Shown here in pieces: positions 1 to 64,000 of a DNA stretch of 64,000 nucleotides; the first letter of the stretch is position 1; each line of letters begins with the position of its first letter. This DNA is from Basilea psittacipulmonis DSM 24701 (GTDB lineage Bacteria > Pseudomonadota > Gammaproteobacteria > Burkholderiales > Burkholderiaceae_B). Below the pieces are notes generated by a model. That model saw only the letters and a program-made list of their open reading frames with translations, was not told the DNA's origin and made no database searches. The translations under genes were made by a program, and so were the position numbers. The stretch spans positions 1,612,001 through 1,676,000 of the forward strand of contig NZ_CP009238.1 of NCBI RefSeq assembly GCF_000743945.1, in the 5' to 3' direction.

Positions 1-6
1 TGACAT
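1..6 (-). CDS. Start of a phage gene running off the left edge (partial)
   Basis: On the minus strand an ATG at 6-4 follows a good Shine-Dalgarno (AGGAGA at 18-13) with a 6-nt spacer, just after the stop of the preceding phage gene. Only two codons are inside the window, so no product can be named. Its position after TerL, GNAT and the small beta-rich protein suggests a virion-structure gene, which is inference only. Confidence 0.45.
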
Positions 7-8
7 AA

Positions 9-464
9 CTATTCTCCTGTAATGACAATGGTGTTTAAATCTGATGAGCGTGAAGCAAGTAGATGAGCTTGGTCAGTAAACTCCTCTTCTGCCTCCTGCA
101 CGCTTTTAGCTTGTGTTGGGAAGATCATGGTTAAGTACGTATCCTCGTGTGCCATAAACATCTGCTTACGATGCTTGCTTGCTGGCAGAACCTGATATCC
201 ATTTACAAAAATCTCCTTATCGCCCACATACACCGTGGTGGTGCCTTGAACGATTAACAAAGTGCTTCTTTTAATCAACACCCCAGTGATAATGGCTCCA
301 GCTGGAATCTTGATGGTTCTTGCATACATGCCCGCATGAATCACGTGGTGCGTAGGAATCTCAATTTGCTCAAGCTCCATTAACTTTTCTTCAACCTGAT
401 GAACTTTTTCGATTTGTTCATCGGTCATACTGGGTACGACTATCGTGCTAGGAAGATTCATCAA
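9..464 (-). CDS. Phage protein of unknown function, cupin-like beta-rich fold possible
   Basis: 151-residue protein in the late-gene direction, following the GNAT gene with a 4-bp stop/start overlap. The first 35 residues are acidic and helical in character. The middle (about 40-125) alternates hydrophobic residues with Gly/Pro turns (HAGMYARTIKIPAG, LLIVQGTTTVYV), a pattern resembling a small cupin or jelly-roll. No catalytic motif was recognised. Related small proteins occur between terminase and portal genes in some Burkholderiales and Neisseria prophages, but I cannot name the family from sequence alone. The first two codons are both Met; either may be used. Confidence 0.7.
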   Translation of the reverse strand: MMNLPSTIVVPSMTDEQIEKVHQVEEKLMELEQIEIPTHHVIHAGMYARTIKIPAGAIITGVLIKRSTLLIVQGTTTVYVGDKEIFVNGYQVLPASKHRKQMFMAHEDTYLTMIFPTQAKSVQEAEEEFTDQAHLLASRSSDLNTIVITGE

Positions 465-907
465 AGCTCCTTAAAGTAAAAGGTGTTCGTTGCTTTAAAC
501 CCATGACGAGGAAGTACTTTTTCTAAAGCACCTCCTATCGGGGCACTTGCAAAGACACCTACCGCCCCACACGCTTTGGCCAACTCTTGAGCTTGCTTCA
601 AAAGGCGTAAGCCCACTCCACCTTTTCTAGCAGATGGACTCACAAAAAACGCATCCGTTGCGACAATAAGTTGACTGTGGTGAAGCGTCTTGCTAAAGAC
701 TAGTATTAACCCACCCACTAATCTATTGTCTCCAAAAGCCCCTAACACACGTGTTAAACCTGACTTTTCTAAATGCCGATACGCTTCTTTGTTGACAGGA
801 CCATATAAAGGAGCTCGCCCACCATCTTGAGTGTATTGCTCCACTACTTCTTCAAAATCTGGATGATTAAATAGCTCATCCATCGTCAACTCTCGTATCG
901 TTACCAT
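461..907 (-). CDS. Phage-encoded GNAT-family N-acyltransferase
   Basis: 148 residues from the ATG at 907, chosen because an AGAGGA Shine-Dalgarno lies just upstream; an upstream ATG would add 15 residues without such a site. The GNAT fold is indicated by a beta-strand ending ...VATDAFFVSPSARKGGVG, where the R-K-G-G-V-G segment (about residues 93-98) fits the acetyl-CoA pyrophosphate loop (Q/RxxGxG/A), followed by the helix LRLLKQAQELAKACGAVGV. The substrate is unknown. It sits between TerL and the late genes, so it may modify a phage or host protein during infection (inference). Family assignment is fairly firm; role is not. Confidence 0.8.
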   Translation of the reverse strand: MVTIRELTMDELFNHPDFEEVVEQYTQDGGRAPLYGPVNKEAYRHLEKSGLTRVLGAFGDNRLVGGLILVFSKTLHHSQLIVATDAFFVSPSARKGGVGLRLLKQAQELAKACGAVGVFASAPIGGALEKVLPRHGFKATNTFYFKEL

Positions 908-969
908 AAAAAATCCTCTTTCTTGATTGCATATTAATGGGTAAAAATACACCTATGCACACCCCCTCT

Positions 970-2583
970 TTAGTAAGGCTGTGCATAGGGGTCGTAGTCT
1001 TGATTGGTTTTGGCGTAAGGGTTGTATTGACTGCTGGTTCGGCTTAACGTTTGCAAGACTTTAAGCTTAGCCGTATCCATCAACGCGAGGATGTAGGCAC
1101 TACCATAGTCTGGCGATCGTCCGATTCGTTTAATAATCTCGTCTCGGCTTTCAACCTGAATCACATTGCCTTGCATTTTCCACTTGGGTGCACATAAATC
1201 AGCCAGTAATTTACTGTCTGGAGGCAATGCTATTCCTGTATTGTTAGCTGGATCTAACGCCTCTCGCATTTTCCACCAGAGCTGTGAGCGTAAATTTTTA
1301 AATCGCAACCTACCCGATTCATCAGTCTGGGTGGCGGACTCTGCAACGTTTACGCCAACCACTTGTATGCCCATCTCTTGAATAAAGTCGTATGGACTTG
1401 CTCCTACACCAATAACGTCTAGATGAATCACCGCATCGTCTCGTCTTGATGCGATAATCAATCCTGCAGTCTGAGGTCCGTTTGGGGTTTGTGTGCCCGG
1501 GTAAGCAATCGGCTCATCAAACCACATCCCATGTCGTCTAGCGATAACCGTGCTGTCTTTGCCACCACGAGCAATGTCTACGCCCATTGAGTCCATAGGT
1601 GGCAGTCGACTAGGTTTGTGCCAACGAGATTGTGCTAGTTCCACCCAGTGCGTTGGGATAACCTGATACACATCATCTTCAATCCCCGCCGAGAAGTCGC
1701 CATTTAACATCTGTGAGCGTAAAGGTTCTGGTAATGCCTGCAAAGTTGTCAAATAGCCCGTGTTCAGCAAATAAGGGTTATCCGTGATTCGTGACGGAAT
1801 AAACGTTCTACTCATGGGTCTGATGATTTGCGTAGCATCGTACTGGCCTCTGTCAAAACCATAAACGGGCTCACCGTCAATCAGTACAAACTCATCCGAC
1901 CTATCTAGCCAAAGGTCTCTGCCGTTAGGATGTGCATCGTCCGCAGGCAAACTCGCCGCATAACGAATCTCGCCTGACTGTGCGGGATTGGGGAATTTTT
2001 TATCCAACCAAGGTGCAAAGAAGTCGATAATCCACCTACCCTCAGCAGTTGTCGGTGGGTTAAAGGTGAGCAGTGCTTGACACTTCTGTCCAGGCGTGGT
2101 TGTCCTTAGCCACCCCAGCAAAAAGCGTACTTGATGAGCCAAAAAGTTAGTCGCCTCATCAAAAACCAATAAGTCGTGCGGACGACCTTGATACTTACTT
2201 TCGTCACCGGGATTAGGCGTTGCTCCTAGTTCAATCTGTAGCCCCGGAATCGAAGGCGGTCGCCATACTCCTTTAGTAGAATTAAAGCCTTCAGTATTAC
2301 CTAACAATTCCTCTAGGCGATCGGTTACGCCTGTCAACTCTGTACCTACTCGGCGAAGTATCATTACCTTTTGATGTTGCGTTAAAGCTTTACCACACGC
2401 CAAATCCGTTTTACCGCCTCCTGCTGCACCACCGTAGCCAATGATTTGAGCTTCTGAATCATACGCCTGCATTTGTGGTCCGGGCAAAGGTCGCCAAATT
2501 GCTGTATCTGTATCCAGCAAGTCCAATAACTCTTCCTGTTCACTGGGGGTCAAGTACTGCATTAACTCATCAAGATTCTTCAC
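970..2583 (-). CDS. Terminase large subunit (DNA-packaging ATPase/nuclease)
   Basis: 537 residues. It powers DNA translocation into the prohead and cuts concatemers. The ATPase half shows Walker A GGAAGGGKT (about 51-59) and Walker B LLVFDE (about 138-143). The RNase H-like nuclease half begins at MGVDIARGGKDST, with a candidate metal-binding Asp near residue 336, a second acidic strand VIHLDVIGVG, and a C-terminal RSPDYGSAYILALM segment typical of TerL. It overlaps the end of TerS by 14 bp, the usual TerS-TerL arrangement. Length is normal, and ATPase and nuclease motifs are present. Confidence 0.96.
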   Translation of the reverse strand: MKNLDELMQYLTPSEQEELLDLLDTDTAIWRPLPGPQMQAYDSEAQIIGYGGAAGGGKTDLACGKALTQHQKVMILRRVGTELTGVTDRLEELLGNTEGFNSTKGVWRPPSIPGLQIELGATPNPGDESKYQGRPHDLLVFDEATNFLAHQVRFLLGWLRTTTPGQKCQALLTFNPPTTAEGRWIIDFFAPWLDKKFPNPAQSGEIRYAASLPADDAHPNGRDLWLDRSDEFVLIDGEPVYGFDRGQYDATQIIRPMSRTFIPSRITDNPYLLNTGYLTTLQALPEPLRSQMLNGDFSAGIEDDVYQVIPTHWVELAQSRWHKPSRLPPMDSMGVDIARGGKDSTVIARRHGMWFDEPIAYPGTQTPNGPQTAGLIIASRRDDAVIHLDVIGVGASPYDFIQEMGIQVVGVNVAESATQTDESGRLRFKNLRSQLWWKMREALDPANNTGIALPPDSKLLADLCAPKWKMQGNVIQVESRDEIIKRIGRSPDYGSAYILALMDTAKLKVLQTLSRTSSQYNPYAKTNQDYDPYAQPY

Positions 2584-3076
2584 GGTAACCTCGTTTCTTG
2601 GCTTTGGCCAACAATGAATTTAGTCGCGAAAGTCTGACCGTTTCGCTAATTTCTACTGGACCGCCTTCATTGCCTGTTAGCTCAATCTTGCTTGTATCGC
2701 CATACTTTCTAGGCGACATGCGGGCTAAAACCCATTTACGCGTATCGGCTTGCAAACGTGCTTTAGCGATACTGGCAAAATCCTCTGGAATGTTATCCAC
2801 TAATTCCAACAGTTCATCATGAATAAGGTCAGCATGAACTTCCCTTGCTCGTGTGTAGTTGTCCGAAAAATCGCTATACTCTCTTAACCACAAATACACG
2901 GTAGATCGCACAGGCATATCAGCTTGTTCGCAAATCTGCTTTAAGCTCAACCCTTGTTCTAACTGCTCACAGATTTTATTGGCCACCTCCTTGCTGTATT
3001 GAGTAGGCCTGCCTTTTTTAATTTTCCCAACTGGTCCAGACTTGGACTTTTTGCTTTTTGATTTTTCCACTGCCAT
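2570..3076 (-). CDS. Terminase small subunit
   Basis: 168 residues. The N-terminus is Lys/Ser-rich (about 20 residues), then an HTH (about 32-70: SKEVANKICEQL, SLKQICEQADMP, STVYLWLREY) of the type TerS proteins use to bind the pac/cos site, then helices for oligomerisation and a C-terminal RLNSLLAKAKKRG tail. It directly precedes and overlaps TerL. The first 59 bp overlap the preceding HTH gene in another frame. Assignment rests on HTH type, length and position before TerL. Confidence 0.9.
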   Translation of the reverse strand: MAVEKSKSKKSKSGPVGKIKKGRPTQYSKEVANKICEQLEQGLSLKQICEQADMPVRSTVYLWLREYSDFSDNYTRAREVHADLIHDELLELVDNIPEDFASIAKARLQADTRKWVLARMSPRKYGDTSKIELTGNEGGPVEISETVRLSRLNSLLAKAKKRGYREES

Positions 3077-3302
3077 TTAATGCTCTCCATTCAAACGTTA
3101 AAGTTGCTCGTCTCTTATAAGTGCAAATCGATGCAATCGTATTTTTTGACACACCAAACCGACAAGCCAGTTGCTGATAAGAAAGCCCTTCATCCTCGTG
3201 TAGACTTCTTATCTCATCAACCTGCTTGTCTGTCAGTTTTGACTTCGGATGACCTTCCCCCACCCGGCAACCCGACTCTGAAACCGGTATTTTTTTAGTC
3301 AA
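3018..3302 (-). CDS. Small phage helix-turn-helix protein
   Basis: 94 residues starting at a TTG at 3302, with AGGGG about 6 nt upstream as Shine-Dalgarno. Residues about 20-65 form an HTH (SKLTDKQVDEIRSLHEDEG, SYQQLACRFGVSKNTIASI) like those next to phage HNH nucleases and in small regulators. The last 19 codons overlap the start of TerS in another frame, so the C-terminus (GKIKKQKVQVWTSWEN) may be an unselected run-on. It lies at the early/late junction, where a late regulator would be expected; that role is inference. Confidence 0.65.
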   Translation of the reverse strand: MTKKIPVSESGCRVGEGHPKSKLTDKQVDEIRSLHEDEGLSYQQLACRFGVSKNTIASICTYKRRATLTFEWRALNGSGKIKKQKVQVWTSWEN

Positions 3303-3426
3303 TATAAGCCCCTATGCAACCCAATATGCATACCACAATCAGTATGCAAACAATTTGAATTGATTCAAATATCCAGTCATTACCATGCCACTTTTCAGCT
3401 TTTGTTCGTTTCTTAATCTCTTGCAT
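3295..3426 (-). CDS. Small single-pass membrane protein (43 aa)
   Basis: Short frame from ATG at 3426 to TAA at 3295. It starts inside the last codons of the nuclease gene and ends overlapping the HTH start, so it fills an otherwise empty gap in the operon. The first 20 residues are charged (MQEIKKRTKAEKWHGND), then a strongly hydrophobic stretch of about 20 residues (IQIVCILIVVCILGCIGAY) fits one transmembrane helix with three Cys. Function unknown. Tight overlap on both sides supports a real gene, but the Shine-Dalgarno is weak. Confidence 0.55.
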   Translation of the reverse strand: MQEIKKRTKAEKWHGNDWIFESIQIVCILIVVCILGCIGAYID

Positions 3427-3808
3427 TGACCGCCTCCAATACCCAATTCAAAGCGGATAAACTTCTAACTTCCTGTCCCGTAAACCTATACACCTGCCAG
3501 CCCATTAACGTGGCTGTGTTGTATTTTTCACAGTCAGCGATAAAACCTTTGGCTCTAGTGTGACGACCATTTGTCCATACTCCGCCTTCAATTTCCACTG
3601 CAATTTTCTTTTCAGGCATCGCAAAGTCAAACTTCCATTTGCGAGTTGGGTGAAATTTAAACTCACGTTCAAAACTCAAATCAGAGGCTTTTAACTGCTG
3701 TTCAAACATCTTCTCAAGGACACTTTCTTTTCTGCTTCTACTGAGCTTTCTTTTAATGCTTGCTTTTTGCTGAACGAGGGCTTGATATTCTCGTGATGTC
3801 AATCTCAT
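3413..3808 (-). CDS. PD-(D/E)XK / DUF559-type phage endonuclease
   Basis: 131 residues. The basic helical N-terminus (ASIKRKLSRSRKESVLEKMFEQQL) is followed by a nuclease core: FEREFKFHPTRKWKFDFAMPEKKIAVEIEGG, with a candidate catalytic Glu, the Asp of DFA and the ExE of VEIEG, then a Vsr/DUF559-like GRHTRAKGFIADCEKYN helix and a final strand GWQVYRFTG. It overlaps the helicase-loader gene by 4 bp. In lambdoid replication operons this position often holds a Holliday-junction or structure-specific nuclease (RusA/NinB analogues), so a similar role is plausible but unproven. Confidence 0.8.
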   Translation of the reverse strand: MRLTSREYQALVQQKASIKRKLSRSRKESVLEKMFEQQLKASDLSFEREFKFHPTRKWKFDFAMPEKKIAVEIEGGVWTNGRHTRAKGFIADCEKYNTATLMGWQVYRFTGQEVRSLSALNWVLEAVNARD

Positions 3809-4569
3809 GCTTTACTCCTGTAGCTTCCCCAAACGCAGTTAATCAGCTTGCCACCGTCTTCTCTCAAACGGTCAATTGCTCTTTCTCCCAACAAATTAGA
3901 CAACTCTTTAATTTCTAAATTGGTCACCAGAATGGTTGCTTTATTCGCGTTATATCGGCTATTGATTAACGAAAAAAGTCTAGACTTCTCAAAGTCACTG
4001 TCATTAATGCCTACTTCATCTAACACTAGCAACGAGGGTTTTTCTAGCTTACGCATAATATCCCATTCCGTTTCTTGGTAATCCACTCCTTTACGACGCT
4101 CCCATGAGTCTTTAATTCGGTTTGCAACATCCGTTACAGTCGTGAAGTAGCATGAAATACCATCAAGATACCTATCAATCAATGTATTCAAGATCGCTAG
4201 TGCCAAGTGAGTTTTTCCTGCCCCTACACCACCAGAGATTATGAGAGAACGTCCTACATGGTCTTTAAACTCATTAGCAAACACCTGACATATCTCTTTT
4301 GCCTGTAACTGCTCGGGACTATTTACCACGAAATTATCAAAATTTTTGTTTATGTAACGTTCAGGAATATTCGCAATTCTTTGAGAACGAGTTTTTAACA
4401 AAAGTCGATTAGCTGCACGTTCTTCCTGCTCCAAACGTTCTTTACGGCACTTAGGACACTCTCCTTTATCGTCCTTATACGCGATATTCTCGTACGCTCC
4501 ATGCACCTCACACGTGCCTGTAACTACGCTAAAATTTGGCGAATTAAATACTTCTAGTAACGTTTTCAT
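3805..4569 (-). CDS. DnaC/IstB-like replicative helicase loader
   Basis: 254 residues. The N-terminal zinc-ribbon-like segment has C-x-V-H (about 19-22) and C-P-K-C (about 38-41). The AAA+ domain follows, with Walker A GGVGAGKT (about 113-120), Walker B LLVLDEVG, sensor segment ATILVTNLE and a C-terminal RAIDRLREDGG arginine-finger region. It would load the host DnaB helicase at the phage origin. It overlaps the upstream initiator gene by one base (TAATG), so the two are probably translationally coupled, like lambda O-P. Confidence 0.92.
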   Translation of the reverse strand: MKTLLEVFNSPNFSVVTGTCEVHGAYENIAYKDDKGECPKCRKERLEQEERAANRLLLKTRSQRIANIPERYINKNFDNFVVNSPEQLQAKEICQVFANEFKDHVGRSLIISGGVGAGKTHLALAILNTLIDRYLDGISCYFTTVTDVANRIKDSWERRKGVDYQETEWDIMRKLEKPSLLVLDEVGINDSDFEKSRLFSLINSRYNANKATILVTNLEIKELSNLLGERAIDRLREDGGKLINCVWGSYRSKA

Positions 4570-5597
4570 TAAAAATCTCCTACTACTGGCACATTGCCGT
4601 AATACTCTTTGGTAAAGTTATTCCATTTGCCCAACGTTGACTTACCTTTGGATTGGTTGTTAGAGTCTTGCCAATTCCATGACGCTTTAAACCCTTGCCA
4701 ACCGCGTTCAATGGCAATCCTAATTGCTTGTTCTGTTGTTAGCCCTGCTTTTTGTGCTTCGTTTTCAAAGCCTCTTAAAGCGGTCTCAGTGATTTTTGAT
4801 TTTCGATGAGCAATAAAGTCGTCAGCAAGTTGCCCAGTGATGCCAAATTGGACAAGCAGATCTTTGGTTGATTTTTTTGGTGAGTTTTTAACGGGGGTGA
4901 GGTGAACAGCGTGCGAGTTTTTCTCGCGCGCGTTTATATTATTTATATTATTTATATTATTATCTACTATATTATTATTTATATATATAGGTTCTGGGTG
5001 CAAAATTTTCACCACCCCTAGTGCAGATTTTTCACTAGGTGGTGCAGAATTTTCACCACTTTCTTGTGTAATTTCTTCATTAGGTGGTGCAGAATTTTCA
5101 CCACCTAGTGCAAAATTTTCACCACCTAGTGCAAAATTTTCACCACCTAGTGCAATTTTTTCACCACCACCTAGTGCAGAATTTTCACCACCTAGTGCAA
5201 AATTTTCACCACCTAGTGCAGAATTTTCACCACCTAGTGCAAAATTTTCACCACCTAGTGCAAAATTTTCACCACCTAGTGCAATTTTTTCACCACCTAG
5301 TGCAATATTTTCACTAGGTATCTGCTTCCAATTTTCAGGGTGCAATTGATACACATTGCTACCACGTCCATCATTAGTTTTTCTTTCAAACACAGTTAGC
5401 ATTTTTAACGCTTGCATTTGTTTGATATGCTGAATGACTGTACGACGAGATACCTCACACTGCCTAGCAATGTCAGCATAGCTCGGATAGCAATAACCTT
5501 CATCATTGGCATTATCTGCCAATTTCAACAAAATAAGCTTTTTAGTGCTGTCCCCTATTTTGCTCTCTAACACCCTTGTGATAAGTTTGATGCTCAT
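4569..5597 (-). CDS. Phage replication initiator (lambda O-like) with internal iterons
   Basis: 342 residues. The N-terminal winged HTH (about 10-75: SYADIARQCEVSRRTVIQHIKQM) is the origin-binding domain seen in lambda-O-like and other phage replisome organisers. Residues about 94-175 are a heptad repeat A-L-G-G-E-N-F/S, encoded by 21-bp DNA repeats. The linker after it (INNNIVDNNINN) is encoded by the AT-rich block. The C-terminal helical domain (about 245-320, LLVQFGITGQLADDF, ALRGFENEAQKAGL) probably binds the loader encoded next. N-terminal binder, iterons inside the gene, then AT-rich DNA is the lambda O/ori layout. Confidence 0.88.
   Translation of the reverse strand: MSIKLITRVLESKIGDSTKKLILLKLADNANDEGYCYPSYADIARQCEVSRRTVIQHIKQMQALKMLTVFERKTNDGRGSNVYQLHPENWKQIPSENIALGGEKIALGGENFALGGENFALGGENSALGGENFALGGENSALGGGEKIALGGENFALGGENFALGGENSAPPNEEITQESGENSAPPSEKSALGVVKILHPEPIYINNNIVDNNINNINNINAREKNSHAVHLTPVKNSPKKSTKDLLVQFGITGQLADDFIAHRKSKITETALRGFENEAQKAGLTTEQAIRIAIERGWQGFKASWNWQDSNNQSKGKSTLGKWNNFTKEYYGNVPVVGDF
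4932..4990. other. AT-rich block: probable DNA-unwinding element of the phage origin
   Basis: About 58 bp of almost pure A/T, including three consecutive copies of a 9-bp TATATTATT-type direct repeat (4935-4962), located immediately downstream (in gene direction) of the iteron array inside the initiator gene. In lambda the AT-rich unwinding region has the same relative position inside O. Confidence 0.6.
4998..5314. repeat. 21-bp-period iteron array: probable phage replication origin
   Basis: Eleven tandem copies of a unit containing GTGCARAATTTTCAC start at 5087, 5108, 5129, 5150, 5174, 5195, 5216, 5237, 5258, 5279 and 5300; nine intervals are 21 bp and one is 24 bp. Three further cores start at 4998, 5021 and 5042. 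The core is nearly palindromic (GTG-C-AAAATTTT-CAC), and 21 bp is two helical turns, placing copies on one DNA face. The copy at 4998 keeps the DNA motif but is read in another frame (VVKILH rather than GGENFA), suggesting that selection is on DNA. Confidence 0.75.
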
Positions 5598-5599
5598 AT

Positions 5600-5797
5600 T
5601 TAATCCTCCACTAAACGATAGCGTGCATAATGCTTTTCGCCATCTTCAACAATCTCTGTGACGATGTTGTAGCCCTCGCGTCTCAAATCAAAAATTCTTG
5701 CCCCAAGCCGAAAACAACCGAAAAGATTTAATGCGTCTATCGGTGTGATCGGATTTCCCTTTTTTAAAAATTCTAGAATTTGTTCTGCCTGTGCCAT
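5600..5797 (-). CDS. Small phage winged-helix protein
   Basis: 65 residues from the ATG at 5797, which has AAGGAG 6 nt upstream; the frame remains open further upstream but without a start of comparable quality. Residues MAQAEQILEFLKKGNPITPIDALNLFGCFRLGARIFDLRREGYNIVTE match the small phage HTH proteins of the form ...PIT...DAL..FG..RLGARI.DLR..G, a winged helix with DNA-binding or replication-accessory roles. It lies between the Cro-like gene (overlap at ATGATATG) and the initiator (2-bp gap). The role is not established. Confidence 0.78.
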   Translation of the reverse strand: MAQAEQILEFLKKGNPITPIDALNLFGCFRLGARIFDLRREGYNIVTEIVEDGEKHYARYRLVED

Positions 5798-5798
5798 A

Positions 5799-5999
5799 TC
5801 ATGCTCCTTTATTCTGTTTTGATTTATTTGACTTGATATATGGACCAAACACATCTAAATGCTCAAGCTTGATAGCGGCAGGGATTCCTCGTGTTCGCCA
5901 ATTATTAACTCTCTGATATCCGCCATAACCTAGCCCTAGTATCTCCACGAGCTTCTTAACTCCACCAAGTTCTTGAATAATTTCCTTGTCTGTTTTCAT
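5799..5999 (-). CDS. Cro-like phage regulator (YdaS/Cro-type HTH)
   Basis: 66 residues. Start set at the ATG at 5999 because the leftward promoter (-35 TTGACA, -10 TAATAT) lies at 6065-6037, so an upstream start in this frame would be inside the promoter. The body fits a Cro/YdaS HTH: GGVKKLVEILGLGYGGYQRVNNWRTRGIPAAIKL. It is divergent from the CI-like repressor, with operator half-sites between, as for Cro. No Shine-Dalgarno is visible before this ATG. It would commit the phage to lysis by blocking repressor synthesis (family knowledge). Confidence 0.85.
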   Translation of the reverse strand: MKTDKEIIQELGGVKKLVEILGLGYGGYQRVNNWRTRGIPAAIKLEHLDVFGPYIKSNKSKQNKGA

Positions 6000-6017
6000 C
6001 GCAAAAAAATAAATACT

Positions 6018-6092
6018 TTGTTTAACAATAATTAATATATTAAACATATAGTTTATAATTGTCAATCATTTTGTTTAACACATTTTGTTTAA
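6018..6092. promoter_or_regulatory. Operator half-sites in the repressor/Cro control region
   Basis: The divergent region carries repeated TTGTTTAA/TTAAACA half-sites: 6018-6025, the dyad TTAAACATATAGTTTAT at 6040-6056, and tandem TTTTGTTTAA at 6069-6078 and 6083-6092. The dyad lies between the -10 and -35 of the leftward promoter, as expected for a repressor site. A near-identical 17-mer lies in the second phage promoter at 8302-8318. Confidence 0.7.
6037..6065 (-). promoter_or_regulatory. Leftward lytic (PR-like) promoter
   Basis: On the minus strand TTGACA (6065-6060), a 17-bp spacer and TAATAT (6042-6037) form a near-consensus sigma70 promoter. It would start transcription near 6030 and read through the cro-like gene, the replication genes and apparently on into the terminase genes, because the genes are packed to the left window edge with few gaps. 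Confidence 0.8.
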
Positions 6093-6128
6093 GAGGTAGT
6101 ATGATTTTTAATCAAGGAGAAAGAAAAT

Positions 6129-6809
6129 ATGGAACTAAGTACAAAACGACTATACGAACTCGTGGCTCGCTCTATCGGCAGAAATGACATTACTCAAACT
6201 GAGTTAGCTAATGAGCTAAACGTATCGCCTCAAACCGTGAACAATTGGGAAAAAAGGGGGATTCCTCCATCGATTGCCGTAGAGGCGGAAGAAAAGTATG
6301 GAGCATCGCCAACATGGTTAATGAAAGGCGTTGGTCAAAACTTAATCATTCATCAACCAGAAGCACATGAAGCTGATTTGATTAGTGTGCCTGTATACAA
6401 CAAAGCAGCGAGTATGGGCTACGGTACTATTTCAGACGAAGAAAAGATAGTTGAATTTGCGACTGTAACCAAAGCATGGATTCGCACGCAGTTCCCACGT
6501 ATTACTAGTATCGATAATCTAGCCATGATTCCTTCAACGGGTGACTCAATGAGCCCGACAATTGCCTCAGGCGAAATTCTCTGGGTGGATACTGGCGTTA
6601 ACACTACAGACGTTGATGGCATTTACGCCATTAGCTTTGGCGATAGATTTTTTGTTAAAAGACTTACATTTAACCCATTAAAACAAGTTTTAACCATATC
6701 TTCAGACAATCCGCTTGCTGGTGATAAATGGGAAGTGACTGAAGAGAATGCTTATGATTTAATCATTCATGGCAAGGTTTTACTGTCGTGGAAGTCGGTT
6801 AAGTTGTAG
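6129..6809 (+). CDS. CI-like prophage repressor (HTH plus S24/LexA peptidase domain)
   Basis: 226 residues. The N-terminal HTH (about 20-60: TQTELANELNVSPQTVNNWEKRG) binds the operators, and the C-terminal S24 domain has catalytic Ser140 (in GDSMSP) and Lys177 (in FFVKRL), the LexA/CI self-cleavage dyad with normal spacing. The expected Ala-Gly cleavage bond aligns with Met96-Gly97 (AASMGYG). It should keep the prophage silent and be inactivated through RecA during SOS (family knowledge). SD AAGGAG lies at about 6114-6119. Two unknown genes follow in the same operon, up to the terminator at 8173. Confidence 0.94.
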   Translation: MELSTKRLYELVARSIGRNDITQTELANELNVSPQTVNNWEKRGIPPSIAVEAEEKYGASPTWLMKGVGQNLIIHQPEAHEADLISVPVYNKAASMGYGTISDEEKIVEFATVTKAWIRTQFPRITSIDNLAMIPSTGDSMSPTIASGEILWVDTGVNTTDVDGIYAISFGDRFFVKRLTFNPLKQVLTISSDNPLAGDKWEVTEENAYDLIIHGKVLLSWKSVKL

Positions 6810-6829
6810 AAAGTTAATAAGGAGGGGTA

Positions 6830-7372
6830 ATGTCGAATAACTCAAATTTTCTAAGCCTTTCAGAAGTACACGAATACCTAAACATGGAAAAGTACACTCA
6901 AAGTGAAATGAGATGGATAGAAATGCCTAAGCACACTCAAACCGAGTATAGATATTATACTGCGATAGAAATAGGTGGTATTGCTAGAGAAGGTATGCGT
7001 TTGATTATCGCATATCGTGAACCCTATACTCGTATTAAAGGCGATGCATCTCACTATGTTGATGAAAAGATTTCATGTTCTTTCCTTCTAGGCAAGTCAA
7101 GAGTTTTAGGGTATGATTGTGAAAAGGATGTTGTACATAAAAATAAAGGTAATGTAGGAAGGGATTTACCTTTTTACAAACAGGAAATAAAAGGACCGCA
7201 CAAACATATATGGGTAAAAGAAGGCAAGGAAGGTTATGCTGAGCCAATGGAACTAGACAAAACAGATCTAAAATCTGTTTTTTATACGTTTTTAGATGAA
7301 GCAAATATTACTCATTTGCATGATTATGTTCCACCTCCCCAACCCGTTTATTGCCAATCTGAACTTTTTTAG
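6830..7372 (+). CDS. Uncharacterised gene of the repressor operon
   Basis: 180 residues, preceded by a very strong AAGGAGG and only 20 bp after the repressor stop. No signal peptide or membrane segment is seen. The protein is soluble, Tyr/His-rich, with segments YYTAIEIGGIAREGMRLIIAYRE and GPHKHIWVKEGKEGYAEPME, and a Pro-rich C-terminus. It resembles small phage-borne proteins of unknown function often seen with DUF1828 proteins (possibly DUF6978; not verified). Position behind the repressor means it is probably expressed in the lysogen, which suits an immunity or superinfection-exclusion role (inference). Confidence 0.8.
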   Translation: MSNNSNFLSLSEVHEYLNMEKYTQSEMRWIEMPKHTQTEYRYYTAIEIGGIAREGMRLIIAYREPYTRIKGDASHYVDEKISCSFLLGKSRVLGYDCEKDVVHKNKGNVGRDLPFYKQEIKGPHKHIWVKEGKEGYAEPMELDKTDLKSVFYTFLDEANITHLHDYVPPPQPVYCQSELF

Positions 7373-7380
7373 GTGACCTT

Positions 7381-8148
7381 ATGTTTAACATAGAAAACTC
7401 TTTGCCTACGTGGAAAATTGGCGACCATCAAACTAATAGCGTACGTGTTTTTTCGCCATTTACTTTTGCTGATGACGGACAAACCATTTCATTTGTTGTG
7501 TTTTTTCCTAAGCCCAACTGTTTCTATATTAGTGATTTGGGAGCTCATGCATCACTAGCATATGATCTTGGCTCTGATTTTTCCAAGAAAAATTTAGATG
7601 AGTTGTATGAGCAATCATGCAATGAGTATGCATATTTTAATGACAGCGAAATAGTTGCTGAAGGAGACATTAATATGCTAGAGCAAGCACTTAATGAATC
7701 ACTACTGCTAGCAATATCTTTGTCAACCAATTACACCAGATGGTTCCCGAAAGTAAACGCACAGAAATTTCAATCGACGGTATACAACACGCTTTGTAAA
7801 ACATTTGGTCGGGAAAAAGTAAAAAAACAATGTTTGGGTAAAGGTGCAAGTGGAAATGAAATAAAATTTTCATTCGGTATAACCAGAAACGATTCACGTC
7901 TAAGTTTTGTCGAGATAAGTGCAGCAACCAACAAAAAAGAAGCCAATTGGAAAGAGGTATACCAAATTTACGGAAAATTTGCCGATAATAAAGAGCTTGA
8001 CAATCGCCAACCACGACTATCATTGATAGAAAAAGACGTTATGAATGAGGATTATCAGAAAGCCTCTACACTCTTGACAGGAGTATGTAACGTTACTCGA
8101 TTCGACCCTAGCAATGCAGAAGAAATTTTGATAGCTGTCAACCAATAA
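7381..8148 (+). CDS. DUF1828-like protein of the repressor operon
   Basis: 255 residues, 8 bp after the preceding gene. The N-terminal ~95 residues match the DUF1828 pattern: R-V-x-S-P-F-T-F-A-D-D-G-Q-T-I-S-F, F-Y-I-S-D-L-G, and a following helix. The C-terminal ~130 residues (KVNAQKFQSTVYNTLCKTFGREKVKK... NNDSRLSFVEISAATNKKEA-type) resemble the domain often fused to DUF1828 (DUF1829-like). No enzyme motif was identified. With the gene before it, it forms a two-gene cassette co-transcribed with the repressor. Function unknown. Confidence 0.78.
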   Translation: MFNIENSLPTWKIGDHQTNSVRVFSPFTFADDGQTISFVVFFPKPNCFYISDLGAHASLAYDLGSDFSKKNLDELYEQSCNEYAYFNDSEIVAEGDINMLEQALNESLLLAISLSTNYTRWFPKVNAQKFQSTVYNTLCKTFGREKVKKQCLGKGASGNEIKFSFGITRNDSRLSFVEISAATNKKEANWKEVYQIYGKFADNKELDNRQPRLSLIEKDVMNEDYQKASTLLTGVCNVTRFDPSNAEEILIAVNQ

Positions 8149-8172
8149 TCTACTACTTCGACCAGACACACC

Positions 8173-8194
8173 GCCCTCACACGAGGGCTTTTTT
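8173..8194 (+). terminator. Rho-independent terminator of the repressor operon
   Basis: GCCCTC-ACAC-GAGGGC hairpin (6 GC-rich pairs, tetraloop) followed by six T, 25 bp after the stop of the DUF1828-like gene. Confidence 0.9.
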
Positions 8195-8270
8195 ATTACC
8201 CAAATTCCGCCTATTTTTCACACACTGTATTTTTTTTGTTGTTTTTTTACACACAATTTTTAAATAATAA

Positions 8271-8328
8271 AAACATTTTGTTTATTTTTATATTGACTTT
8301 ATTAAACATATTGTTTAACATTATGTTT
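8271..8328 (+). promoter_or_regulatory. Rightward early (PL-like) promoter with overlapping operators
   Basis: TTGACT (8293-8298), 17-bp spacer, TAACAT (8316-8321). Three AAACAnnnTGTTT-type dyads overlap or flank it: AAACATTTTGTTT (8271-8283), TTAAACATATTGTTTAA (8302-8318, spanning the spacer) and AACATTATGTT (8318-8328). The same sequence occurs in the repressor/cro control region, so the CI-like repressor probably silences both operons. Confidence 0.75.
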
Positions 8329-8361
8329 ATGATGAATGTAAAAAATCGTTAAAGGTCAATC

Positions 8362-8514
8362 ATGAAAAAACAAGTTATTTATATCTACGGACAACCTTAC
8401 ATCATGAACGAGCATGGAACTTTATCTCGTGTCCGAAAAGCATGGTGGCAGATGAGAATCACCAAAATTCTAGCTTTATTTATCGCGGGCTTTATTACAG
8501 CACACTTAATTTAA
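8362..8514 (+). CDS. Small phage membrane-anchored protein (50 aa)
   Basis: Short frame with AAAGG upstream, first gene after the PL-like promoter and 10 bp before the next gene. The first ~33 residues are polar and basic (MKKQVIYIYGQPY..., RVRKAWWQM), then a hydrophobic C-terminal stretch ILALFIAGFITAHLI fits one membrane helix. Early small proteins in this position in lambdoid phages (for example near kil/cIII) affect host functions, but no homology is claimed. Confidence 0.65.
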   Translation: MKKQVIYIYGQPYIMNEHGTLSRVRKAWWQMRITKILALFIAGFITAHLI

Positions 8515-8524
8515 GGAGTGAGAA

Positions 8525-8896
8525 ATGCTTTATCTTTACGCAGTTTTGGATAAAAAACCTTACTTAGACGAAGATAGTTTAATAGACACATTATTAAGCC
8601 ATGGCGAAGAGGTTGATGATGATTTCCACTTTAAAAAAATAAAAGGCATTGCCGAAGATTTAGCAGCAGAAGACGAAAGAACGTTCACGAAATACATTGC
8701 ATTCGTGGAGCTTGACGAGAGTGGATTTCCTTATTGGAATGGCGACCCAGAGGACATTCCAATAACTAAAAGAGAGCATTACTCAGCACGCAAGTGTGCT
8801 GTTTATGAAGTAAATGCCTCAGGTTATACCGATGAACAAGGCTATAACCCTTGCATATTGACAGACTTATATTCAGGAGAAAGTGTAAATGTTTGA
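8525..8896 (+). CDS. Acidic phage hypothetical protein
   Basis: 123 residues with GGAG Shine-Dalgarno 7 nt before the ATG. Rich in Asp/Glu (LDEDSLIDTLLSHGEEVDDDFHF, IAEDLAAEDERTF), no membrane segment or recognisable catalytic motif. The stop overlaps the start of the next gene (8889), so it belongs to the early recombination operon. I do not recognise the family. Confidence 0.75.
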   Translation: MLYLYAVLDKKPYLDEDSLIDTLLSHGEEVDDDFHFKKIKGIAEDLAAEDERTFTKYIAFVELDESGFPYWNGDPEDIPITKREHYSARKCAVYEVNASGYTDEQGYNPCILTDLYSGESVNV

Positions 8897-9785
8897 ATTA
8901 GAGATTAGAGCAGAATCCAGGCTCGTGACAAATAACATCGACTTATTTAAAAAGCAAGCTGAAGAATATTTAAAAAGCCTACCAACATCATTTAATAATG
9001 ATGAGGATTTTCTCAGAGCCGAGGAAGACATTAAGGATTTAAAAACGCTAGAAGCCCGTACAAAATCTGCAATAGAAGCTGTCATTAATGGTTCAGCCGA
9101 TATTTCTGCGGTCATCGATACGGCAACTAAAATCGCCGAGGAATTTAGACAGGCTCGATTAACTCGAGAAAGACTTGTTAAAAGTCGCAAAGAGGATATT
9201 AGAAACGAGCTTATTGCTACCGCTAGTGCAAACATATTAGCCTTTATCGGAGTGCTTAACTTTGATAACAGCGTCATTAAAGCGATAGAACGCATTTATA
9301 ACAAATCCGCTATTAATGGTAGATTAGAACAGGCGTTAAAAAATAAACGCACTATTTCGGGGGCAGACAAAGCAGTACATACCGAATGCACCTTGATTAA
9401 AGAAGAGATTACACAAGATGCGACAAAGTACAGTGAATCATTAAAGACTATCCCTGATGACAAACTTTACCTGTTTCCTGACATCGTTAATTTACTCGTT
9501 TCTAACGAGGATATTACAGACATTCTTGACACCCGTCTTAAAGACGAAGCAGAACGCCAAGCAAAATTAAAAGAGACACAAGAGAATAAGCAAACGGTGT
9601 CTGCACCAGCACCTGAACCCGTTCCTGAGCCAGTCGCACCAGTCGTGGTTAATCAGGAGCCTGCCCCAGATAAAGAGCAGTTTTTGATATTAATCAACTT
9701 AAATTGCACGCTTGAAGAGGCTCAAGCAATCGCTAAAAGCCTCAAGGATAAATACATGAACGTGAGACTTAAAAAATCTCAGTAA
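8889..9785 (+). CDS. DUF1351-like protein of the recombination operon
   Basis: 298 residues. Mostly helical and charged, coiled-coil-like in 20-200 (EDIKDLKTLEARTKSAIEAV, KIAEEFRQARLTRERLVKSRKEDI), then a Pro/Ala/Glu-rich linker (APAPEPVPEPVAPVV, about 238-256) and a short C-terminal alpha/beta tail (QFLILINLNCTLEEAQAIAKSLKDKYMNVRLKKS). This architecture matches DUF1351 proteins encoded directly before RecT/Bet genes in many phages, which are thought to assist recombination. It overlaps the preceding gene by 8 bp. Confidence 0.8.
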   Translation: MFELEIRAESRLVTNNIDLFKKQAEEYLKSLPTSFNNDEDFLRAEEDIKDLKTLEARTKSAIEAVINGSADISAVIDTATKIAEEFRQARLTRERLVKSRKEDIRNELIATASANILAFIGVLNFDNSVIKAIERIYNKSAINGRLEQALKNKRTISGADKAVHTECTLIKEEITQDATKYSESLKTIPDDKLYLFPDIVNLLVSNEDITDILDTRLKDEAERQAKLKETQENKQTVSAPAPEPVPEPVAPVVVNQEPAPDKEQFLILINLNCTLEEAQAIAKSLKDKYMNVRLKKSQ

Positions 9786-9801
9786 ATACGAGGAGTTTAA
9801 A

Positions 9802-10650
9802 ATGAGCACAAACTTAGCATTGTTAAATAGTTCTATCACTAAATTAGCGCGAGCTATCGACTTTGGCGGAGACGTACAGCCAGCCGAGCTAGTCAATATT
9901 TTGAAGTCCACCGCATTTCATACCAAGCAAGCCATTACTAACGAACAGATGATTGCTTTAGTAGCCGTGGCATCACAATATAAACTCAACCCTTTCACTA
10001 AAGAAATCTATGCATTTCCAACCAACAACTCCATCGTGCCTATCGTAGGCGTGGATGGCTGGATTAAGTTAATTAACTCCAATCCACAACTCGACGGCAT
10101 CGAATTTGAACAGGACAATGAGAAATGCACTTGCGTTATTTATCGCAAAGACCGCTCCCACCCTATCCGCGTGACCGAATATTTTGATGAGTGCAGTCGC
10201 CCTACTGACCCTTGGAAGAAATACCCTAAGCGTATGTTAAGACACAAGGCTATGATACAAGCGGCACGTGTTGCATTTGGTTTCTCTGGCATTTATGACG
10301 AGGACGAAGGTGAACGCATTAAAGAATCTGCTTCTACAGAAAATCGCATTATCGACATCACGCCACAAAAAAATACGATAAGCCCAGAACAAGCAAAAGA
10401 GTTAGAGGCGTTGATTCATGAAAGTCAAAGCGACAAAGAAAAACTATTGTCTTACTTTGGCATTTCATCGCTAGGCACTTTACCGATTGAAAAATACGAA
10501 GAGCTTAAGGCTACTCTAACTCGTCGTATCAAAAGCAAAAAAGCAACTGATGTGGAAGTAGTACCTAAAGCACCAGAAGCAACTACCGTTCCAAGCAATG
10601 TCGATCCTGAAACTGGCGAAGTGATCGATGAGGAAGATATTCCATTTTAA
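9802..10650 (+). CDS. bet: Phage recombination protein Bet (RecT/Red-beta superfamily)
   Basis: 282 residues; single-strand annealing protein that pairs with the exonuclease encoded next. Residues about 30-180 carry the Bet signature: KSTAFHTKQAITNEQMIALVAVASQYKLNPFTKEIYAFP, VPIVGVDGWIKLIN, YFDECSRPTDPWKKYPKRMLRHKAMIQAARVAFGF and IYDEDEGERI. The C-terminus is variable and acidic, ending ETGEVIDEEDIPF, which resembles the acidic tails that contact partner proteins. SD GAGG at about 9791. Confidence 0.95.
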   Translation: MSTNLALLNSSITKLARAIDFGGDVQPAELVNILKSTAFHTKQAITNEQMIALVAVASQYKLNPFTKEIYAFPTNNSIVPIVGVDGWIKLINSNPQLDGIEFEQDNEKCTCVIYRKDRSHPIRVTEYFDECSRPTDPWKKYPKRMLRHKAMIQAARVAFGFSGIYDEDEGERIKESASTENRIIDITPQKNTISPEQAKELEALIHESQSDKEKLLSYFGISSLGTLPIEKYEELKATLTRRIKSKKATDVEVVPKAPEATTVPSNVDPETGEVIDEEDIPF

Positions 10651-10661
10651 CGAGGTAAAGA

Positions 10662-11273
10662 ATGGCATTAATAACACTTAACTGCGAGCAAGGTTCTCAA
10701 GAATGGCTAGAGGCACGTTTAGGAATAGTAACCGCTACAGGGGCAAGCAATATCGTAACGCCTAGCGGAAACAAATCTAACGGCTGGGTTAATTACCTGA
10801 GCGAGCTAGTGGCTGAAACTTACGAAGGAGCAAAAGACCCTGTGAGAACAGCAGATATGGAACGTGGCCATGAATTAGAACCCAAAGCTCGTGCAGGCTA
10901 TGAGTTCTTAACGGAACACGAAGTTAAACAAGTCGGCGGTATTTACCTAGATGAAAACCGTGATGTCATGATTAGCCCTGACGGTATCATGCCTGACTTA
11001 AAGAAAGGCTTGGAAATCAAAAGTCCACGACTCAAGAATCATATTAAGTACATATTAGAAGGCGGTGTCCCGTCTGAGTATTTAATACAAGTTCAGTTTA
11101 GCCTTTGGGTTACAGGGTTCGAGTCATGGGATTTCGTCAGTTACTGTCCCGAGTACACACCTCAGACGATGTACTTACATACAACTACACGTAACGACAC
11201 ATTAATGAGGGCGTTTGATCGGCTTGTCCCTCAATTCTTAAAGCAACTCAATGGATTAAAAAGAGGTAAATAA
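10662..11273 (+). CDS. YqaJ-family (lambda Exo-like) recombinase exonuclease
   Basis: 203 residues; expected to resect double-strand ends 5'-3' so Bet can bind. Conserved points: GSQEWLEARLGIVTATGASNI at the N-terminus, the R-G-H-E-L-E-P-K-A-R motif (about 69-77), catalytic SPDG (about 107-110) and LEIKSP (about 117-122) giving the D..ExK metal site, and a helix VPSEYLIQVQFSLWVTG. Length is typical. Forms a Bet-Exo-SSB cassette. Confidence 0.94.
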   Translation: MALITLNCEQGSQEWLEARLGIVTATGASNIVTPSGNKSNGWVNYLSELVAETYEGAKDPVRTADMERGHELEPKARAGYEFLTEHEVKQVGGIYLDENRDVMISPDGIMPDLKKGLEIKSPRLKNHIKYILEGGVPSEYLIQVQFSLWVTGFESWDFVSYCPEYTPQTMYLHTTTRNDTLMRAFDRLVPQFLKQLNGLKRGK

Positions 11274-11274
11274 T

Positions 11275-11754
11275 ATGTCATCAGTCAATAAAGTAATTTT
11301 AGTAGGTAACTTGGGAAGAGACCCGGAACATCGTGTGTTCCCGAATAGTGATGGAGGTGTCACAAATTTTTCTATCGCCACTTCCTATCGTACACGAGGA
11401 CAGGACGGTAATTGGAATGAGGAAACAGAATGGCACAATATCGTGACATTTAATCGTACAGCAGAGGTTGCTAACCAATACCTAAAAAAAGGCAGTAAGG
11501 TTTATGTCGAGGGTCGCATTCGTACAAGAAAGTGGCAAGACAAAATGGGGCAGGACCGATACACAACTGAAGTACTTGCTGAAAAGCTTGTCTTGCTAGG
11601 AGGCGATAAAGCACCACAATCATCGAATGCTAACACAAGTGGCGGTTGGGACAATAACCCATCTAACCCAACAAACAATGCATATTTGAACGCAAAAAAC
11701 GGTACTCGCCCAGTGAATAACGTGTCCGACATGGAAGATGATTATCCGTTTTAA
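11275..11754 (+). CDS. ssb: Phage single-stranded DNA-binding protein
   Basis: 159 residues. OB-fold with the usual start NKVILVGNLGRDPE, then NFSIATSYR, EWHNIVTFNRTAEVANQYLKKGSKVYVEGRIRTRKW. A Gly/Asn/Ser-rich linker ends in MEDDYPF, the acidic tip that binds host replication and repair proteins. Starts 1 bp after the exonuclease stop. Probably separate from the chromosomal ssb, since it sits in the phage recombination operon. Confidence 0.96.
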   Translation: MSSVNKVILVGNLGRDPEHRVFPNSDGGVTNFSIATSYRTRGQDGNWNEETEWHNIVTFNRTAEVANQYLKKGSKVYVEGRIRTRKWQDKMGQDRYTTEVLAEKLVLLGGDKAPQSSNANTSGGWDNNPSNPTNNAYLNAKNGTRPVNNVSDMEDDYPF

Positions 11755-11797
11755 TCAATAGATTTACTACTAAACGCTTTAAGAAGGAGTTAACAAT

Positions 11798-12187
11798 ATG
11801 GCCATTAAAGTAATAAGCGAATTTAATGCAGACATTAACGGCGTTCATTTTGGCTGGCGGGAGTTTCTGCATTTCAGAACCGCATCATCCATTCTATCTA
11901 ACGTTTACAGCGAGTTCAATATCAAGATAGAAAGCCATGTATTTGCAAAAAGACTGCGTGATGTACTCAAGTTCACGGACGATTTTAGTAAGTTGTCTAG
12001 ATTTGAAGATCGCATCGAAGCAATGATGTGCCTTATTAAATCGCCACACGAATTAGATTTTACGCACACGATGATTATCGATGCAGTGGATTACGACATT
12101 TGTGCCATTGAGGATTTAAAACTACTGCAAGCATCTTGGAAAAAAGTTTTAAAAGAACACGAGGAGTTAGCCAATGAACCTAGCTAA
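11798..12187 (+). CDS. Phage hypothetical protein
   Basis: 129 residues, AAGGAG 8 nt before ATG. No recognised domain; mixed alpha/beta, with a helical C-terminus (AIEDLKLLQASWKKVLKEHEEL). Overlaps the next gene by 14 bp, so translation is probably coupled. Function unknown. Confidence 0.72.
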   Translation: MAIKVISEFNADINGVHFGWREFLHFRTASSILSNVYSEFNIKIESHVFAKRLRDVLKFTDDFSKLSRFEDRIEAMMCLIKSPHELDFTHTMIIDAVDYDICAIEDLKLLQASWKKVLKEHEELANEPS

Positions 12188-12464
12188 ATCCAACGCAGTG
12201 GTCAAAGTCATTCGAGACAATGACATTATCACCATGACGGGAGCTCAGTTTAACGAGTTTGCCAAAACGTTAATCGCTCAAACCATGGACAGCATCAAAC
12301 TCAAAAACAAAGAAGAGGCTTGTCAACTTTTGGGCATCAGCTTGTACAACCTAAACAAGCTGATTAAAAAAGGACACCTTCACCCCATTGAAGATTTAAT
12401 CAGTATGCAGGAAATCCTACGCATTCAAGAATCTGGAGTTTTGAATCGAATTAAATATTTATAA
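12174..12464 (+). CDS. Small phage HTH-like protein
   Basis: 96 residues. The second half reads as an HTH of the excisionase/MerR-like kind: NKEEACQLLGISLYNLNKLIKKGHLHPIEDLISMQEI, where ACQLLGIS..NLNKLIKKG is typical of DNA-binding proteins of Xis/DNA_pol-associated type. It could be an excisionase or a regulator; the first half is unassigned. Starts within the end of the preceding gene. Confidence 0.7.
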   Translation: MNLAKSNAVVKVIRDNDIITMTGAQFNEFAKTLIAQTMDSIKLKNKEEACQLLGISLYNLNKLIKKGHLHPIEDLISMQEILRIQESGVLNRIKYL

Positions 12465-12476
12465 GGAGTAAAGAAC

Positions 12477-12935
12477 ATGACAACCTTTAATGCTTTTGTG
12501 GAATTAGAAAAAGTGTCCACACTAAAAAATCCACTACGTTATGCCAAGGTAGCACCGCATTATACGGTTGACACAGGTCAAGTCAACACAGCCACCATCA
12601 TTAACATACTAGGTCGTCGAAGCTACTTTCTGGCCAATGCCTTCAAGTATCTTTCTCGTTTACACAAAAAAGGGCAACTAGAAACCGATGTGATTAAAGC
12701 GTATCACTGCTTGAGGATCGCAGAGCGTTTTGGAGTTGAAGACATTCCTTTAAGCGAAAACGAGCGAGACACTCTCACTCAATTCATCATCGAGCAAGAA
12801 CCCAACTACAATCCCCTACACTTTAAATTAATTTGCATTGTGCTAGATATCGAGAACAAGAACATCATATACAAAGAACTTTACACCTTATTCAAGATGT
12901 TGCTTTGGTGTTTAGAGGATAAAGAGATTGGGTAA
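12477..12935 (+). CDS. Phage protein, possibly DUF3310-like
   Basis: 152 residues, AAGGAG upstream. The segment RRSYFLANAFKYLSRLHKKGQLETDVIKAYHCLRIAERFG resembles the 'LGNAIKYLWRxGKKG..eDLkKAxxYL' helix pair of DUF3310 phage proteins, which have no settled function. The remainder is helical (YNPLHFKLICIVLDIENKNIIYKELYTLFKMLLW). Last gene of the early rightward operon. Confidence 0.7.
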   Translation: MTTFNAFVELEKVSTLKNPLRYAKVAPHYTVDTGQVNTATIINILGRRSYFLANAFKYLSRLHKKGQLETDVIKAYHCLRIAERFGVEDIPLSENERDTLTQFIIEQEPNYNPLHFKLICIVLDIENKNIIYKELYTLFKMLLWCLEDKEIG

Positions 12936-12966
12936 TCTATAGAAAATACATTTACAAAACTGTTAG

Positions 12967-12985
12967 ATAAGCATTCGATGCTTAT
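12967..12985. other. Perfect 8-bp-arm palindrome after the early operon
   Basis: ATAAGCAT-TCG-ATGCTTAT. It lies 31 bp after the end of the operon and upstream of the next gene, without a T-tract. It may be a weak terminator, an RNA stem or an operator for the following gene. Confidence 0.4.
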
Positions 12986-13053
12986 TCCAATACTGTATTA
13001 ATTAGTAATATATAATTAGCTATTAACAACAAACATTAACAGGGGAACTAATC

Positions 13054-13716
13054 ATGGCAGATTTATCAGGCTACCTCCCATTAATAATTATTCTTTTAAT
13101 TTTTCTTGCTTTCTTTATTTGGCATCGCAAGCATAAAAAAGAGAACGGTTTAAAAGGCCCCGCTGGGTGGATATTGGTATTTAATATAGGTAGTGTATTA
13201 GGCTTTTTTTCAATCATGTCTAGAGAACAAACTGCCAAAGGCACCCCTTTAGAAACAGCAACAAACATAGTACTACTGTGTATTGCCGTCCTAACTTTTT
13301 ACGCATTATATCTAACTATTAAAAAACAAGGCGATCCAAAAACACCACAAAAGGTTATTAAAGCCATATGGTTAAAAGGACCAGTTGCGATGTCCGTACT
13401 GTTTCTTTCGGCAATGTACTACTATCCGAATATATACAACACATCTTTTCCATATTTCTGGACATTAACGGCTATTATGGTTTTAGGCTATGTAGCAATG
13501 CCTGTTGTAGCCGCTACTGTCTGGGTCTTATACTTTCAAAACGCTGTTCGCGTACAGAACACATACAACATTACACCAAAGGACAAGCATTATGTGAAAA
13601 AGATTGTCGGGCTATGCGTACTACTTGCATTATTAGCCTTTATCAGAGGACCTTTAGAACAGAATTATTACCAAAAATTATCCTCTTTAGAACGAACAAT
13701 GTATTTTCAACAATAA
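13054..13716 (+). CDS. DUF2569-like membrane protein (probable prophage moron)
   Basis: 220 residues with about five hydrophobic helices (about 6-23, 40-57, 72-90, 110-130 and 137-162, plus 186-202). GLKGPAGWILVFNIG after the first helix matches the G-x-x-GWL motif of DUF2569 (YdgK-like) integral membrane proteins. It sits between the early operon and the KilA-N gene with its own upstream -10-like TATAAT (13011-13016) and downstream hairpins, the layout of an independently expressed moron. Function unknown; it would act in the inner membrane. Confidence 0.75.
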   Translation: MADLSGYLPLIIILLIFLAFFIWHRKHKKENGLKGPAGWILVFNIGSVLGFFSIMSREQTAKGTPLETATNIVLLCIAVLTFYALYLTIKKQGDPKTPQKVIKAIWLKGPVAMSVLFLSAMYYYPNIYNTSFPYFWTLTAIMVLGYVAMPVVAATVWVLYFQNAVRVQNTYNITPKDKHYVKKIVGLCVLLALLAFIRGPLEQNYYQKLSSLERTMYFQQ

Positions 13717-13732
13717 ATTAAGAACCCTTTAA

Positions 13733-13766
13733 TAACAACCTCTACCATTAGCTGTAGAGGTTGTTA
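13733..13766. other. 13-bp perfect hairpin without T-tract
   Basis: TAACAACCTCTAC, 8-nt loop, GTAGAGGTTGTTA. It lies 16 bp after the membrane-protein stop. The GAGGTTGTT strand differs by one base from the GAGGTTCTT at the ribosome-binding site of the KilA-N gene (14011-14019). Confidence 0.6.
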
Positions 13767-13835
13767 ACAGAGAATATTAAGATTGACTTCCCAAATAATT
13801 TAAGGTAGGATTAAAACTCCTAAGCAAAAGCAGCT

Positions 13836-13857
13836 CCGACCTGTTGTCGGCCTTTTT
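13836..13857 (+). terminator. Rho-independent terminator (short)
   Basis: CCGAC-CTGTT-GTCGG followed by CCTTTTT. The 5-bp GC-rich stem and T-run fit a terminator for the membrane-protein gene. Confidence 0.7.
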
Positions 13858-13914
13858 ATTAATTTGACCTCCAGAATTACATTTATTGTTGTAAACGATA
13901 AATATCAAGTTAAT

Positions 13915-13989
13915 GGGGGTGCGGGTACCAGCAATGGCTCGGCGTTACTTTTGACGTAGGACACCCCCGCCTATTATATTTTTATAGGC
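13915..13989 (+). ncRNA. Candidate structured RNA, possibly c4-like antisense RNA
   Basis: The outer stem GGGGGTG (13915-13921) pairs with CACCCCC (13962-13968). Inside are CCA-GCAA-TGG (a GNRA-type tetraloop hairpin, 13928-13937) and CGT...ACG (13943-13956), giving a three-way junction. An adjacent hairpin GCCTAT...ATAGGC follows (13969-13989). It lies 32 bp before the KilA-N/antirepressor-type gene. In phages P1/P7 the antirepressor gene is preceded by c4 RNA; similarity is judged by position and fold only. Confidence 0.4.
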
Positions 13990-14021
13990 ATTCTATTAAT
14001 CCTAAACAAAAGAGGTTCTTC

Positions 14022-14828
14022 ATGAACATTCAAATTTCTAATACTAATATACGCCAAAACGAATATGGCTTATTTTCATTAAACGACCTACACAAAGCCT
14101 CTGGTAAAGAAAAGCGACATCAGCCAAGCAACTGGCTTTCAACTCAACAAACCATCGAATTAATTAAAGAATTGCAAGCTCCTGTAATTCAAGGAGCTGA
14201 ACAAAATCAACAGGTTATACAAGTTAAAAACGGTATCGGCACATTCGTCTGCAAAGAGCTGGTTTATGCTTACGCGACTTGGATTTCAGCTAAGTTCTTT
14301 CTACTAGTTATTCGCACTTTTGACCAAGTAGCTTCAGGGTCATACTCCCTCACCCCTGCCCAAAAACAAACAATCCGTGAGGCAGTTAAGCTTAGAAATA
14401 AATATACTGGTGAACATTGGCAGACAATCTATGATAAATTGCATACGCGTTTCAGGGTCAACACTTACCACGAAATCCTAGCGAGCGATTTTGAAAACGC
14501 ACTACAATTCTTAGGCGTGGGTCGTCAGCCTGTTCCTACAACCAAACCTGCAACACCCAAAGGCGTATTTATCTCGTATGATCTACTGGAGAGTATTGGC
14601 TATGCGGTACTGAATGGCATGAGGTTAAAGAATTATGTCGAGCCCATGTACCAAGGACTTCGCTCATTACGCCTAGACCCTGAAGGCAGTTTGCGTACGT
14701 TGCTATATGAAACCGATATAACTTACGAGAGAGTCTGGAAGTTTATTCAGGATAACCGCCAAGAGAACTGGCGACTAACCCATGAAGTCCCGTCTTATCA
14801 TTACACGGTTAAAATGATTCAGGACTAA
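14022..14828 (+). CDS. KilA-N domain protein (antirepressor-type)
   Basis: 268 residues. The N-terminal ~100 residues are a KilA-N DNA-binding domain: NIRQNEYGLFSLNDLHKASGKEKRHQPSNWLSTQQTIELI, then GIGTFVCKELVYAYATWISAKFFLLVIRTFD. The C-terminal part (about 115-268) is unassigned and includes RLKNYVEPMYQGLRSLRLD. KilA-N proteins in this position act as antirepressors or host-lethal regulators. SD AGAGG about 9 nt upstream. Plausibly regulated post-transcriptionally by the structured region in front of it. Confidence 0.88.
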   Translation: MNIQISNTNIRQNEYGLFSLNDLHKASGKEKRHQPSNWLSTQQTIELIKELQAPVIQGAEQNQQVIQVKNGIGTFVCKELVYAYATWISAKFFLLVIRTFDQVASGSYSLTPAQKQTIREAVKLRNKYTGEHWQTIYDKLHTRFRVNTYHEILASDFENALQFLGVGRQPVPTTKPATPKGVFISYDLLESIGYAVLNGMRLKNYVEPMYQGLRSLRLDPEGSLRTLLYETDITYERVWKFIQDNRQENWRLTHEVPSYHYTVKMIQD

Positions 14829-14867
14829 AAGCTCAGACCACCCGCTTACCCACCTAGGTGAGCGGGC

Positions 14868-15869
14868 TTAGCTATCCAACCTATCCAACATCTCCTCTGC
14901 TGACTCGCGATAATAAACATTTAACATTCGTGGATCGGAGTGCCCCATAACTTTCATTAGCTGTAATTGCGTAAACTTTTTAGAAAGCCGAGTGCAAGCA
15001 GTCGCCCTCAAGTCATGAAAAGTAAATCCTGACAATCCTGCCTTTTCTCTGGCAGTGCGAAAAAGTGCATCTCGAGTAGGAGAATATAATTTAAATACTA
15101 AATCATATTCACCAGTGACAGGTTCTAGCTGTTTCAAAATTTCCATTGCCTTTAAAGATAGCGGTACATCTCTAACCCCTGCATCTGTTTTAGCTTGACG
15201 GATATACGCTACTCTTCCCTTAATATCACACCACTTCAGGTCACAAATTTCACCGCTTCTCATTCCTGTTTCAAGCGAAAATAACATCGCACACGCCACT
15301 CTTGCTTTTGTAGTTAGTGGAGGTTTATCCGCCTGATACCCTAACGCATTACACATAATTGCTATCTCTTCATCTCTAACAATACGCTGACGGTGTGCGG
15401 GAGCTTGCGGTAACTTTAAAAATTGCCAAGGGTGTTCTTTGAGCCAAAACCATTCAGAAATGCAATACCTGAACACACCACTAAGCAGTCCATACTCTTT
15501 AAGTAGCGTTGACGATTTAATTCCTTGAGCTAATCGTTTATTTTTCCATTCATGGCCATCGTGGATATTGATATCCTCTAACGGTGTAGCTACTAGCCTA
15601 GGGAAGTCTCTGATAAGTTTTCTGATACGAATCTGCTCATTTCGACAGCCTCGTTTTTTAATACTCACCTCTCTCGCATATCTTTCTAAAGCTTGTAATA
15701 AAGTTTTGCCATAAGATCGTTCTCCTCTTTGCTCACTCAAACGCTCCTCAAGCTTTTCCCACCATTCCTTACATTCACGTTTAGTAGGTAGTGTTTTAGA
15801 GTACCAAGTTCCTCTAACTTTTCCACGAACTCGCCAATTACCTGAAGGTTGAATTTCATATCTTGCCAT
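14868..15869 (-). CDS. int: Tyrosine-family phage integrase
   Basis: 333 residues. Arm-binding-type N-terminus (MARYEIQPSGNWRVRGKVRGTWYSKTLPTKREC), core-binding domain to about 155, catalytic domain with Arg204 (MRSGEICDLKW), His285 and Arg288 (FHDLRATACTRL), His310 (GHSDPRML) and the nucleophile Tyr at 319/320 (NVYYR). It faces away from the adjacent tRNA-Leu, whose 3' end is the likely att core. Full length, so the prophage may still be mobile. No excisionase is certain; the small HTH at 12174 is a candidate. Confidence 0.96.
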   Translation of the reverse strand: MARYEIQPSGNWRVRGKVRGTWYSKTLPTKRECKEWWEKLEERLSEQRGERSYGKTLLQALERYAREVSIKKRGCRNEQIRIRKLIRDFPRLVATPLEDINIHDGHEWKNKRLAQGIKSSTLLKEYGLLSGVFRYCISEWFWLKEHPWQFLKLPQAPAHRQRIVRDEEIAIMCNALGYQADKPPLTTKARVACAMLFSLETGMRSGEICDLKWCDIKGRVAYIRQAKTDAGVRDVPLSLKAMEILKQLEPVTGEYDLVFKLYSPTRDALFRTAREKAGLSGFTFHDLRATACTRLSKKFTQLQLMKVMGHSDPRMLNVYYRESAEEMLDRLDS

Positions 15870-15941
15870 GTTATATCCTCTATATTTTTTTTAACCTTGT
15901 TTATTACTCTAATTAAAATAGCTAAAAAAAGGAAGAAAAAA

Positions 15942-15966
15942 TGTCAACTTTTTGTCAACTTTTTTT
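15942..15966. repeat. Tandem TGTCAACTTTT repeats: candidate integrase arm sites
   Basis: Two adjacent 11-bp copies (15942-15952 and 15953-15963) between the integrase start and the tRNA-Leu. Tyrosine integrases bind short direct-repeat arm sites near att cores, so this position fits. Not verified. Confidence 0.45.
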
Positions 15967-16027
15967 AATTTAGGTTAATTTTACTGTATAAATATACAGT
16001 AAATCAAGGATTTTAGGCAAAACAAAA

Positions 16028-16083
16028 AACCCTGTATTTTCAACTAATTGATTAAAAATCAACTGTTTAAAAATACAGGGTTC
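16028..16083 (-). terminator. Rho-independent terminator downstream of tRNA-Leu
   Basis: On the minus strand AACCCTGTATTTT (16083-16071) pairs with AAAATACAGGGTT, followed by a T-run. A smaller hairpin (TTGATT...AATCAA) sits in the loop. It terminates the tRNA-Leu transcript inside the prophage end or the att region. Confidence 0.75.
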
Positions 16084-16093
16084 TAATATTCGG

Positions 16094-16178
16094 TGGTGCC
16101 CAGGGCCGGAATCGAACCGGCACGCCTTGCGGCGGGGGATTTTGAGTCCCCTGCGTCTACCAATTTCACCACCTGGGC
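16094..16178 (-). tRNA. tRNA-Leu (anticodon CAA)
   Basis: 85 nt including encoded CCA. Acceptor GCCCAGG pairs with CCTGGGC; anticodon loop CTCAAAA gives CAA, reading UUG; long variable arm (CGCCGCAAGGCG) as in leucine tRNAs; T-loop GTTCGAT. Its 3' end abuts the prophage integrase side and probably forms the attachment core, with the gene kept intact. Confidence 0.96.
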
Positions 16179-16191
16179 TTAAAGATTTAGA

Positions 16192-16220
16192 ATTATACAC
16201 ATAAGTAAAAAACTTGTAAA
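16192..16220 (-). promoter_or_regulatory. Promoter of tRNA-Leu
   Basis: Minus strand TTTACA (16220-16215), 17-bp spacer, TATAAT (16197-16192), 14 bp before the tRNA 5' end. Confidence 0.8.
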
Positions 16221-16629
16221 GACCTGAACCAAAAAACAACATCTTTTTTATAAACACCTCATTATCTCCATACCCTCCTTACCCCATCACCGAACCAACA
16301 TCCACTTACCACTTCATCGCCACTACTTAAATCCTTATCCCACTTCACCATCCTTCTCACGTTTTTATTTCTGCATTATCTCCACCCCCATCCCTACCTC
16401 ATCACCGAACCAATATCCACTTACCACTTCATCACTCCTGTCTAAAACGTCTTCTCTTATCATTCATCTAATACTTACTTTTTTTTCATAACCCCATTTC
16501 AAACCATCATCAAACATCATCATCCCTCAACAGCCTTGCTTTCGTATCCTGACAAACTTATTTCACACCACTTCTTTGAATATTTTAAAGCGTGATAAAA
16601 TACGTGAGCTTACACATTACAAATAAATT
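16221..16629. other. C-rich, G-poor intergenic region with a ~63-bp imperfect direct repeat
   Basis: No supported gene. The plus strand is strikingly poor in G between about 16245 and 16560. Two ~63-bp similar segments occur at 16261-16320 and 16375-16437 (both ATTATCTCCA ... CATCACCGAACCAA ... TCCACTTACCACTTCATC), 114 bp apart. Region lies between the prophage-bearing tRNA and the O-acetylation genes. Confidence 0.65.
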
Positions 16630-18126
16630 ATGCCTATTTTATCGATAGAATTTGCACTATTTTTTCTGATTTTTTTCCCTGTTTACTGGCTATTTAGAAC
16701 ACATATAAAAGCTCAAAACATTCTCTTATTATTAGCCAGTTTGGCATGGTTAATCAGCATTAATTATTGGTTCGCTTTGGCTGTTTTAGGCTATGGATTA
16801 GGCATTCATTTTATTGCCAAACGCATTATTCAAAAAACACCTTTTGCTTTTACTGGCGGGGTCGTCAGTACATTACTGTTTTTATCGATTTTCAAATACA
16901 GTAATTTTTATATTGCGGATCTGCAGTCTTTACTTCAATCCAGTCAATTTAATTTAATGATGCCTTTGGGTATTTCATATTACTGTTTTCAAGGAATTTC
17001 TTATTTACACACCCTTAAAGAAAAAGGCAAAAAACAGGCAATGGGCTTAATTGAGACACTTTGCTTTTTTAGTTTTTTTCCTACCATTACCACAGGCCCG
17101 ATTTTAAGAGGCGATGATCTTAGACTCGATGCCAGCCAAGTTGATCCGATACGTCAAGAAGGGTTAAAAAAATCAAAAGGAAAATTTCTTTTTCCAGGGG
17201 CCGTTCAACAATTCACAAAAGCCAAAGAACGATTTCTCATACAACCTCATTTGGCCCTTGCTTACTTGCTTTTAGGAACGTTTAAGGTTTGGGTTTTGTC
17301 GTCATTTTTAGGCGACCAAATTGTAAATCCTATTTTTCAAAATCCTGCTCAATACACCGCATTTGAAGTATTAATCGGAATTTACGGTTATACGTTTGAA
17401 CTTTATTTTAACTTTTCAGGTTCGATTGATTTAGTCATTGGACTGGCTATGTTATTAGGATTCCAATTACCACCCAACTTTGCGATGCCTCTTATCGCCT
17501 CAAATTTAAGAGAGTTTTGGAACCGTTGGCATATCACACTTTCGACATGGATTCGAGATTATATCTACATTCCTCTCGGTGGCAATCGTTATGGCTTTAT
17601 CGCCATGGAGCTATTTCTTTTTATTGCCATGTTATTGTCTGGTATATGGCATGGATCGGGATGGAATTTTGCTTTATGGGGTGCTTTACACGGCATCGCA
17701 CTCATGTTATTAAACTTGGGAGATTATTTGCTAGGTGATGGTCCAGAACGTTTGAAATCAGGCAGACAAAAAGCACTACACACGCATACATGGGGCAAAC
17801 CGATAGCGATATTTTTTAATTTACAGTTTGTAGCGTTCACCTTTGTCATTTTTAATACTAATAATCTAGATGATGCTTGGTTGATTTTTTCCAGTCTGGG
17901 ACAAAATGTACTACAACCTCCCGACAGCCTGTTTGTTTGGACATTTGCGGTCATGGTACTAGGTCTCATTTTTTACCCATATTTAGCCAAATTATTTTAT
18001 GCATTTGTCCAATTTTTACAAGCCATACCCATGGTTCTTTGGATTTTACCGATTGCCCTGATTTTGTTTATCATCATTACTATAGCTCCCTCTGGGATAC
18101 CTAGTTTTATTTATGCCAATTTCTAA
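16630..18126 (+). CDS. MBOAT O-acetyltransferase, PatA/PacA/AlgI-like
   Basis: 498 residues with about ten to twelve membrane segments. The MBOAT family passes acetyl groups across the inner membrane to a periplasmic transferase. Key features: MGISYYCFQGISYL (about 117-131), the REFWNRWHITLSTWIRDYIYIPLGGNR motif (about 294-321) and LSGIWHGSGWNFALWGALHG, containing the conserved catalytic-type His of WHG. The two downstream genes encode periplasmic SGNH proteins, the arrangement seen for peptidoglycan O-acetylation (PacA/PacB/Ape1, PatA/PatB). Alginate-type acetylation is less likely because no alginate genes are present in the window. Confidence 0.9.
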   Translation: MPILSIEFALFFLIFFPVYWLFRTHIKAQNILLLLASLAWLISINYWFALAVLGYGLGIHFIAKRIIQKTPFAFTGGVVSTLLFLSIFKYSNFYIADLQSLLQSSQFNLMMPLGISYYCFQGISYLHTLKEKGKKQAMGLIETLCFFSFFPTITTGPILRGDDLRLDASQVDPIRQEGLKKSKGKFLFPGAVQQFTKAKERFLIQPHLALAYLLLGTFKVWVLSSFLGDQIVNPIFQNPAQYTAFEVLIGIYGYTFELYFNFSGSIDLVIGLAMLLGFQLPPNFAMPLIASNLREFWNRWHITLSTWIRDYIYIPLGGNRYGFIAMELFLFIAMLLSGIWHGSGWNFALWGALHGIALMLLNLGDYLLGDGPERLKSGRQKALHTHTWGKPIAIFFNLQFVAFTFVIFNTNNLDDAWLIFSSLGQNVLQPPDSLFVWTFAVMVLGLIFYPYLAKLFYAFVQFLQAIPMVLWILPIALILFIIITIAPSGIPSFIYANF

Positions 18127-18129
18127 GAT

Positions 18130-19437
18130 ATGAAACCAATAAAAATTATTATCTTCTATATCGTGATCATCGCTATTGCCATTCTGGCGACATGGTTTAG
18201 CCAGAATTCGATCAATACTTATTGGCAACAAACCTATCATACTGACAGCCCATTAAAATATTTAGATCAATACAAACTATGGCAGTTAGGTGCCGATCTT
18301 CAAGATTCTTTCCAATCTGTTGTTTCGCTTGATCGTGACCACCCATCTGACGTTTCTCCTCAAACAACTTCTGAATTTATTGCAAAAGAATCGCCTGTTC
18401 AAACTCATGTACAAAGTAGCGTCACTTCGACTGACCCTACGCGTTCCCCTATCCCTGGCATCCAAGCTCGCGATGGCGTACCGAAACACGATCAAGTTGT
18501 CACCACCTCTCCCATCACCGTAAAAAAATCACCTAACACTTACGCCCAAAAAAGTGTGGTTGAAGCATCCAAACCAGTTGCTTCTCAACCTACCTCACCT
18601 CAAAAACAAAATACTCTTAAAACTTCATCAAATAAAAATGATGATTTAATTGCTAAATTAGCAGCCAAAACCACCCCCTCTGTTCAACATCAAACAGATA
18701 CCAATACCCGCATCGCTCGTTCTAACCCCAGTGTTAATGAGGATCGCAACAAAACAGTGAATTCACCAATCACCTCTACAGATTCTCGTTTTTCTTCATC
18801 GAGTAAAGTAAATTTGCAAATGGGTGATAAGGTATTTTTTGCTGGGGATTCGTTAATGCAAGGCGTAGCACCATATATGCAACGTTGGCTAAAACAACAT
18901 CACAATATTGATTCCATCAATTTAAGCAAACAAAGTACAGGACTCTCATATCCTAATTTTTTTGATTGGCCCAGAACTATTGAAGATATCATTAATTCAG
19001 ATCGTTCTATTAAACTACTTGTTATCTTCTTAGGTCCCAATGATCCATGGGATTTTCCAGATCCTCATAAACGCGGACGATATTTAAAATTCCAATCAAA
19101 CGAATGGGAAAGCGTTTATTTATCACGTGTTGATCGAATATTAAATGTTTGCAGAAAAAATAATGTCAAAGTCATTTGGTTAGGTATTCCTTTTATGAAA
19201 AAAGACAAACTTAACAGTCAAATGACTTATCTAGATAAGCTATTGAAAGATTATTTGCAATCAAAAGTGATTTGGTTACCGACCAAGTTTTTATTAAGTG
19301 GCAACCAACCTAGTTATGCAGACAGCATCAAAATCAACGGTGAAAATGTAAAAATGCGTAGTAATGACGGCATTCACTTTACGCCCAAAGCTCAAAAAAT
19401 GATTGCTGAATATATTGAATCTTACCTACAGTTTTAG
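18130..19437 (+). CDS. Periplasmic SGNH (DUF459-type) O-acetyltransferase partner, PacB/PatB-like
   Basis: 435 residues, 3 bp after the MBOAT gene. N-terminal hydrophobic anchor (about 4-22, IIIFYIVIIAIAILATWF), then a ~180-residue Ser/Thr/Lys/Pro-rich linker, then an SGNH domain from about 230: FFAGDSLMQG with nucleophile Ser241, a GPNDPWD block and DGIHFTPKA with Asp413 and His416. Probably anchored in the inner membrane and acting in the periplasm on glycan strands using acetyl groups supplied by the MBOAT protein. The direction (transferase or esterase) cannot be decided by sequence alone. Confidence 0.85.
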   Translation: MKPIKIIIFYIVIIAIAILATWFSQNSINTYWQQTYHTDSPLKYLDQYKLWQLGADLQDSFQSVVSLDRDHPSDVSPQTTSEFIAKESPVQTHVQSSVTSTDPTRSPIPGIQARDGVPKHDQVVTTSPITVKKSPNTYAQKSVVEASKPVASQPTSPQKQNTLKTSSNKNDDLIAKLAAKTTPSVQHQTDTNTRIARSNPSVNEDRNKTVNSPITSTDSRFSSSSKVNLQMGDKVFFAGDSLMQGVAPYMQRWLKQHHNIDSINLSKQSTGLSYPNFFDWPRTIEDIINSDRSIKLLVIFLGPNDPWDFPDPHKRGRYLKFQSNEWESVYLSRVDRILNVCRKNNVKVIWLGIPFMKKDKLNSQMTYLDKLLKDYLQSKVIWLPTKFLLSGNQPSYADSIKINGENVKMRSNDGIHFTPKAQKMIAEYIESYLQF

Positions 19438-19439
19438 TC

Positions 19440-20801
19440 ATGAATATTTTTAAAAAACTTTTTTTCTTTATTATTATCTTGTCCATCACAGGCTTACAAC
19501 TGTCTTTTGCGGCCAATCTGATAGATTATGGCAGTAACAAAACGTGGATACAAAAATTACGTCAAATTAATAAAACAGGAAAGTTTCGTATTATTCAATT
19601 AGGCGATTCGCATACAGCAGCAGATTTTTTTACCGATGCCGTCAGAAAAACACTCCAACAACGTTACGGCAACGGAGGGATAGGATGGGTGTACCCCAGC
19701 AAGGTTTCAGCTCAACGTATTGCCGCTGTTCAATACAGTGGTGCTGAAAACTGGCATATACTCAGCAGTCGAAAAGACGAGACTCATTCGTTTCCGATGG
19801 GAGGCATATTAGCACACCCACAAGCAGGACAAGCCAGTATCATTCAACTGAATGACGAACACGAAACACAACAAATACAAGACGTTTCCATCAATGTTCG
19901 TCCCATTGATATGCGTCATCGACTCGTAGTCAAAGATGCAGATGGGCAGACCGCTTATTTAAAAGTGAATACCAAAAACCACCTTTGGCAGACGCTTAAA
20001 CTCAAAGCAAAATTCCCAATCGAAATTTCAACGGAATCTGCCACTGATTTGTTAGAAATAGGATTCATCAATATTGAACATTCACAACATGGCGTAGTGT
20101 TATCTCCCATGGGTATCAATGGTGCTCAATTAAGCGATGTATTTAAATGGCGTGATAACTGGTATAACGATTTAATCAAAGCTCAACCTGATTTAATCAT
20201 TCTTGCTTTTGGTACGAACGAAGCCGTCAATAAAAATCTTGGTATGGAGAAAACAGAAATTTTATGGTCTCGCGTCATTCAACAAATGAAAGAACGATTA
20301 CCTGATACCGCTATCCTTATCATTGGTGCCCCAGAATCACTATCTAAAATATATGGCAACTGCGGACGAAGAATGCCTTCTTTAAACAATGTCCAAGCGA
20401 TGCAACTCAGACTCGCTAAAAAACACCATTTATTATATTGGTCTTGGCAAAGTGCAATGGGTGGCAAATGCTCCATGAGAAAATGGATTAAACGTGGATT
20501 AGGCAGAAAAGACGGCGTGCATTTTACCGCTGCAGGTTATGAACGAGCAGGCAAAAACCTTGCTCAAGAAATCATAAAAAAAGTCTCTCATGATCCCATG
20601 GTTACATCAACACATCGCAATAAACCTCGCCAGATCAAAAAAGCGACTCCCGCTCAATCAAGCACAAAAGCCACTCGCACTCAATCAAGTGCTAAAACCG
20701 CTCACTCAAAAACCAGTGTTAAACCGAAAACTAATGCTAAAACGAGTGTTACACCCCATACAAAAACAAACACTCATAAACCCCAATCCTCTACAAAATA
20801 A
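19440..20801 (+). CDS. Secreted SGNH esterase, Ape1/PatB-like (peptidoglycan O-acetyl metabolism)
   Basis: 453 residues. Signal peptide (about 1-25, ...SITGLQLSFAA). SGNH motifs: IIQLGDSHTAAD with Ser57, GTNEA block near 260 and DGVHFTAAGY with Asp358/His361. A beta-rich insert (about 85-215) lies between blocks I and III, as in Neisseria Ape1, which carries a carbohydrate-binding-like insert. The C-terminal ~75 residues are a Lys/Thr/Ser-rich low-complexity tail. Starts 2 bp after the preceding gene; operon of three. Probably removes (or transfers) acetyl groups on MurNAc. Confidence 0.85.
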   Translation: MNIFKKLFFFIIILSITGLQLSFAANLIDYGSNKTWIQKLRQINKTGKFRIIQLGDSHTAADFFTDAVRKTLQQRYGNGGIGWVYPSKVSAQRIAAVQYSGAENWHILSSRKDETHSFPMGGILAHPQAGQASIIQLNDEHETQQIQDVSINVRPIDMRHRLVVKDADGQTAYLKVNTKNHLWQTLKLKAKFPIEISTESATDLLEIGFINIEHSQHGVVLSPMGINGAQLSDVFKWRDNWYNDLIKAQPDLIILAFGTNEAVNKNLGMEKTEILWSRVIQQMKERLPDTAILIIGAPESLSKIYGNCGRRMPSLNNVQAMQLRLAKKHHLLYWSWQSAMGGKCSMRKWIKRGLGRKDGVHFTAAGYERAGKNLAQEIIKKVSHDPMVTSTHRNKPRQIKKATPAQSSTKATRTQSSAKTAHSKTSVKPKTNAKTSVTPHTKTNTHKPQSSTK

Positions 20802-20830
20802 GATGTAAATCACACACGCTACATCTTATT
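20796..20830 (+). terminator. Terminator of the O-acetylation operon
   Basis: AATAAGATGTA / TACATCTTATT, 11-bp stem that includes the stop codon region, followed by a T-rich tract. Confidence 0.7.
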
Positions 20831-20913
20831 TTCTTTCTGTTTTACTTTATCTACCACAACCCTGCTAAACAGCATGCAGAAAAATATCTCAGCGACATTA
20901 ACACAAACTGTAT

Positions 20914-20942
20914 AAAAAAATCCGTCAACAAAAGTTGACGGA
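20914..20942 (-). terminator. Terminator of the minus-strand ribDE-acyltransferase operon
   Basis: TCCGTCAAC-AAAA-GTTGACGGA hairpin; on the minus strand it is followed by seven T. Confidence 0.88.
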
Positions 20943-20995
20943 AATTTTGTAAAAGATGAATTTAAGTTAGTCGCAATCTGCTACCGTTCCTATAG

Positions 20996-21883
20996 TTATT
21001 TAACAGATTGATCAGGTGCCAGATCCCCTTGCAATCGTTTCACCACACTTTCAGGTAGCAATCTTCTTTCTTTCTCGAAGTTAACCGCCGTTAAATAAGC
21101 GGCAAACGGAGTAATATGATCACGATCAGAATACGTAAATTCGCCATTTACCAATACATCAGGCGTATAAGGAGTGATATCCACCCAATAGACATTAGGT
21201 AAAGAAATAATCGTATTTTTAATTTTTTCATTACTTTCTTTTGAGAACTCAAATTTATGTATTGGTTTACCTCCCGGAATATATTTTTCTAATCCAAAAT
21301 ATGATAGTTGTCGATATTTTTTAGGATGATAACTAACTGTATATACATCTGAGAAAACATAAACGATCTTATCCTTAGATAGGTATTTAACGAATTCATA
21401 GAATTGTTGATAAAAATCAGGATGAATATATCGGTCTCGATTATTTCGGTCAAATACGGGATAATCGGCCGAATACAAATCATAGTAGTAGCTTAAAATC
21501 ACTACTTTATATTTTTTTATTGCTTCAAGATTATTTAAACAAACTGGATTATTAATAATCTCACCTTGAGCAGAAATAGGAAACTTACATTCCTCATCAT
21601 CGGAATTCAAATTCAAGAGTTTTACATTCCAACCTTCTTTTGAACCCACATAATTAAAGAAATAAGTCAAGTGTCCTGCATGAGAATCTCCTATTAACAG
21701 AACGTCTTTAGGATATTCATTTTTCACCCACAAATCCGTATGGGTGGGGGGGGGGTATTTCAAATTGTGCTTTAAGCTTGTTAAGCGTATAGGTATAACC
21801 CAATAATAAAACACTAGGCAAAAAGTAAAATAATAAAAGTGTCTTCTTAAATGAGAATTTCGTGTAGCGACATTTTTGCTCAA
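20996..21883 (-). CDS. C-terminal SGNH half of a frameshifted acyltransferase-3 gene
   Basis: This open frame holds an SGNH domain: VLLIGDSHAGHLTYFF (nucleophile Ser in GDSH) and SDRDHITPFAA (Asp/His pair) near the C-terminus. The frame overlaps the acyltransferase-3 gene by 167 bp in another frame; its formal start is a TTG inside that gene without a convincing ribosome site. The real SGNH coding part begins at the C10 tract (about 21755). Loss of one C, or gain of two, would fuse it to the upstream membrane domain, giving about 638 residues, the normal size for acyltransferase-3/SGNH fusions (OafB/OatA-like). As sequenced it is probably not translated efficiently. Confidence 0.75.
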   Translation of the reverse strand: MSKNVATRNSHLRRHFYYFTFCLVFYYWVIPIRLTSLKHNLKYPPPTHTDLWVKNEYPKDVLLIGDSHAGHLTYFFNYVGSKEGWNVKLLNLNSDDEECKFPISAQGEIINNPVCLNNLEAIKKYKVVILSYYYDLYSADYPVFDRNNRDRYIHPDFYQQFYEFVKYLSKDKIVYVFSDVYTVSYHPKKYRQLSYFGLEKYIPGGKPIHKFEFSKESNEKIKNTIISLPNVYWVDITPYTPDVLVNGEFTYSDRDHITPFAAYLTAVNFEKERRLLPESVVKRLQGDLAPDQSVK

Positions 21884-22913
21884 TAAAGATATAACTAAAT
21901 ATTGACAACAACACAGTCAATACAGAAATTACCAATAGTTGTATGGGTGTAAATGGATCTTGGGTACCTATCACATATTTAAAAAAGGTAATAATTGGCC
22001 AGTGCCATAAATATAAAGAATACGACAATAAACCAATTTTTACTAAAACAGAAAAAGACAATAATTTTTTAATCCAAATTGAGAAAGGTGCAAAATATAT
22101 CAATCCTGCGGTCATGAAACACGGTAATAATAAAGCCATACCAGGAACATATTTCATGTCTTCACGATACCAATAAAAACAAAGAAATAAACCACATAAA
22201 CATATACCTGATATGAGATCCGCTAAAAATGATTGTTTATTTCCTGTCTTAATTTCTGACACAATTAAAGATAATGCTGAACCGATAAGCAATTCAAAAA
22301 ATCTCAACTGCGGTAGATAATAAATATTGGAAAATTTAGTATAAAAAGAACGCGGAATAAAGCTTAACAAGACGCTAATAAGAATGAATGCTGTAAAGAT
22401 TAACAACAAGGTTTTCGTTTTCTTACTAAACCATTTGTAAATGCAGAAAAACAAAAAAGGAAAAATAAAATAAAATTGTTCTTCAACCGCTAATGACCAG
22501 ATATGAATCAAAGAATTCTCTTCTGTAATCGGATCAAAATAACCATGCCTTAATTTAGCAAAAAATATATTTGCTAGGAAAATAACTGAAAACTCGGCCT
22601 CTTGTTTTAAAAGACCAAAGTCAGAACGTCTAAATAAAAACGTAGCAACTAGAAAAACACACCAAATAACAAAAATAAAATTTGGATAAATACGTTTTAA
22701 TCTTCGGTTATAAAAATCCTTAAAAGAAAAATTTCCCTCTACCAAACTATTTCTAATAATTTTGGTAATCAAATATCCTGAGATAACAAAAAATATATCA
22801 ACGCCAAGAAACCCACCTGGCAGATAAGATGCATTAAGGTGAAAAATAATCACCGACAACACCGCGATGGCTCTTAATCCATCAATATCCGAGCGATAAT
22901 TAATACTACTCAT
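21717..22913 (-). CDS. Acyltransferase-3 (OafA/YrhL-type) surface O-acetyltransferase, truncated by frameshift
   Basis: 398 residues. It opens with the family signature YRSDIDGLRAIAVLSVIIFHL, LPGGFLGVDIFFVISGYLI, then IHIWSLAVEEQFYFIFP and SYSLYLWHWPI; ten or so membrane helices. Such proteins acetylate LPS O-antigen, capsule or peptidoglycan. At residue ~387 the frame enters a run of ten C and ends 12 residues later (HPYGFVGEK), while the SGNH domain continues in another frame. This looks like slipped-strand phase variation in the OFF phase. It begins 6 bp after ribE, so it is probably co-transcribed with ribDE. Confidence 0.88.
   Translation of the reverse strand: MSSINYRSDIDGLRAIAVLSVIIFHLNASYLPGGFLGVDIFFVISGYLITKIIRNSLVEGNFSFKDFYNRRLKRIYPNFIFVIWCVFLVATFLFRRSDFGLLKQEAEFSVIFLANIFFAKLRHGYFDPITEENSLIHIWSLAVEEQFYFIFPFLFFCIYKWFSKKTKTLLLIFTAFILISVLLSFIPRSFYTKFSNIYYLPQLRFFELLIGSALSLIVSEIKTGNKQSFLADLISGICLCGLFLCFYWYREDMKYVPGMALLLPCFMTAGLIYFAPFSIWIKKLLSFSVLVKIGLLSYSLYLWHWPIITFFKYVIGTQDPFTPIQLLVISVLTVLLSIFSYIFIEQKCRYTKFSFKKTLLLFYFLPSVLLLGYTYTLNKLKAQFEIPPPHPYGFVGEK
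21746..21755 (-). repeat. Homopolymeric C10 tract (G10 on plus strand): phase-variation switch
   Basis: Ten consecutive G on the plus strand within the coding sequence, the longest homopolymeric G/C run noticed in the window. With 9 or 12 residues the membrane and SGNH domains are in one frame; with 10 they are not. Confidence 0.85.
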
Positions 22914-22919
22914 GCATCA

Positions 22920-23537
22920 TTACCTTTTACATTCAACATAACGCACGACATATCGTGCCAACATATCAATTTCTACATTAACCGCATCGCCCACTTGATT
23001 GTATTGCAATGTCGTATGGGCAATGGTATGAGGAATGATGTTAATCGATACATCACTGCCTGAAGCATCATCTTTTACTCGATTAATCGTCAAACTAATC
23101 CCATTAATCGTGATAGAACCTTTGTAAGCCACAAATGGACTCAAACTTGCAGGCACCGAGACACACAACTCATAAGATTCAGAAATTTTTTCAAGCTTAG
23201 TAATCTTTCCTATCGCATCCACATGACCTGAAACAATATGCCCATCCAGCGTCTCGCCTACTTTCATTGCCGTTTCAAGATTAACCTTTTTACCCACCGT
23301 ATTGAGGCCAACTGTTTTCGTTAAGCTTTCTTTTGATACGTGAATTTTAAATGTATCGGACGTTTTTTCCACCACGGTCATGCAAGCCCCTTGCACGGCA
23401 ATCGAATCACCGATATGCACCGATTCCAAAGGTAAGGTGGGTGCAAAAATCACCACTTCCACTCCCGATTGTTCGGTACCGCCTAATTCTTTAACGGATC
23501 GAACTTCCCCAATGTAACGAATAATACCTGTAAACAT
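22920..23537 (-). CDS. ribE: Riboflavin synthase alpha chain
   Basis: 205 residues. Two lumazine-binding repeats: MFTGIIRYIGEV... with GDSIAVQGACMTV and second repeat DGHIVSGHVDAIGKI ... KGSITINGISLTIN. Dismutates two 6,7-dimethyl-8-ribityllumazine molecules to riboflavin. Lies 2 bp after ribD. No FMN riboswitch was recognised upstream of ribD. Named ribE in proteobacteria (ribC in some naming systems). Confidence 0.95.
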   Translation of the reverse strand: MFTGIIRYIGEVRSVKELGGTEQSGVEVVIFAPTLPLESVHIGDSIAVQGACMTVVEKTSDTFKIHVSKESLTKTVGLNTVGKKVNLETAMKVGETLDGHIVSGHVDAIGKITKLEKISESYELCVSVPASLSPFVAYKGSITINGISLTINRVKDDASGSDVSINIIPHTIAHTTLQYNQVGDAVNVEIDMLARYVVRYVECKR

Positions 23538-23539
23538 AT

Positions 23540-24697
23540 TTACATCCCTAACAAATTACTATTAAATATAGAACGCCAATGCACCTTATGTCTTAATCTC
23601 AATCGAATATCATTGTCTAAGCACTGAGATCCTACAAATTCCCATGGTTGTACTTGCTCTAGATCGCTTAATACTGGCAAGGTGAACACATCTTTTGATT
23701 CATGCCCTAGAATCTTTGGTGCTTGATACCAAATCATTTCATCTAATAATTCATTTTGGTACAAAGCCCCATTGACCGTGCTTCCCGCTTCAACGTGTAT
23801 TTCATTAATATCTTTTTCTGCCAAAACACTCATTAACACTGATAAATTTAACATTCCCTCTTGAGTCAACGGTACGGCAATCAAGCAAACACCTTTATCT
23901 CTTAAAACACGAGCTGACTCTGTTTTTAACGCTTCTTCTGAACACACCCATATCAGTTTTTCAGGTTCTACTGTCAATATGTGTGCATTTAAGGGGCAGC
24001 GTAAATGTGTATCTAATACTATGCGATACGGTTGTCTAACAGTCGGCACCTCTCTTACATTTAAAGTAGGATCATCGGCCAATATCGTTCCAATACCTGT
24101 CAAAACCGCACAGCTCCTAGCTCTCCAATGATGACCATCTTTTCTAGATGCTGGCGAAGTAATCCATTTTGATTGTCCGTTGGCCAAAGAAATTTTGCCA
24201 TCCAATGAGCTCGCTATTTTGCTTCGTACCCAAGGACGTTGTGTCAGCATCCGCCACATAAAACCGACATTTAACTCCACACATTGTTCGATCAAATCGC
24301 GATCTGATAATAGCGTTACCTCGATCCCTGCTTGGCGTAATAAATGCACTCCCTTACCAGCCACTTTCGGATTCGGATCTAAGGTACCTATCACCACACG
24401 CGCTATTTTCGCTTCTATCAAAGCATTAGCACAAGGCGGTGTACGCCCAAAATGACTGCAAGGTTCTAAAGTTACATAAGCTGTCGCCCCTGATAAATCT
24501 ATTCCTTTTTGTTTAGCCAGATAAATCGCTTGTGCTTCAGCATGTCGTTGTCCCGCGACTTGTGTACCTGCCCGTGCCAAAATCTCATCATTCTTAACTA
24601 ACACACAACCTACTCGAGGATTAGGTGAAGTGAGATATATCGAGGATCTTGCCTCATCCAAAGCAAGCTGCATGTATTCTAAATTCAAAGGTGTCAT
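23540..24697 (-). CDS. ribD: Bifunctional riboflavin deaminase/reductase RibD
   Basis: 385 residues. N-terminal zinc deaminase domain with HAEAQA and PCSHFGRTPPC (His, two Cys and Glu), C-terminal reductase domain from about 150 (RPWVRSKIASSLDGKISL... ADDPTLNVR... HVEAGSTVNGALYQ). Carries out the second and third steps of riboflavin synthesis. First gene of ribD-ribE-acyltransferase. Divergent from the TadE-like gene across 171 bp. Confidence 0.95.
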   Translation of the reverse strand: MTPLNLEYMQLALDEARSSIYLTSPNPRVGCVLVKNDEILARAGTQVAGQRHAEAQAIYLAKQKGIDLSGATAYVTLEPCSHFGRTPPCANALIEAKIARVVIGTLDPNPKVAGKGVHLLRQAGIEVTLLSDRDLIEQCVELNVGFMWRMLTQRPWVRSKIASSLDGKISLANGQSKWITSPASRKDGHHWRARSCAVLTGIGTILADDPTLNVREVPTVRQPYRIVLDTHLRCPLNAHILTVEPEKLIWVCSEEALKTESARVLRDKGVCLIAVPLTQEGMLNLSVLMSVLAEKDINEIHVEAGSTVNGALYQNELLDEMIWYQAPKILGHESKDVFTLPVLSDLEQVQPWEFVGSQCLDNDIRLRLRHKVHWRSIFNSNLLGM

Positions 24698-24868
24698 CCT
24701 TATTAAACAAAATATTGAAACTATTTTAAACCATAAGATTTAGGGAAAATCCTAATAGTTACTTTCTGAACGTTTAAGTATGCTTATATTACGTTCTTTA
24801 AACTACGAAAATATACAACCGCATTTGCACGAATTTACATTTTTTTCGATTTAAACGAAACTAATCAT

Positions 24869-25639
24869 ATGTTACGTTTTAAATCAGAATCAGGCTCCGC
24901 ATTAAGCGAATTTATTATTTGTATCCTACCTGTACTACTGCTAATGAGTGCATGTTTTGAATTAAGTCGATGGTATATCCATCGTCAGGTACTCTATCAT
25001 GCTTTACATGAAGCAGCTCGTGCGGGGGCAGCCCATCACGCCGATTCCTCTGTAATAGATACTACGTTTTTACAGACGGTGAGTTTATTGTATCCAAATG
25101 AACAGAAGCAGGTAAATTTTTATAAAGAATACCCACTCGATATTCGTGTATTATCGCCCACGAAAAAGGATTTTGAAAAATATAAAATTCGCCATCCCTC
25201 GGGACAGACTTTGATTAGAAACACCTTTCTTTTAGAACAATCTAAAAAGAAACCTGGCATTTATCAAGCCAACACACTTATTCTTGAATTAAACCACCCT
25301 TATATACCTTTGTTTCCGTGGTTTAACACCTTATTAAGATGGCAAGATGACTTTTTTCAAATCAAATTAACACACTACCACGCCATGCAAAGTCACGTTT
25401 TATCCGCAGGGGCGGGACAAGCGATAAAAACACCTTTATCAAAACGACCTCGTCAACCAATGATAAGTGATAAGCACCCATCTTATGACGATTCTAGTGA
25501 TGACGTTCGAAATATTAAAGAATCTGCACCTGACAAAGAAGCGTATCTTTACAAATTATTATCGTTATCGGGAGAAGAAAATCGTTCTATCCTACCGTAT
25601 GATCAGGGACTTTGTGGGGTGAATGTTTGTTGTGAATAG
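24869..25639 (+). CDS. Orphan TadE-like pseudopilin-type membrane protein
   Basis: 256 residues. Begins LRFKSESGSALSEFIICILPVLLLMSACFELSRWYIHRQVLYHALHEAARAGA, the TadE pattern: small polar residues plus Glu before a single N-terminal membrane helix, followed by an 'AARAGA' segment. Usual TadE proteins have other tad genes adjacent; none are here. The C-terminal ~75 residues are charged and disordered, ending with a Cys-rich GLCGVNVCCE. Own terminator downstream (25651-25694). Function unknown; may support pilus or secretion machinery encoded elsewhere. Confidence 0.78.
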   Translation: MLRFKSESGSALSEFIICILPVLLLMSACFELSRWYIHRQVLYHALHEAARAGAAHHADSSVIDTTFLQTVSLLYPNEQKQVNFYKEYPLDIRVLSPTKKDFEKYKIRHPSGQTLIRNTFLLEQSKKKPGIYQANTLILELNHPYIPLFPWFNTLLRWQDDFFQIKLTHYHAMQSHVLSAGAGQAIKTPLSKRPRQPMISDKHPSYDDSSDDVRNIKESAPDKEAYLYKLLSLSGEENRSILPYDQGLCGVNVCCE

Positions 25640-25650
25640 CTTTACTTCGT

Positions 25651-25694
25651 ACTGCCTTAGGAGCAAGGGGATTGGCTCCTAGGGCAGTTTTTTT
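25651..25694 (+). terminator. Terminator of the TadE-like gene
   Basis: 14-bp stem with one mismatch (ACTGCCTTAGGAGC / GCTCCTAGGGCAGT) followed by seven T. The T-tract overlaps the end of the convergent ftsB gene. Confidence 0.92.
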
Positions 25695-26050
25695 ATGTGT
25701 GATGAATCTGCGTGTTTCTCTTGATCAGGAGAGAGGGAGAATTTAAAGTTTTTATTTGGATTATTATGATTTAAATTACTTTCATCCGTAAATTGCACCA
25801 GAAATTCATCAGACGAAATCATCCCTAACTCACTTCTAGCACGTTCTTCTAATGCTTGGACTCCTGATTGCAAATCTTCAATTTCCGCTTTCATCGCATT
25901 ATTTCTAGCGATTAATGATTGACGTTTTTCTTCCTCATTCTTGAGTTCTTCTTTAAGTTGCGTGAGCTTTTGGTACCCATTATCTCCTATCCATAAGGGA
26001 TACTGGATCGCCAAACAAGAAAAAATCAAAATAAGGAAGATTAAACGCAT
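25679..26050 (-). CDS. ftsB: Cell-division protein FtsB
   Basis: 123 residues. One N-terminal membrane helix (about 2-19) then a periplasmic coiled coil (about 28-75, KLTQLKEELKNEEEKRQSLIARNNAMKAEIEDL) and EERARSELGMISSDEFLVQF, the conserved FtsB end. The usual ~90-105 residues are extended here by a polar tail. It forms the FtsQLB complex of the divisome. Located 6 bp after eno, the common eno-ftsB order. Confidence 0.9.
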   Translation of the reverse strand: MRLIFLILIFSCLAIQYPLWIGDNGYQKLTQLKEELKNEEEKRQSLIARNNAMKAEIEDLQSGVQALEERARSELGMISSDEFLVQFTDESNLNHNNPNKNFKFSLSPDQEKHADSSHIKKLP

Positions 26051-26056
26051 ATTCGC

Positions 26057-28227
<2,171 letters not shown>

Positions 28228-28232
28228 AAGTT

Positions 28233-30150
<1,918 letters not shown>

Positions 30151-30179
30151 TTGATCTTTTCTGTCAAATCATACATAAT
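30151..30179 (+). promoter_or_regulatory. Promoter of tRNA-Arg
   Basis: TTGATC, 17-bp spacer, CATAAT; predicted start about 6 bp before the tRNA 5' end. Confidence 0.75.
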
Positions 30180-30191
30180 ACTAACTTCGTA

Positions 30192-30269
30192 GCGCCCGTA
30201 GCTCAGCTGGATCAGAGCACTTGATTACGATTCAAGGGGTCGTGGGTTCGAATCCTGCCGGGCGCGCCA
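30192..30269 (+). tRNA. tRNA-Arg (anticodon ACG)
   Basis: 78 nt including CCA. Acceptor GCGCCCG/CGGGCGC, anticodon stem CTTGA/TCAAG with loop TTACGAT giving ACG, T-loop TTCGAAT, discriminator G. Confidence 0.97.
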
Positions 30270-30276
30270 AAACATC

Positions 30277-30306
30277 AAAGCCTTGTTATCATAACAAGGC
30301 TTTTTT
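30277..30306 (+). terminator. Terminator of tRNA-Arg
   Basis: AAAGCCTTGTTAT / ATAACAAGGCTTT, 13-bp stem with a one-base centre, then T-run. Confidence 0.9.
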
Positions 30307-30428
30307 CATTTCTCCGCTTACCCGCACCATTTTTTAACTCATCTCTTATACCCTTTTTAACACCATTGCAAACTACACAGCTATCTATATCATAACTTTC
30401 GTTGAAGTCAATAAACATTTATTTGCAC

Positions 30429-30460
30429 AAAAAAAGACCCACTTATCCAATAAGTGAGCC
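30429..30460 (-). terminator. Terminator of glcB
   Basis: On the minus strand CTCACTTA...TAAGTGGG hairpin followed by seven T, 25 bp after the glcB stop. Confidence 0.85.
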
Positions 30461-30484
30461 TAATTGTCATATCTATTCGATTCA

Positions 30485-32653
30485 TTAATCGCCTTGATAC
30501 CCTTTCAATTTTAAACGTGCCGCATGCAAAATAGGTTCCGTATAACCTGAAGGTTGGGCATCACCTTTGAATATCAAGTCTGCCGCAGCTTGGAAAGCAA
30601 TACTATTATCATAATCCGCAGACATAGGGCGATAACCTGCTTCTCCTGCATTTTGCTCGTCAACTACTTTTGCCATGCGTTTTAGTACATCCCAAACTTG
30701 AGATTCTGTGACCACACCATGTTTTAACCAGTTTGCCACATGTTGGCTTGAGATACGTAACGTCGCACGATCTTCCATTAGACCAACATTATTAATATCA
30801 GGCACTTTTGAGCAACCAATACCCAAATCGACCCAACGCACGACATAACCTAGAATTCCTTGGCAATTATTTTCTAGTTCACGTGTTTTTTCCTCTTGCG
30901 TCCAATTCACATGATCAGATAATGGAATCGTTAATAAATCATCTAGGCTGGTGACTGCCTGGTTCAATAAGCTTTCTTGACGATCTAATACTGAACACTG
31001 ATGATAATGAATAGCATGAATAGTAGCACCTGATGGCGATGGCACCCAAGCACAACTTGCACCTGCTTCAGGGTGTTCAATCTTGCTGCGGTACATATCT
31101 GCTAGCTCATCAGGTTTTGGCCACATACCCTTACCAATTTGTGCCTTACCCCGTAACCCAGATTTTAGACCTATCTGGACATTACGATCTTCATAAGCTT
31201 TGAACCAAATCTGCTGCTTAATATCACCTTTTTTCACAAAAGCACCCGCATACATACTGGTATGAATTTCATCACCCGTACGATCCATAAAGCCCGTATT
31301 AATGAATATCGTACGTTCTTTTGCCTTTTCGATACAATTTTTCAAATTCACAGAAGTACGACGTTCTTCGTCCATGATACCTACTTTAATGGTATTGGCA
31401 GGTAGCCCAAGTATTTTTTCTACTTCACTAAATACTTCTACTGCAAACGCGACCTCAGCCGATCCATGCATTTTAGGTTTGACGATATACATAGAGCCTG
31501 CACGAGAGTTACGTAGGGTATTTTCTTTACGCAAATCCACCAAACTTAATAATGGTGTAATCAAGCTATCCATTAAGCCCTCAAACACCTCTTCACCATG
31601 ATACTTAACCGCAGGGTTTGTCATCAAATGCCCTACATTTCTTAACAGCATCACTGAACGACCATGTAATGTTTGTGTATTTCCTGATAAATCAATATAT
31701 TGGCGATCCGCATTTAAACGTCGCTGGATCACTTTATCGCCTTTATGAACCTCTTCAACCAAATCACCTTTCATCAGACCCAGCCAATTACGGTAACCCT
31801 CAACCTTTTCTTGAGCATCGACAGCAGCAACCGAATCTTCTAAATCTTGAATCGTGGTAACAGCCGCTTCAAGCGTAATATCTTTCACACCTGCTTTATC
31901 CGTCTGACCAATAGGATGTTGACGATCAATTTCAATCAATACATGCAGACCATTATTTTTCAGTACAACTTGTGTAAGTGCATTGGGCGTACCGTTGTAA
32001 CCAACCAACTGTGCCGTATTTTTCAAAGTACCTGCCCCTTCCGCAATTAGCTTACCCTCACTCACCGTATATTGCGTCACATTCTGATGAGAACCTTCTG
32101 TTAATGGAAAAATCTCATCTAAAAAGTGTTTGGCAAATTCAATGACCTTTGCTCCACGAACAGGGTTATATCCTTTTCCTTTTTCTGCACCATCTGTTTC
32201 AGGAATGACATCAAATCCATAAAGTGCATCATATAAAGATCCCCAACGTGCATTGGCTGCATTCAGGCTATAACGTGCATTACGTACAGGGACAACTAAC
32301 TGTGGACCCGCAATTGTTGCAATTTCTTCATCAACACATTGTGTATCAATCTGAAAGTCTGCCACTTCTGGTTCGATATACCCCAGTTCTGTTAAAAACT
32401 TTTTATAAGCGACCTTATCATAATCATCCAGATCTGCTTGATGTTCTTTATGCCAAGCATCAATCTGAGCTTGAATTTCTTCGCGCTTTGCCAATAAATC
32501 TTTATTACGTTGTGTAAACTGATCAAGCAATGCTTCAAAACCTTGCCAAAAATGTTGGCTATCAATCTTTGCTACAGGTAAGGCTTCTTGCTCAATAAAG
32601 TCATATAACACTTTGTCAACTGCCAAAGCCCCTTTTTGAATTCGTGTTGTCAT
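30485..32653 (-). CDS. glcB: Malate synthase G
   Basis: 722 residues, the single-chain G form. Condenses glyoxylate and acetyl-CoA to malate. Features: NARYSLNAANARWGSLYDALYG, ..RGAKVIEFAKHFLD.., FINTGFMDRTGDEIHTSM, MYAGAFVKKGDIK, and catalytic Asp in the C-terminal part (SRxWDxLxR-like SQVWDVLKRMAKVVDEQNAGE). Directly downstream of aceA on the same strand but separated by a terminator. Confidence 0.97.
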   Translation of the reverse strand: MTTRIQKGALAVDKVLYDFIEQEALPVAKIDSQHFWQGFEALLDQFTQRNKDLLAKREEIQAQIDAWHKEHQADLDDYDKVAYKKFLTELGYIEPEVADFQIDTQCVDEEIATIAGPQLVVPVRNARYSLNAANARWGSLYDALYGFDVIPETDGAEKGKGYNPVRGAKVIEFAKHFLDEIFPLTEGSHQNVTQYTVSEGKLIAEGAGTLKNTAQLVGYNGTPNALTQVVLKNNGLHVLIEIDRQHPIGQTDKAGVKDITLEAAVTTIQDLEDSVAAVDAQEKVEGYRNWLGLMKGDLVEEVHKGDKVIQRRLNADRQYIDLSGNTQTLHGRSVMLLRNVGHLMTNPAVKYHGEEVFEGLMDSLITPLLSLVDLRKENTLRNSRAGSMYIVKPKMHGSAEVAFAVEVFSEVEKILGLPANTIKVGIMDEERRTSVNLKNCIEKAKERTIFINTGFMDRTGDEIHTSMYAGAFVKKGDIKQQIWFKAYEDRNVQIGLKSGLRGKAQIGKGMWPKPDELADMYRSKIEHPEAGASCAWVPSPSGATIHAIHYHQCSVLDRQESLLNQAVTSLDDLLTIPLSDHVNWTQEEKTRELENNCQGILGYVVRWVDLGIGCSKVPDINNVGLMEDRATLRISSQHVANWLKHGVVTESQVWDVLKRMAKVVDEQNAGEAGYRPMSADYDNSIAFQAAADLIFKGDAQPSGYTEPILHAARLKLKGYQGD

Positions 32654-32673
32654 GATTCTCTCCTTTAAGATAC

Positions 32674-32709
32674 AAAAAGCGGTGCTTCTAACTACCTCAC
32701 ACCGCTTTC
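32674..32709 (-). terminator. Terminator of aceA
   Basis: AAAGCGGTG / CACCGCTTT, 9-bp stem, with five T on the minus strand. It lies between aceA and glcB, so glcB expression is partly read-through or has its own promoter. Confidence 0.82.
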
Positions 32710-32741
32710 GATCCTTATATCAATCGTTTAACTTTATCGAC

Positions 32742-34340
32742 TTAGTGACCGAATTGGTTCATCGTGTTCTTCTTCGCATCACCTGCTTTCAGTGCATTTT
32801 CGCCTGAGAAGATTTCTTTGTGATCATCACCAATATCTGATCCCGCCATAGCTTGGTGTTTCACGCAAGAGATTCCATCACGAATTTCTTTACGCTGAAC
32901 CCCTGCCACATAAGCTAACATGCCCTCATCACCAAAGTAACCTTTTGACAACTCGTGCATAGAAAGCGCTGCGGTATGGTAAGTCGGTAAAGTAATCAAA
33001 TGGTGGAATACACCTGCCAAACGTGCCGCGTCCGCTTGGAAAGTACGAATCTTTTCATCCGCTTCTTTGGCTAATTCTGTATCATCGTATTTTGCATCCA
33101 TCAGCTTCGCACGTTCATAAGCTGATACATCCTTACCCTCAGCTACCCAACGGTCATAAGCTTGTTGACGGAAATTAATCGTCCAGTTAAATGACGGCGA
33201 ATTGTTATACACGAGCTTGGCATTAGGTACTTGTTCTTTGATACGGTTTACCATATGTGCAATTTCTTCTACATTAGGTGTTGGCGTTTCGATCCACAAA
33301 AGATCCGCGCCATTTTTTAAACTCGTTACACAATCTAGCACCACACGATCGATTTGAGTACCTGCACGGAACTGATACAAGCCTGATGGCAAGCGGGTGG
33401 GACGATGTAATTTACCATTACGCTTGATTAAAATTTCATCTTCTTTTGCTTCTGAAATATCAATCTCTTGAGTGTCCAAATAACTAATGTATTGCGAAGC
33501 CAAATCACCTGGCTCACGTGACACAGGAATCTTCTGGGTTAAATCTGCACCCTCAGAATCTGTACGTGCCACGATTACCCCCTCATCCACACCTAGTTCT
33601 AAAAAGGCATAACGAACCGCATTAATTTTCGCCAAAAAATCTTCGTGAGGTACGGTTACCTTACCTGCTTGGTGACCGCATTGTTTCGCATCAGATACCT
33701 GATTCTCAATCTGAATTGCACACGCACCTGCCTCAATCATTTTTTTCGTCAACAAGTATGTCGCTTCTTCATTACCAAAACCTGCATCAATATCCGCAAT
33801 AATAGGAACAACATGCGTTTGGAAATGATTGATTTTGTCTTCGATCTCTTTCACTTTAGCTGTATCACCAGCTTCTTCAGCTTTCTGCAAAGCACGGAAC
33901 AAGTCATTTAATTCTTTTGCATCAGCTTGTTTTAAAAAGGTGTAAATTTCTTCAATCAAATTCGGCACAGCTGTTTTCTCGTGCATAGACTGATCAGGCA
34001 ACGGACCAAACTCAGAACGTAATGCGGCCACCATCCAACCAGATAGATAAATATAGCGTTTTTCTGTCGTACCAAAGTACTTTTTATTCGCAATCATCTT
34101 CTGCTGTGCAATAAACCCATGCCAACAACCCAAAGACTGTGTGTAATTGCCATGGTCCGCATCATATTCTGCCATGTCTTTACGCATAATCGCGGCGGTA
34201 AACTTTGCAATATCGAGACCCGTTTTAAAACGATTCTGGACCATCATTCGTGCAGCATCTTCTGGTTTAATAGCATTCCAGTTTCCTCCTAATTTTGCTT
34301 TCACAGCACGAACATGTTCGATTGCAGATTGGTATGTCAT
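32742..34340 (-). CDS. aceA: Isocitrate lyase (long form)
   Basis: 532 residues; splits isocitrate to succinate and glyoxylate for growth on acetate or fatty acids. Features: GNYTQSLGCWHGFIAQQ, PIIADIDAGFGNEEATY, ACAIQIENQVSDAKQCGHQAGKVTVPHEDF (the KxCGH catalytic Cys loop; here KQCGH), VYNNSPSFNWT, QRKEIRDGISCVKHQAMAGSDIGDDH. The ~530-residue length is the form found in many beta- and gammaproteobacteria rather than the ~430-residue E. coli type. Confidence 0.97.
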   Translation of the reverse strand: MTYQSAIEHVRAVKAKLGGNWNAIKPEDAARMMVQNRFKTGLDIAKFTAAIMRKDMAEYDADHGNYTQSLGCWHGFIAQQKMIANKKYFGTTEKRYIYLSGWMVAALRSEFGPLPDQSMHEKTAVPNLIEEIYTFLKQADAKELNDLFRALQKAEEAGDTAKVKEIEDKINHFQTHVVPIIADIDAGFGNEEATYLLTKKMIEAGACAIQIENQVSDAKQCGHQAGKVTVPHEDFLAKINAVRYAFLELGVDEGVIVARTDSEGADLTQKIPVSREPGDLASQYISYLDTQEIDISEAKEDEILIKRNGKLHRPTRLPSGLYQFRAGTQIDRVVLDCVTSLKNGADLLWIETPTPNVEEIAHMVNRIKEQVPNAKLVYNNSPSFNWTINFRQQAYDRWVAEGKDVSAYERAKLMDAKYDDTELAKEADEKIRTFQADAARLAGVFHHLITLPTYHTAALSMHELSKGYFGDEGMLAYVAGVQRKEIRDGISCVKHQAMAGSDIGDDHKEIFSGENALKAGDAKKNTMNQFGH

Positions 34341-34992
34341 AATAGCTCCTCTTTAAACATTAATAAATCTGTCCTATCCCCAAAGCTAGTAAGTACGGAT
34401 ACTTTCAATCTTTTTTTTCTTTATTTTTAACGTATCGAAAATTTATTTTTTTGTCAAGAAATGGAAAACAAGCATAAATCCTTACTATTTTTATCTACTA
34501 TCCTGAAACCAAAAAGTCTATTTCTTCCCTCTTTTGTTTCAAATATAAAAAACACAATACTATCAAATAGATAGGAAACGCCCTGAGATTTAAAAAGAAA
34601 AATCAATCGTTTCAAGGCTTTTGATAAGGAAAAACCCCTCTCACATTTTTCAAAACATTCAATAAAATCGTTTATTTTTATATTTTTTCTACAAAAAACA
34701 TTTATTTTTTCCTAACTTCAAACGATAGAGGGTTGTTATCAGGATAGAGGTCTTATTTTTTATGTTGAAGACGTTGAATAAGAAAAATCAAACAGTATTT
34801 TATTTTTTAATTTAAAATCAATCTACTATAAAATTTCAATTAATATTATTTTTTATTTTTTAAAGAAAAGAGAGGATTTTCTAAACGATTAGGGATAACC
34901 ATAACAAACCATCATCTACTGATTTACCCTAGATAGGGATAACGATAATATCCAAATAAAACAAATATGTAGCAAAAATCACACGTTTTTTT
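34341..34992. other. 650-bp AT-rich gene-free region upstream of aceA
   Basis: No supported gene in either strand. Very A/T-rich with long T runs. TAGGGATAACCATA (34890-34903) and TAGGGATAACGATA (34934-34947) form a direct repeat, and CCCTA-GA-TAGGG (34927-34938) is a small dyad. It contains the control region of aceA and the 3' end of the asparaginase gene's transcript; no specific promoter is asserted. Confidence 0.6.
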
Positions 34993-35982
34993 TTAATACA
35001 GCATAGACTGTTCAAAATTTTTAATATGCAAAATCGGATCTAAATTATTAGCAATACTTAATGCCATGATCATTCTGGCACGGTGAGGAGTCAAATAATG
35101 TGCATAACAAACACCTCTGGCTTGCAAATCCACTTCAGCCCCTACATAACCGTAAGTATGTTCTGTCACACGTCCATGACGCGTACGTGATGTCATCACC
35201 ACAGGAATGTCTGCTTGGCTAATCATTTCTGCAAAACGTTCGCTAATATGACCTGCTCCGACCCCCGCGATAACAACCGCATCTGATGAATCTAATAATT
35301 GTTTAAGATACTTGGGATCATCGGAATAACTCACTTCATAAATAGGAATATTCGGATTGTCCATTTTGTTAGGTGTCGGAAAAACAAAGCGTTTTACAGG
35401 TGCGTGAAAATAATGCACACGGCCCTCTACCACCTCACCACAGTGGCCAATATAAGACTGAAAAGCCGCGACATGAGTGGTATGTGCTTTTTCCACCCAA
35501 TTTGCTTCATACACACGATCGGCAAAAACCACCTGAACACCGCGATCTTGAGAGTTATCACTTGAAGCTACTATGACTGAAGCCAGTAAATTAGCCGCAC
35601 CATCTGCACCAGGACTATTAGGTGAACGCATGGCACCCGTCATCACAATCGGCACAGGCGAATGCCATAAAAGACTGAGAAAAAAAGCACTATCTTCTAA
35701 CGTGTCAGTGCCTTGAGTCAGCACAATGCCATCAGCAGATTTATCTACCTGCTCTTGGCACCATGTAAGCACTTTGAGCATATCAGAAAACTGCAAATAG
35801 GCACTAGGGTAACTCAACAACGACGTTCCCACAATCTTGCTATAGTTGGCAATTTCAGGCACTGCTCGAAGAAAATCTTTTGCCCCTAATTTAGGAACAA
35901 CACCGCCACCTTTTTCATCAGATGGCATCATACAAATCGTGCCACCTAAGGTACCCAGTGCGACTGTTTTTTTGGTGCCCAT
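34993..35982 (-). CDS. L-asparaginase (cytoplasmic type)
   Basis: 329 residues, no signal peptide. The two catalytic Thr blocks are present: ALGTLGGTI at the N-terminus and VLTQGTDTLEDSAFFL near residue 90, plus GAMRSPNSPGADGAANL. Hydrolyses asparagine to aspartate and ammonia. Start overlaps the stop of the GH31-like gene (TAATG), so the two are coupled. C-terminus HRARMIMALSIANN is typical of the family. Confidence 0.92.
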   Translation of the reverse strand: MGTKKTVALGTLGGTICMMPSDEKGGGVVPKLGAKDFLRAVPEIANYSKIVGTSLLSYPSAYLQFSDMLKVLTWCQEQVDKSADGIVLTQGTDTLEDSAFFLSLLWHSPVPIVMTGAMRSPNSPGADGAANLLASVIVASSDNSQDRGVQVVFADRVYEANWVEKAHTTHVAAFQSYIGHCGEVVEGRVHYFHAPVKRFVFPTPNKMDNPNIPIYEVSYSDDPKYLKQLLDSSDAVVIAGVGAGHISERFAEMISQADIPVVMTSRTRHGRVTEHTYGYVGAEVDLQARGVCYAHYLTPHRARMIMALSIANNLDPILHIKNFEQSMLY

Positions 35983-38144
35983 TATCGTTCTCTTGAAATA
36001 CGTACCTCAGAGCCACGTCGTTTCACTTCAATACCTGGCAAACAAAAGATTTTCAAACCCTCTAATCCTTTCAAATAACTTGATCCTTGCATGTGCATCA
36101 CTCGGATTTTGTTACGCATCACTAAAGGATCAACTAAAGGCATATCGAACATCCAAACTTCTTCTAATATTTTCGCGGTATTAAAGTCTTCGGTCGTTTG
36201 CATGTCTGGACCAAGGCACAAAATATAGCCCTCTCGCCCAAATGCCACCACCGTTCCAACTGGAGAAGCGACCGTGATCAACTGTCCCCCCTCGTATCGT
36301 TGTCCTGTATTTAAATCCCACCATGCACTGCCTTTAGGCAAATATACAGCGGTTTCATCCTGATCCGCTTCAAAAACTGGACACATTAATAAAGCGTCGC
36401 CAAACAAGTATTCATGCGGGTAAGCATCCACCTCTGGATCATCAGGAAAACTCAACGGTAGTGAACGTTGGACGGGAACACCAGAACGAATGCCCTCTTC
36501 AATCAAGCCATACACATAAGGCAACATTCTCATGCGAAGATTTAACAAATGTTCAAATACATCTTTGTATTTAGAATGCGTTAATCGTAATAAATCCTCA
36601 CACGCATCGATACTAAATCCTGTTGAGAAAACTACAAAACTGAGCAATCTCATTAAAAATTCATCGCTACTATTTTTAAGCAATGATGCCGTTAAACGTA
36701 TCGATGGAGCGATACAACCCGAGTTTTGTAGGCTAAGACTTTCTCTGATCAAATATTCAAGACCTGCCCAAGATGACTCATCAGTTCTAACTTCTTGCCA
36801 TAAATATCTTTGGGAATAGGCAGAAAACGGTCCATTAAAAGCAATTGCTTCTGATGGTACTCTGTGATCTTTCATCGCTTTTTGTACCGCATCTTCAAGA
36901 TATAAAGTGTACAACTGATGCAGATATGATCCCGTTTGTCCCATACGTGCATAGACACCATCAAATGATGGAATCGGCAGTTCAGTTACCATGCCATCGA
37001 GCATCTGAGCGGTCGCCACACGGTGCCATTCAACCCAAAGTTCCATTGCATCTTTATAGGTAATGTCCAATAAAGCAAACTTTTCTGACGTATGAACCAG
37101 ATGTCCCTCAAATAAAAAGGCGTTACCTGCTTCGTCTTGCAACAACCAACCTCGATCTTCTAATTCTTCAAATAAAGGCGTACCTACTTTAATAATGGGT
37201 AGGGTCGGTGCGTAAATATGCCATTTTTCATTATGCAAATGATCAAAAAATAATTCTAAATTTGTTTGGCGTGAATCACTCCATTCCAGCTGGAGTTTAT
37301 TTTGAGCAAAGTCTGCAAAACTTGGCAATGAAAACCGTAGATTATTTAAGCCAAAAGATGTTTCACGATATTTTGAAGCAATGGCAATAAAATCTGTATT
37401 CGATTGTTGGGGTAATTGATTCAACGTCGGTGCCAAAGACCAGATAGGCACGTACAATGCTGGTTTGGTAATGTTAGAAAAATGATTAAAGATCTGACTA
37501 GGCGTTCCCAACATGACCCAAAGGTCCAACACAGCAGATTTAGCGTAAATTTCATAGGTATTTGGATGATCTGATGCCAAATGATGAGAAGCTTCACCCC
37601 AATGATTTAAAAACACTCCCCATCCATCATTGGCATAAACAAAAGGTTGGTATCCCTCATCTGATGAAAGCACACGGTCACCACGTCTTGATAAATCAGC
37701 ACACGATCCCAAGCCATAAAGTCTGGTATCATCTTTCAAATCAAGCATCAATCCCCAATCGCTAGGACGTTTTTCATCATCCAATTGCCAAGCCAATGGT
37801 GCTTGTTCATATAACAGACTGGTTCTCGTGATTAACTTACCCGAATGATACCATTCCAAACGAAACGGAGATGGATAGATATGCATCTCATATGAATCGA
37901 CAATCAGCTTATACACCTTATCGTCAATGACTTCTATCTCTGTCGTTTCAAATTCTGTATTGATATGCAAGGCTTCTTGAGCTTTCTCAAGTTCTAGGGC
38001 TGATTTTAAGCCAAATCTCAAACGAAACACACCATTTCGCCCAGATTCCACTTTTAAAAAAACGTCATTTCCAAGCGAAAATAATAACTGAGAACACTTA
38101 GTTTCCGAAAATATGTACGCGACTGTTTCTGGATAATAATTCAC
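35982..38144 (-). CDS. GH31-like (alpha-glucosidase family) protein with altered nucleophile site
   Basis: 720 residues. Family landmarks: DLKDDTRLYGLGS (~134), PFVYANDGWGVFLNHWG (~167), the C-terminal LPYVYGLIEEGIRSGVPVQRSLPLSFPDD, EYLFGDALLMCPVF and the beta-sandwich YLPKGSAWWDLNTG. The acid/base region is kept as VRTDESSWAGL (Asp455). The nucleophile block (DGxWxDxxE in GH31) reads DGMVTELPI, so Glu388 stands where Asp is expected and the usual DIGGF block is missing. It may be a divergent glycosidase or an inactive member. Begins 19 bp after pgsA and is coupled to the asparaginase gene. Confidence 0.8.
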   Translation of the reverse strand: MNYYPETVAYIFSETKCSQLLFSLGNDVFLKVESGRNGVFRLRFGLKSALELEKAQEALHINTEFETTEIEVIDDKVYKLIVDSYEMHIYPSPFRLEWYHSGKLITRTSLLYEQAPLAWQLDDEKRPSDWGLMLDLKDDTRLYGLGSCADLSRRGDRVLSSDEGYQPFVYANDGWGVFLNHWGEASHHLASDHPNTYEIYAKSAVLDLWVMLGTPSQIFNHFSNITKPALYVPIWSLAPTLNQLPQQSNTDFIAIASKYRETSFGLNNLRFSLPSFADFAQNKLQLEWSDSRQTNLELFFDHLHNEKWHIYAPTLPIIKVGTPLFEELEDRGWLLQDEAGNAFLFEGHLVHTSEKFALLDITYKDAMELWVEWHRVATAQMLDGMVTELPIPSFDGVYARMGQTGSYLHQLYTLYLEDAVQKAMKDHRVPSEAIAFNGPFSAYSQRYLWQEVRTDESSWAGLEYLIRESLSLQNSGCIAPSIRLTASLLKNSSDEFLMRLLSFVVFSTGFSIDACEDLLRLTHSKYKDVFEHLLNLRMRMLPYVYGLIEEGIRSGVPVQRSLPLSFPDDPEVDAYPHEYLFGDALLMCPVFEADQDETAVYLPKGSAWWDLNTGQRYEGGQLITVASPVGTVVAFGREGYILCLGPDMQTTEDFNTAKILEEVWMFDMPLVDPLVMRNKIRVMHMQGSSYLKGLEGLKIFCLPGIEVKRRGSEVRISRER

Positions 38145-38163
38145 AAAAATACCTTCCTAGTTA

Positions 38164-38730
38164 CTACTTTTCATTGACTAAATGTGGCCATGCACTTTTT
38201 AGGTAATAACACATCGACCAAATCGTTAACACGGCGGCTAACACAATCAACACCGTTCCTAATATTTTAAAATCAATGCCTGCTATCGTATGACCATATA
38301 ACAAACAGGGAATCGCAATCATCTGAACAATGGTTTTTACCTTACCTAACCAATGTACCGCAACGTTCGATCTCGCCCCTAAAGTTGCCATCCATTCTCT
38401 CAAAGCAGAAATAGTGATCTCACGTCCAATAATAATCACCGCGATAATCGGATCCACTCGCGACAAAAACAACAGTATGATAAGTGCGGCGGTGACCATT
38501 AGTTTATCTGCAACCGGATCTAAAAATGCACCAAACGCAGAAGTCTGATTCAACCTACGTGCCAACCATCCATCTAACCAATCAGTAATCGCTGCTAATA
38601 CAAAGAAAACCGTACCGATCGCATCACGATAAATATCTTTTTCACCCCATGGAATTGGCAAATAATAAATCATGATCAAAAGTGGGATCATCGCCACTCT
38701 CGTCCATGTCAAAATAATAGGGAAATTCAT
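38164..38730 (-). CDS. pgsA: CDP-diacylglycerol-glycerol-3-phosphate 3-phosphatidyltransferase
   Basis: 188 residues with four or five membrane helices. CDP-alcohol phosphotransferase motif D-x2-D-G-x2-A-R...G-x3-D-x3-D is seen as TDWLDGWLARRLNQTSAFGAFLDPVADK (50-76, cut here to its key residues D50, D53, G54, A57, R58, D71 and D75). First step of phosphatidylglycerol synthesis. Follows uvrC after 102 bp. Confidence 0.94.
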   Translation of the reverse strand: MNFPIILTWTRVAMIPLLIMIYYLPIPWGEKDIYRDAIGTVFFVLAAITDWLDGWLARRLNQTSAFGAFLDPVADKLMVTAALIILLFLSRVDPIIAVIIIGREITISALREWMATLGARSNVAVHWLGKVKTIVQMIAIPCLLYGHTIAGIDFKILGTVLIVLAAVLTIWSMCYYLKSAWPHLVNEK

Positions 38731-38832
38731 GATTTCTGTTATTAGAAAATACTTAAAATAATATAAGTATATAATTATAATATATATGTATTAAAAATGC
38801 TTTTTATCTCAGACTGATAAAGAGAAAATCTC

Positions 38833-40683
38833 TCAATGTAAAGCGTGGTAAATCTTCTCAGCCAACGCTCTTGAAATCCCCTCAATTTTACTTAAATCTT
38901 CAATACTTGCATTTTTAACGCCATTTAATCCACCAAATCGAGTCAGTAACTTCTGACGACGTTTTGCACCAATTCCCTCCACATCTTCTAAGCGAGAAAC
39001 TTGACGCGATTTCGCTCGTTTTGCACGCATCCCTGTAATCGCAAATCGGTGGGCCTCGTCCCTTATCTCATCAATTAACATCAATGCAGGCGAGCTAATA
39101 CCAGGAGAAATAGGAGCTCGACCATCTGTAAAAATCAGGGTTTCTAAACCTATTTTTCTCCCCTCACCTTTGGCTACCCCTACAATCACCGAAGTATCTA
39201 ACCCTAATTCCTCAAATACGTTTTTCGCGATATCTACCTGTCCTTTTCCGCCATCAATCAATGCAATCGTTGGCATGGGCGAGTTACCCTCCACGACAGA
39301 AGTAAAGCGTCTATGCAACACTTGCCTCATTGCCGCATAATCATCCCCTGGGGTGATACCAGAAATGTTATACCGACGGTACATGGAGGGTTGCATCATA
39401 TGATTTTGATATACCACGCAAGACGCTTGTGTCGCCTCACCTGAGGTATGAGAAATATCAAAACATTCTATTCTTATTTGATCGCTGTCTTGTGTATCTA
39501 ATCCTAATAAATCGCACAACAACAAGGTTCGTTCTTGTTTAGCACTAGTTTCTGACAGCATGCGAGACAAAGATAATTGGGCGTTTTTAATCGCTTGTTC
39601 TAGCCAAGCTTTACGGATTCCTTGAGGGTGCAAAATCACTTTGGGACGATATGCTTTTGACTCACTTAATAAAGTCAGCAACTCATCATCCTCTAATGGA
39701 CAAGAAATAATCAGCGTTGGAGGCATCAACTGTTCCAAATAATGCTGACTCATAAACGCTTGAAGCACATTAGACTCACTATCGTCATCATCATATTGAC
39801 TTGGAAAAAATGCACGGTCACCCAAATGACGACCTGATCTCACCATCGCTAAATTCACACAGAACTTACCATTCATCTTCGCCACTGCAATGATATCAAC
39901 ATCGCTAGCACCACCAACTTCCATCGTTTGTTGATGTAAAACAGTTGCCAAGGCATTAATTTGATCACGAATCACGGCCGCTTTTTCAAATTCCAATGCA
40001 TCCGAAGCCGCCATCATCTTAGCTTGCATGGATTGAATCAAATCATCCGCCTTGCCCTCTAAAAACAAAATCGCCTTATGAATATCTGCCTGATATTCTT
40101 GTTCAGAAATCTTTTGTACACAAGGTGCCGAACAACGATGAATTTGATATTGAAGACAAGGACGCGAACGATGGCTAAATACGCTATCTTCGCAAGTTCT
40201 TAAATGAAAGATTTTTTGTAAGATTTGAATCGTTTCTTTGACCGCCCAACTATTAGGATAGGGACCAAAATATCGACCGTTTTTATTAGTATTACCTCGA
40301 TAATAAGCAATTCTGGGGTATTGGTGATCAGTAAATCTTAAATAAGGATAAGATTTATCATCACGAAAAAGAATATTGTATTTAGGGTGGAGAGTTTTAA
40401 TTAAGTTATTTTCTAAAATTAATGCCTCAGCCTCAGATCGCGTCACCGTCACTTCAATCTTAGCCACTTTTGATACCATATGAGCAATGCGAGGACTGGC
40501 CAGTGTCTTCTGAAAATAAGAACTGACGCGTTTTTTCAAATCTCGAGCTTTGCCCACATACAAAACCACCCCGTCTTTATCAAGATGACGATAAACACCA
40601 GGCAAATGAGGCAACTCACTGAGAAATGTTTTGATGCAAAAGTCGTTTGGCATTGACATATAATCCATTCGTTTGTAATTCAT
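38833..40683 (-). CDS. uvrC: Excinuclease ABC subunit C
   Basis: 616 residues. N-terminal GIY-YIG nuclease ([34 protein letters not shown]), UVR domain near 200 ([18 protein letters not shown]), C-terminal UvrC RNase H-like nuclease ([19 protein letters not shown]) and tandem HhH ([22 protein letters not shown]...). The start is uncertain: ATG at 40659 or 40653 would give the more usual N-terminus. The first codons overlap nagZ by 68 bp, or by less if the later start is used. Confidence 0.94.
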
Positions 40684-41722
40684 CCCAAGTTAAAGCCGCT
40701 CCCACAGGCAATAAAGACATCAAACGGTTTGTCTTGAGTTCCACATCAGCAGGAGGAGTCAACTTCTCCAGCAACTCATCCGCTAAATCTGGGCGATTAC
40801 ATACCAAAACCATATCACAACCCGCATGGAAAGCAGCTTTTGCCCGATCATGAATATCACCCGCAACTGAAGCCCCCTCCATCGTCAAGTCGTCTGAGAA
40901 AATAACACCTTGATACGCTAATTGTTCACGCAAGATTTTTTGGACCCAAAACTTAGAAAAGCCTGCTGGCTGTGAATCCACTTTTTCGTAAATAACGTGA
41001 GCTGGCATAATAGCTGGTAAAGAGAGATTTCCCAAAGCGATATATGGCTTCACATCTTTTTCGTAAATCTCTTCAAAGCTTCTATCATCAATTGGCACAT
41101 GCGTGTGAGAATCTGCATTTACATAACCATGACCTGGAAAATGTTTGCCACAAGATGCCATGCCTGAATCCGACAAACCTTGAATTAATGCACGAGATAA
41201 CAAAGAAACGACTTTAGGATCGGCGTGAAAAGCACGATTACCAATCACATCACTACGACCATAATCCAAATCAAGCACGGGGGTGAATGAAAAGTCAACA
41301 CCACAAGCCCTTAACTCTGATGCAAGAATAAAGCCTGTCGCTTGAGCCAGTTGTAATGCCAACAATTCGTCTTGTTCATATACGCGACCCAACTCTCTCA
41401 TAGCGGGTAGATGAGTAAATCCGTCCGTTTTAAAACGTTGCACTCTTCCGCCCTCATGATCCACCACGATTAGTAATGGCGTATCTCTCAACGAATGGAT
41501 CTCTTGGCATAATCGTGTCAATTGTTCTCTACTTTGAAAATTTCGAGTAAATAAAATCACCGACCCGACCAAAGGATGTTTTAATCTTTGTTTCTCATGT
41601 TCTGTTAACTCATAACCCTCGATATCCACCATCACTGGGCCTAAAGGTGTTTTACTACCTTCATCGCGTTTCGACCAGTACGAAAGCGAAGACAAGATCT
41701 GATTCATCTGTAATTGAGACAT
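40616..41722 (-). CDS. nagZ: Beta-N-acetylhexosaminidase NagZ
   Basis: 368 residues from the ATG at 41722, which has GGAAG 6 nt upstream; an ATG 24 bp upstream lacks it. GH3 fold: [49 protein letters not shown] (catalytic His loop), [10 protein letters not shown] (nucleophile Asp). Removes GlcNAc from anhydroMurNAc peptides in peptidoglycan recycling. Overlaps acpS upstream and uvrC downstream. Confidence 0.95.
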
Positions 41723-42053
41723 GTGCACTTCCAAATTTTTGTTCATACCAAGTTTTTAAAGGCTCTGACAAGACGATCATCGGTTTACCACTTTCATGGT
41801 TTAACGTTTGAACAGCAGACCATCTCATCGGACTACGGATACCCAAGCCAATCGCCTTACTAAATGCTTCTTTCACAGCAAAGCGAGTTGCCAAATAACG
41901 AATCCCTCTATGTTTATCTCGTGCATATCGACGTGCAAACACAGCTTGCTCTTGAGGGCCATAAACCTTATCTAAAAATCGTTGCCCCCAACGTTCATAA
42001 CTAGCTTCGATACGATGCAAATAGAGTAAATCCGTTCCAATACCCGCTATCAT
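41661..42053 (-). CDS. acpS: Holo-acyl-carrier-protein synthase
   Basis: 130 residues from ATG at 42053. Begins MIAGIGTDLLYLHRI (Asp of the metal site) and contains RYLATRFAVKEAFSKAIGLGI (the F-x-x-K-E-A motif), [18 protein letters not shown]. Transfers phosphopantetheine to ACP. Overlaps nagZ by 62 bp; no pdxJ is adjacent, unlike the usual beta-proteobacterial pdxJ-acpS order; the upstream neighbour is orn. Confidence 0.93.
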   Translation of the reverse strand: MIAGIGTDLLYLHRIEASYERWGQRFLDKVYGPQEQAVFARRYARDKHRGIRYLATRFAVKEAFSKAIGLGIRSPMRWSAVQTLNHESGKPMIVLSEPLKTWYEQKFGSAHVSITDESDLVFAFVLVETR

Positions 42054-42057
42054 CGTA

Positions 42058-42609
42058 TTACAAGGCAATAAAGTGTTCACGATAACATTTCAACTCTTCG
42101 ATAGACTCGCGAATATCTTGCAATGCTTGATGTTTATTTGATTTTTTTTGTTCATTTGCCGCAAACACTTGTGGAGCCCATCTTCTGGCGAGTTCTTTTA
42201 ACGTTGTCACATCAATCATTCGATAGTGCAAAAACGTATCTAACTTTGGCATATATTTTTTAATAAACAATCGATCTTGAGCAATAGAATTACCGCATAA
42301 TAAGGCTTTACCTTTTGGAACATATTGACTCAAGATATTGATTATTTCATCTTCTACTTTTTCTTCAGTCAAATCAGAGGCCTTTACTTTATCGATTAGA
42401 CCGCTACCTCCGTGCGTGCCTTTGTTCCAAGCATCCATCTTATCTAAAATTTCTGAACTTTGGTGAATCACCCATACTGGTGCTTCATATACAACCGTCA
42501 AATCAGGCTCTGTGATAATCATGGCCACTTCGATGATACGTTCTTTTTCAACATCTAGCCCTGTCATTTCCATATCGATCCACACAAGGCGTTGTTCATT
42601 TAATGACAT
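42058..42609 (-). CDS. orn: Oligoribonuclease
   Basis: 183 residues. DEDDh exonuclease: [10 protein letters not shown] (Asp, Glu), [40 protein letters not shown] (His, Asp). Degrades di- to penta-ribonucleotides and pGpG. Divergent from rsgA across 152 bp, an arrangement seen in many gamma- and betaproteobacteria. Confidence 0.97.
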
Positions 42610-42761
42610 AGTTTCTTCCTCATCAAAACCCTATTATTTTCTCACAATATCTGCATAGTGTGCGATACACTATAGCTTTTTAAACATCAAAAAATCTGTT
42701 TTGCTTATTTTTACTTGCTTAGATTAAAATGTGCAAATATCATTAATCACAAAAGGTCAGA

Positions 42762-43643
42762 ATGAAAGGGTTGGTTACCGCTGCTCATGGCAGACATTAT
42801 GAAGTAGAACTTGAGAACGGCAAACATTATCGTTGTTATCCCAAAGGAAAAAAATCAATCGTCTGCGTGGGTGATCACGTACAAGTGAATGTCCAAAATG
42901 AGCAACAAGCCTGGATAGAAGAGATATTGCCTAGAAAAAATTTGCTTTATCGTTCTGACAAAATGCGTTCTCGCCAGTTTGCCGCAAACATCGATCAACT
43001 GATTATTGTGATTGCAACAGAACCTGATTTTTCTTTAGATTTGCTAGGTCGTGCTGTAACCGCTGCATGGGCAGAACACATCGATCCCATTATCTTATTA
43101 AACAAATGCGATTTACAAGAAAAAGTCGATCGTTGTTTAGAAAAAATTTTCTTTTATACCCAACACGTCCCTCTTATCAAGCTTTCAGCACTGAACACTC
43201 AAGAAGTAGAAGCGTTACTTTTGCCAAAACTTGAACACAAAACAAGCATTTTATTAGGTCAAAGTGGCATGGGAAAATCTACTATTTTGAATGCATTAGT
43301 TCCTGATGCCAACTGTCAAACTCAAGAGATTTCACAAGCCTTAGGCACGGGTAAACACACCACCACCCACAGCACTTTATATCATTTACCCCATCATCGC
43401 GGACAAATTATTGATTCACCCGGCTTTCAAGCATTTGGTTTATTTCATTTAAGTCACGAGCAGATTTTACAAGGCTTTCCCGAATTTAATGAGTATTTAA
43501 AAGACTGTCGATTTTACAACTGCACTCACCAAAAAGAACCACATTGTGGCGTTCGCCAAGCCTTGGCAGAGGGCAAGATAGATCCTGAACGTTACGATCT
43601 GTACCTTCGATTACTAGCTGATATTCAAGTCTCTTTTGATTAG
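42762..43643 (+). CDS. rsgA: Ribosome small-subunit biogenesis GTPase RsgA
   Basis: 293 residues. N-terminal OB domain, then a circularly permuted GTPase with G4 LLNKCDL, G5 KLSALN, G1 GQSGMGKST, G3 DSPGFQ and C-terminal zinc knuckle (CRFYNCTHQKEPHCGV). Assists late 30S maturation. SD AAAGG upstream. Confidence 0.96.
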   Translation: MKGLVTAAHGRHYEVELENGKHYRCYPKGKKSIVCVGDHVQVNVQNEQQAWIEEILPRKNLLYRSDKMRSRQFAANIDQLIIVIATEPDFSLDLLGRAVTAAWAEHIDPIILLNKCDLQEKVDRCLEKIFFYTQHVPLIKLSALNTQEVEALLLPKLEHKTSILLGQSGMGKSTILNALVPDANCQTQEISQALGTGKHTTTHSTLYHLPHHRGQIIDSPGFQAFGLFHLSHEQILQGFPEFNEYLKDCRFYNCTHQKEPHCGVRQALAEGKIDPERYDLYLRLLADIQVSFD

Positions 43644-43652
43644 CGAATGCAT

Positions 43653-43670
43653 AAGACTATACGTCTTTTT
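43653..43670 (+). terminator. Weak terminator of rsgA
   Basis: AAGAC-TATAC-GTCTT followed by TTTT; short 5-bp stem 10 bp after the stop. Confidence 0.55.
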
Positions 43671-43822
43671 TGAAAGCGGTGGACTGTAGCAGTGAAGCGG
43701 GTTTGCAAACATCCTCATTTATTATCTAGACCTATTTGACACTTAATTTATAAAATTTAATATACGATTATTTTTTATACTTTGCTGTGAATCGTTAGAA
43801 ATGGAGCGGGTTTGAGATATAA

Positions 43823-43883
43823 AAAAACATCCTTGTCTTTACATTCACTTTCCAAAAAGGATGGTGAGAACAAGGATGTTTTC
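43823..43883 (-). terminator. Terminator of the NfeD/SPFH operon
   Basis: AAAACATCCTTGT pairs with ACAAGGATGTTTT (13-bp stem, 33-nt loop that can itself fold); T-run on the minus strand. The region 43671-43822 between this and rsgA has no gene. Confidence 0.8.
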
Positions 43884-43936
43884 TAAATACAAACTCAAAG
43901 CAGATAACAACCTCTTGAGTTGTCACATATGGCGGT

Positions 43937-44383
43937 TTAGACTTTTTCCACCACCAAATACATATTATCCACGTCAATAATCTTTACTGCCGTGCCTTGG
44001 GGTAAATCGTCACCTTTTAAAGACCAACGACTGCCGTCTATAAATTCAGAGCCGATGCCATTTGTAATGGGGGATTGCAAAACAATCGTACGATTTAATA
44101 AATGATAAGCACGATTATTTAAGTAACTTGCTGAGTCGTTCTTTTCTTTTTTAATAAGGTGTCTTCCCCAGTAAAACCAAGAAATAAAACTCAACAAACT
44201 TAACACGGCATACCAACATAATTGCCATGCCAAATCAAGATCTGGCATCACATAACAAATTAAAGCAACTACCACAGAGGCAATCGCTAAAAATATTCCC
44301 AATAAGGCAGGTGCCAATACTTCCAATAAAAGCATTAGGCAGGCAATAATCAAATAACCCCAATAGGCTTCAAATGACATCAC
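43937..44383 (-). CDS. NfeD-like membrane protein
   Basis: 148 residues: three or four N-terminal membrane helices (about 8-70) and a C-terminal OB-like domain (NRTIVLQSPITNGIGSEFIDGSRWSLKGDDLPQGTAVKIIDVDNMYLVV) with the NfeD G-x-W-x-A-like strand pattern. Such proteins pair with SPFH proteins and may assist membrane-domain quality control. 8 bp after the SPFH gene. Confidence 0.9.
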   Translation of the reverse strand: MMSFEAYWGYLIIACLMLLLEVLAPALLGIFLAIASVVVALICYVMPDLDLAWQLCWYAVLSLLSFISWFYWGRHLIKKEKNDSASYLNNRAYHLLNRTIVLQSPITNGIGSEFIDGSRWSLKGDDLPQGTAVKIIDVDNMYLVVEKV

Positions 44384-44391
44384 ATATACTC

Positions 44392-45306
44392 CTATTTGGT
44401 TTGTTTCTTGGTGTCATTCAGCATCTCAGCTACACCACCCAAAGCCCCTAGTAACCCAGAAGTATCCATCGGCAAGAAGAATGTTTTTTGGTGATTACTT
44501 TCTGCGAATTTACCTAAAGCCTCTACATACTTCTGAGCAACGAAATAATTAATCGCATTCGTGTTACCTTGGGCAATCGCTTCAGAAACCATACGTGTTG
44601 CTTCCGCTTCCGCTTTCGCGGCACGTTCACGTGCTTCCGCATCCAAAAAGGCTGCTTCACGACGACCTTGTGCTTCTAATACCTGTGCCTGTTTTTGACC
44701 CTCTGCTTTTAAAATTTCAGATTGTCTTTCACCTTCTGCTTCTAGAATTTGGGCACGTTTAATCTGTTCAGCTTTTTTCTGACGAGCCATTGCATCGACC
44801 AAATCAGCAGGTGGAGAAATATCTTTAATTTCAACACGCGTTACTTTAACACCCCATGGATGAGTCGCTAAATCAATCGTATTCAACAAACGCTGGTTAA
44901 TCTCATCACGACTAGCCAATAAATCATCCAAAGGCATACTACCCATGACCGTACGAAGATTCGTCATGGATAAATTAATAATCGAATATTCTAAATGATC
45001 GACCGCATAAGCTGCCTTGGCCGCATCAATCACTTGGAAAAACACGATACCATCCACTTCAACAGTGGCGTTATCCTTTGTGATCACTTCTTGACGAGGA
45101 ACGTCCAACACTCTTTCTTTCATATTGACCTTATGTCCAATACGATCCCAGAATGGAATGATCAAATTAAAACCAGGTTCTAACGTTTTTTTGTATCGAC
45201 CCAAACGCAACATCGTATATTCCATCCCTTGTGGCACAATACGAATCGACTGTGTCAAAAATACGATGACCACCACGAGTAATACTATTGCAAACTCTAA
45301 CATCAA
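44392..45306 (-). CDS. SPFH/stomatin-like protein (QmcA family)
   Basis: 304 residues. N-terminal membrane anchor (about 3-20), Band 7/SPFH domain (SIRIVPQGMEYTMLRLGRYKKTLEPGFNLIIPFWD...), then a long Ala/Glu-rich coiled coil (KKAEQIKRAQILEAEGERQSEILKAEGQKQ...) and C-terminal region. Forms large oligomers in the inner membrane. Operon with the NfeD-like gene, the typical pairing. Confidence 0.93.
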   Translation of the reverse strand: MMLEFAIVLLVVVIVFLTQSIRIVPQGMEYTMLRLGRYKKTLEPGFNLIIPFWDRIGHKVNMKERVLDVPRQEVITKDNATVEVDGIVFFQVIDAAKAAYAVDHLEYSIINLSMTNLRTVMGSMPLDDLLASRDEINQRLLNTIDLATHPWGVKVTRVEIKDISPPADLVDAMARQKKAEQIKRAQILEAEGERQSEILKAEGQKQAQVLEAQGRREAAFLDAEARERAAKAEAEATRMVSEAIAQGNTNAINYFVAQKYVEALGKFAESNHQKTFFLPMDTSGLLGALGGVAEMLNDTKKQTK

Positions 45307-45435
45307 TATTCCTTTTCAAAATTAGATTAATCTTTAAATTTTATCATTTTTGCTTAAAAATCCGTCAAAATTTATAGCGAAAATCACTGCACACTTTATC
45401 GCTATATTCAGATGGATACTCTATTTCTCAGTCGC

Positions 45436-46419
45436 TTACATTTCCTGTTTTGGCACGCGTTCCATCAGGATTTCTTTTACTTGAGAAATATTGATATGAT
45501 CTTTTATCAGCTGATATAAAAGCTGGGCAATAGGCATTTCTACACCATGTGACTGAGATTGACGGACAACTTCCTCAACCGTTAACACCCCTTCTGCCAC
45601 ATGTCCGAGTTCTTTTAAAATCGTCGCTAACGTTTTTCCCTCAGCCAACAACAAGCCCACTGTTCGATTACGAGACAAAGATCCTGTACAGGTCAATATC
45701 ATATCGCCTATTCCCGACAATCCCATCAATGTCGTAACATTAGCCCCCATTGCAACAGCCAATCGGGTTATTTCAGCCAACCCACGAGTAATCAATGCTG
45801 CTCTTGCATTTAACCCCAAGCCTAATCCATCTGAGATACCTGTTGCGATCGCCAAAACGTTTTTCACCGCACCACCTACAGCCACGCCCACTACATCTTG
45901 ATTAGCATACAAACGTAAGATGGGCGTATTCAATTCTAAACACAATGCTTCGACCCAATGTAAATTATCAGAAGCCAATACCACCGCACAAGGTAGTTTT
46001 TGAGCCAATTCTTGAGCAAAGCTAGGTCCAGACAGAATGCCTATTTTTGTCGCTGATGATCCATAAACTTCTTTTAATACCTCATGTGGCAACAGCCCTG
46101 TGCCTTGTTCAAATCCTTTACATGCCACTAAGGCTGGAACGTTCGACAACCCTGCTTGTTTTAAATAGACGGCCGTCTGTCTTAAAGCATTCACGGGGGT
46201 GGCCAACAAAACCAAATCAAATGAATGATGTTCAAGCGTATGCAATAAATTCAGTCCATCTAATGGAAATCCCGGCAAATACTGGGCATTCTCATGCTCT
46301 CGTTTCATCTCATCGACATGTTCTGCTCGCCTAGACCACAAACTTACTTGATGCGTTTGTGCAAAATGCAATGCCAATGCGGTTCCCCAAGCACCTGCAC
46401 CCATCACTAAAATATTCAT
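45436..46419 (-). CDS. gpsA: Glycerol-3-phosphate dehydrogenase (NAD(P)+)
   Basis: 327 residues. Rossmann GAGAWGTALALHFA at N-terminus, SGPSFAQEL, VGGAVKNVLAIATGISDGLGLGLNARAALITRGLAEI, GLSGIGDMILTCTGSLSRNR. Supplies sn-glycerol-3-phosphate for phospholipids, matching the pssA/psd/pgsA genes nearby. Confidence 0.97.
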   Translation of the reverse strand: MNILVMGAGAWGTALALHFAQTHQVSLWSRRAEHVDEMKREHENAQYLPGFPLDGLNLLHTLEHHSFDLVLLATPVNALRQTAVYLKQAGLSNVPALVACKGFEQGTGLLPHEVLKEVYGSSATKIGILSGPSFAQELAQKLPCAVVLASDNLHWVEALCLELNTPILRLYANQDVVGVAVGGAVKNVLAIATGISDGLGLGLNARAALITRGLAEITRLAVAMGANVTTLMGLSGIGDMILTCTGSLSRNRTVGLLLAEGKTLATILKELGHVAEGVLTVEEVVRQSQSHGVEMPIAQLLYQLIKDHINISQVKEILMERVPKQEM

Positions 46420-46430
46420 TTCTCCCTCCC

Positions 46431-46573
46431 TTATATCACTCTCTCACACCACTCACCGCTTAAACGCTTAACATCGCGGTTTCAAACAGTCACCATCCAA
46501 TTAAACAAAGCAACTCACAACTACCATTTACCACCGTCAATCGGATAACAAGTTATATCACTCTCTCACACCA
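46431..46573. repeat. Two 21-bp direct repeats, 122 bp apart
   Basis: Identical 21-bp segments beginning TTATATCACTCTCTCACACC at 46431-46451 and 46553-46573 in the G-poor gap between gpsA and pnp. The 46420-46616 interval has no supported gene. Confidence 0.7.
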
Positions 46574-46616
46574 TCAACGACTGCGTTCAAACCATGTATC
46601 CTCTGTTTATCATAGC

Positions 46617-46651
46617 GAAAAAAAAGCCCTTTGATAAAAAATCAAAGGGCT
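46617..46651 (-). terminator. Terminator of pnp
   Basis: AGCCCTTTGAT-AAAAA-ATCAAAGGGCT, 11-bp stem, with nine T following on the minus strand. Confidence 0.92.
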
Positions 46652-46669
46652 ATTCTTTAAAAAATACCG

Positions 46670-48832
46670 TTACTGTTCAGGCGTTTCTTCCGTTGCAGAT
46701 ACTGTATCTTGGGTCACACCGCGTTGGGCAGATAAGCCACCCAAAGCTTTCACAGACAAGCGTAAACGACCACGATCATCAGCTTCGATCACTTTCACAC
46801 GAACGGTTTCACCCACAGCCAATACATCTGCCACATTCGCAATACGGTGATTATCGATTTCAGAAATATGCAACAAGCCGTCTTTACCAGGAAGAATCTG
46901 AACGATAGCACCAAAATCACGGATCTGTTGAACGATACCATCGTATTCCGCACCCACTTCAACTACAGCAGTTAACTCAGCGATACGACGCTCCGCTTCT
47001 TTAGCTTTTTGGGTATCTGTACTCGCGATGGTTACCACACCTTCGTCCGTAATATCGATTTGGCAACCTGTCTCTTCAGTCAATGCACGAATGGTTGCAC
47101 CACCTTTACCAATAACATCACGGATTTTCTCTGGATGAATCTTCATGGTCAACATACGAGGTGCAAAATCAGATAACTCCTCACGCGAACCACTAATAGC
47201 CTCAACCATCTTACCAAGAATGTGCATACGACCTTCTTTGGCTTGTGCCAAAGCAACTTGCATAATCTCTTTCGTAATACCCTGAATCTTGATATCCATT
47301 TGTAATGCGGTAATACCATTCTTCGTACCCGCTACTTTGAAATCCATATCGCCTAAATGATCTTCATCACCTAGAATATCTGTCAATACTGCGAACTTGT
47401 TACCTTCTTTGATCAAGCCCATCGCCACGCCTGCCACGTGATCGGAAACAGGCACACCTGCATCCATCATCGCCAAACAACCGCCACATACAGAGGCCAT
47501 GGAAGAAGAACCGTTCGATTCTGTAATCTCAGAAACTAAACGAATCGTGTATTGGAATTCATCAGCATTTGGTAATGTCGGTACTAATGCTCGTTTTGCC
47601 AAACGTCCATGACCGATTTCACGACGTTTAGGTGAACCAAATCGACCTGTCTCACCTGTTGCAAAAGGAGGCATATTGTAGTGAAGCATGAAGTTATCAC
47701 GTGATTCACCCATGACAGAATCCACAATCTGTTCATCCGTTTTTGTACCTAGTGTAGCGACTACTAAAGCCTGTGTTTCACCACGTGTAAACAATACGCT
47801 ACCATGTGTGCGAGGAAGTACACCTAAACGAATGCTAATCGGACGCACGGTGCGTGTATCACGACCATCAATACGAGGCTCACCATTCAAAATCTGTGTA
47901 CGAACAATTTCAGACTCAAGGTTAAATAAGATATTATCGACTTCTACTTCATCTGGAGCTTCAGTGCCATTTGCTTCTGCTTGGACTTTCAACGACTCTT
48001 TGGTCATCGCAGAAACAGATTTCAAACGTGCTGAACGATCTTGTTTTTCGCGAATTTGGAAAGCAGCTACCAATTCATCATAAGCCAATGCTTTTACCGC
48101 ATTAATCAACGTATCGTTCTTAGGTGCAGGTGCCCAATCCCAAGCTGGTTTACCCGCTTCAGCCACAAACTCATGAATCGCGTTAATCACCTTTTGCATT
48201 TGTTCATGACCAAATACTACCGCACCCAACATCACGTCTTCAGATAGTTGTTGGGCCTCAGATTCCACCATCAATACAGCAGATTCAGTACCTGCAACCA
48301 CCAAATCCATCTTAGAATCTTTTAACTGAGAGACAGTCGGATCAAGAACATATTCACCATTAATGTAACCCACACGAGCCGCACCAATTGGACCATGGAA
48401 TGGAATGCCAGAAATAGCCAATGCCGCAGACGTACCAATCATCGAAATAATATCTGGGTCAATTTCTGGATCCACTGATAATACATGAACAATCACCTGA
48501 ACTTCATTGTAAAAACCTTCAGGGAATAAAGGACGCAATGGGCGATCGATTAAACGAGAGGTTAATGTTTCTTTTTCAGATGGTTTTCCTTCACGTTTAA
48601 AGAAGCCACCTGGAATTCTACCTGCTGCATATGTTTTCTCAACATAATCCACTGTTAGTGGAAAAAAGTCTTGGCCAGGTTTTGCTTCATTTTGTGCCAC
48701 CACGGTTGCCAAGACGACTGTATCCCCCATCGAAGCCAATACAGCACCACTTGATTGGCGAGCAATCTCACCTGTTTCTAACTTAACTTCATGTTGGCCA
48801 TATTGAAACGTTTTTGTAAATTTATTAAACAT
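46670..48832 (-). CDS. pnp: Polyribonucleotide nucleotidyltransferase (PNPase)
   Basis: 720 residues: two RNase PH domains (first ..[26 protein letters not shown]; second ..[51 protein letters not shown]), KH domain ([19 protein letters not shown]) and S1 domain ([31 protein letters not shown]). 3'-5' RNA phosphorolysis, degradosome partner. Downstream of rpsO, as usual. Confidence 0.98.
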
Positions 48833-48856
48833 AATTTTCCTTTCTCACAACAACAA

Positions 48857-48922
48857 TAAAAAACCGTACCAATATCACCTGTTACAGTTTCTTGGTACGG
48901 TCATCTGTAGGATTTTTCCTAC
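48857..48922 (-). terminator. rpsO/pnp intergenic hairpins
   Basis: On the minus strand a small hairpin GTAGGA-AAAA-TCCTAC (48922-48907) is followed by ACCGTACCAA...TTGGTACGGT (10-bp stem, 48901-48863) and six T. This is the expected rpsO terminator with read-through to pnp. In E. coli the pnp leader hairpin is an RNase III site and allows PNPase autocontrol; whether it does so here is inference. Confidence 0.85.
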
Positions 48923-48926
48923 AAAA

Positions 48927-49196
48927 TTACTTACGTAAGCCTAATTTCTCGATAATAGCACGGTAAGTATCTGGGTTACGACCCTTTAGATAATCGAGTA
49001 ATTTACGGCGACGACTAACCATACGAAGCAGACCACGACGAGAATGGTGATCTTTCTTATGTGTTTTAAAATGAACAGTTAATTCATTAATGCGAGCTGT
49101 TAGAAGTGCAATCTGAACCTCTGGAGAACCCGTATCACCCTGTTTACGAGCAAATTCATTAACGATAGACTGTTTATTAATTTCTGCAACTGACAT
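48927..49196 (-). CDS. rpsO: Ribosomal protein uS15
   Basis: 89 residues from ATG at 49196 (AGAGG upstream); the frame extends 10 codons further without a better start. Contains [55 protein letters not shown], the S15 signature. Standard size. Confidence 0.98.
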
Positions 49197-49262
49197 ATTT
49201 AATTTCCTCTTAAAAACTGGCGACAAAGATGAGGATCCTTGTCGTGAAAAAAACTTTGTAAA

Positions 49263-50015
49263 TTATAGCATCTTTTTGCGTTTTTTGCGAACTTTAGTCC
49301 AACGATAGTAGAGAACGCACCATCCACTAACGGCATAACACATAAACAAGGCAAAAATCATGACGGGCGGATTAATTAAAATCACCGCCACTAACAAAAT
49401 CGTCACCAATACCCAGATCTGGGCCGAATGGTTACCTTGGAATGCCATTTTTTTGCCACTAATAAACGGAGCATTTGAAACCATACTTAATCCCGCATAG
49501 ATCACAATCGAAAAAACCAACCATGCGTTCAACATATAAGGAGGTAGTTTATTGTCCACTAATAACCACACAAAACCACCCACGATGGCCGCCGCGGATG
49601 GACTAGGCAGTCCCTGAAAAAACCGAGAGTCCACCACGCCGATATTAGTATTAAAGCGAGCTAACCTAACCGCCGCACACGCAATATAGATGAAACATGC
49701 AAACCACCCCCATCGTCCCAACTCATGAAGTAGGTAGTAATAGGCCAACATCGCAGGTGCTAATCCAAAAGTCACCATATCGGACATGGAATCATACTGT
49801 TCGCCAAACGATGATTGCGTCTTAGTCAGACGTGCAATTCGCCCATCCAACGCATCCATTATCATCCCCACCAACAACGCCATAACCGCCAACTCAAAAT
49901 TACCCGCAATGGATTGAATAATGGCATAAAATCCCGCAAAAAGATTCCCTGTCGTTGCGGCATTAGGTAACAAATAGGCACTCTTGTGATAACGTAATCG
50001 ATCTGCTGATTTCAT
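49263..50015 (-). CDS. pssA: CDP-diacylglycerol-serine O-phosphatidyltransferase
   Basis: 250 residues, several membrane helices. CDP-alcohol phosphotransferase motif: MDALDGRIARLTKTQSSFGEQYDSMSD (D, D-G-x2-A-R, G-x3-D-x3-D). Class II PssA, integral membrane. Makes phosphatidylserine, substrate of the adjacent psd gene, 20 bp upstream. Confidence 0.93.
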   Translation of the reverse strand: MKSADRLRYHKSAYLLPNAATTGNLFAGFYAIIQSIAGNFELAVMALLVGMIMDALDGRIARLTKTQSSFGEQYDSMSDMVTFGLAPAMLAYYYLLHELGRWGWFACFIYIACAAVRLARFNTNIGVVDSRFFQGLPSPSAAAIVGGFVWLLVDNKLPPYMLNAWLVFSIVIYAGLSMVSNAPFISGKKMAFQGNHSAQIWVLVTILLVAVILINPPVMIFALFMCYAVSGWCVLYYRWTKVRKKRKKML

Positions 50016-50035
50016 CTATTGCCTCTTGTATAAGA

Positions 50036-50686
50036 TTATTGCAACTTTGCCAATACCGTCGTCGTTGCTTGTACTTTATCTCCAATTTTCACCATAGGAA
50101 TACTACCTAAAGGCAAATACATATCTATTCTTGAACCAAAACGAATAAAACCATAACGTTCACCTTTTTTCAGTTCTTCACCCTCTTTGACATAGCATAA
50201 AATCCTTTTAGCTACCAAGCCAGCAATCTGAACATAAGTGACGGTTTGTCCAGTTGGTGTCGTCACGACCACTGCATTACGCTCGTTTTCAGCAGAAGCT
50301 TTGTCTAAGGCTGCATTGAAAAATCTACCCGAAAAATATTCTATTTTTTCAACTTTGCCGTCCACAGGAACACGATTCGAATGCACATTAAATACATTCA
50401 TAAACACACTGATTTTCAATGCTTCGCGTCCTGCATAAGGATCGTAATCTTCTTGTATTTGGATCACTTTACCATCAGCAGCCGACAATACCGTATTTTC
50501 GTTTGCACCCGCAGGAACATATCGTTTCGGATCTCTAAAAAACTGTATCGCAAAAATCACATATACGAACAAAATAAAAGCGACAAAGCCATTTAAAAAA
50601 GACCATAAGAGTGCCAAAATAATGCCACCCAAAATAAACAACCACCCCTCTTTGGCGATAATAGGATGCGTGTTATATCGATTCAT
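50036..50686 (-). CDS. psd: Phosphatidylserine decarboxylase proenzyme
   Basis: 216 residues, the short archaeal-type/class found with pssA. Membrane helices at about 15-45; [37 protein letters not shown], and [11 protein letters not shown] where the GS bond is the autocleavage point producing the pyruvoyl Ser. Makes phosphatidylethanolamine. Divergent from the copper operon. Confidence 0.93.
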
Positions 50687-50719
50687 AAGTAAACTACCCT
50701 AAAAACGTGTAATTTTTCA

Positions 50720-50829
50720 TTTTATCAAAAGATAAAATAAAGCTTTCTTGTTTGCCCAAAAACAAGCAAAAGAGTTCAATAATTCTCACAAGTATTATAA
50801 TAAACGCTCAATATATCAAGTAGAGGTAA
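50720..50829. promoter_or_regulatory. psd/copper operon divergent control region with two palindromes
   Basis: TTTTATC-AAAA-GATAAAA (50720-50737) and CTTGTTT-GCCCAA-AAACAAG (50747-50766) lie between psd and the CopZ-like gene. A TATAAT-like -10 (about 50796-50801) precedes the CopZ-like gene. The palindromes do not match the CueR box; the regulator is unknown. Confidence 0.45.
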
Positions 50830-51042
50830 ATGATGAGTACACAAACCACTGTAAAAATCGAAGGGATGACTTGTCAAGGTTGCGTGCGTTCTGTCAAAAC
50901 AGCCTTAGAACAAGCACCTGGCATTCAATCCGTTGAGGTTTCATTGGAACGCAAACAAGCCGATATCGTTTTTGATGAATCACTTTGCTCTTTAAACAAG
51001 ATTCACCATATTATTGAAGAAAAAGGCTTTGATGTCCAATAA
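50830..51042 (+). CDS. Copper chaperone, CopZ-like (heavy-metal-associated domain)
   Basis: 70 residues, one HMA domain: VKIEGMTCQGCVRSVKTALEQAPGIQSVEVSLERKQADIVFD. The M-T-C-Q-G-C motif binds Cu(I) for delivery to the CopA ATPase encoded next. Second ATG codon is likely the start (M-S-T-Q). Cytoplasmic. Confidence 0.92.
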   Translation: MMSTQTTVKIEGMTCQGCVRSVKTALEQAPGIQSVEVSLERKQADIVFDESLCSLNKIHHIIEEKGFDVQ

Positions 51043-51131
51043 GCCACGCTTAATTTTAGAGATTAGCCCCTCAAACTACCTTTTTTTAATTTCATCAAAC
51101 GTGCTGCTATTGAATTCAGCACCGGTTCGAC

Positions 51132-53270
51132 ATGATTGATAAACAATACACCATCGAGGGCATGTCTTGCCAAGCCTGTGCAACCAGACTAGAAAAAGTG
51201 CTTAATAGAAAGCCAGAAGTTGAACAAGCCGAGGTAAACTTTGCAACAGAAACCCTCAACATTCGCTATCATGACCAAGTTAGCGAGCATCAAATACACG
51301 AATGGGTAAAAGATGCTGGTTTTAAAATTGCCGCCACCATCACCCAAACTCCACAAAAACCTAGTCTAAGGTTATGGGCGACATGGACCATTACGCTATA
51401 TTTTACCCTTTTAATGGTTGGCATGCTTTTTCATGTCGAATGGATTCACTCCCATACCAGCATTTTTATCCAATTTATACTGGCCACTTTTTCTCAATTA
51501 TTTCTTGCGATTCCCTTCTACAAAAGTGCTTATGCCGCCATTAAAGGTCGCATGGCAAATATGGATGTATTAGTCAGTAGTGGCACTCTAATTATTTGGC
51601 TATATTCCAGCATTGTTTTTTTAGCCAATATCCCTGAACACGTCTATTTTGAAGCCTCTTGCATGATTCTAGGTTTTGTCTCTTTGGGCAAATATATAGA
51701 AGAAAAAGTTAAAAAAGAAAGCCTCAATAGCATTAGTTTATTAGTAAAACTCAATCCAAAAACTGTTTTGGCAAAACGATCAGACACATGGACGGAGATT
51801 CCATTTGATCAAATTCAAACAGGAGAAATCATCCGTGCCAGACAAGGAGAACGCATTGCGGCCGATGGCGTGATATTAGAAGGACATGCTTTTTTCGATG
51901 AAAGTCACTTAACTGGTGAATCAATATCTCTAGAAAAATCGACGGACGATCAGGTATTAGCAGGTTCCTTAGTTTCTGATGGTAGTGTCATTTATCTTGC
52001 CCAAGCATTAGGAGAAAAAACCTTGCTAGGCGACATGATTCATGCGATGAATGAAGCTCAAGGAACCAAAGCACATATTGCTCGTTTGGCAGACAAGGTT
52101 TCGAGTGTTTTTGTCCCTTTAGTGATGGGGATTGCTTTGCTTACGTTTATCGTAAATTTCTTCTTATTGTCCGATGTAGAAACGGCCATCATTCGTGCCG
52201 TATCCGTGCTAGTCATTGCTTGTCCTTGTGCATTAGGACTCGCCACTCCTGCGGCCATCATGGTCGGCATTGGCATGGCATCCCGAAACGGTATTTGGTT
52301 CAAACAGGCTTCTACACTTGAAAGCACCGCTCATTTAAAAGAAATCGTACTCGATAAAACAGGCACGCTCACCTTGGGGAAACCTGAAATCAAACACATC
52401 CTATTGCTTGATGATTCGTATTCTGAAACACAAGTGCTGTCATTAGCCTGTGCTCTTGAATCACAAGTCAGCCATCCTTTGGCCACCGCCATTATTGAGG
52501 AAGCACAACGTCGTCAGATAAATCCACCCTCTGCCAAAAACGTTGAGGTAACGGCTGGACATGGGATAAAAGGTCAAGTCAACGAACTGACTATAGAACT
52601 TGCTAAACCTGATTCTTTGGGCATTGACACACAGTCGTTATCCAAAGATCTGTCGTCTTATTCATTAATAGGGATGCGTGTTAATCATCACCTCGTTGCT
52701 TTAATTGCATTAGGTGACACCTTAAAACCAGATACGATACCTACCATCCAAGCACTACAACAAGATGGACTGGATATCACCATTTTAAGCGGTGATCAAG
52801 AATCTTTGGTTCAACATATTGCCCAAACCTTACATATCAAGCACGCTAAAGGCAACCAAACACCTCGTGATAAAGCGAGCTATATTCAAAACAGCCCTCA
52901 TCCTATCGGCATGGTAGGCGATGGGATCAATGACGCAGCTGCTTTAACCGCCGCCACCGTCAGTTATTCATTCAAAGATAGTACCGATGTGGCTCAACAC
53001 AGTGCTGATATTACTTTAATGGGTAATGCTTTAATGGGTATTTATAAAAGTTTGCTCATTTCACGTGCTACCATGAAAACCATTAAGCAAAATCTTTTCT
53101 TTGCATTGGTATATAACTGTTTAGGTATTCCACTTGCGGCTTTTGGTTTATTAACACCTGCTGTGGCGGGTCTTGCCATGGCATTAAGTTCTTTTAGTGT
53201 GATTATGAATGCCTTACGGTTAAAACGTTTAACATTTCCCTCATTTTTAAACACGACGGATAAACCATAG
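51132..53270 (+). CDS. copA: Cu(I)-exporting P1B-type ATPase
   Basis: 712 residues. One N-terminal HMA domain with GMSCQACATRLE; actuator TGES (ESHLTGES); transmembrane CPC in VIACPCALGLATPAA; phosphorylation DKTGTLT; HP motif SHPLATA; GDGINDAAAL. About eight membrane helices. Exports Cu(I) to the periplasm. 89 bp after the chaperone gene; Shine-Dalgarno weak. Confidence 0.95.
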   Translation: MIDKQYTIEGMSCQACATRLEKVLNRKPEVEQAEVNFATETLNIRYHDQVSEHQIHEWVKDAGFKIAATITQTPQKPSLRLWATWTITLYFTLLMVGMLFHVEWIHSHTSIFIQFILATFSQLFLAIPFYKSAYAAIKGRMANMDVLVSSGTLIIWLYSSIVFLANIPEHVYFEASCMILGFVSLGKYIEEKVKKESLNSISLLVKLNPKTVLAKRSDTWTEIPFDQIQTGEIIRARQGERIAADGVILEGHAFFDESHLTGESISLEKSTDDQVLAGSLVSDGSVIYLAQALGEKTLLGDMIHAMNEAQGTKAHIARLADKVSSVFVPLVMGIALLTFIVNFFLLSDVETAIIRAVSVLVIACPCALGLATPAAIMVGIGMASRNGIWFKQASTLESTAHLKEIVLDKTGTLTLGKPEIKHILLLDDSYSETQVLSLACALESQVSHPLATAIIEEAQRRQINPPSAKNVEVTAGHGIKGQVNELTIELAKPDSLGIDTQSLSKDLSSYSLIGMRVNHHLVALIALGDTLKPDTIPTIQALQQDGLDITILSGDQESLVQHIAQTLHIKHAKGNQTPRDKASYIQNSPHPIGMVGDGINDAAALTAATVSYSFKDSTDVAQHSADITLMGNALMGIYKSLLISRATMKTIKQNLFFALVYNCLGIPLAAFGLLTPAVAGLAMALSSFSVIMNALRLKRLTFPSFLNTTDKP

Positions 53271-53282
53271 CCACTTAAAAAT

Positions 53283-53316
53283 AACCCCCTTTTGTACTGA
53301 TTTCAAAAAAGGGGGT
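53283..53316 (-). terminator. Terminator between copA and PCuAC gene
   Basis: ACCCCCTTTT / AAAAGGGGGT stem shared by convergent genes; the T-run (TTATTTTTAA) follows on the minus strand, so it serves mainly the PCuAC gene. Confidence 0.78.
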
Positions 53317-53324
53317 CATCAACT

Positions 53325-53858
53325 TTATAACGTGCCAGGTTCTTTAACCACACAGTCTGCGGAGACTTTTGCATCTTTCTGTAAGATAATCAGATGTGCT
53401 TTGTCACCTACCTGTAACGTTCCTTTACTTTTCATTAACATCACATGATTGCCTTTTGGTTCAAAACTAACTGTCTGACCTGGCTTAATATCAAAATGTG
53501 TTAATTTTTCCATTTTCATTTTGCCATCCACTACTTTTGTTGTATGGTATTCTGAATGCCCAAAATCTAATGAATACACATCATGAATATGCTTATCTTC
53601 GTTACTCGTATTCGTTAATTTAAAGTAAGCACTCGATGGAAACTTCTTAGGCATCAATCTGATCCAACAATCTGTCACTTCCAAGCCTTTCGCCTCTGGT
53701 AATTTTGATACCTCAACAGCCTTATCTATTGTCTGGGAATGACTACTGGCATGATGATGGTGGTGATGGCTCTCTTGATGTTGGTGCTCTTCACAAGCAT
53801 ATGCGGCACCAACCACCATGGCCGTGCCTGTTAGCATTACAACTACTTTTTTAAACAT
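53325..53858 (-). CDS. PCuAC-type periplasmic copper chaperone
   Basis: 177 residues. Signal peptide (about 1-21, ...TGTAMVVGAAYA), then His-rich CEEHQHQESHHHHHHASSH, then the PCuAC/DUF461 domain with PSSAYFKLTN, HDVYSLDFGHSEYHTTKVVDGKMKMEK and GNHVMLM, giving the H...M...HxM copper site. Delivers Cu(I) to cytochrome oxidase CuA in many proteobacteria; the His-rich stretch may buffer Cu(II). Beside copZ/copA, consistent with copper handling. Confidence 0.9.
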   Translation of the reverse strand: MFKKVVVMLTGTAMVVGAAYACEEHQHQESHHHHHHASSHSQTIDKAVEVSKLPEAKGLEVTDCWIRLMPKKFPSSAYFKLTNTSNEDKHIHDVYSLDFGHSEYHTTKVVDGKMKMEKLTHFDIKPGQTVSFEPKGNHVMLMKSKGTLQVGDKAHLIILQKDAKVSADCVVKEPGTL

Positions 53859-53869
53859 GCTCCTCTCCT

Positions 53870-53900
53870 AAAAAAAACAAGGGTACCTAACGATACCCTT
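53870..53900 (-). terminator. Terminator of the typA operon
   Basis: AAGGGTA-8 nt-TACCCTT, then eight T on the minus strand. Confidence 0.88.
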
Positions 53901-53946
53901 AGTTTATTCCATCTATATGGCTAATACCATGATACATATCATGAAA

Positions 53947-55773
53947 TTAAGAACTTCTTTCTTCTCTTGCCATACGACGGCGTTCATTTTCAGTCAAATA
54001 ACGTTTACGCAAACGAATACTCTTTGGTGTCACTTCGACTAACTCATCATCATCGATAAATTCCACTGCATACTCAAGCGTCAATTTAATCGGTGGCACC
54101 AAACGTACCGCCTCATCTGTGCCTGATGCACGAATATTCGTTAATTGTTTACCGCGAATTGGGTTCACCACCAAATCATTATCACGAGAGTGAATACCGA
54201 TAATCATCCCCTCATATAATGGTTCACCTGGTGAAACAAACATTCTGCCTCGATCTTGCAATTTCCACAAAGCGTATGCCACGGCATCACCATTATCCTG
54301 ACTAACCAACACGCCATTTCGACGTTCACCGACACTACCTTCTTTGACAGGTGCATAATCATCAAACACATGGCTGATTAAGCCTGTTCCTCTGGTCATC
54401 GACATAAAATCAGTAGAGAAACCGATCAAACCACGAGCAGGAATGCGATACTCTAAACGTGTGCGACCACGTCCATCCGATTCCATATTCAATAGTTCAC
54501 CTTTACGACGACCTAACTCTTCCATTACGCCGCCTTGATGTTCATCTTCAACATCGACCGTTAATAATTCAAATGGCTCACAACGCACACCATCAATATC
54601 TTTAAAGACGACGCGAGGACGTGATACAGCCAGCTCATAGCCCTCACGACGCATATTTTCGATCAAAATCGTCAAATGCAATTCACCACGTCCAGACACC
54701 TCAAATACGGTATCATCATCAGTATCTTTGACTCTTAACGCCACATTTGATTTCAATTCCAACTCTAAACGATCGCGTAATTGACGACTGGTGACAAACT
54801 TACCCTCTCTACCTGCTAAAGGTGAGGTGTTGACCATGAAATTCATATTCAATGTCGGCTCATCAATTTTCAGCATAGGCAAGGCTTCAGGCTGGTTGAC
54901 ATCACAAATCGTACAACCAATACCAATATCCTCGATACCATTAATCAACACAATATCGCCTGCTTCTGCTTCCTGCACTTGCTCGCGATCTAAGCCCTTA
55001 AACTTATGAATTTGGTTAATACGACCTTTAAATGTCGCCCCATCTTCACCGAATTTCACCACAACATCTTGGCCTGCTTTCATGCGACCACGGTTAATTC
55101 GACCCACACCAATCTTACCCACATAACTGTTGTAATCCAAAGAAATGACTTGCATCTGCAACGGTCCCTCTTTATCATCACCACGTGTCGGTACATATTT
55201 CAAAATCGCTTCAAATAAAGCACGCATGTCACCTGAACGTACATCGGGCGAATCTCCTGCATAACCATTCAACCCTGATGCATAAATCACAGGGAAATCC
55301 AGCTGTTCTTCTGTCGCCCCCAATTTATCAAACAACTCAAAAGTCGTATTGATCACATAATCTGGACGAGCACCAGGACGATCGATTTTATTGATCACTA
55401 CGATCGGCTTCAATCCTAATGCCAACGCTTTTTTCGTCACAAAACGTGTTTGTGGCATTGGGCCTTCCACCGCATCCACCAATAACAATACACCGTCAAC
55501 CATTGATAGCACACGTTCTACTTCGCCACCAAAGTCAGCATGTCCTGGGGTATCCACGATATTAATACGTGTGCCTTCATAATCTACCGCACAGTTTTTG
55601 GAAAGAATCGTAATACCACGTTCTTTTTCCAAATCGTTAGAGTCCATCACTCTTTCATCAATATGCTGATTTTCTCTGAACGTACCAGACTGGCGTAATA
55701 ACTGATCGACCAAAGTAGTCTTACCGTGGTCAACGTGAGCAATAATCGCTACATTGCGTAATTCTTGACTCAT
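53947..55773 (-). CDS. typA: Translational GTPase TypA/BipA
   Basis: 608 residues. GTPase: [44 protein letters not shown], then domain II, EF-G-like III/V and the BipA C-terminal region ([21 protein letters not shown]). A ribosome-assembly and stress GTPase. Overlaps truB by ATGA. Confidence 0.97.
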
Positions 55774-56522
55774 GAATGTTCCTTTTTTAATTTTGACAAA
55801 AATAATTCATCAGGTAATTGTTCAACGGATATAAGACGAGATAACGGTTCGACTTCATCTTGAAACGCTTCTAGTCCTATCGCATCATCTATCTTAAACA
55901 TGCCAACTTCTGTTCTTCTTAATGCACTCAAATGTGCATAGCATCCCAAAAATCGACCTATATCTTGAGCTAAGGTTCTGATATAAGTTCCTTTGCTACA
56001 AAAAACATCAAGCACTACTTCCTGCTTATCACGAGAAATAATCTTAATATCGTAAATCGTTACTTGACGTGCGGCACGCTCAACCTCGATGCCCTTTCGA
56101 GCTAATTTATACAAAGGTTGCCCATCTTTTTTCAAAGCTGAGTACATCGGAGGAATTTGCTCAATCTCGCCGATAAAGTGACGAATACACTCGTCTAATT
56201 GTTCATCACTGATAGACGGCACCGTATCAACAGATTTGACGACTTCACCTGTGTAATCCCCTGAATCTGTCTCACTTCCCAAACAAAGTGTCGCAACATA
56301 TCGCTTATCGACATTTAACATCTGACCGCAGATTTTAGTTGCTTTTCCAAAACAACAAATCAATAAACCTGTGGCAAAGGGATCCAACGTTCCTGTATGT
56401 CCCGCTTTTTGGGCATTCAATGTACGTCTTGCTCGTTGTAAAGCAAAATTACTGGATAAATCTTTCGGCTTATCCAGTAATAACACGCCATCTACAATAT
56501 CACCTTTACGTCTTCTACTCAT
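55770..56522 (-). CDS. truB: tRNA pseudouridine(55) synthase
   Basis: 250 residues from the ATG at 56522, which overlaps the rbfA end; a TTG further upstream is less likely. [45 protein letters not shown] (catalytic Asp), [41 protein letters not shown]. Modifies U55 of tRNA T-loops. Confidence 0.96.
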
Positions 56523-56880
56523 TTTTATTGGCAAGGTCAATCAGACGTTGTACTTCCAATCCACGATTTAGACCCTCGTCATAATAAAAATGCAAGGTCG
56601 GTACCGTATGAATATGAAGCAACTTAAACAAAATAGCATGCAACCAACCCGCTTTCTCGTTTAACACGGCTTCTGCTTGTTGTTCATCGCCACCAATGAC
56701 CGTAAAGTAAACTTTGGCGTGAGCATAATCAGCACTTAATTCTACCGCAGACAACGTAATCAACCCATATGTTTTTACGTCAATTTCTTTTTGAATAATC
56801 TGCGCCAAATCCTTTTGAATTTGGTCTGCCAACCGCTGATTACGATTGGCAGATGAGCTTGTTTTATGTCTTGACTTCAT
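56515..56880 (-). CDS. rbfA: Ribosome-binding factor A
   Basis: 121 residues. Small KH-type fold: [52 protein letters not shown]. Cold-shock and 30S maturation factor. Starts right after infB. Confidence 0.95.
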
Positions 56881-59511
56881 TTATAGACTACGTGCAATTT
56901 CTTTAATTTCAAATACTTCAAACTGGTCATTAATTTCGATATCGTTATTTCCTTTCAAAGAAATACCGCAATCAAAACCTGATTTCACTTCTTTCACATC
57001 ATCTTTAAAGCGTTTAAGTGAATCTAACTGACCTGTCCAAATCACCACGTTATTGCGTAGCTGTCGAATATGAGCATCGCGAGAGACCATTCCCTCTGTG
57101 ACCATACAACCCGCCACGGTACCGATACGAGAAATACGATAAACCTCGCGTACTTCCACCATACCAATCACTTCTTCTTTCTTCTCAGGTGCTAACATAC
57201 CTGACATGGCGTTCTTCACTTCTTCGACCGCATCGTAAATAATGTTGTAATAACGAACGTCAATATTATTCGTTTCAGCTAATTTACGAGCACTTTGATC
57301 CGCACGTACGTTAAAGCCGATAATCACCGCATTAGAAGCAATCGCCAAGTTCACGTCTGATTCCGAAATACCGCCCACGGCAGCATGGACAACGTTTACT
57401 TTTACTTCAGGTGTTGATAGTTTCAACAACGCCTGAACCAATGCTTCTTGAGAACCTTGAACATCTGTTTTCACAATAAGTTCAAGTGTCTGACTACCTT
57501 CAACATTTCCCTCGAACATTTGTTCAAGTTTCTTAGCTTGTTGACGTGCCAACTTCGTATCACGGAATTTTCCTTGACGGAACAAAGCGATTTCACGGGC
57601 TTTGCGTTCATCCAAAAGCACTTGGAATTCATCACCTGCTTGTGGAACATCTGATAAACCTTGGATTTCCACAGGTGTTGAAGGCCCTGCTGTTTTCACA
57701 GGTTTACCGCCATCATCCAACATCGCTCTGACTTTACCAAAAGTCGCCCCAGCCAAAATCGCATCACCTCGATTTAACGTACCACTTTGGACCAATAGTG
57801 TTGCAACAGGACCACGACCTTTATCCAATCTCGCCTCGATTACCACCCCTTTAGCAGGTGCATCCACAGGTGCTTTTAATTCCAAAATTTCAGCTTGTAG
57901 CAAGACGTTCTCAAGCAAATCATCAATACCTTGTCCTGTTTTAGCAGAGACATTAATAAAAGGAACGTCACCGCCGTACTCTTCAGGCACCACTTCTTCA
58001 GCAACCAGTTCTTGTTTGACTCTTTCTGGATTTGCTTCAGGTTTATCGATCTTATTAATCGCTACCACTAAAGGAACATTCGCTGCTTTTGCGTGAGCAA
58101 TCGCTTCTTTCGTTTGAGGCATCACACCGTCATCAGCCGCTACGACCAAAATCACCACGTCTGTAGCCTTGGCACCACGTGCTCGCATAGCAGTAAACGC
58201 CTCGTGTCCTGGGGTATCTAAGAACGTCACGATACCACCCTCTGTCTTCACACGGTAGGCTCCGATATGCTGAGTAATACCGCCTGCTTCGCCACTAGCG
58301 ACTTTAGCACGGCGAATATAATCTAAAAGCGACGTTTTACCATGATCCACGTGGCCCATTACCGTGACCACAGGTGCTCTTGGCAATACTTCTGCAGACA
58401 CATCATCATTAGACTCTTCTGAAAGAAATGCTTCAGGATCGTCCAACTTCGCAGCAATCGCCGAATGCCCTAACTCTTCAACCACGATCATCGCCGTTTC
58501 TTGATCAAGCACTTGGTTAATCGTCACCATTTGACCTAGCTTCATCAATTCTTTAATCACTTCTGCTGCTTTTACAGCCATTTTGTGAGCCAAGTCTGCA
58601 ACCGTGATGGTTTCAGGTACATGAATTTCACGTTTGATGAACTCAGGTGTTGAGGGCTGTTGAACCTTATTCTGAGCATGTTTTTTAGGTTTGTTTCGAT
58701 TACCAGAAACATGCCAACCCTCATCATCATCTTTCATGCGACGATCGTTTTTATCACCTTTTTTCACCGAACGAGTGGGTTTTTCACTATCATTCCACCC
58801 ATCTTGGGAATCCATATTTTTCTTAGAAGCACCTTTTGATTTCGCTTCTTTCTTCACTGATTTTTTGTCACCGCTCTCTTTTTCCTTCGTGTTAGCACGT
58901 AACATCTTACGAGGACGATTTAAAAATTCACTGATTTCAGCCGCTTCATCTTGAGCTTCTTTTCTCGCTCTTTCGCGATCTTCATCCGTTACATCAGCTG
59001 GCGTTTCAACCGTTGTGGATACTGTTTCTGAAACCACAGGCTCTTGTTTAGAAGGGGCTTGAGCAGGTGCTACTTCAACCTTTCTCTCATCAACCACTTC
59101 TTTAGCCACTTGTTCAGTCACTTCTGAAGTCTTTTTCTCGGTTTGAGCTTTTTTCTCAACTTTTGATTTTGGCTTACTCGATCTGTTCATCGCTTCGCGT
59201 ATAGCAGCCGCCTCTTGTTCGGCTTTTTCTCTAGATCGAGCATGTTCATCATCTTGAGAAAGTGTTTTAGGCTTCTGTACTTCAGGCTCCGCACTTGTCT
59301 TAGCCGTCACCTTTTTCTCAGCTTCAGCCTTAACTTTTGTTTTTGCTAGTTCAGCCTTTTTCTGTTCTTCAGGATTAAATCTGCGTTTTTTCTTCACGGT
59401 AACAGAAACTTTCTGACCATCATGATCAATCTCTTTCTGTTTACGCGTAGGTAAACTCAGACTTTTACGAACTTCTTTTTTGACTGGTTTTTCTTTATCT
59501 GTATCCATCAT
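56881..59511 (-). CDS. infB: Translation initiation factor IF-2
   Basis: 876 residues. Long charged N-terminal region (about 1-290, Lys/Glu/Ala-rich) with [23 protein letters not shown] segments, IF2_N ([22 protein letters not shown]), GTPase [44 protein letters not shown], and C-terminal domains for fMet-tRNA binding. Brings initiator tRNA; the fMet tRNA gene is at 63683. Start overlaps nusA (TAATG). Confidence 0.97.
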
Positions 59512-60989
59512 TACTTATTCTCTTCCTCAAACCAATGTGCACGTGCTTTAAGAATAAGATCCGCCGCATCTTCTTCTGAGATTTTTGCAATCTGTACTAA
59601 TTCATCTGTCGATAAATCCGCCAAATCATCCAAAGTGGTGATTCTAGCTTCTGCTAATTTTTCCACCACTTCTGGTGTCATTCCTTTTAGATCCAAGAAT
59701 GCCTGATCGACGGCAATACTCGCATCATCTGAATCTTGTAAAGCCGATCTCGCTCTTTGTCTTAATTCTCCTACCAATTCTTCGTCAAAGTCATCTATTT
59801 CCAAAAGTTCTTCTTCTGGCACGTAAGCAACTTCTTCTAAACTGGTAAATCCTGATTCAATCAAAATATCAGCGATGGCGACATCCACATCCAACTGATT
59901 CACAAACATATTACGTAGGATAATTGTTTCTTTTTCTTGACGGTTTTGGCTTTCTTCAGAAGTCAAAATATTGATCTGCCAGCCGATAAGCTCAGAAGCC
60001 AATCTTACGTTTTGACCTCTTGATCCAATCGCTTTGGGAAGATTCTCTTCATCCACAATCACGTTCATAACTCGTTCATCTTCATCCAACTCAATGGACT
60101 GAACGGTCGCTGGGGATAAAGCATTTATCGCAAATTCAGCGGGATCATCTGACCAAATAACAATGTCAATCTGTTCACCACCTAGCTCATTACGTACCGC
60201 ACTCACACGCGATCCTCTCATACCAACACAAGTTCCGATAGGATCAATACGCTTATCATACGCCACGACTGCAATCTTCGCTCTTACGCCCGGATCACGA
60301 GAAGCCGCTTTAATCTCTAACAATCCCTGTTCAATTTCAGGCACTTCATTGACAAAAAGCTCACGCAAAAATTCTGGGCTAGTTCGAGTAAGAATAATTG
60401 ACTGTGAACGAGAATTTCTATCTACTCTTGCAATATACGCACGTACACGATCGCCTGTACGCATGTTCTCACGCGGAATCATCTCGTTTCTTGGTAGTCG
60501 TGCTTCTACTTTACCGATTTCCACGATCGCATCGCCTTTGTCCAGACGTTTCACAATACCTGAGACAATCTTTTCACCACGATCCAACAATTCATCAATC
60601 ATTTGTTGACGTTCTGCATCGCGAATTTTTTGCATTAATGTTTGTTTAGCGACTTGAGCGCCAATACGGCCCAAATCATCGCCCTCAAGCTCTTCTTCCA
60701 CATACTCACCTACCTGAATAGCAGGATTAACTTCTTGGGCATCCATCAATAATTCTTCACGATCAGGATTTTGTAAACCCGCTTCGTTTGGAACAACTAC
60801 CCAGCGACGTTTACAACGATATTCGCCTGTCTGACGATCGATCTGAACCACAATATCAGCATCTTCGTCTTTAAAACGTTTTTTAGTAGCCAGTGCCAAG
60901 GCCGCTTCTAATGCACTAAATACAATCTCTTTCTCTACGTTTTTTTCTCTTGCCAACGCATCGACAAATAATAAAATATCTTTGTTCAT
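59511..60989 (-). CDS. nusA: Transcription elongation/antitermination factor NusA
   Basis: 492 residues. N-terminal RNAP-binding domain, S1 ([31 protein letters not shown]), KH1/KH2 ([79 protein letters not shown]), two C-terminal acidic helical repeats. The start is within the rimP stop (ATGA). Confidence 0.97.
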
Positions 60990-61447
60990 CGGTTCTTACC
61001 CTTAAAATCTAAAACTGGATCTAATTTTCCTTTTGCGACCTCTTCCACTGCAAAGACTAATTCTTTCTCTTCAGCCTCTAATTCAATCGCAAATTTACCC
61101 TCTTCTTTTTTCTGCAAAATCCCTTTAAACACTTTCTGGTTATTAATCGCTTGGTGCAGCTTAATCTCCACTCTTTCACCGACAAAACGTTCATAATCCT
61201 GACGATGACGCAATGGACGATCCAACCCTGGAGAACTTACTTCCAAACGATTGTAGTCAACGTTTTCAACTTCATAAACTCTAGAAAGCTGACGTGAAAC
61301 TTTCTCGCAATCTTCGATTTTCACCCCATTAGGCGTATCAATCGTCACTCGCAACAAGCCTGCAGGAGCTCGTTCCACATCAATCAACTCAATATTTTCA
61401 CCTAGCCCTAAAATGGCATCCTGTGTTATCTGAAATATATCTATCAT
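60986..61447 (-). CDS. rimP: Ribosome maturation factor RimP
   Basis: 153 residues from ATG at 61447, giving the normal size; the longer frame would add 32 residues with no family match. [75 protein letters not shown]. Needed for 30S assembly. First gene of rimP-nusA-infB-rbfA-truB-typA. Confidence 0.94.
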
Positions 61448-61645
61448 GTCTATAAGTAAAAAAAGCCCGCCAATAGTGTGAATAAACCTGTATTTTGGTC
61501 TATCCAAGCTATCTGCATGCTTAAAAAATATAAAGGTATGCAAAAAAAAGGGGACTCAAAAGACTGGTCCCATTCAAAGATCATCTATAAACTGCCATTT
61601 TAGCATGAAAAACTTTATTTGTGAGCTAACTAGCCGATTATGTTA

Positions 61646-62920
61646 TTAAAAATTCCCCAAACTAGACTCATGAATATTTGCTTTTCTGCTAGGAGATTTA
61701 CTGGAAACGATTCTTTTTTTGCGAACCGTCACCTTTTGATCAAATCCTGGCGGCATGGCACTTTCATAACTGACTGGCTGTGCGTGACGACGAGAAGCAC
61801 CTTTCTTAGATCGAGATTTTGAGTCTTCTTGAGGCAATTCACTTTCCAAACCCAAACGAATAAACAAAGCCATCACCACATCAGCTTCCAACTCTTCAAA
61901 ACGACCTCGTTTCAATCCCGTTGGCAAAGAAATATCGCCAAATCGTGTACGCATCAGACGACTAACCGTTAAACCCACGGCCGCAAACATACGTCTTACC
62001 TCACGATTACGCCCTTCACGAATCACCACACGATACCAACGATTACTTCCTTCGCCACCCAAATAATCTAAGGCATCAAAGGCTGCCAATCCATCCTCAA
62101 GCTCAACCCCTTTTAGTAGCTGATCTCGAATCTCGTCCGTTAAGTCCCCCAAGACACGAACCGCATACTCACGTTCACTTTCATATCTTGGGTGCATCAA
62201 ACGATTCGCCAAAGCACCCGATGTCGTTAAAATCATCAACCCTTCTGTATTCAAGTCAAGTCGTCCAACAGAAATCCATTTTCCAGTACGCATTTTAGGT
62301 AAACGATCAAACACACTCGCTCTACCATCTGGATCATCATGACTAACAATCTCACCAGCAGGTTTATGATACAAAATGACTCTTGGCAAACGATTTAACT
62401 TGGGACGCTGAACCAATCGACCATTCACCCTAACCACATCGCTATAAGAGACTCTTTGACCAATATAAGCAGGCTCCCCATTCACCGACACACGACCGGC
62501 CACGATTAATTCTTCCATCTCACGACGAGAACCAACACCCGCTTCTGCCAATACCTTATGTAACTTAGGCTGAATACGCTCACTGTTTAAATAAGAACTC
62601 AGACTTTCTTTTACGTTCTGAGACTGATACACAGGCATATCATCCATATTATTTTCTGGGAAAGCCACATCAAAGGCCAATTTCTTCGCCAATTTCGCTT
62701 TCTTAGCATTAAGTCTTTTGCTTCGATGTCCGCGTACCTTTGTTTCAAGTACTCTTTTTGTCTCTACTGGCTCCACCGTCGCTTCATTTCTCGCTTCTGG
62801 CACCTGTTCTTTTTTCTTACGTGAATCTGACCCTAAACGACGAGCAAAAGGCGTTCTTAACTTACGTCCTTTAACTTTTTTAGGGGATTCATCCGTTGTA
62901 TTGACTTCTATATCGCTCAT
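61646..62920 (-). CDS. rluB: Ribosomal large-subunit pseudouridine synthase B
   Basis: 424 residues with ~130-residue basic N-terminal extension and basic C-terminal tail around the S4 domain ([27 protein letters not shown]) and RsuA-family catalytic domain ([19 protein letters not shown], catalytic Asp of [16 protein letters not shown]). Modifies 23S U2605 in E. coli terms. The extensions are common in Alcaligenaceae. Follows scpB. Confidence 0.93.
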
Positions 62921-62968
62921 AATTATTTGAACCCATGGATTCAGAAATCGTATCTGACCATTCTATTT

Positions 62969-63565
62969 TTAGTTTGATTGCCCAAAACCAGGTAATAAAT
63001 CCATCTCTGTTTCTGATAATTGAGACAACTTAGCTTCCAACTCTTCGCCCATTTCTAATTCTGGCAAATCATCTAATGTTTTTAAACCAAGATCATTTAA
63101 AAACTGCTTCGTTGTGCCTAATAACGCAGGTCTTCCGGGAGCATCTCGATACCCTAATACCTCAACCCAGCCTCGATCTTCTAATGTCCTAATAATCTGG
63201 GAAGAAACAGTTACCCCTCTAATATCCTCAATATCTCCTCGAGTAACTGGTTGTCGCCATGCGATAATAGCCAGTGTTTCTAGTACTGCACGAGAATATT
63301 TAGGAGGTTTTTCAGGATTCAGCCGTTCTAAATAACGCTGCATCTCTGGTTTGCTTTGAAAACGCCAGCCTGTCGCCAGCTCTACTAATTCTAACCCTTT
63401 ATCGCTCCAATCACACCTAATATTTTCTAAATGTTGCAAAACTGCAACACTATCAACATCTTGATCAAAGAGTTTTTTAATTTCTGATACTGGCATGGGT
63501 TCTGCACTACATAACAGTGCTGTTTCGATTATTTTTTTTGCTAATTCTTCATTCATCATTTTCAT
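62969..63565 (-). CDS. scpB: Segregation and condensation protein B
   Basis: 198 residues. Two winged helices: LAKKIIETALLCSAEPMPVSEIKKLF and YSRAVLETLAIIAWRQPVTRGDIEDIRGVTVSSQIIRTLEDRGWVEVLGYRDAPGRPALLGTTKQFLNDLGL, the latter being the ScpB signature. Works with ScpA and SMC. scpA is not in the window. Start at the first of several Met codons. Confidence 0.94.
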   Translation of the reverse strand: MKMMNEELAKKIIETALLCSAEPMPVSEIKKLFDQDVDSVAVLQHLENIRCDWSDKGLELVELATGWRFQSKPEMQRYLERLNPEKPPKYSRAVLETLAIIAWRQPVTRGDIEDIRGVTVSSQIIRTLEDRGWVEVLGYRDAPGRPALLGTTKQFLNDLGLKTLDDLPELEMGEELEAKLSQLSETEMDLLPGFGQSN

Positions 63566-63637
63566 TCACACCCGTATCAAAGGGCTTATTGCCTATTCTT
63601 TCTATCCTGTATTTTTAAAATAAAATTAAATTTGGTC

Positions 63638-63667
63638 TTGCATAATTATAACAGTTTACGCTATAAT
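63638..63667 (+). promoter_or_regulatory. Promoter of tRNA-fMet
   Basis: TTGCAT (63638-63643), 18-bp spacer, TATAAT (63662-63667), 15 bp before the tRNA. Confidence 0.75.
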
Positions 63668-63682
63668 TATCACTTCATCAGA

Positions 63683-63759
<77 letters not shown>

Positions 63760-63915
63760 ACTTGCGAGACTGGTTTAGGTTTGAAATCATCGCTGGTAAA
63801 ACCAGATTCATCTTCCCTTCATTTCTTTTAAATTCCATACAAATAATCATCCTGTTTTTGAATAATTAAATTATGCTATGATAGGTCGTATCACACAAAC
63901 AGGCTGAGGATAATT

Positions 63916-64000
63916 ATGTCTGATAAAGAAAAGAAACATCATATATTTAAGTTTGACAAACCTATGCCCAAAATCGATCGTCCCATCGTTAAAGTCATCC
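63916..64000 (+). CDS. Start of an unidentified gene (partial, runs off right edge)
   Basis: ATG with GAGGA 6 nt upstream; 28 codons visible (MSDKEKKHHIFKFDKPMPK...), charged and Lys-rich. A possible TATGAT -10 lies near 63876. Too short to identify. Confidence 0.6.
   Translation, partial: MSDKEKKHHIFKFDKPMPKIDRPIVKVI

What the first reader, a model, noticed from the sequence alone, without database searches (positions are those of the whole stretch)
20996..22913. Probable phase-variable surface O-acetyltransferase switched OFF by a C10 tract
The acyltransferase-3 membrane domain (21717-22913) and an SGNH domain (20996 to ~21755) lie in two different frames joined exactly at ten consecutive C on the coding strand. 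Nine or twelve C would give one ~638-residue fusion protein, the usual OafB/OatA-like length. The tract is the longest G/C homopolymer seen in the window. Slipped-strand variation of coding homopolymers in surface acetyltransferases is well known in Neisseria and other mucosal bacteria. I do not know of a description for this gene.
Basis: partly seen in the sequence, partly recalled or inferred. Interest (0 to 1): 0.8.

Follow-up and report, generated by a model that had tools for sequence, protein, structure and literature searches.

The report
Switchable sugar-acetylating surface enzyme gene
A bacterial gene for an enzyme that probably adds acetyl groups to surface sugars is split at a run of ten identical bases, and similar runs sit in or beside many other surface genes of the same genome, so it looks like one of a set of random on/off switches of a kind already known from other mucosal bacteria.

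Summary
A G10 run (21746-21755; C10 on the coding strand) lies where an AT3 membrane acyltransferase frame (PF01757) ends and an AT3-type SGNH frame (PF19040) continues in another frame. Both halves keep the named catalytic residues, and no stop breaks either before or after the tract; the SGNH frame has no ATG. Such a run appears in 0 of 100 shuffles. The main support lies outside the window: the 1.96 Mb genome holds 30 G/C runs of 9 or more where 0.8-2.5 are expected, and by my grouping 22 of its 37 runs of 8 or more lie in or just upstream of surface-glycan, adhesin or outer-membrane genes. One is a second, intact AT3-SGNH gene with an in-frame G13. Fragments from another assembly appear to break at this tract. 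Most likely this is a phase-variable surface O-acetyltransferase, out of frame in the sequenced clone. Length variation was not seen directly, and the acceptor glycan is unknown. The kind is known (Haemophilus oafA, Neisseria pglI and Lot); the member, and the repertoire in this little-studied genome (probably Basilea psittacipulmonis), are new.

The parts
21756..22913 (-). AT3 membrane acyltransferase half, open up to the tract
   Evidence: PF01757 E 1.7e-33; R14, H25, R71/R74, E144/E145 and Y198 invariant in an alignment of 8; last TM-like segment at residues 359-377, just before the tract (simple hydropathy scan)
21746..21755 (-). C10 tract on the coding strand; the two frames meet here
   Evidence: 0 of 100 shuffles
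21717..21745 (-). Short tail of the AT3 ORF after the tract, out of frame with the SGNH domain, ending in a stop
20996..21745 (-). SGNH half: GDSH and DRDH motifs and two conserved cysteines; no ATG in its frame
   Evidence: PF19040 E 8.5e-16; alignment of 8; codon count; model mean pLDDT 85.7 with top fold match 6se1
20921..20942 (-). Terminator-like hairpin with T tail behind the SGNH half
   Evidence: consensus scan only; 4 found in the region, 2.5 expected
22920..24697 (-). Two upstream genes on the same strand, 2 bp apart; the nearer one ends 6 bp before the AT3 start. I take them for ribE and ribD by recall; no family call was made
   Evidence: ORFs
16630..20801 (+). Convergent neighbours: PatA-like MBOAT, PatB-like and Ape1-like genes
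   Evidence: PF03062; NF045704 at 398 bits, under its cut-off of 580; PF22753

Best explanation
This is one gene for an AT3-SGNH O-acyltransferase with a hypermutable C tract at the linker between the last membrane helix and the periplasmic SGNH domain. Shown: the two halves lie in different frames that meet at the tract, so this sequence encodes the membrane half with a short foreign tail, and the SGNH half without a start of its own. Inferred: replication slippage changes the tract length at random. In one of the three phases the whole enzyme is made; it would take an acetyl group from acetyl-CoA through the AT3 domain, pass it to the SGNH domain, and transfer it to a surface glycan (most likely LOS or another outer-membrane glycan). 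In the other two phases the SGNH domain is missing and acetylation by this enzyme stops. The gene is one of a repertoire of such switches in this genome.
For: G10 present and not a chance run. Both halves hit the matching Pfam families and keep the named catalytic residues. Where the 7 other aligned proteins agree, the AT3 half agrees at 84 of 93 columns and the SGNH ORF at 33 of 40 (4 of its 7 misses are in the out-of-frame stretch before the domain); the intact paralogue, tested the same way, agrees at 84 of 104 and 33 of 42, so there is no sign of decay. After the tract one frame stays open for 249 codons and the other two close after 6 and 8. The genome holds 37 G/C runs of 8 or more and 30 of 9 or more, against 4.3-9.9 and 0.8-2.5 expected from Markov chains fitted on the window. 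By my grouping 22 of the 37 lie in (18) or 22-142 bp upstream of (4) surface-glycan, adhesin or outer-membrane genes. A 631-aa paralogue with an in-frame G13 lies elsewhere in the genome. Of 73 AT3-homologue frames only 5, the paralogue included, have a G/C run of 8 or more, so the tracts go with this genome more than with the family. Database fragments from other contigs hold the AT3 half up to 9 of the 10 tract bases (52,724-bp contig) and the SGNH half from 21 bases after the tract (16,476-bp contig); breaks within the repeat of pglI are reported for meningococcal assemblies (PMC7371114, passage). At a sister tract, a split GT42 gene, a fragment from a 2,465-bp contig shows the same out-of-frame tail as the complete genome. 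Precedents: oafA, pglI, Lot.
Against: No length variation was observed in this gene: only one genome of the genus is held. mutS and mutL are present in long open frames, so loss of mismatch repair does not explain instability. A contig break at a homopolymer can be purely technical, and that the fragments lie at contig ends is inferred from a missing stop and a missing start. The surface-gene tally has no background control; 15 of 37 tracts are at other or unassigned places, and at 11 tracts at least one flanking ORF was not scanned. Runs of exactly 8 are not clearly in excess (7 against 3.5-7.6). In a raw count of overlapping C9 matches not corrected for GC or size, 3 of 60 other genomes exceed this one's 54. 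The AT3 half differs from all 7 others at 9 columns, the SGNH ORF at 7.
Confidence: 0.85

Rival explanations
1. Ordinary pseudogene: the frame was lost once at the tract and the gene is decaying.
For: The sequenced clone is out of frame and no in-frame copy of this gene was seen.
Against: No other stop in either half, catalytic and cysteine positions kept, and divergence no greater than in the intact paralogue. Several other tracts of the genome sit inside intact genes.
Confidence: 0.06
2. Sequencing or assembly error at a homopolymer: the gene is really in frame in the sequenced clone.
For: Homopolymers are error-prone, fragments from another assembly appear to end at this point, and the Basilea genome paper reports 454 errors at homopolymers (PMC4028982, passage).
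Against: At a sister tract a second assembly agrees on the out-of-frame state. Even if true here, a C10 tract in a coding linker would still be a candidate switch.
Confidence: 0.1
3. Two separate proteins: a stand-alone AT3 and a stand-alone SGNH protein, as in PatA/PatB.
For: Stand-alone AT3 proteins exist (PMC9558356, passage). The SGNH ORF has 7 GTG and 10 TTG codons, one GTG 21-24 bases after the tract.
Against: There is no ATG in the whole SGNH frame and no hydrophobic export segment after the tract, so the piece would stay in the cytoplasm. 69 of 73 homologue frames are at least 584 aa.
Confidence: 0.03
4. Programmed ribosomal or transcriptional slippage on the C tract makes some fused protein from this same sequence, so it is not a heritable switch.
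For: A C10 run is a plausible slippery site (general knowledge, no call).
Against: The genome's tracts also lie upstream of genes and in unrelated genes, which fits hypermutation better. No stimulatory structure was looked for.
Confidence: 0.05

Closest known systems
OafA of Haemophilus influenzae (LOS heptose III O-acetyltransferase)
   Same: AT3 protein, phase variable (PMC9558356 section 7). AT3-SGNH proteins named H. influenzae (601-626 aa) are 45-47% identical to the AT3 half; that they are OafA is my inference.
   Different: Its repeats are tetranucleotides (title of Fox 2005 in the reference list of PMC9558356); here a mononucleotide C tract in the linker.
PglI (NMB1836) of Neisseria meningitidis, pilin-glycan O-acetyltransferase
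   Same: AT3-SGNH (PMC9558356 passage), switched by a coding G tract of 9-15 (PMC5953494 table passage; also PMC7371114). Neisseria proteins (539-622 aa) are 43-44% identical; which gene they are was not checked.
   Different: G, not C, on the coding strand; no pilin-glycan acceptor is shown here; tract position in PglI not checked.
Lot (Lot3) LOS O-acetyltransferase of Neisseria meningitidis
   Same: Phase-variable (PMC3526765 passage) AT3 protein acting on LOS inner core (PMC9558356 section 7)
   Different: Its sequence was not compared by name here.
OafB of Salmonella (O-antigen acetyltransferase)
   Same: AT3-SGNH with R-X10-H, RXXR and a periplasmic SGNH (PMC9833829 passages); its SGNH structure 6se1 is the top fold match
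   Different: 13-14% identity over the SGNH; its phase variation is described as epigenetic, with signature sequences upstream of the gene (PMC9558356 passage).
Homopolymeric-tract phase variation in Bordetella
   Same: Same family if the host is Basilea; 69 tracts longer than chance in three genomes, 6 of 9 genotyped polymorphic among B. pertussis strains (PMC1891110 abstract)
   Different: GC-rich genomes; no acyltransferase of this type is named in that abstract.

Membership tests
AT3-SGNH surface O-acyltransferase (OafA/OafB/OatA type) | AT3 domain over its full length | tested here: met
   PF01757 positions 3-324 of 326
AT3-SGNH surface O-acyltransferase (OafA/OafB/OatA type) | R-X10-H and RXXR motifs | tested here: met
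   R14/H25 and R71-L-K-R74; motif list from passages of PMC9833829
AT3-SGNH surface O-acyltransferase (OafA/OafB/OatA type) | SGNH domain with catalytic Ser and DxxH | tested here: met
AT3-SGNH surface O-acyltransferase (OafA/OafB/OatA type) | Both domains in one polypeptide | tested here: not met
   Out of frame in this clone. The claim is therefore that the gene is a switched-off member; the paralogue in the same genome is one polypeptide.
AT3-SGNH surface O-acyltransferase (OafA/OafB/OatA type) | Acetylates a defined surface glycan | not testable with these tools
   needs chemistry
Simple-sequence-repeat phase-variable (contingency) locus | Coding or promoter repeat longer than chance | tested here: met
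Simple-sequence-repeat phase-variable (contingency) locus | Repeat length sets the reading frame of an otherwise whole gene | tested here: met
   frames meet at the tract; no other stop; divergence like that of the intact paralogue
Simple-sequence-repeat phase-variable (contingency) locus | Repeat length differs between cells or isolates | tested here: inconclusive
   one genome of the genus held; fragments from another assembly appear to end at the tract
Simple-sequence-repeat phase-variable (contingency) locus | Reversible change of phenotype | not testable with these tools
   needs colonies and chemistry
Peptidoglycan O-acetyltransferase of the PatA/PatB kind | MBOAT PatA with a separate PatB | tested here: not met
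   this gene is AT3, not MBOAT; the PatA/PatB/Ape1-like genes are the separate neighbours at 16630-20801

The most novel reading that the evidence does not exclude
The tract sits after the last membrane helix, so the out-of-frame product may be a whole AT3 domain without its SGNH domain. The switch could then be between two working enzymes (AT3 plus SGNH, and AT3 alone or borrowing another periplasmic SGNH protein such as the neighbouring PatB-like one), changing acceptor or dosage instead of simply on and off.
Probability: 0.1. Interest if true: 0.65.

Novelty: new member of a known kind. Interest (0 to 1): 0.42.

Why it matters
It adds a likely phase-variable surface O-acetyltransferase in a genus for which the held library has no paper with both the species name and 'phase vari'. 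More usefully, it points to a genome-wide set of 30 G/C tracts of 9 or more, many of them at LOS-type, adhesin and outer-membrane genes, so the surface of this probably bird-associated bacterium may be a mixture of many variants in any culture. Two AT3-SGNH genes in one genome carry tracts at different places and of different bases, which suggests that switchability was gained twice.

Tried and rejected

Limits: the tally of 22 of 37 tracts is my own grouping of Pfam names, without a genome background. At tracts 9, 16, 18, 20, 23, 28, 29, 30, 31, 32 and 35 at least one flanking ORF was not scanned. The Markov expectation was fitted on the 64 kb window only. The 73 homologue frames come from the best-scoring loci that the tools returned, so they are not a random sample. 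The identity count printed by the script was out of register and is not used; I rely on the printed sequences and the 99%. TM segments come from a simple hydropathy scan.

Full report
Observation. The coding strand of window 20996-22913 holds two open frames: 398 aa at 22913-21717 and 295 aa at 21883-20996. Pfam names the first Acyl_transf_3 (PF01757, 1.7e-33) and the second 'SGNH domain (fused to AT3 domains)' (PF19040, 8.5e-16; residues 58-268). They overlap only around a G10 run at 21746-21755, ten C on the coding strand. It is the only G/C run longer than 6 in 64 kb, and 0 of 100 dinucleotide shuffles gave one. After the tract, one frame stays open for 249 codons and the other two close after 6 and 8.

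The genome. The window lies in a single 1,959,069-base contig. A pattern search, collapsed by script, gives 37 distinct G/C runs of 8 or more: 7 of 8, 18 of 9, 6 of 10, 4 of 11, one of 13 and one of 15. Markov chains of order 1 to 4 fitted on the window predict 4.3-9.9 runs of 8 or more and 0.8-2.5 of 9 or more; 30 of 9 or more are found. The excess is in runs of 9 and up; runs of exactly 8 (7, against 3.5-7.6) are not clearly in excess. Of 61 genomes searched for nine C, 59 have some. In these raw counts of overlapping matches, not corrected for GC or size, this genome has 54 and three of the 60 others have more.

What the tracts touch. By my grouping of Pfam names, 18 of 37 tracts lie in, or at a frame break of, genes for two AT3-SGNH proteins (one is this gene), two GT42 sialyltransferases, three GT25, two GT2, a GT52, a GT10, a GT9, two sulfatase-family (phosphoethanolamine-transferase-like) proteins, an autotransporter, two YadA-like adhesins and an Opacity-type porin. 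Four more lie 22-142 bp upstream of a GT2, a fimbrial protein, a YadA adhesin, and a polysaccharide-export/UDP-GlcNAc-epimerase pair. Fifteen are elsewhere or unassigned. No background of all genes was counted. Five genes appear split at a tract: this one, a GT42 (its short second piece had no Pfam match), the GT52 (both pieces match PF07922), the autotransporter (first piece without a match), and a type III-A cas10/csm1.

The paralogue. At G000:C1:47.0-48.9 kb lies an intact 631-aa AT3-SGNH protein, 44% identical to the AT3 half, with an in-frame G13 inside its membrane domain. Of the 73 homologue frames only 5 have a G/C run of 8 or more: this paralogue, L115 (G10), L019, L024 and L106 (8 each). 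Its tract lies at another place and uses the other base, so the two tracts probably arose separately (inference).

Is the frameshift real? The protein database holds the AT3 half as a 389-aa fragment on a 52,724-bp contig, without a stop, ending after 9 of the 10 tract bases (P0001), and the SGNH half as a 242-aa fragment on a 16,476-bp contig, without a start, beginning 21 bases after the tract (P0122). I infer that another assembly of this genome broke here. That can be technical or reflect mixed lengths; breaks within the repeat of pglI are reported in meningococcal genomes (PMC7371114, passage). At the split GT42 gene a fragment from a 2,465-bp contig has the same out-of-frame tail as the complete genome, so at least that frameshift is not a single-assembly error.

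Origin. The gene is 31.2% GC in a 40.0% window, and 0.6% of equal-sized windows within it are as low; the paralogue is 29.6%. In the best 120 of 7,995 matches the named homologues are from Gallibacterium (54%), Haemophilus and Rodentibacter (45-48%), Pasteurella (44%) and Neisseria (43-44%). I take it as horizontally acquired (inference). The start codon lies 6 bp behind the gene that ends at 22920, so it is probably read from that upstream operon (inference). A terminator-like hairpin follows.

Function and mechanism. By homology the enzyme moves acetyl groups across the membrane to a glycan. The named phase-variable relatives act on LOS (oafA, PMC9558356 section 7 and passages; Lot, PMC3526765 passage) or on pilin glycan (pglI, G tract 9-15, PMC5953494 passage). 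Here the tract cluster around the paralogue is full of glycosyltransferases of families known from LOS, which favours LOS (inference). Peptidoglycan is less likely, as PatA/PatB/Ape1-like genes lie next door.

Organism. [quoted passage not shown] This is inference. The library has no paper with both that name and 'phase vari'.

Verdict. It is a new member of a known kind, made more interesting by the genome-wide repertoire. Direct proof of length variation is missing.

Noticed in passing
G000:C1:47000-58300 (in locus L076): A low-GC stretch (L076 is 31.8%) with seven G/C tracts in an AT3-SGNH gene, two GT42 sialyltransferases, three GT25 and a GT2: a candidate hypervariable LOS locus. The GT42 pair has tracts at nearly the same place, G9 in frame and G8 out of frame.
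   Followed up: partly
G000:C1:1266582 (L090:3083-3090): A type III-A CRISPR cas10/csm1 gene appears split at a C8 run: the pieces match TIGR02578 positions 60-129 (weakly, 23 bits) and 149-753. Possibly a switchable or broken CRISPR effector; runs of exactly 8 are not in clear excess.
   Followed up: partly
G000:C1:1438242 (L093:2743-2757): The longest tract, C15, lies a few bases upstream of a GT2 gene (22 bp from tract start to the listed start codon), at promoter or ribosome-binding-site distance.
   Followed up: no
G000:C1:1494007 (L094:3008-3018): C11 near the 3' end of a histidine kinase gene, so tract length would change its C-terminal tail.
   Followed up: no
   Followed up: no
L076:11617-12366: A sialyltransferase piece 78% identical to a protein of Psittacicella hinzii: possible gene exchange between bird-associated bacteria.
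   Followed up: no
window 4998-5314: Tandem array of a 21-bp unit; about 10.7 copies at 5087-5314, with longer periods over 4998-5314.
   Followed up: no
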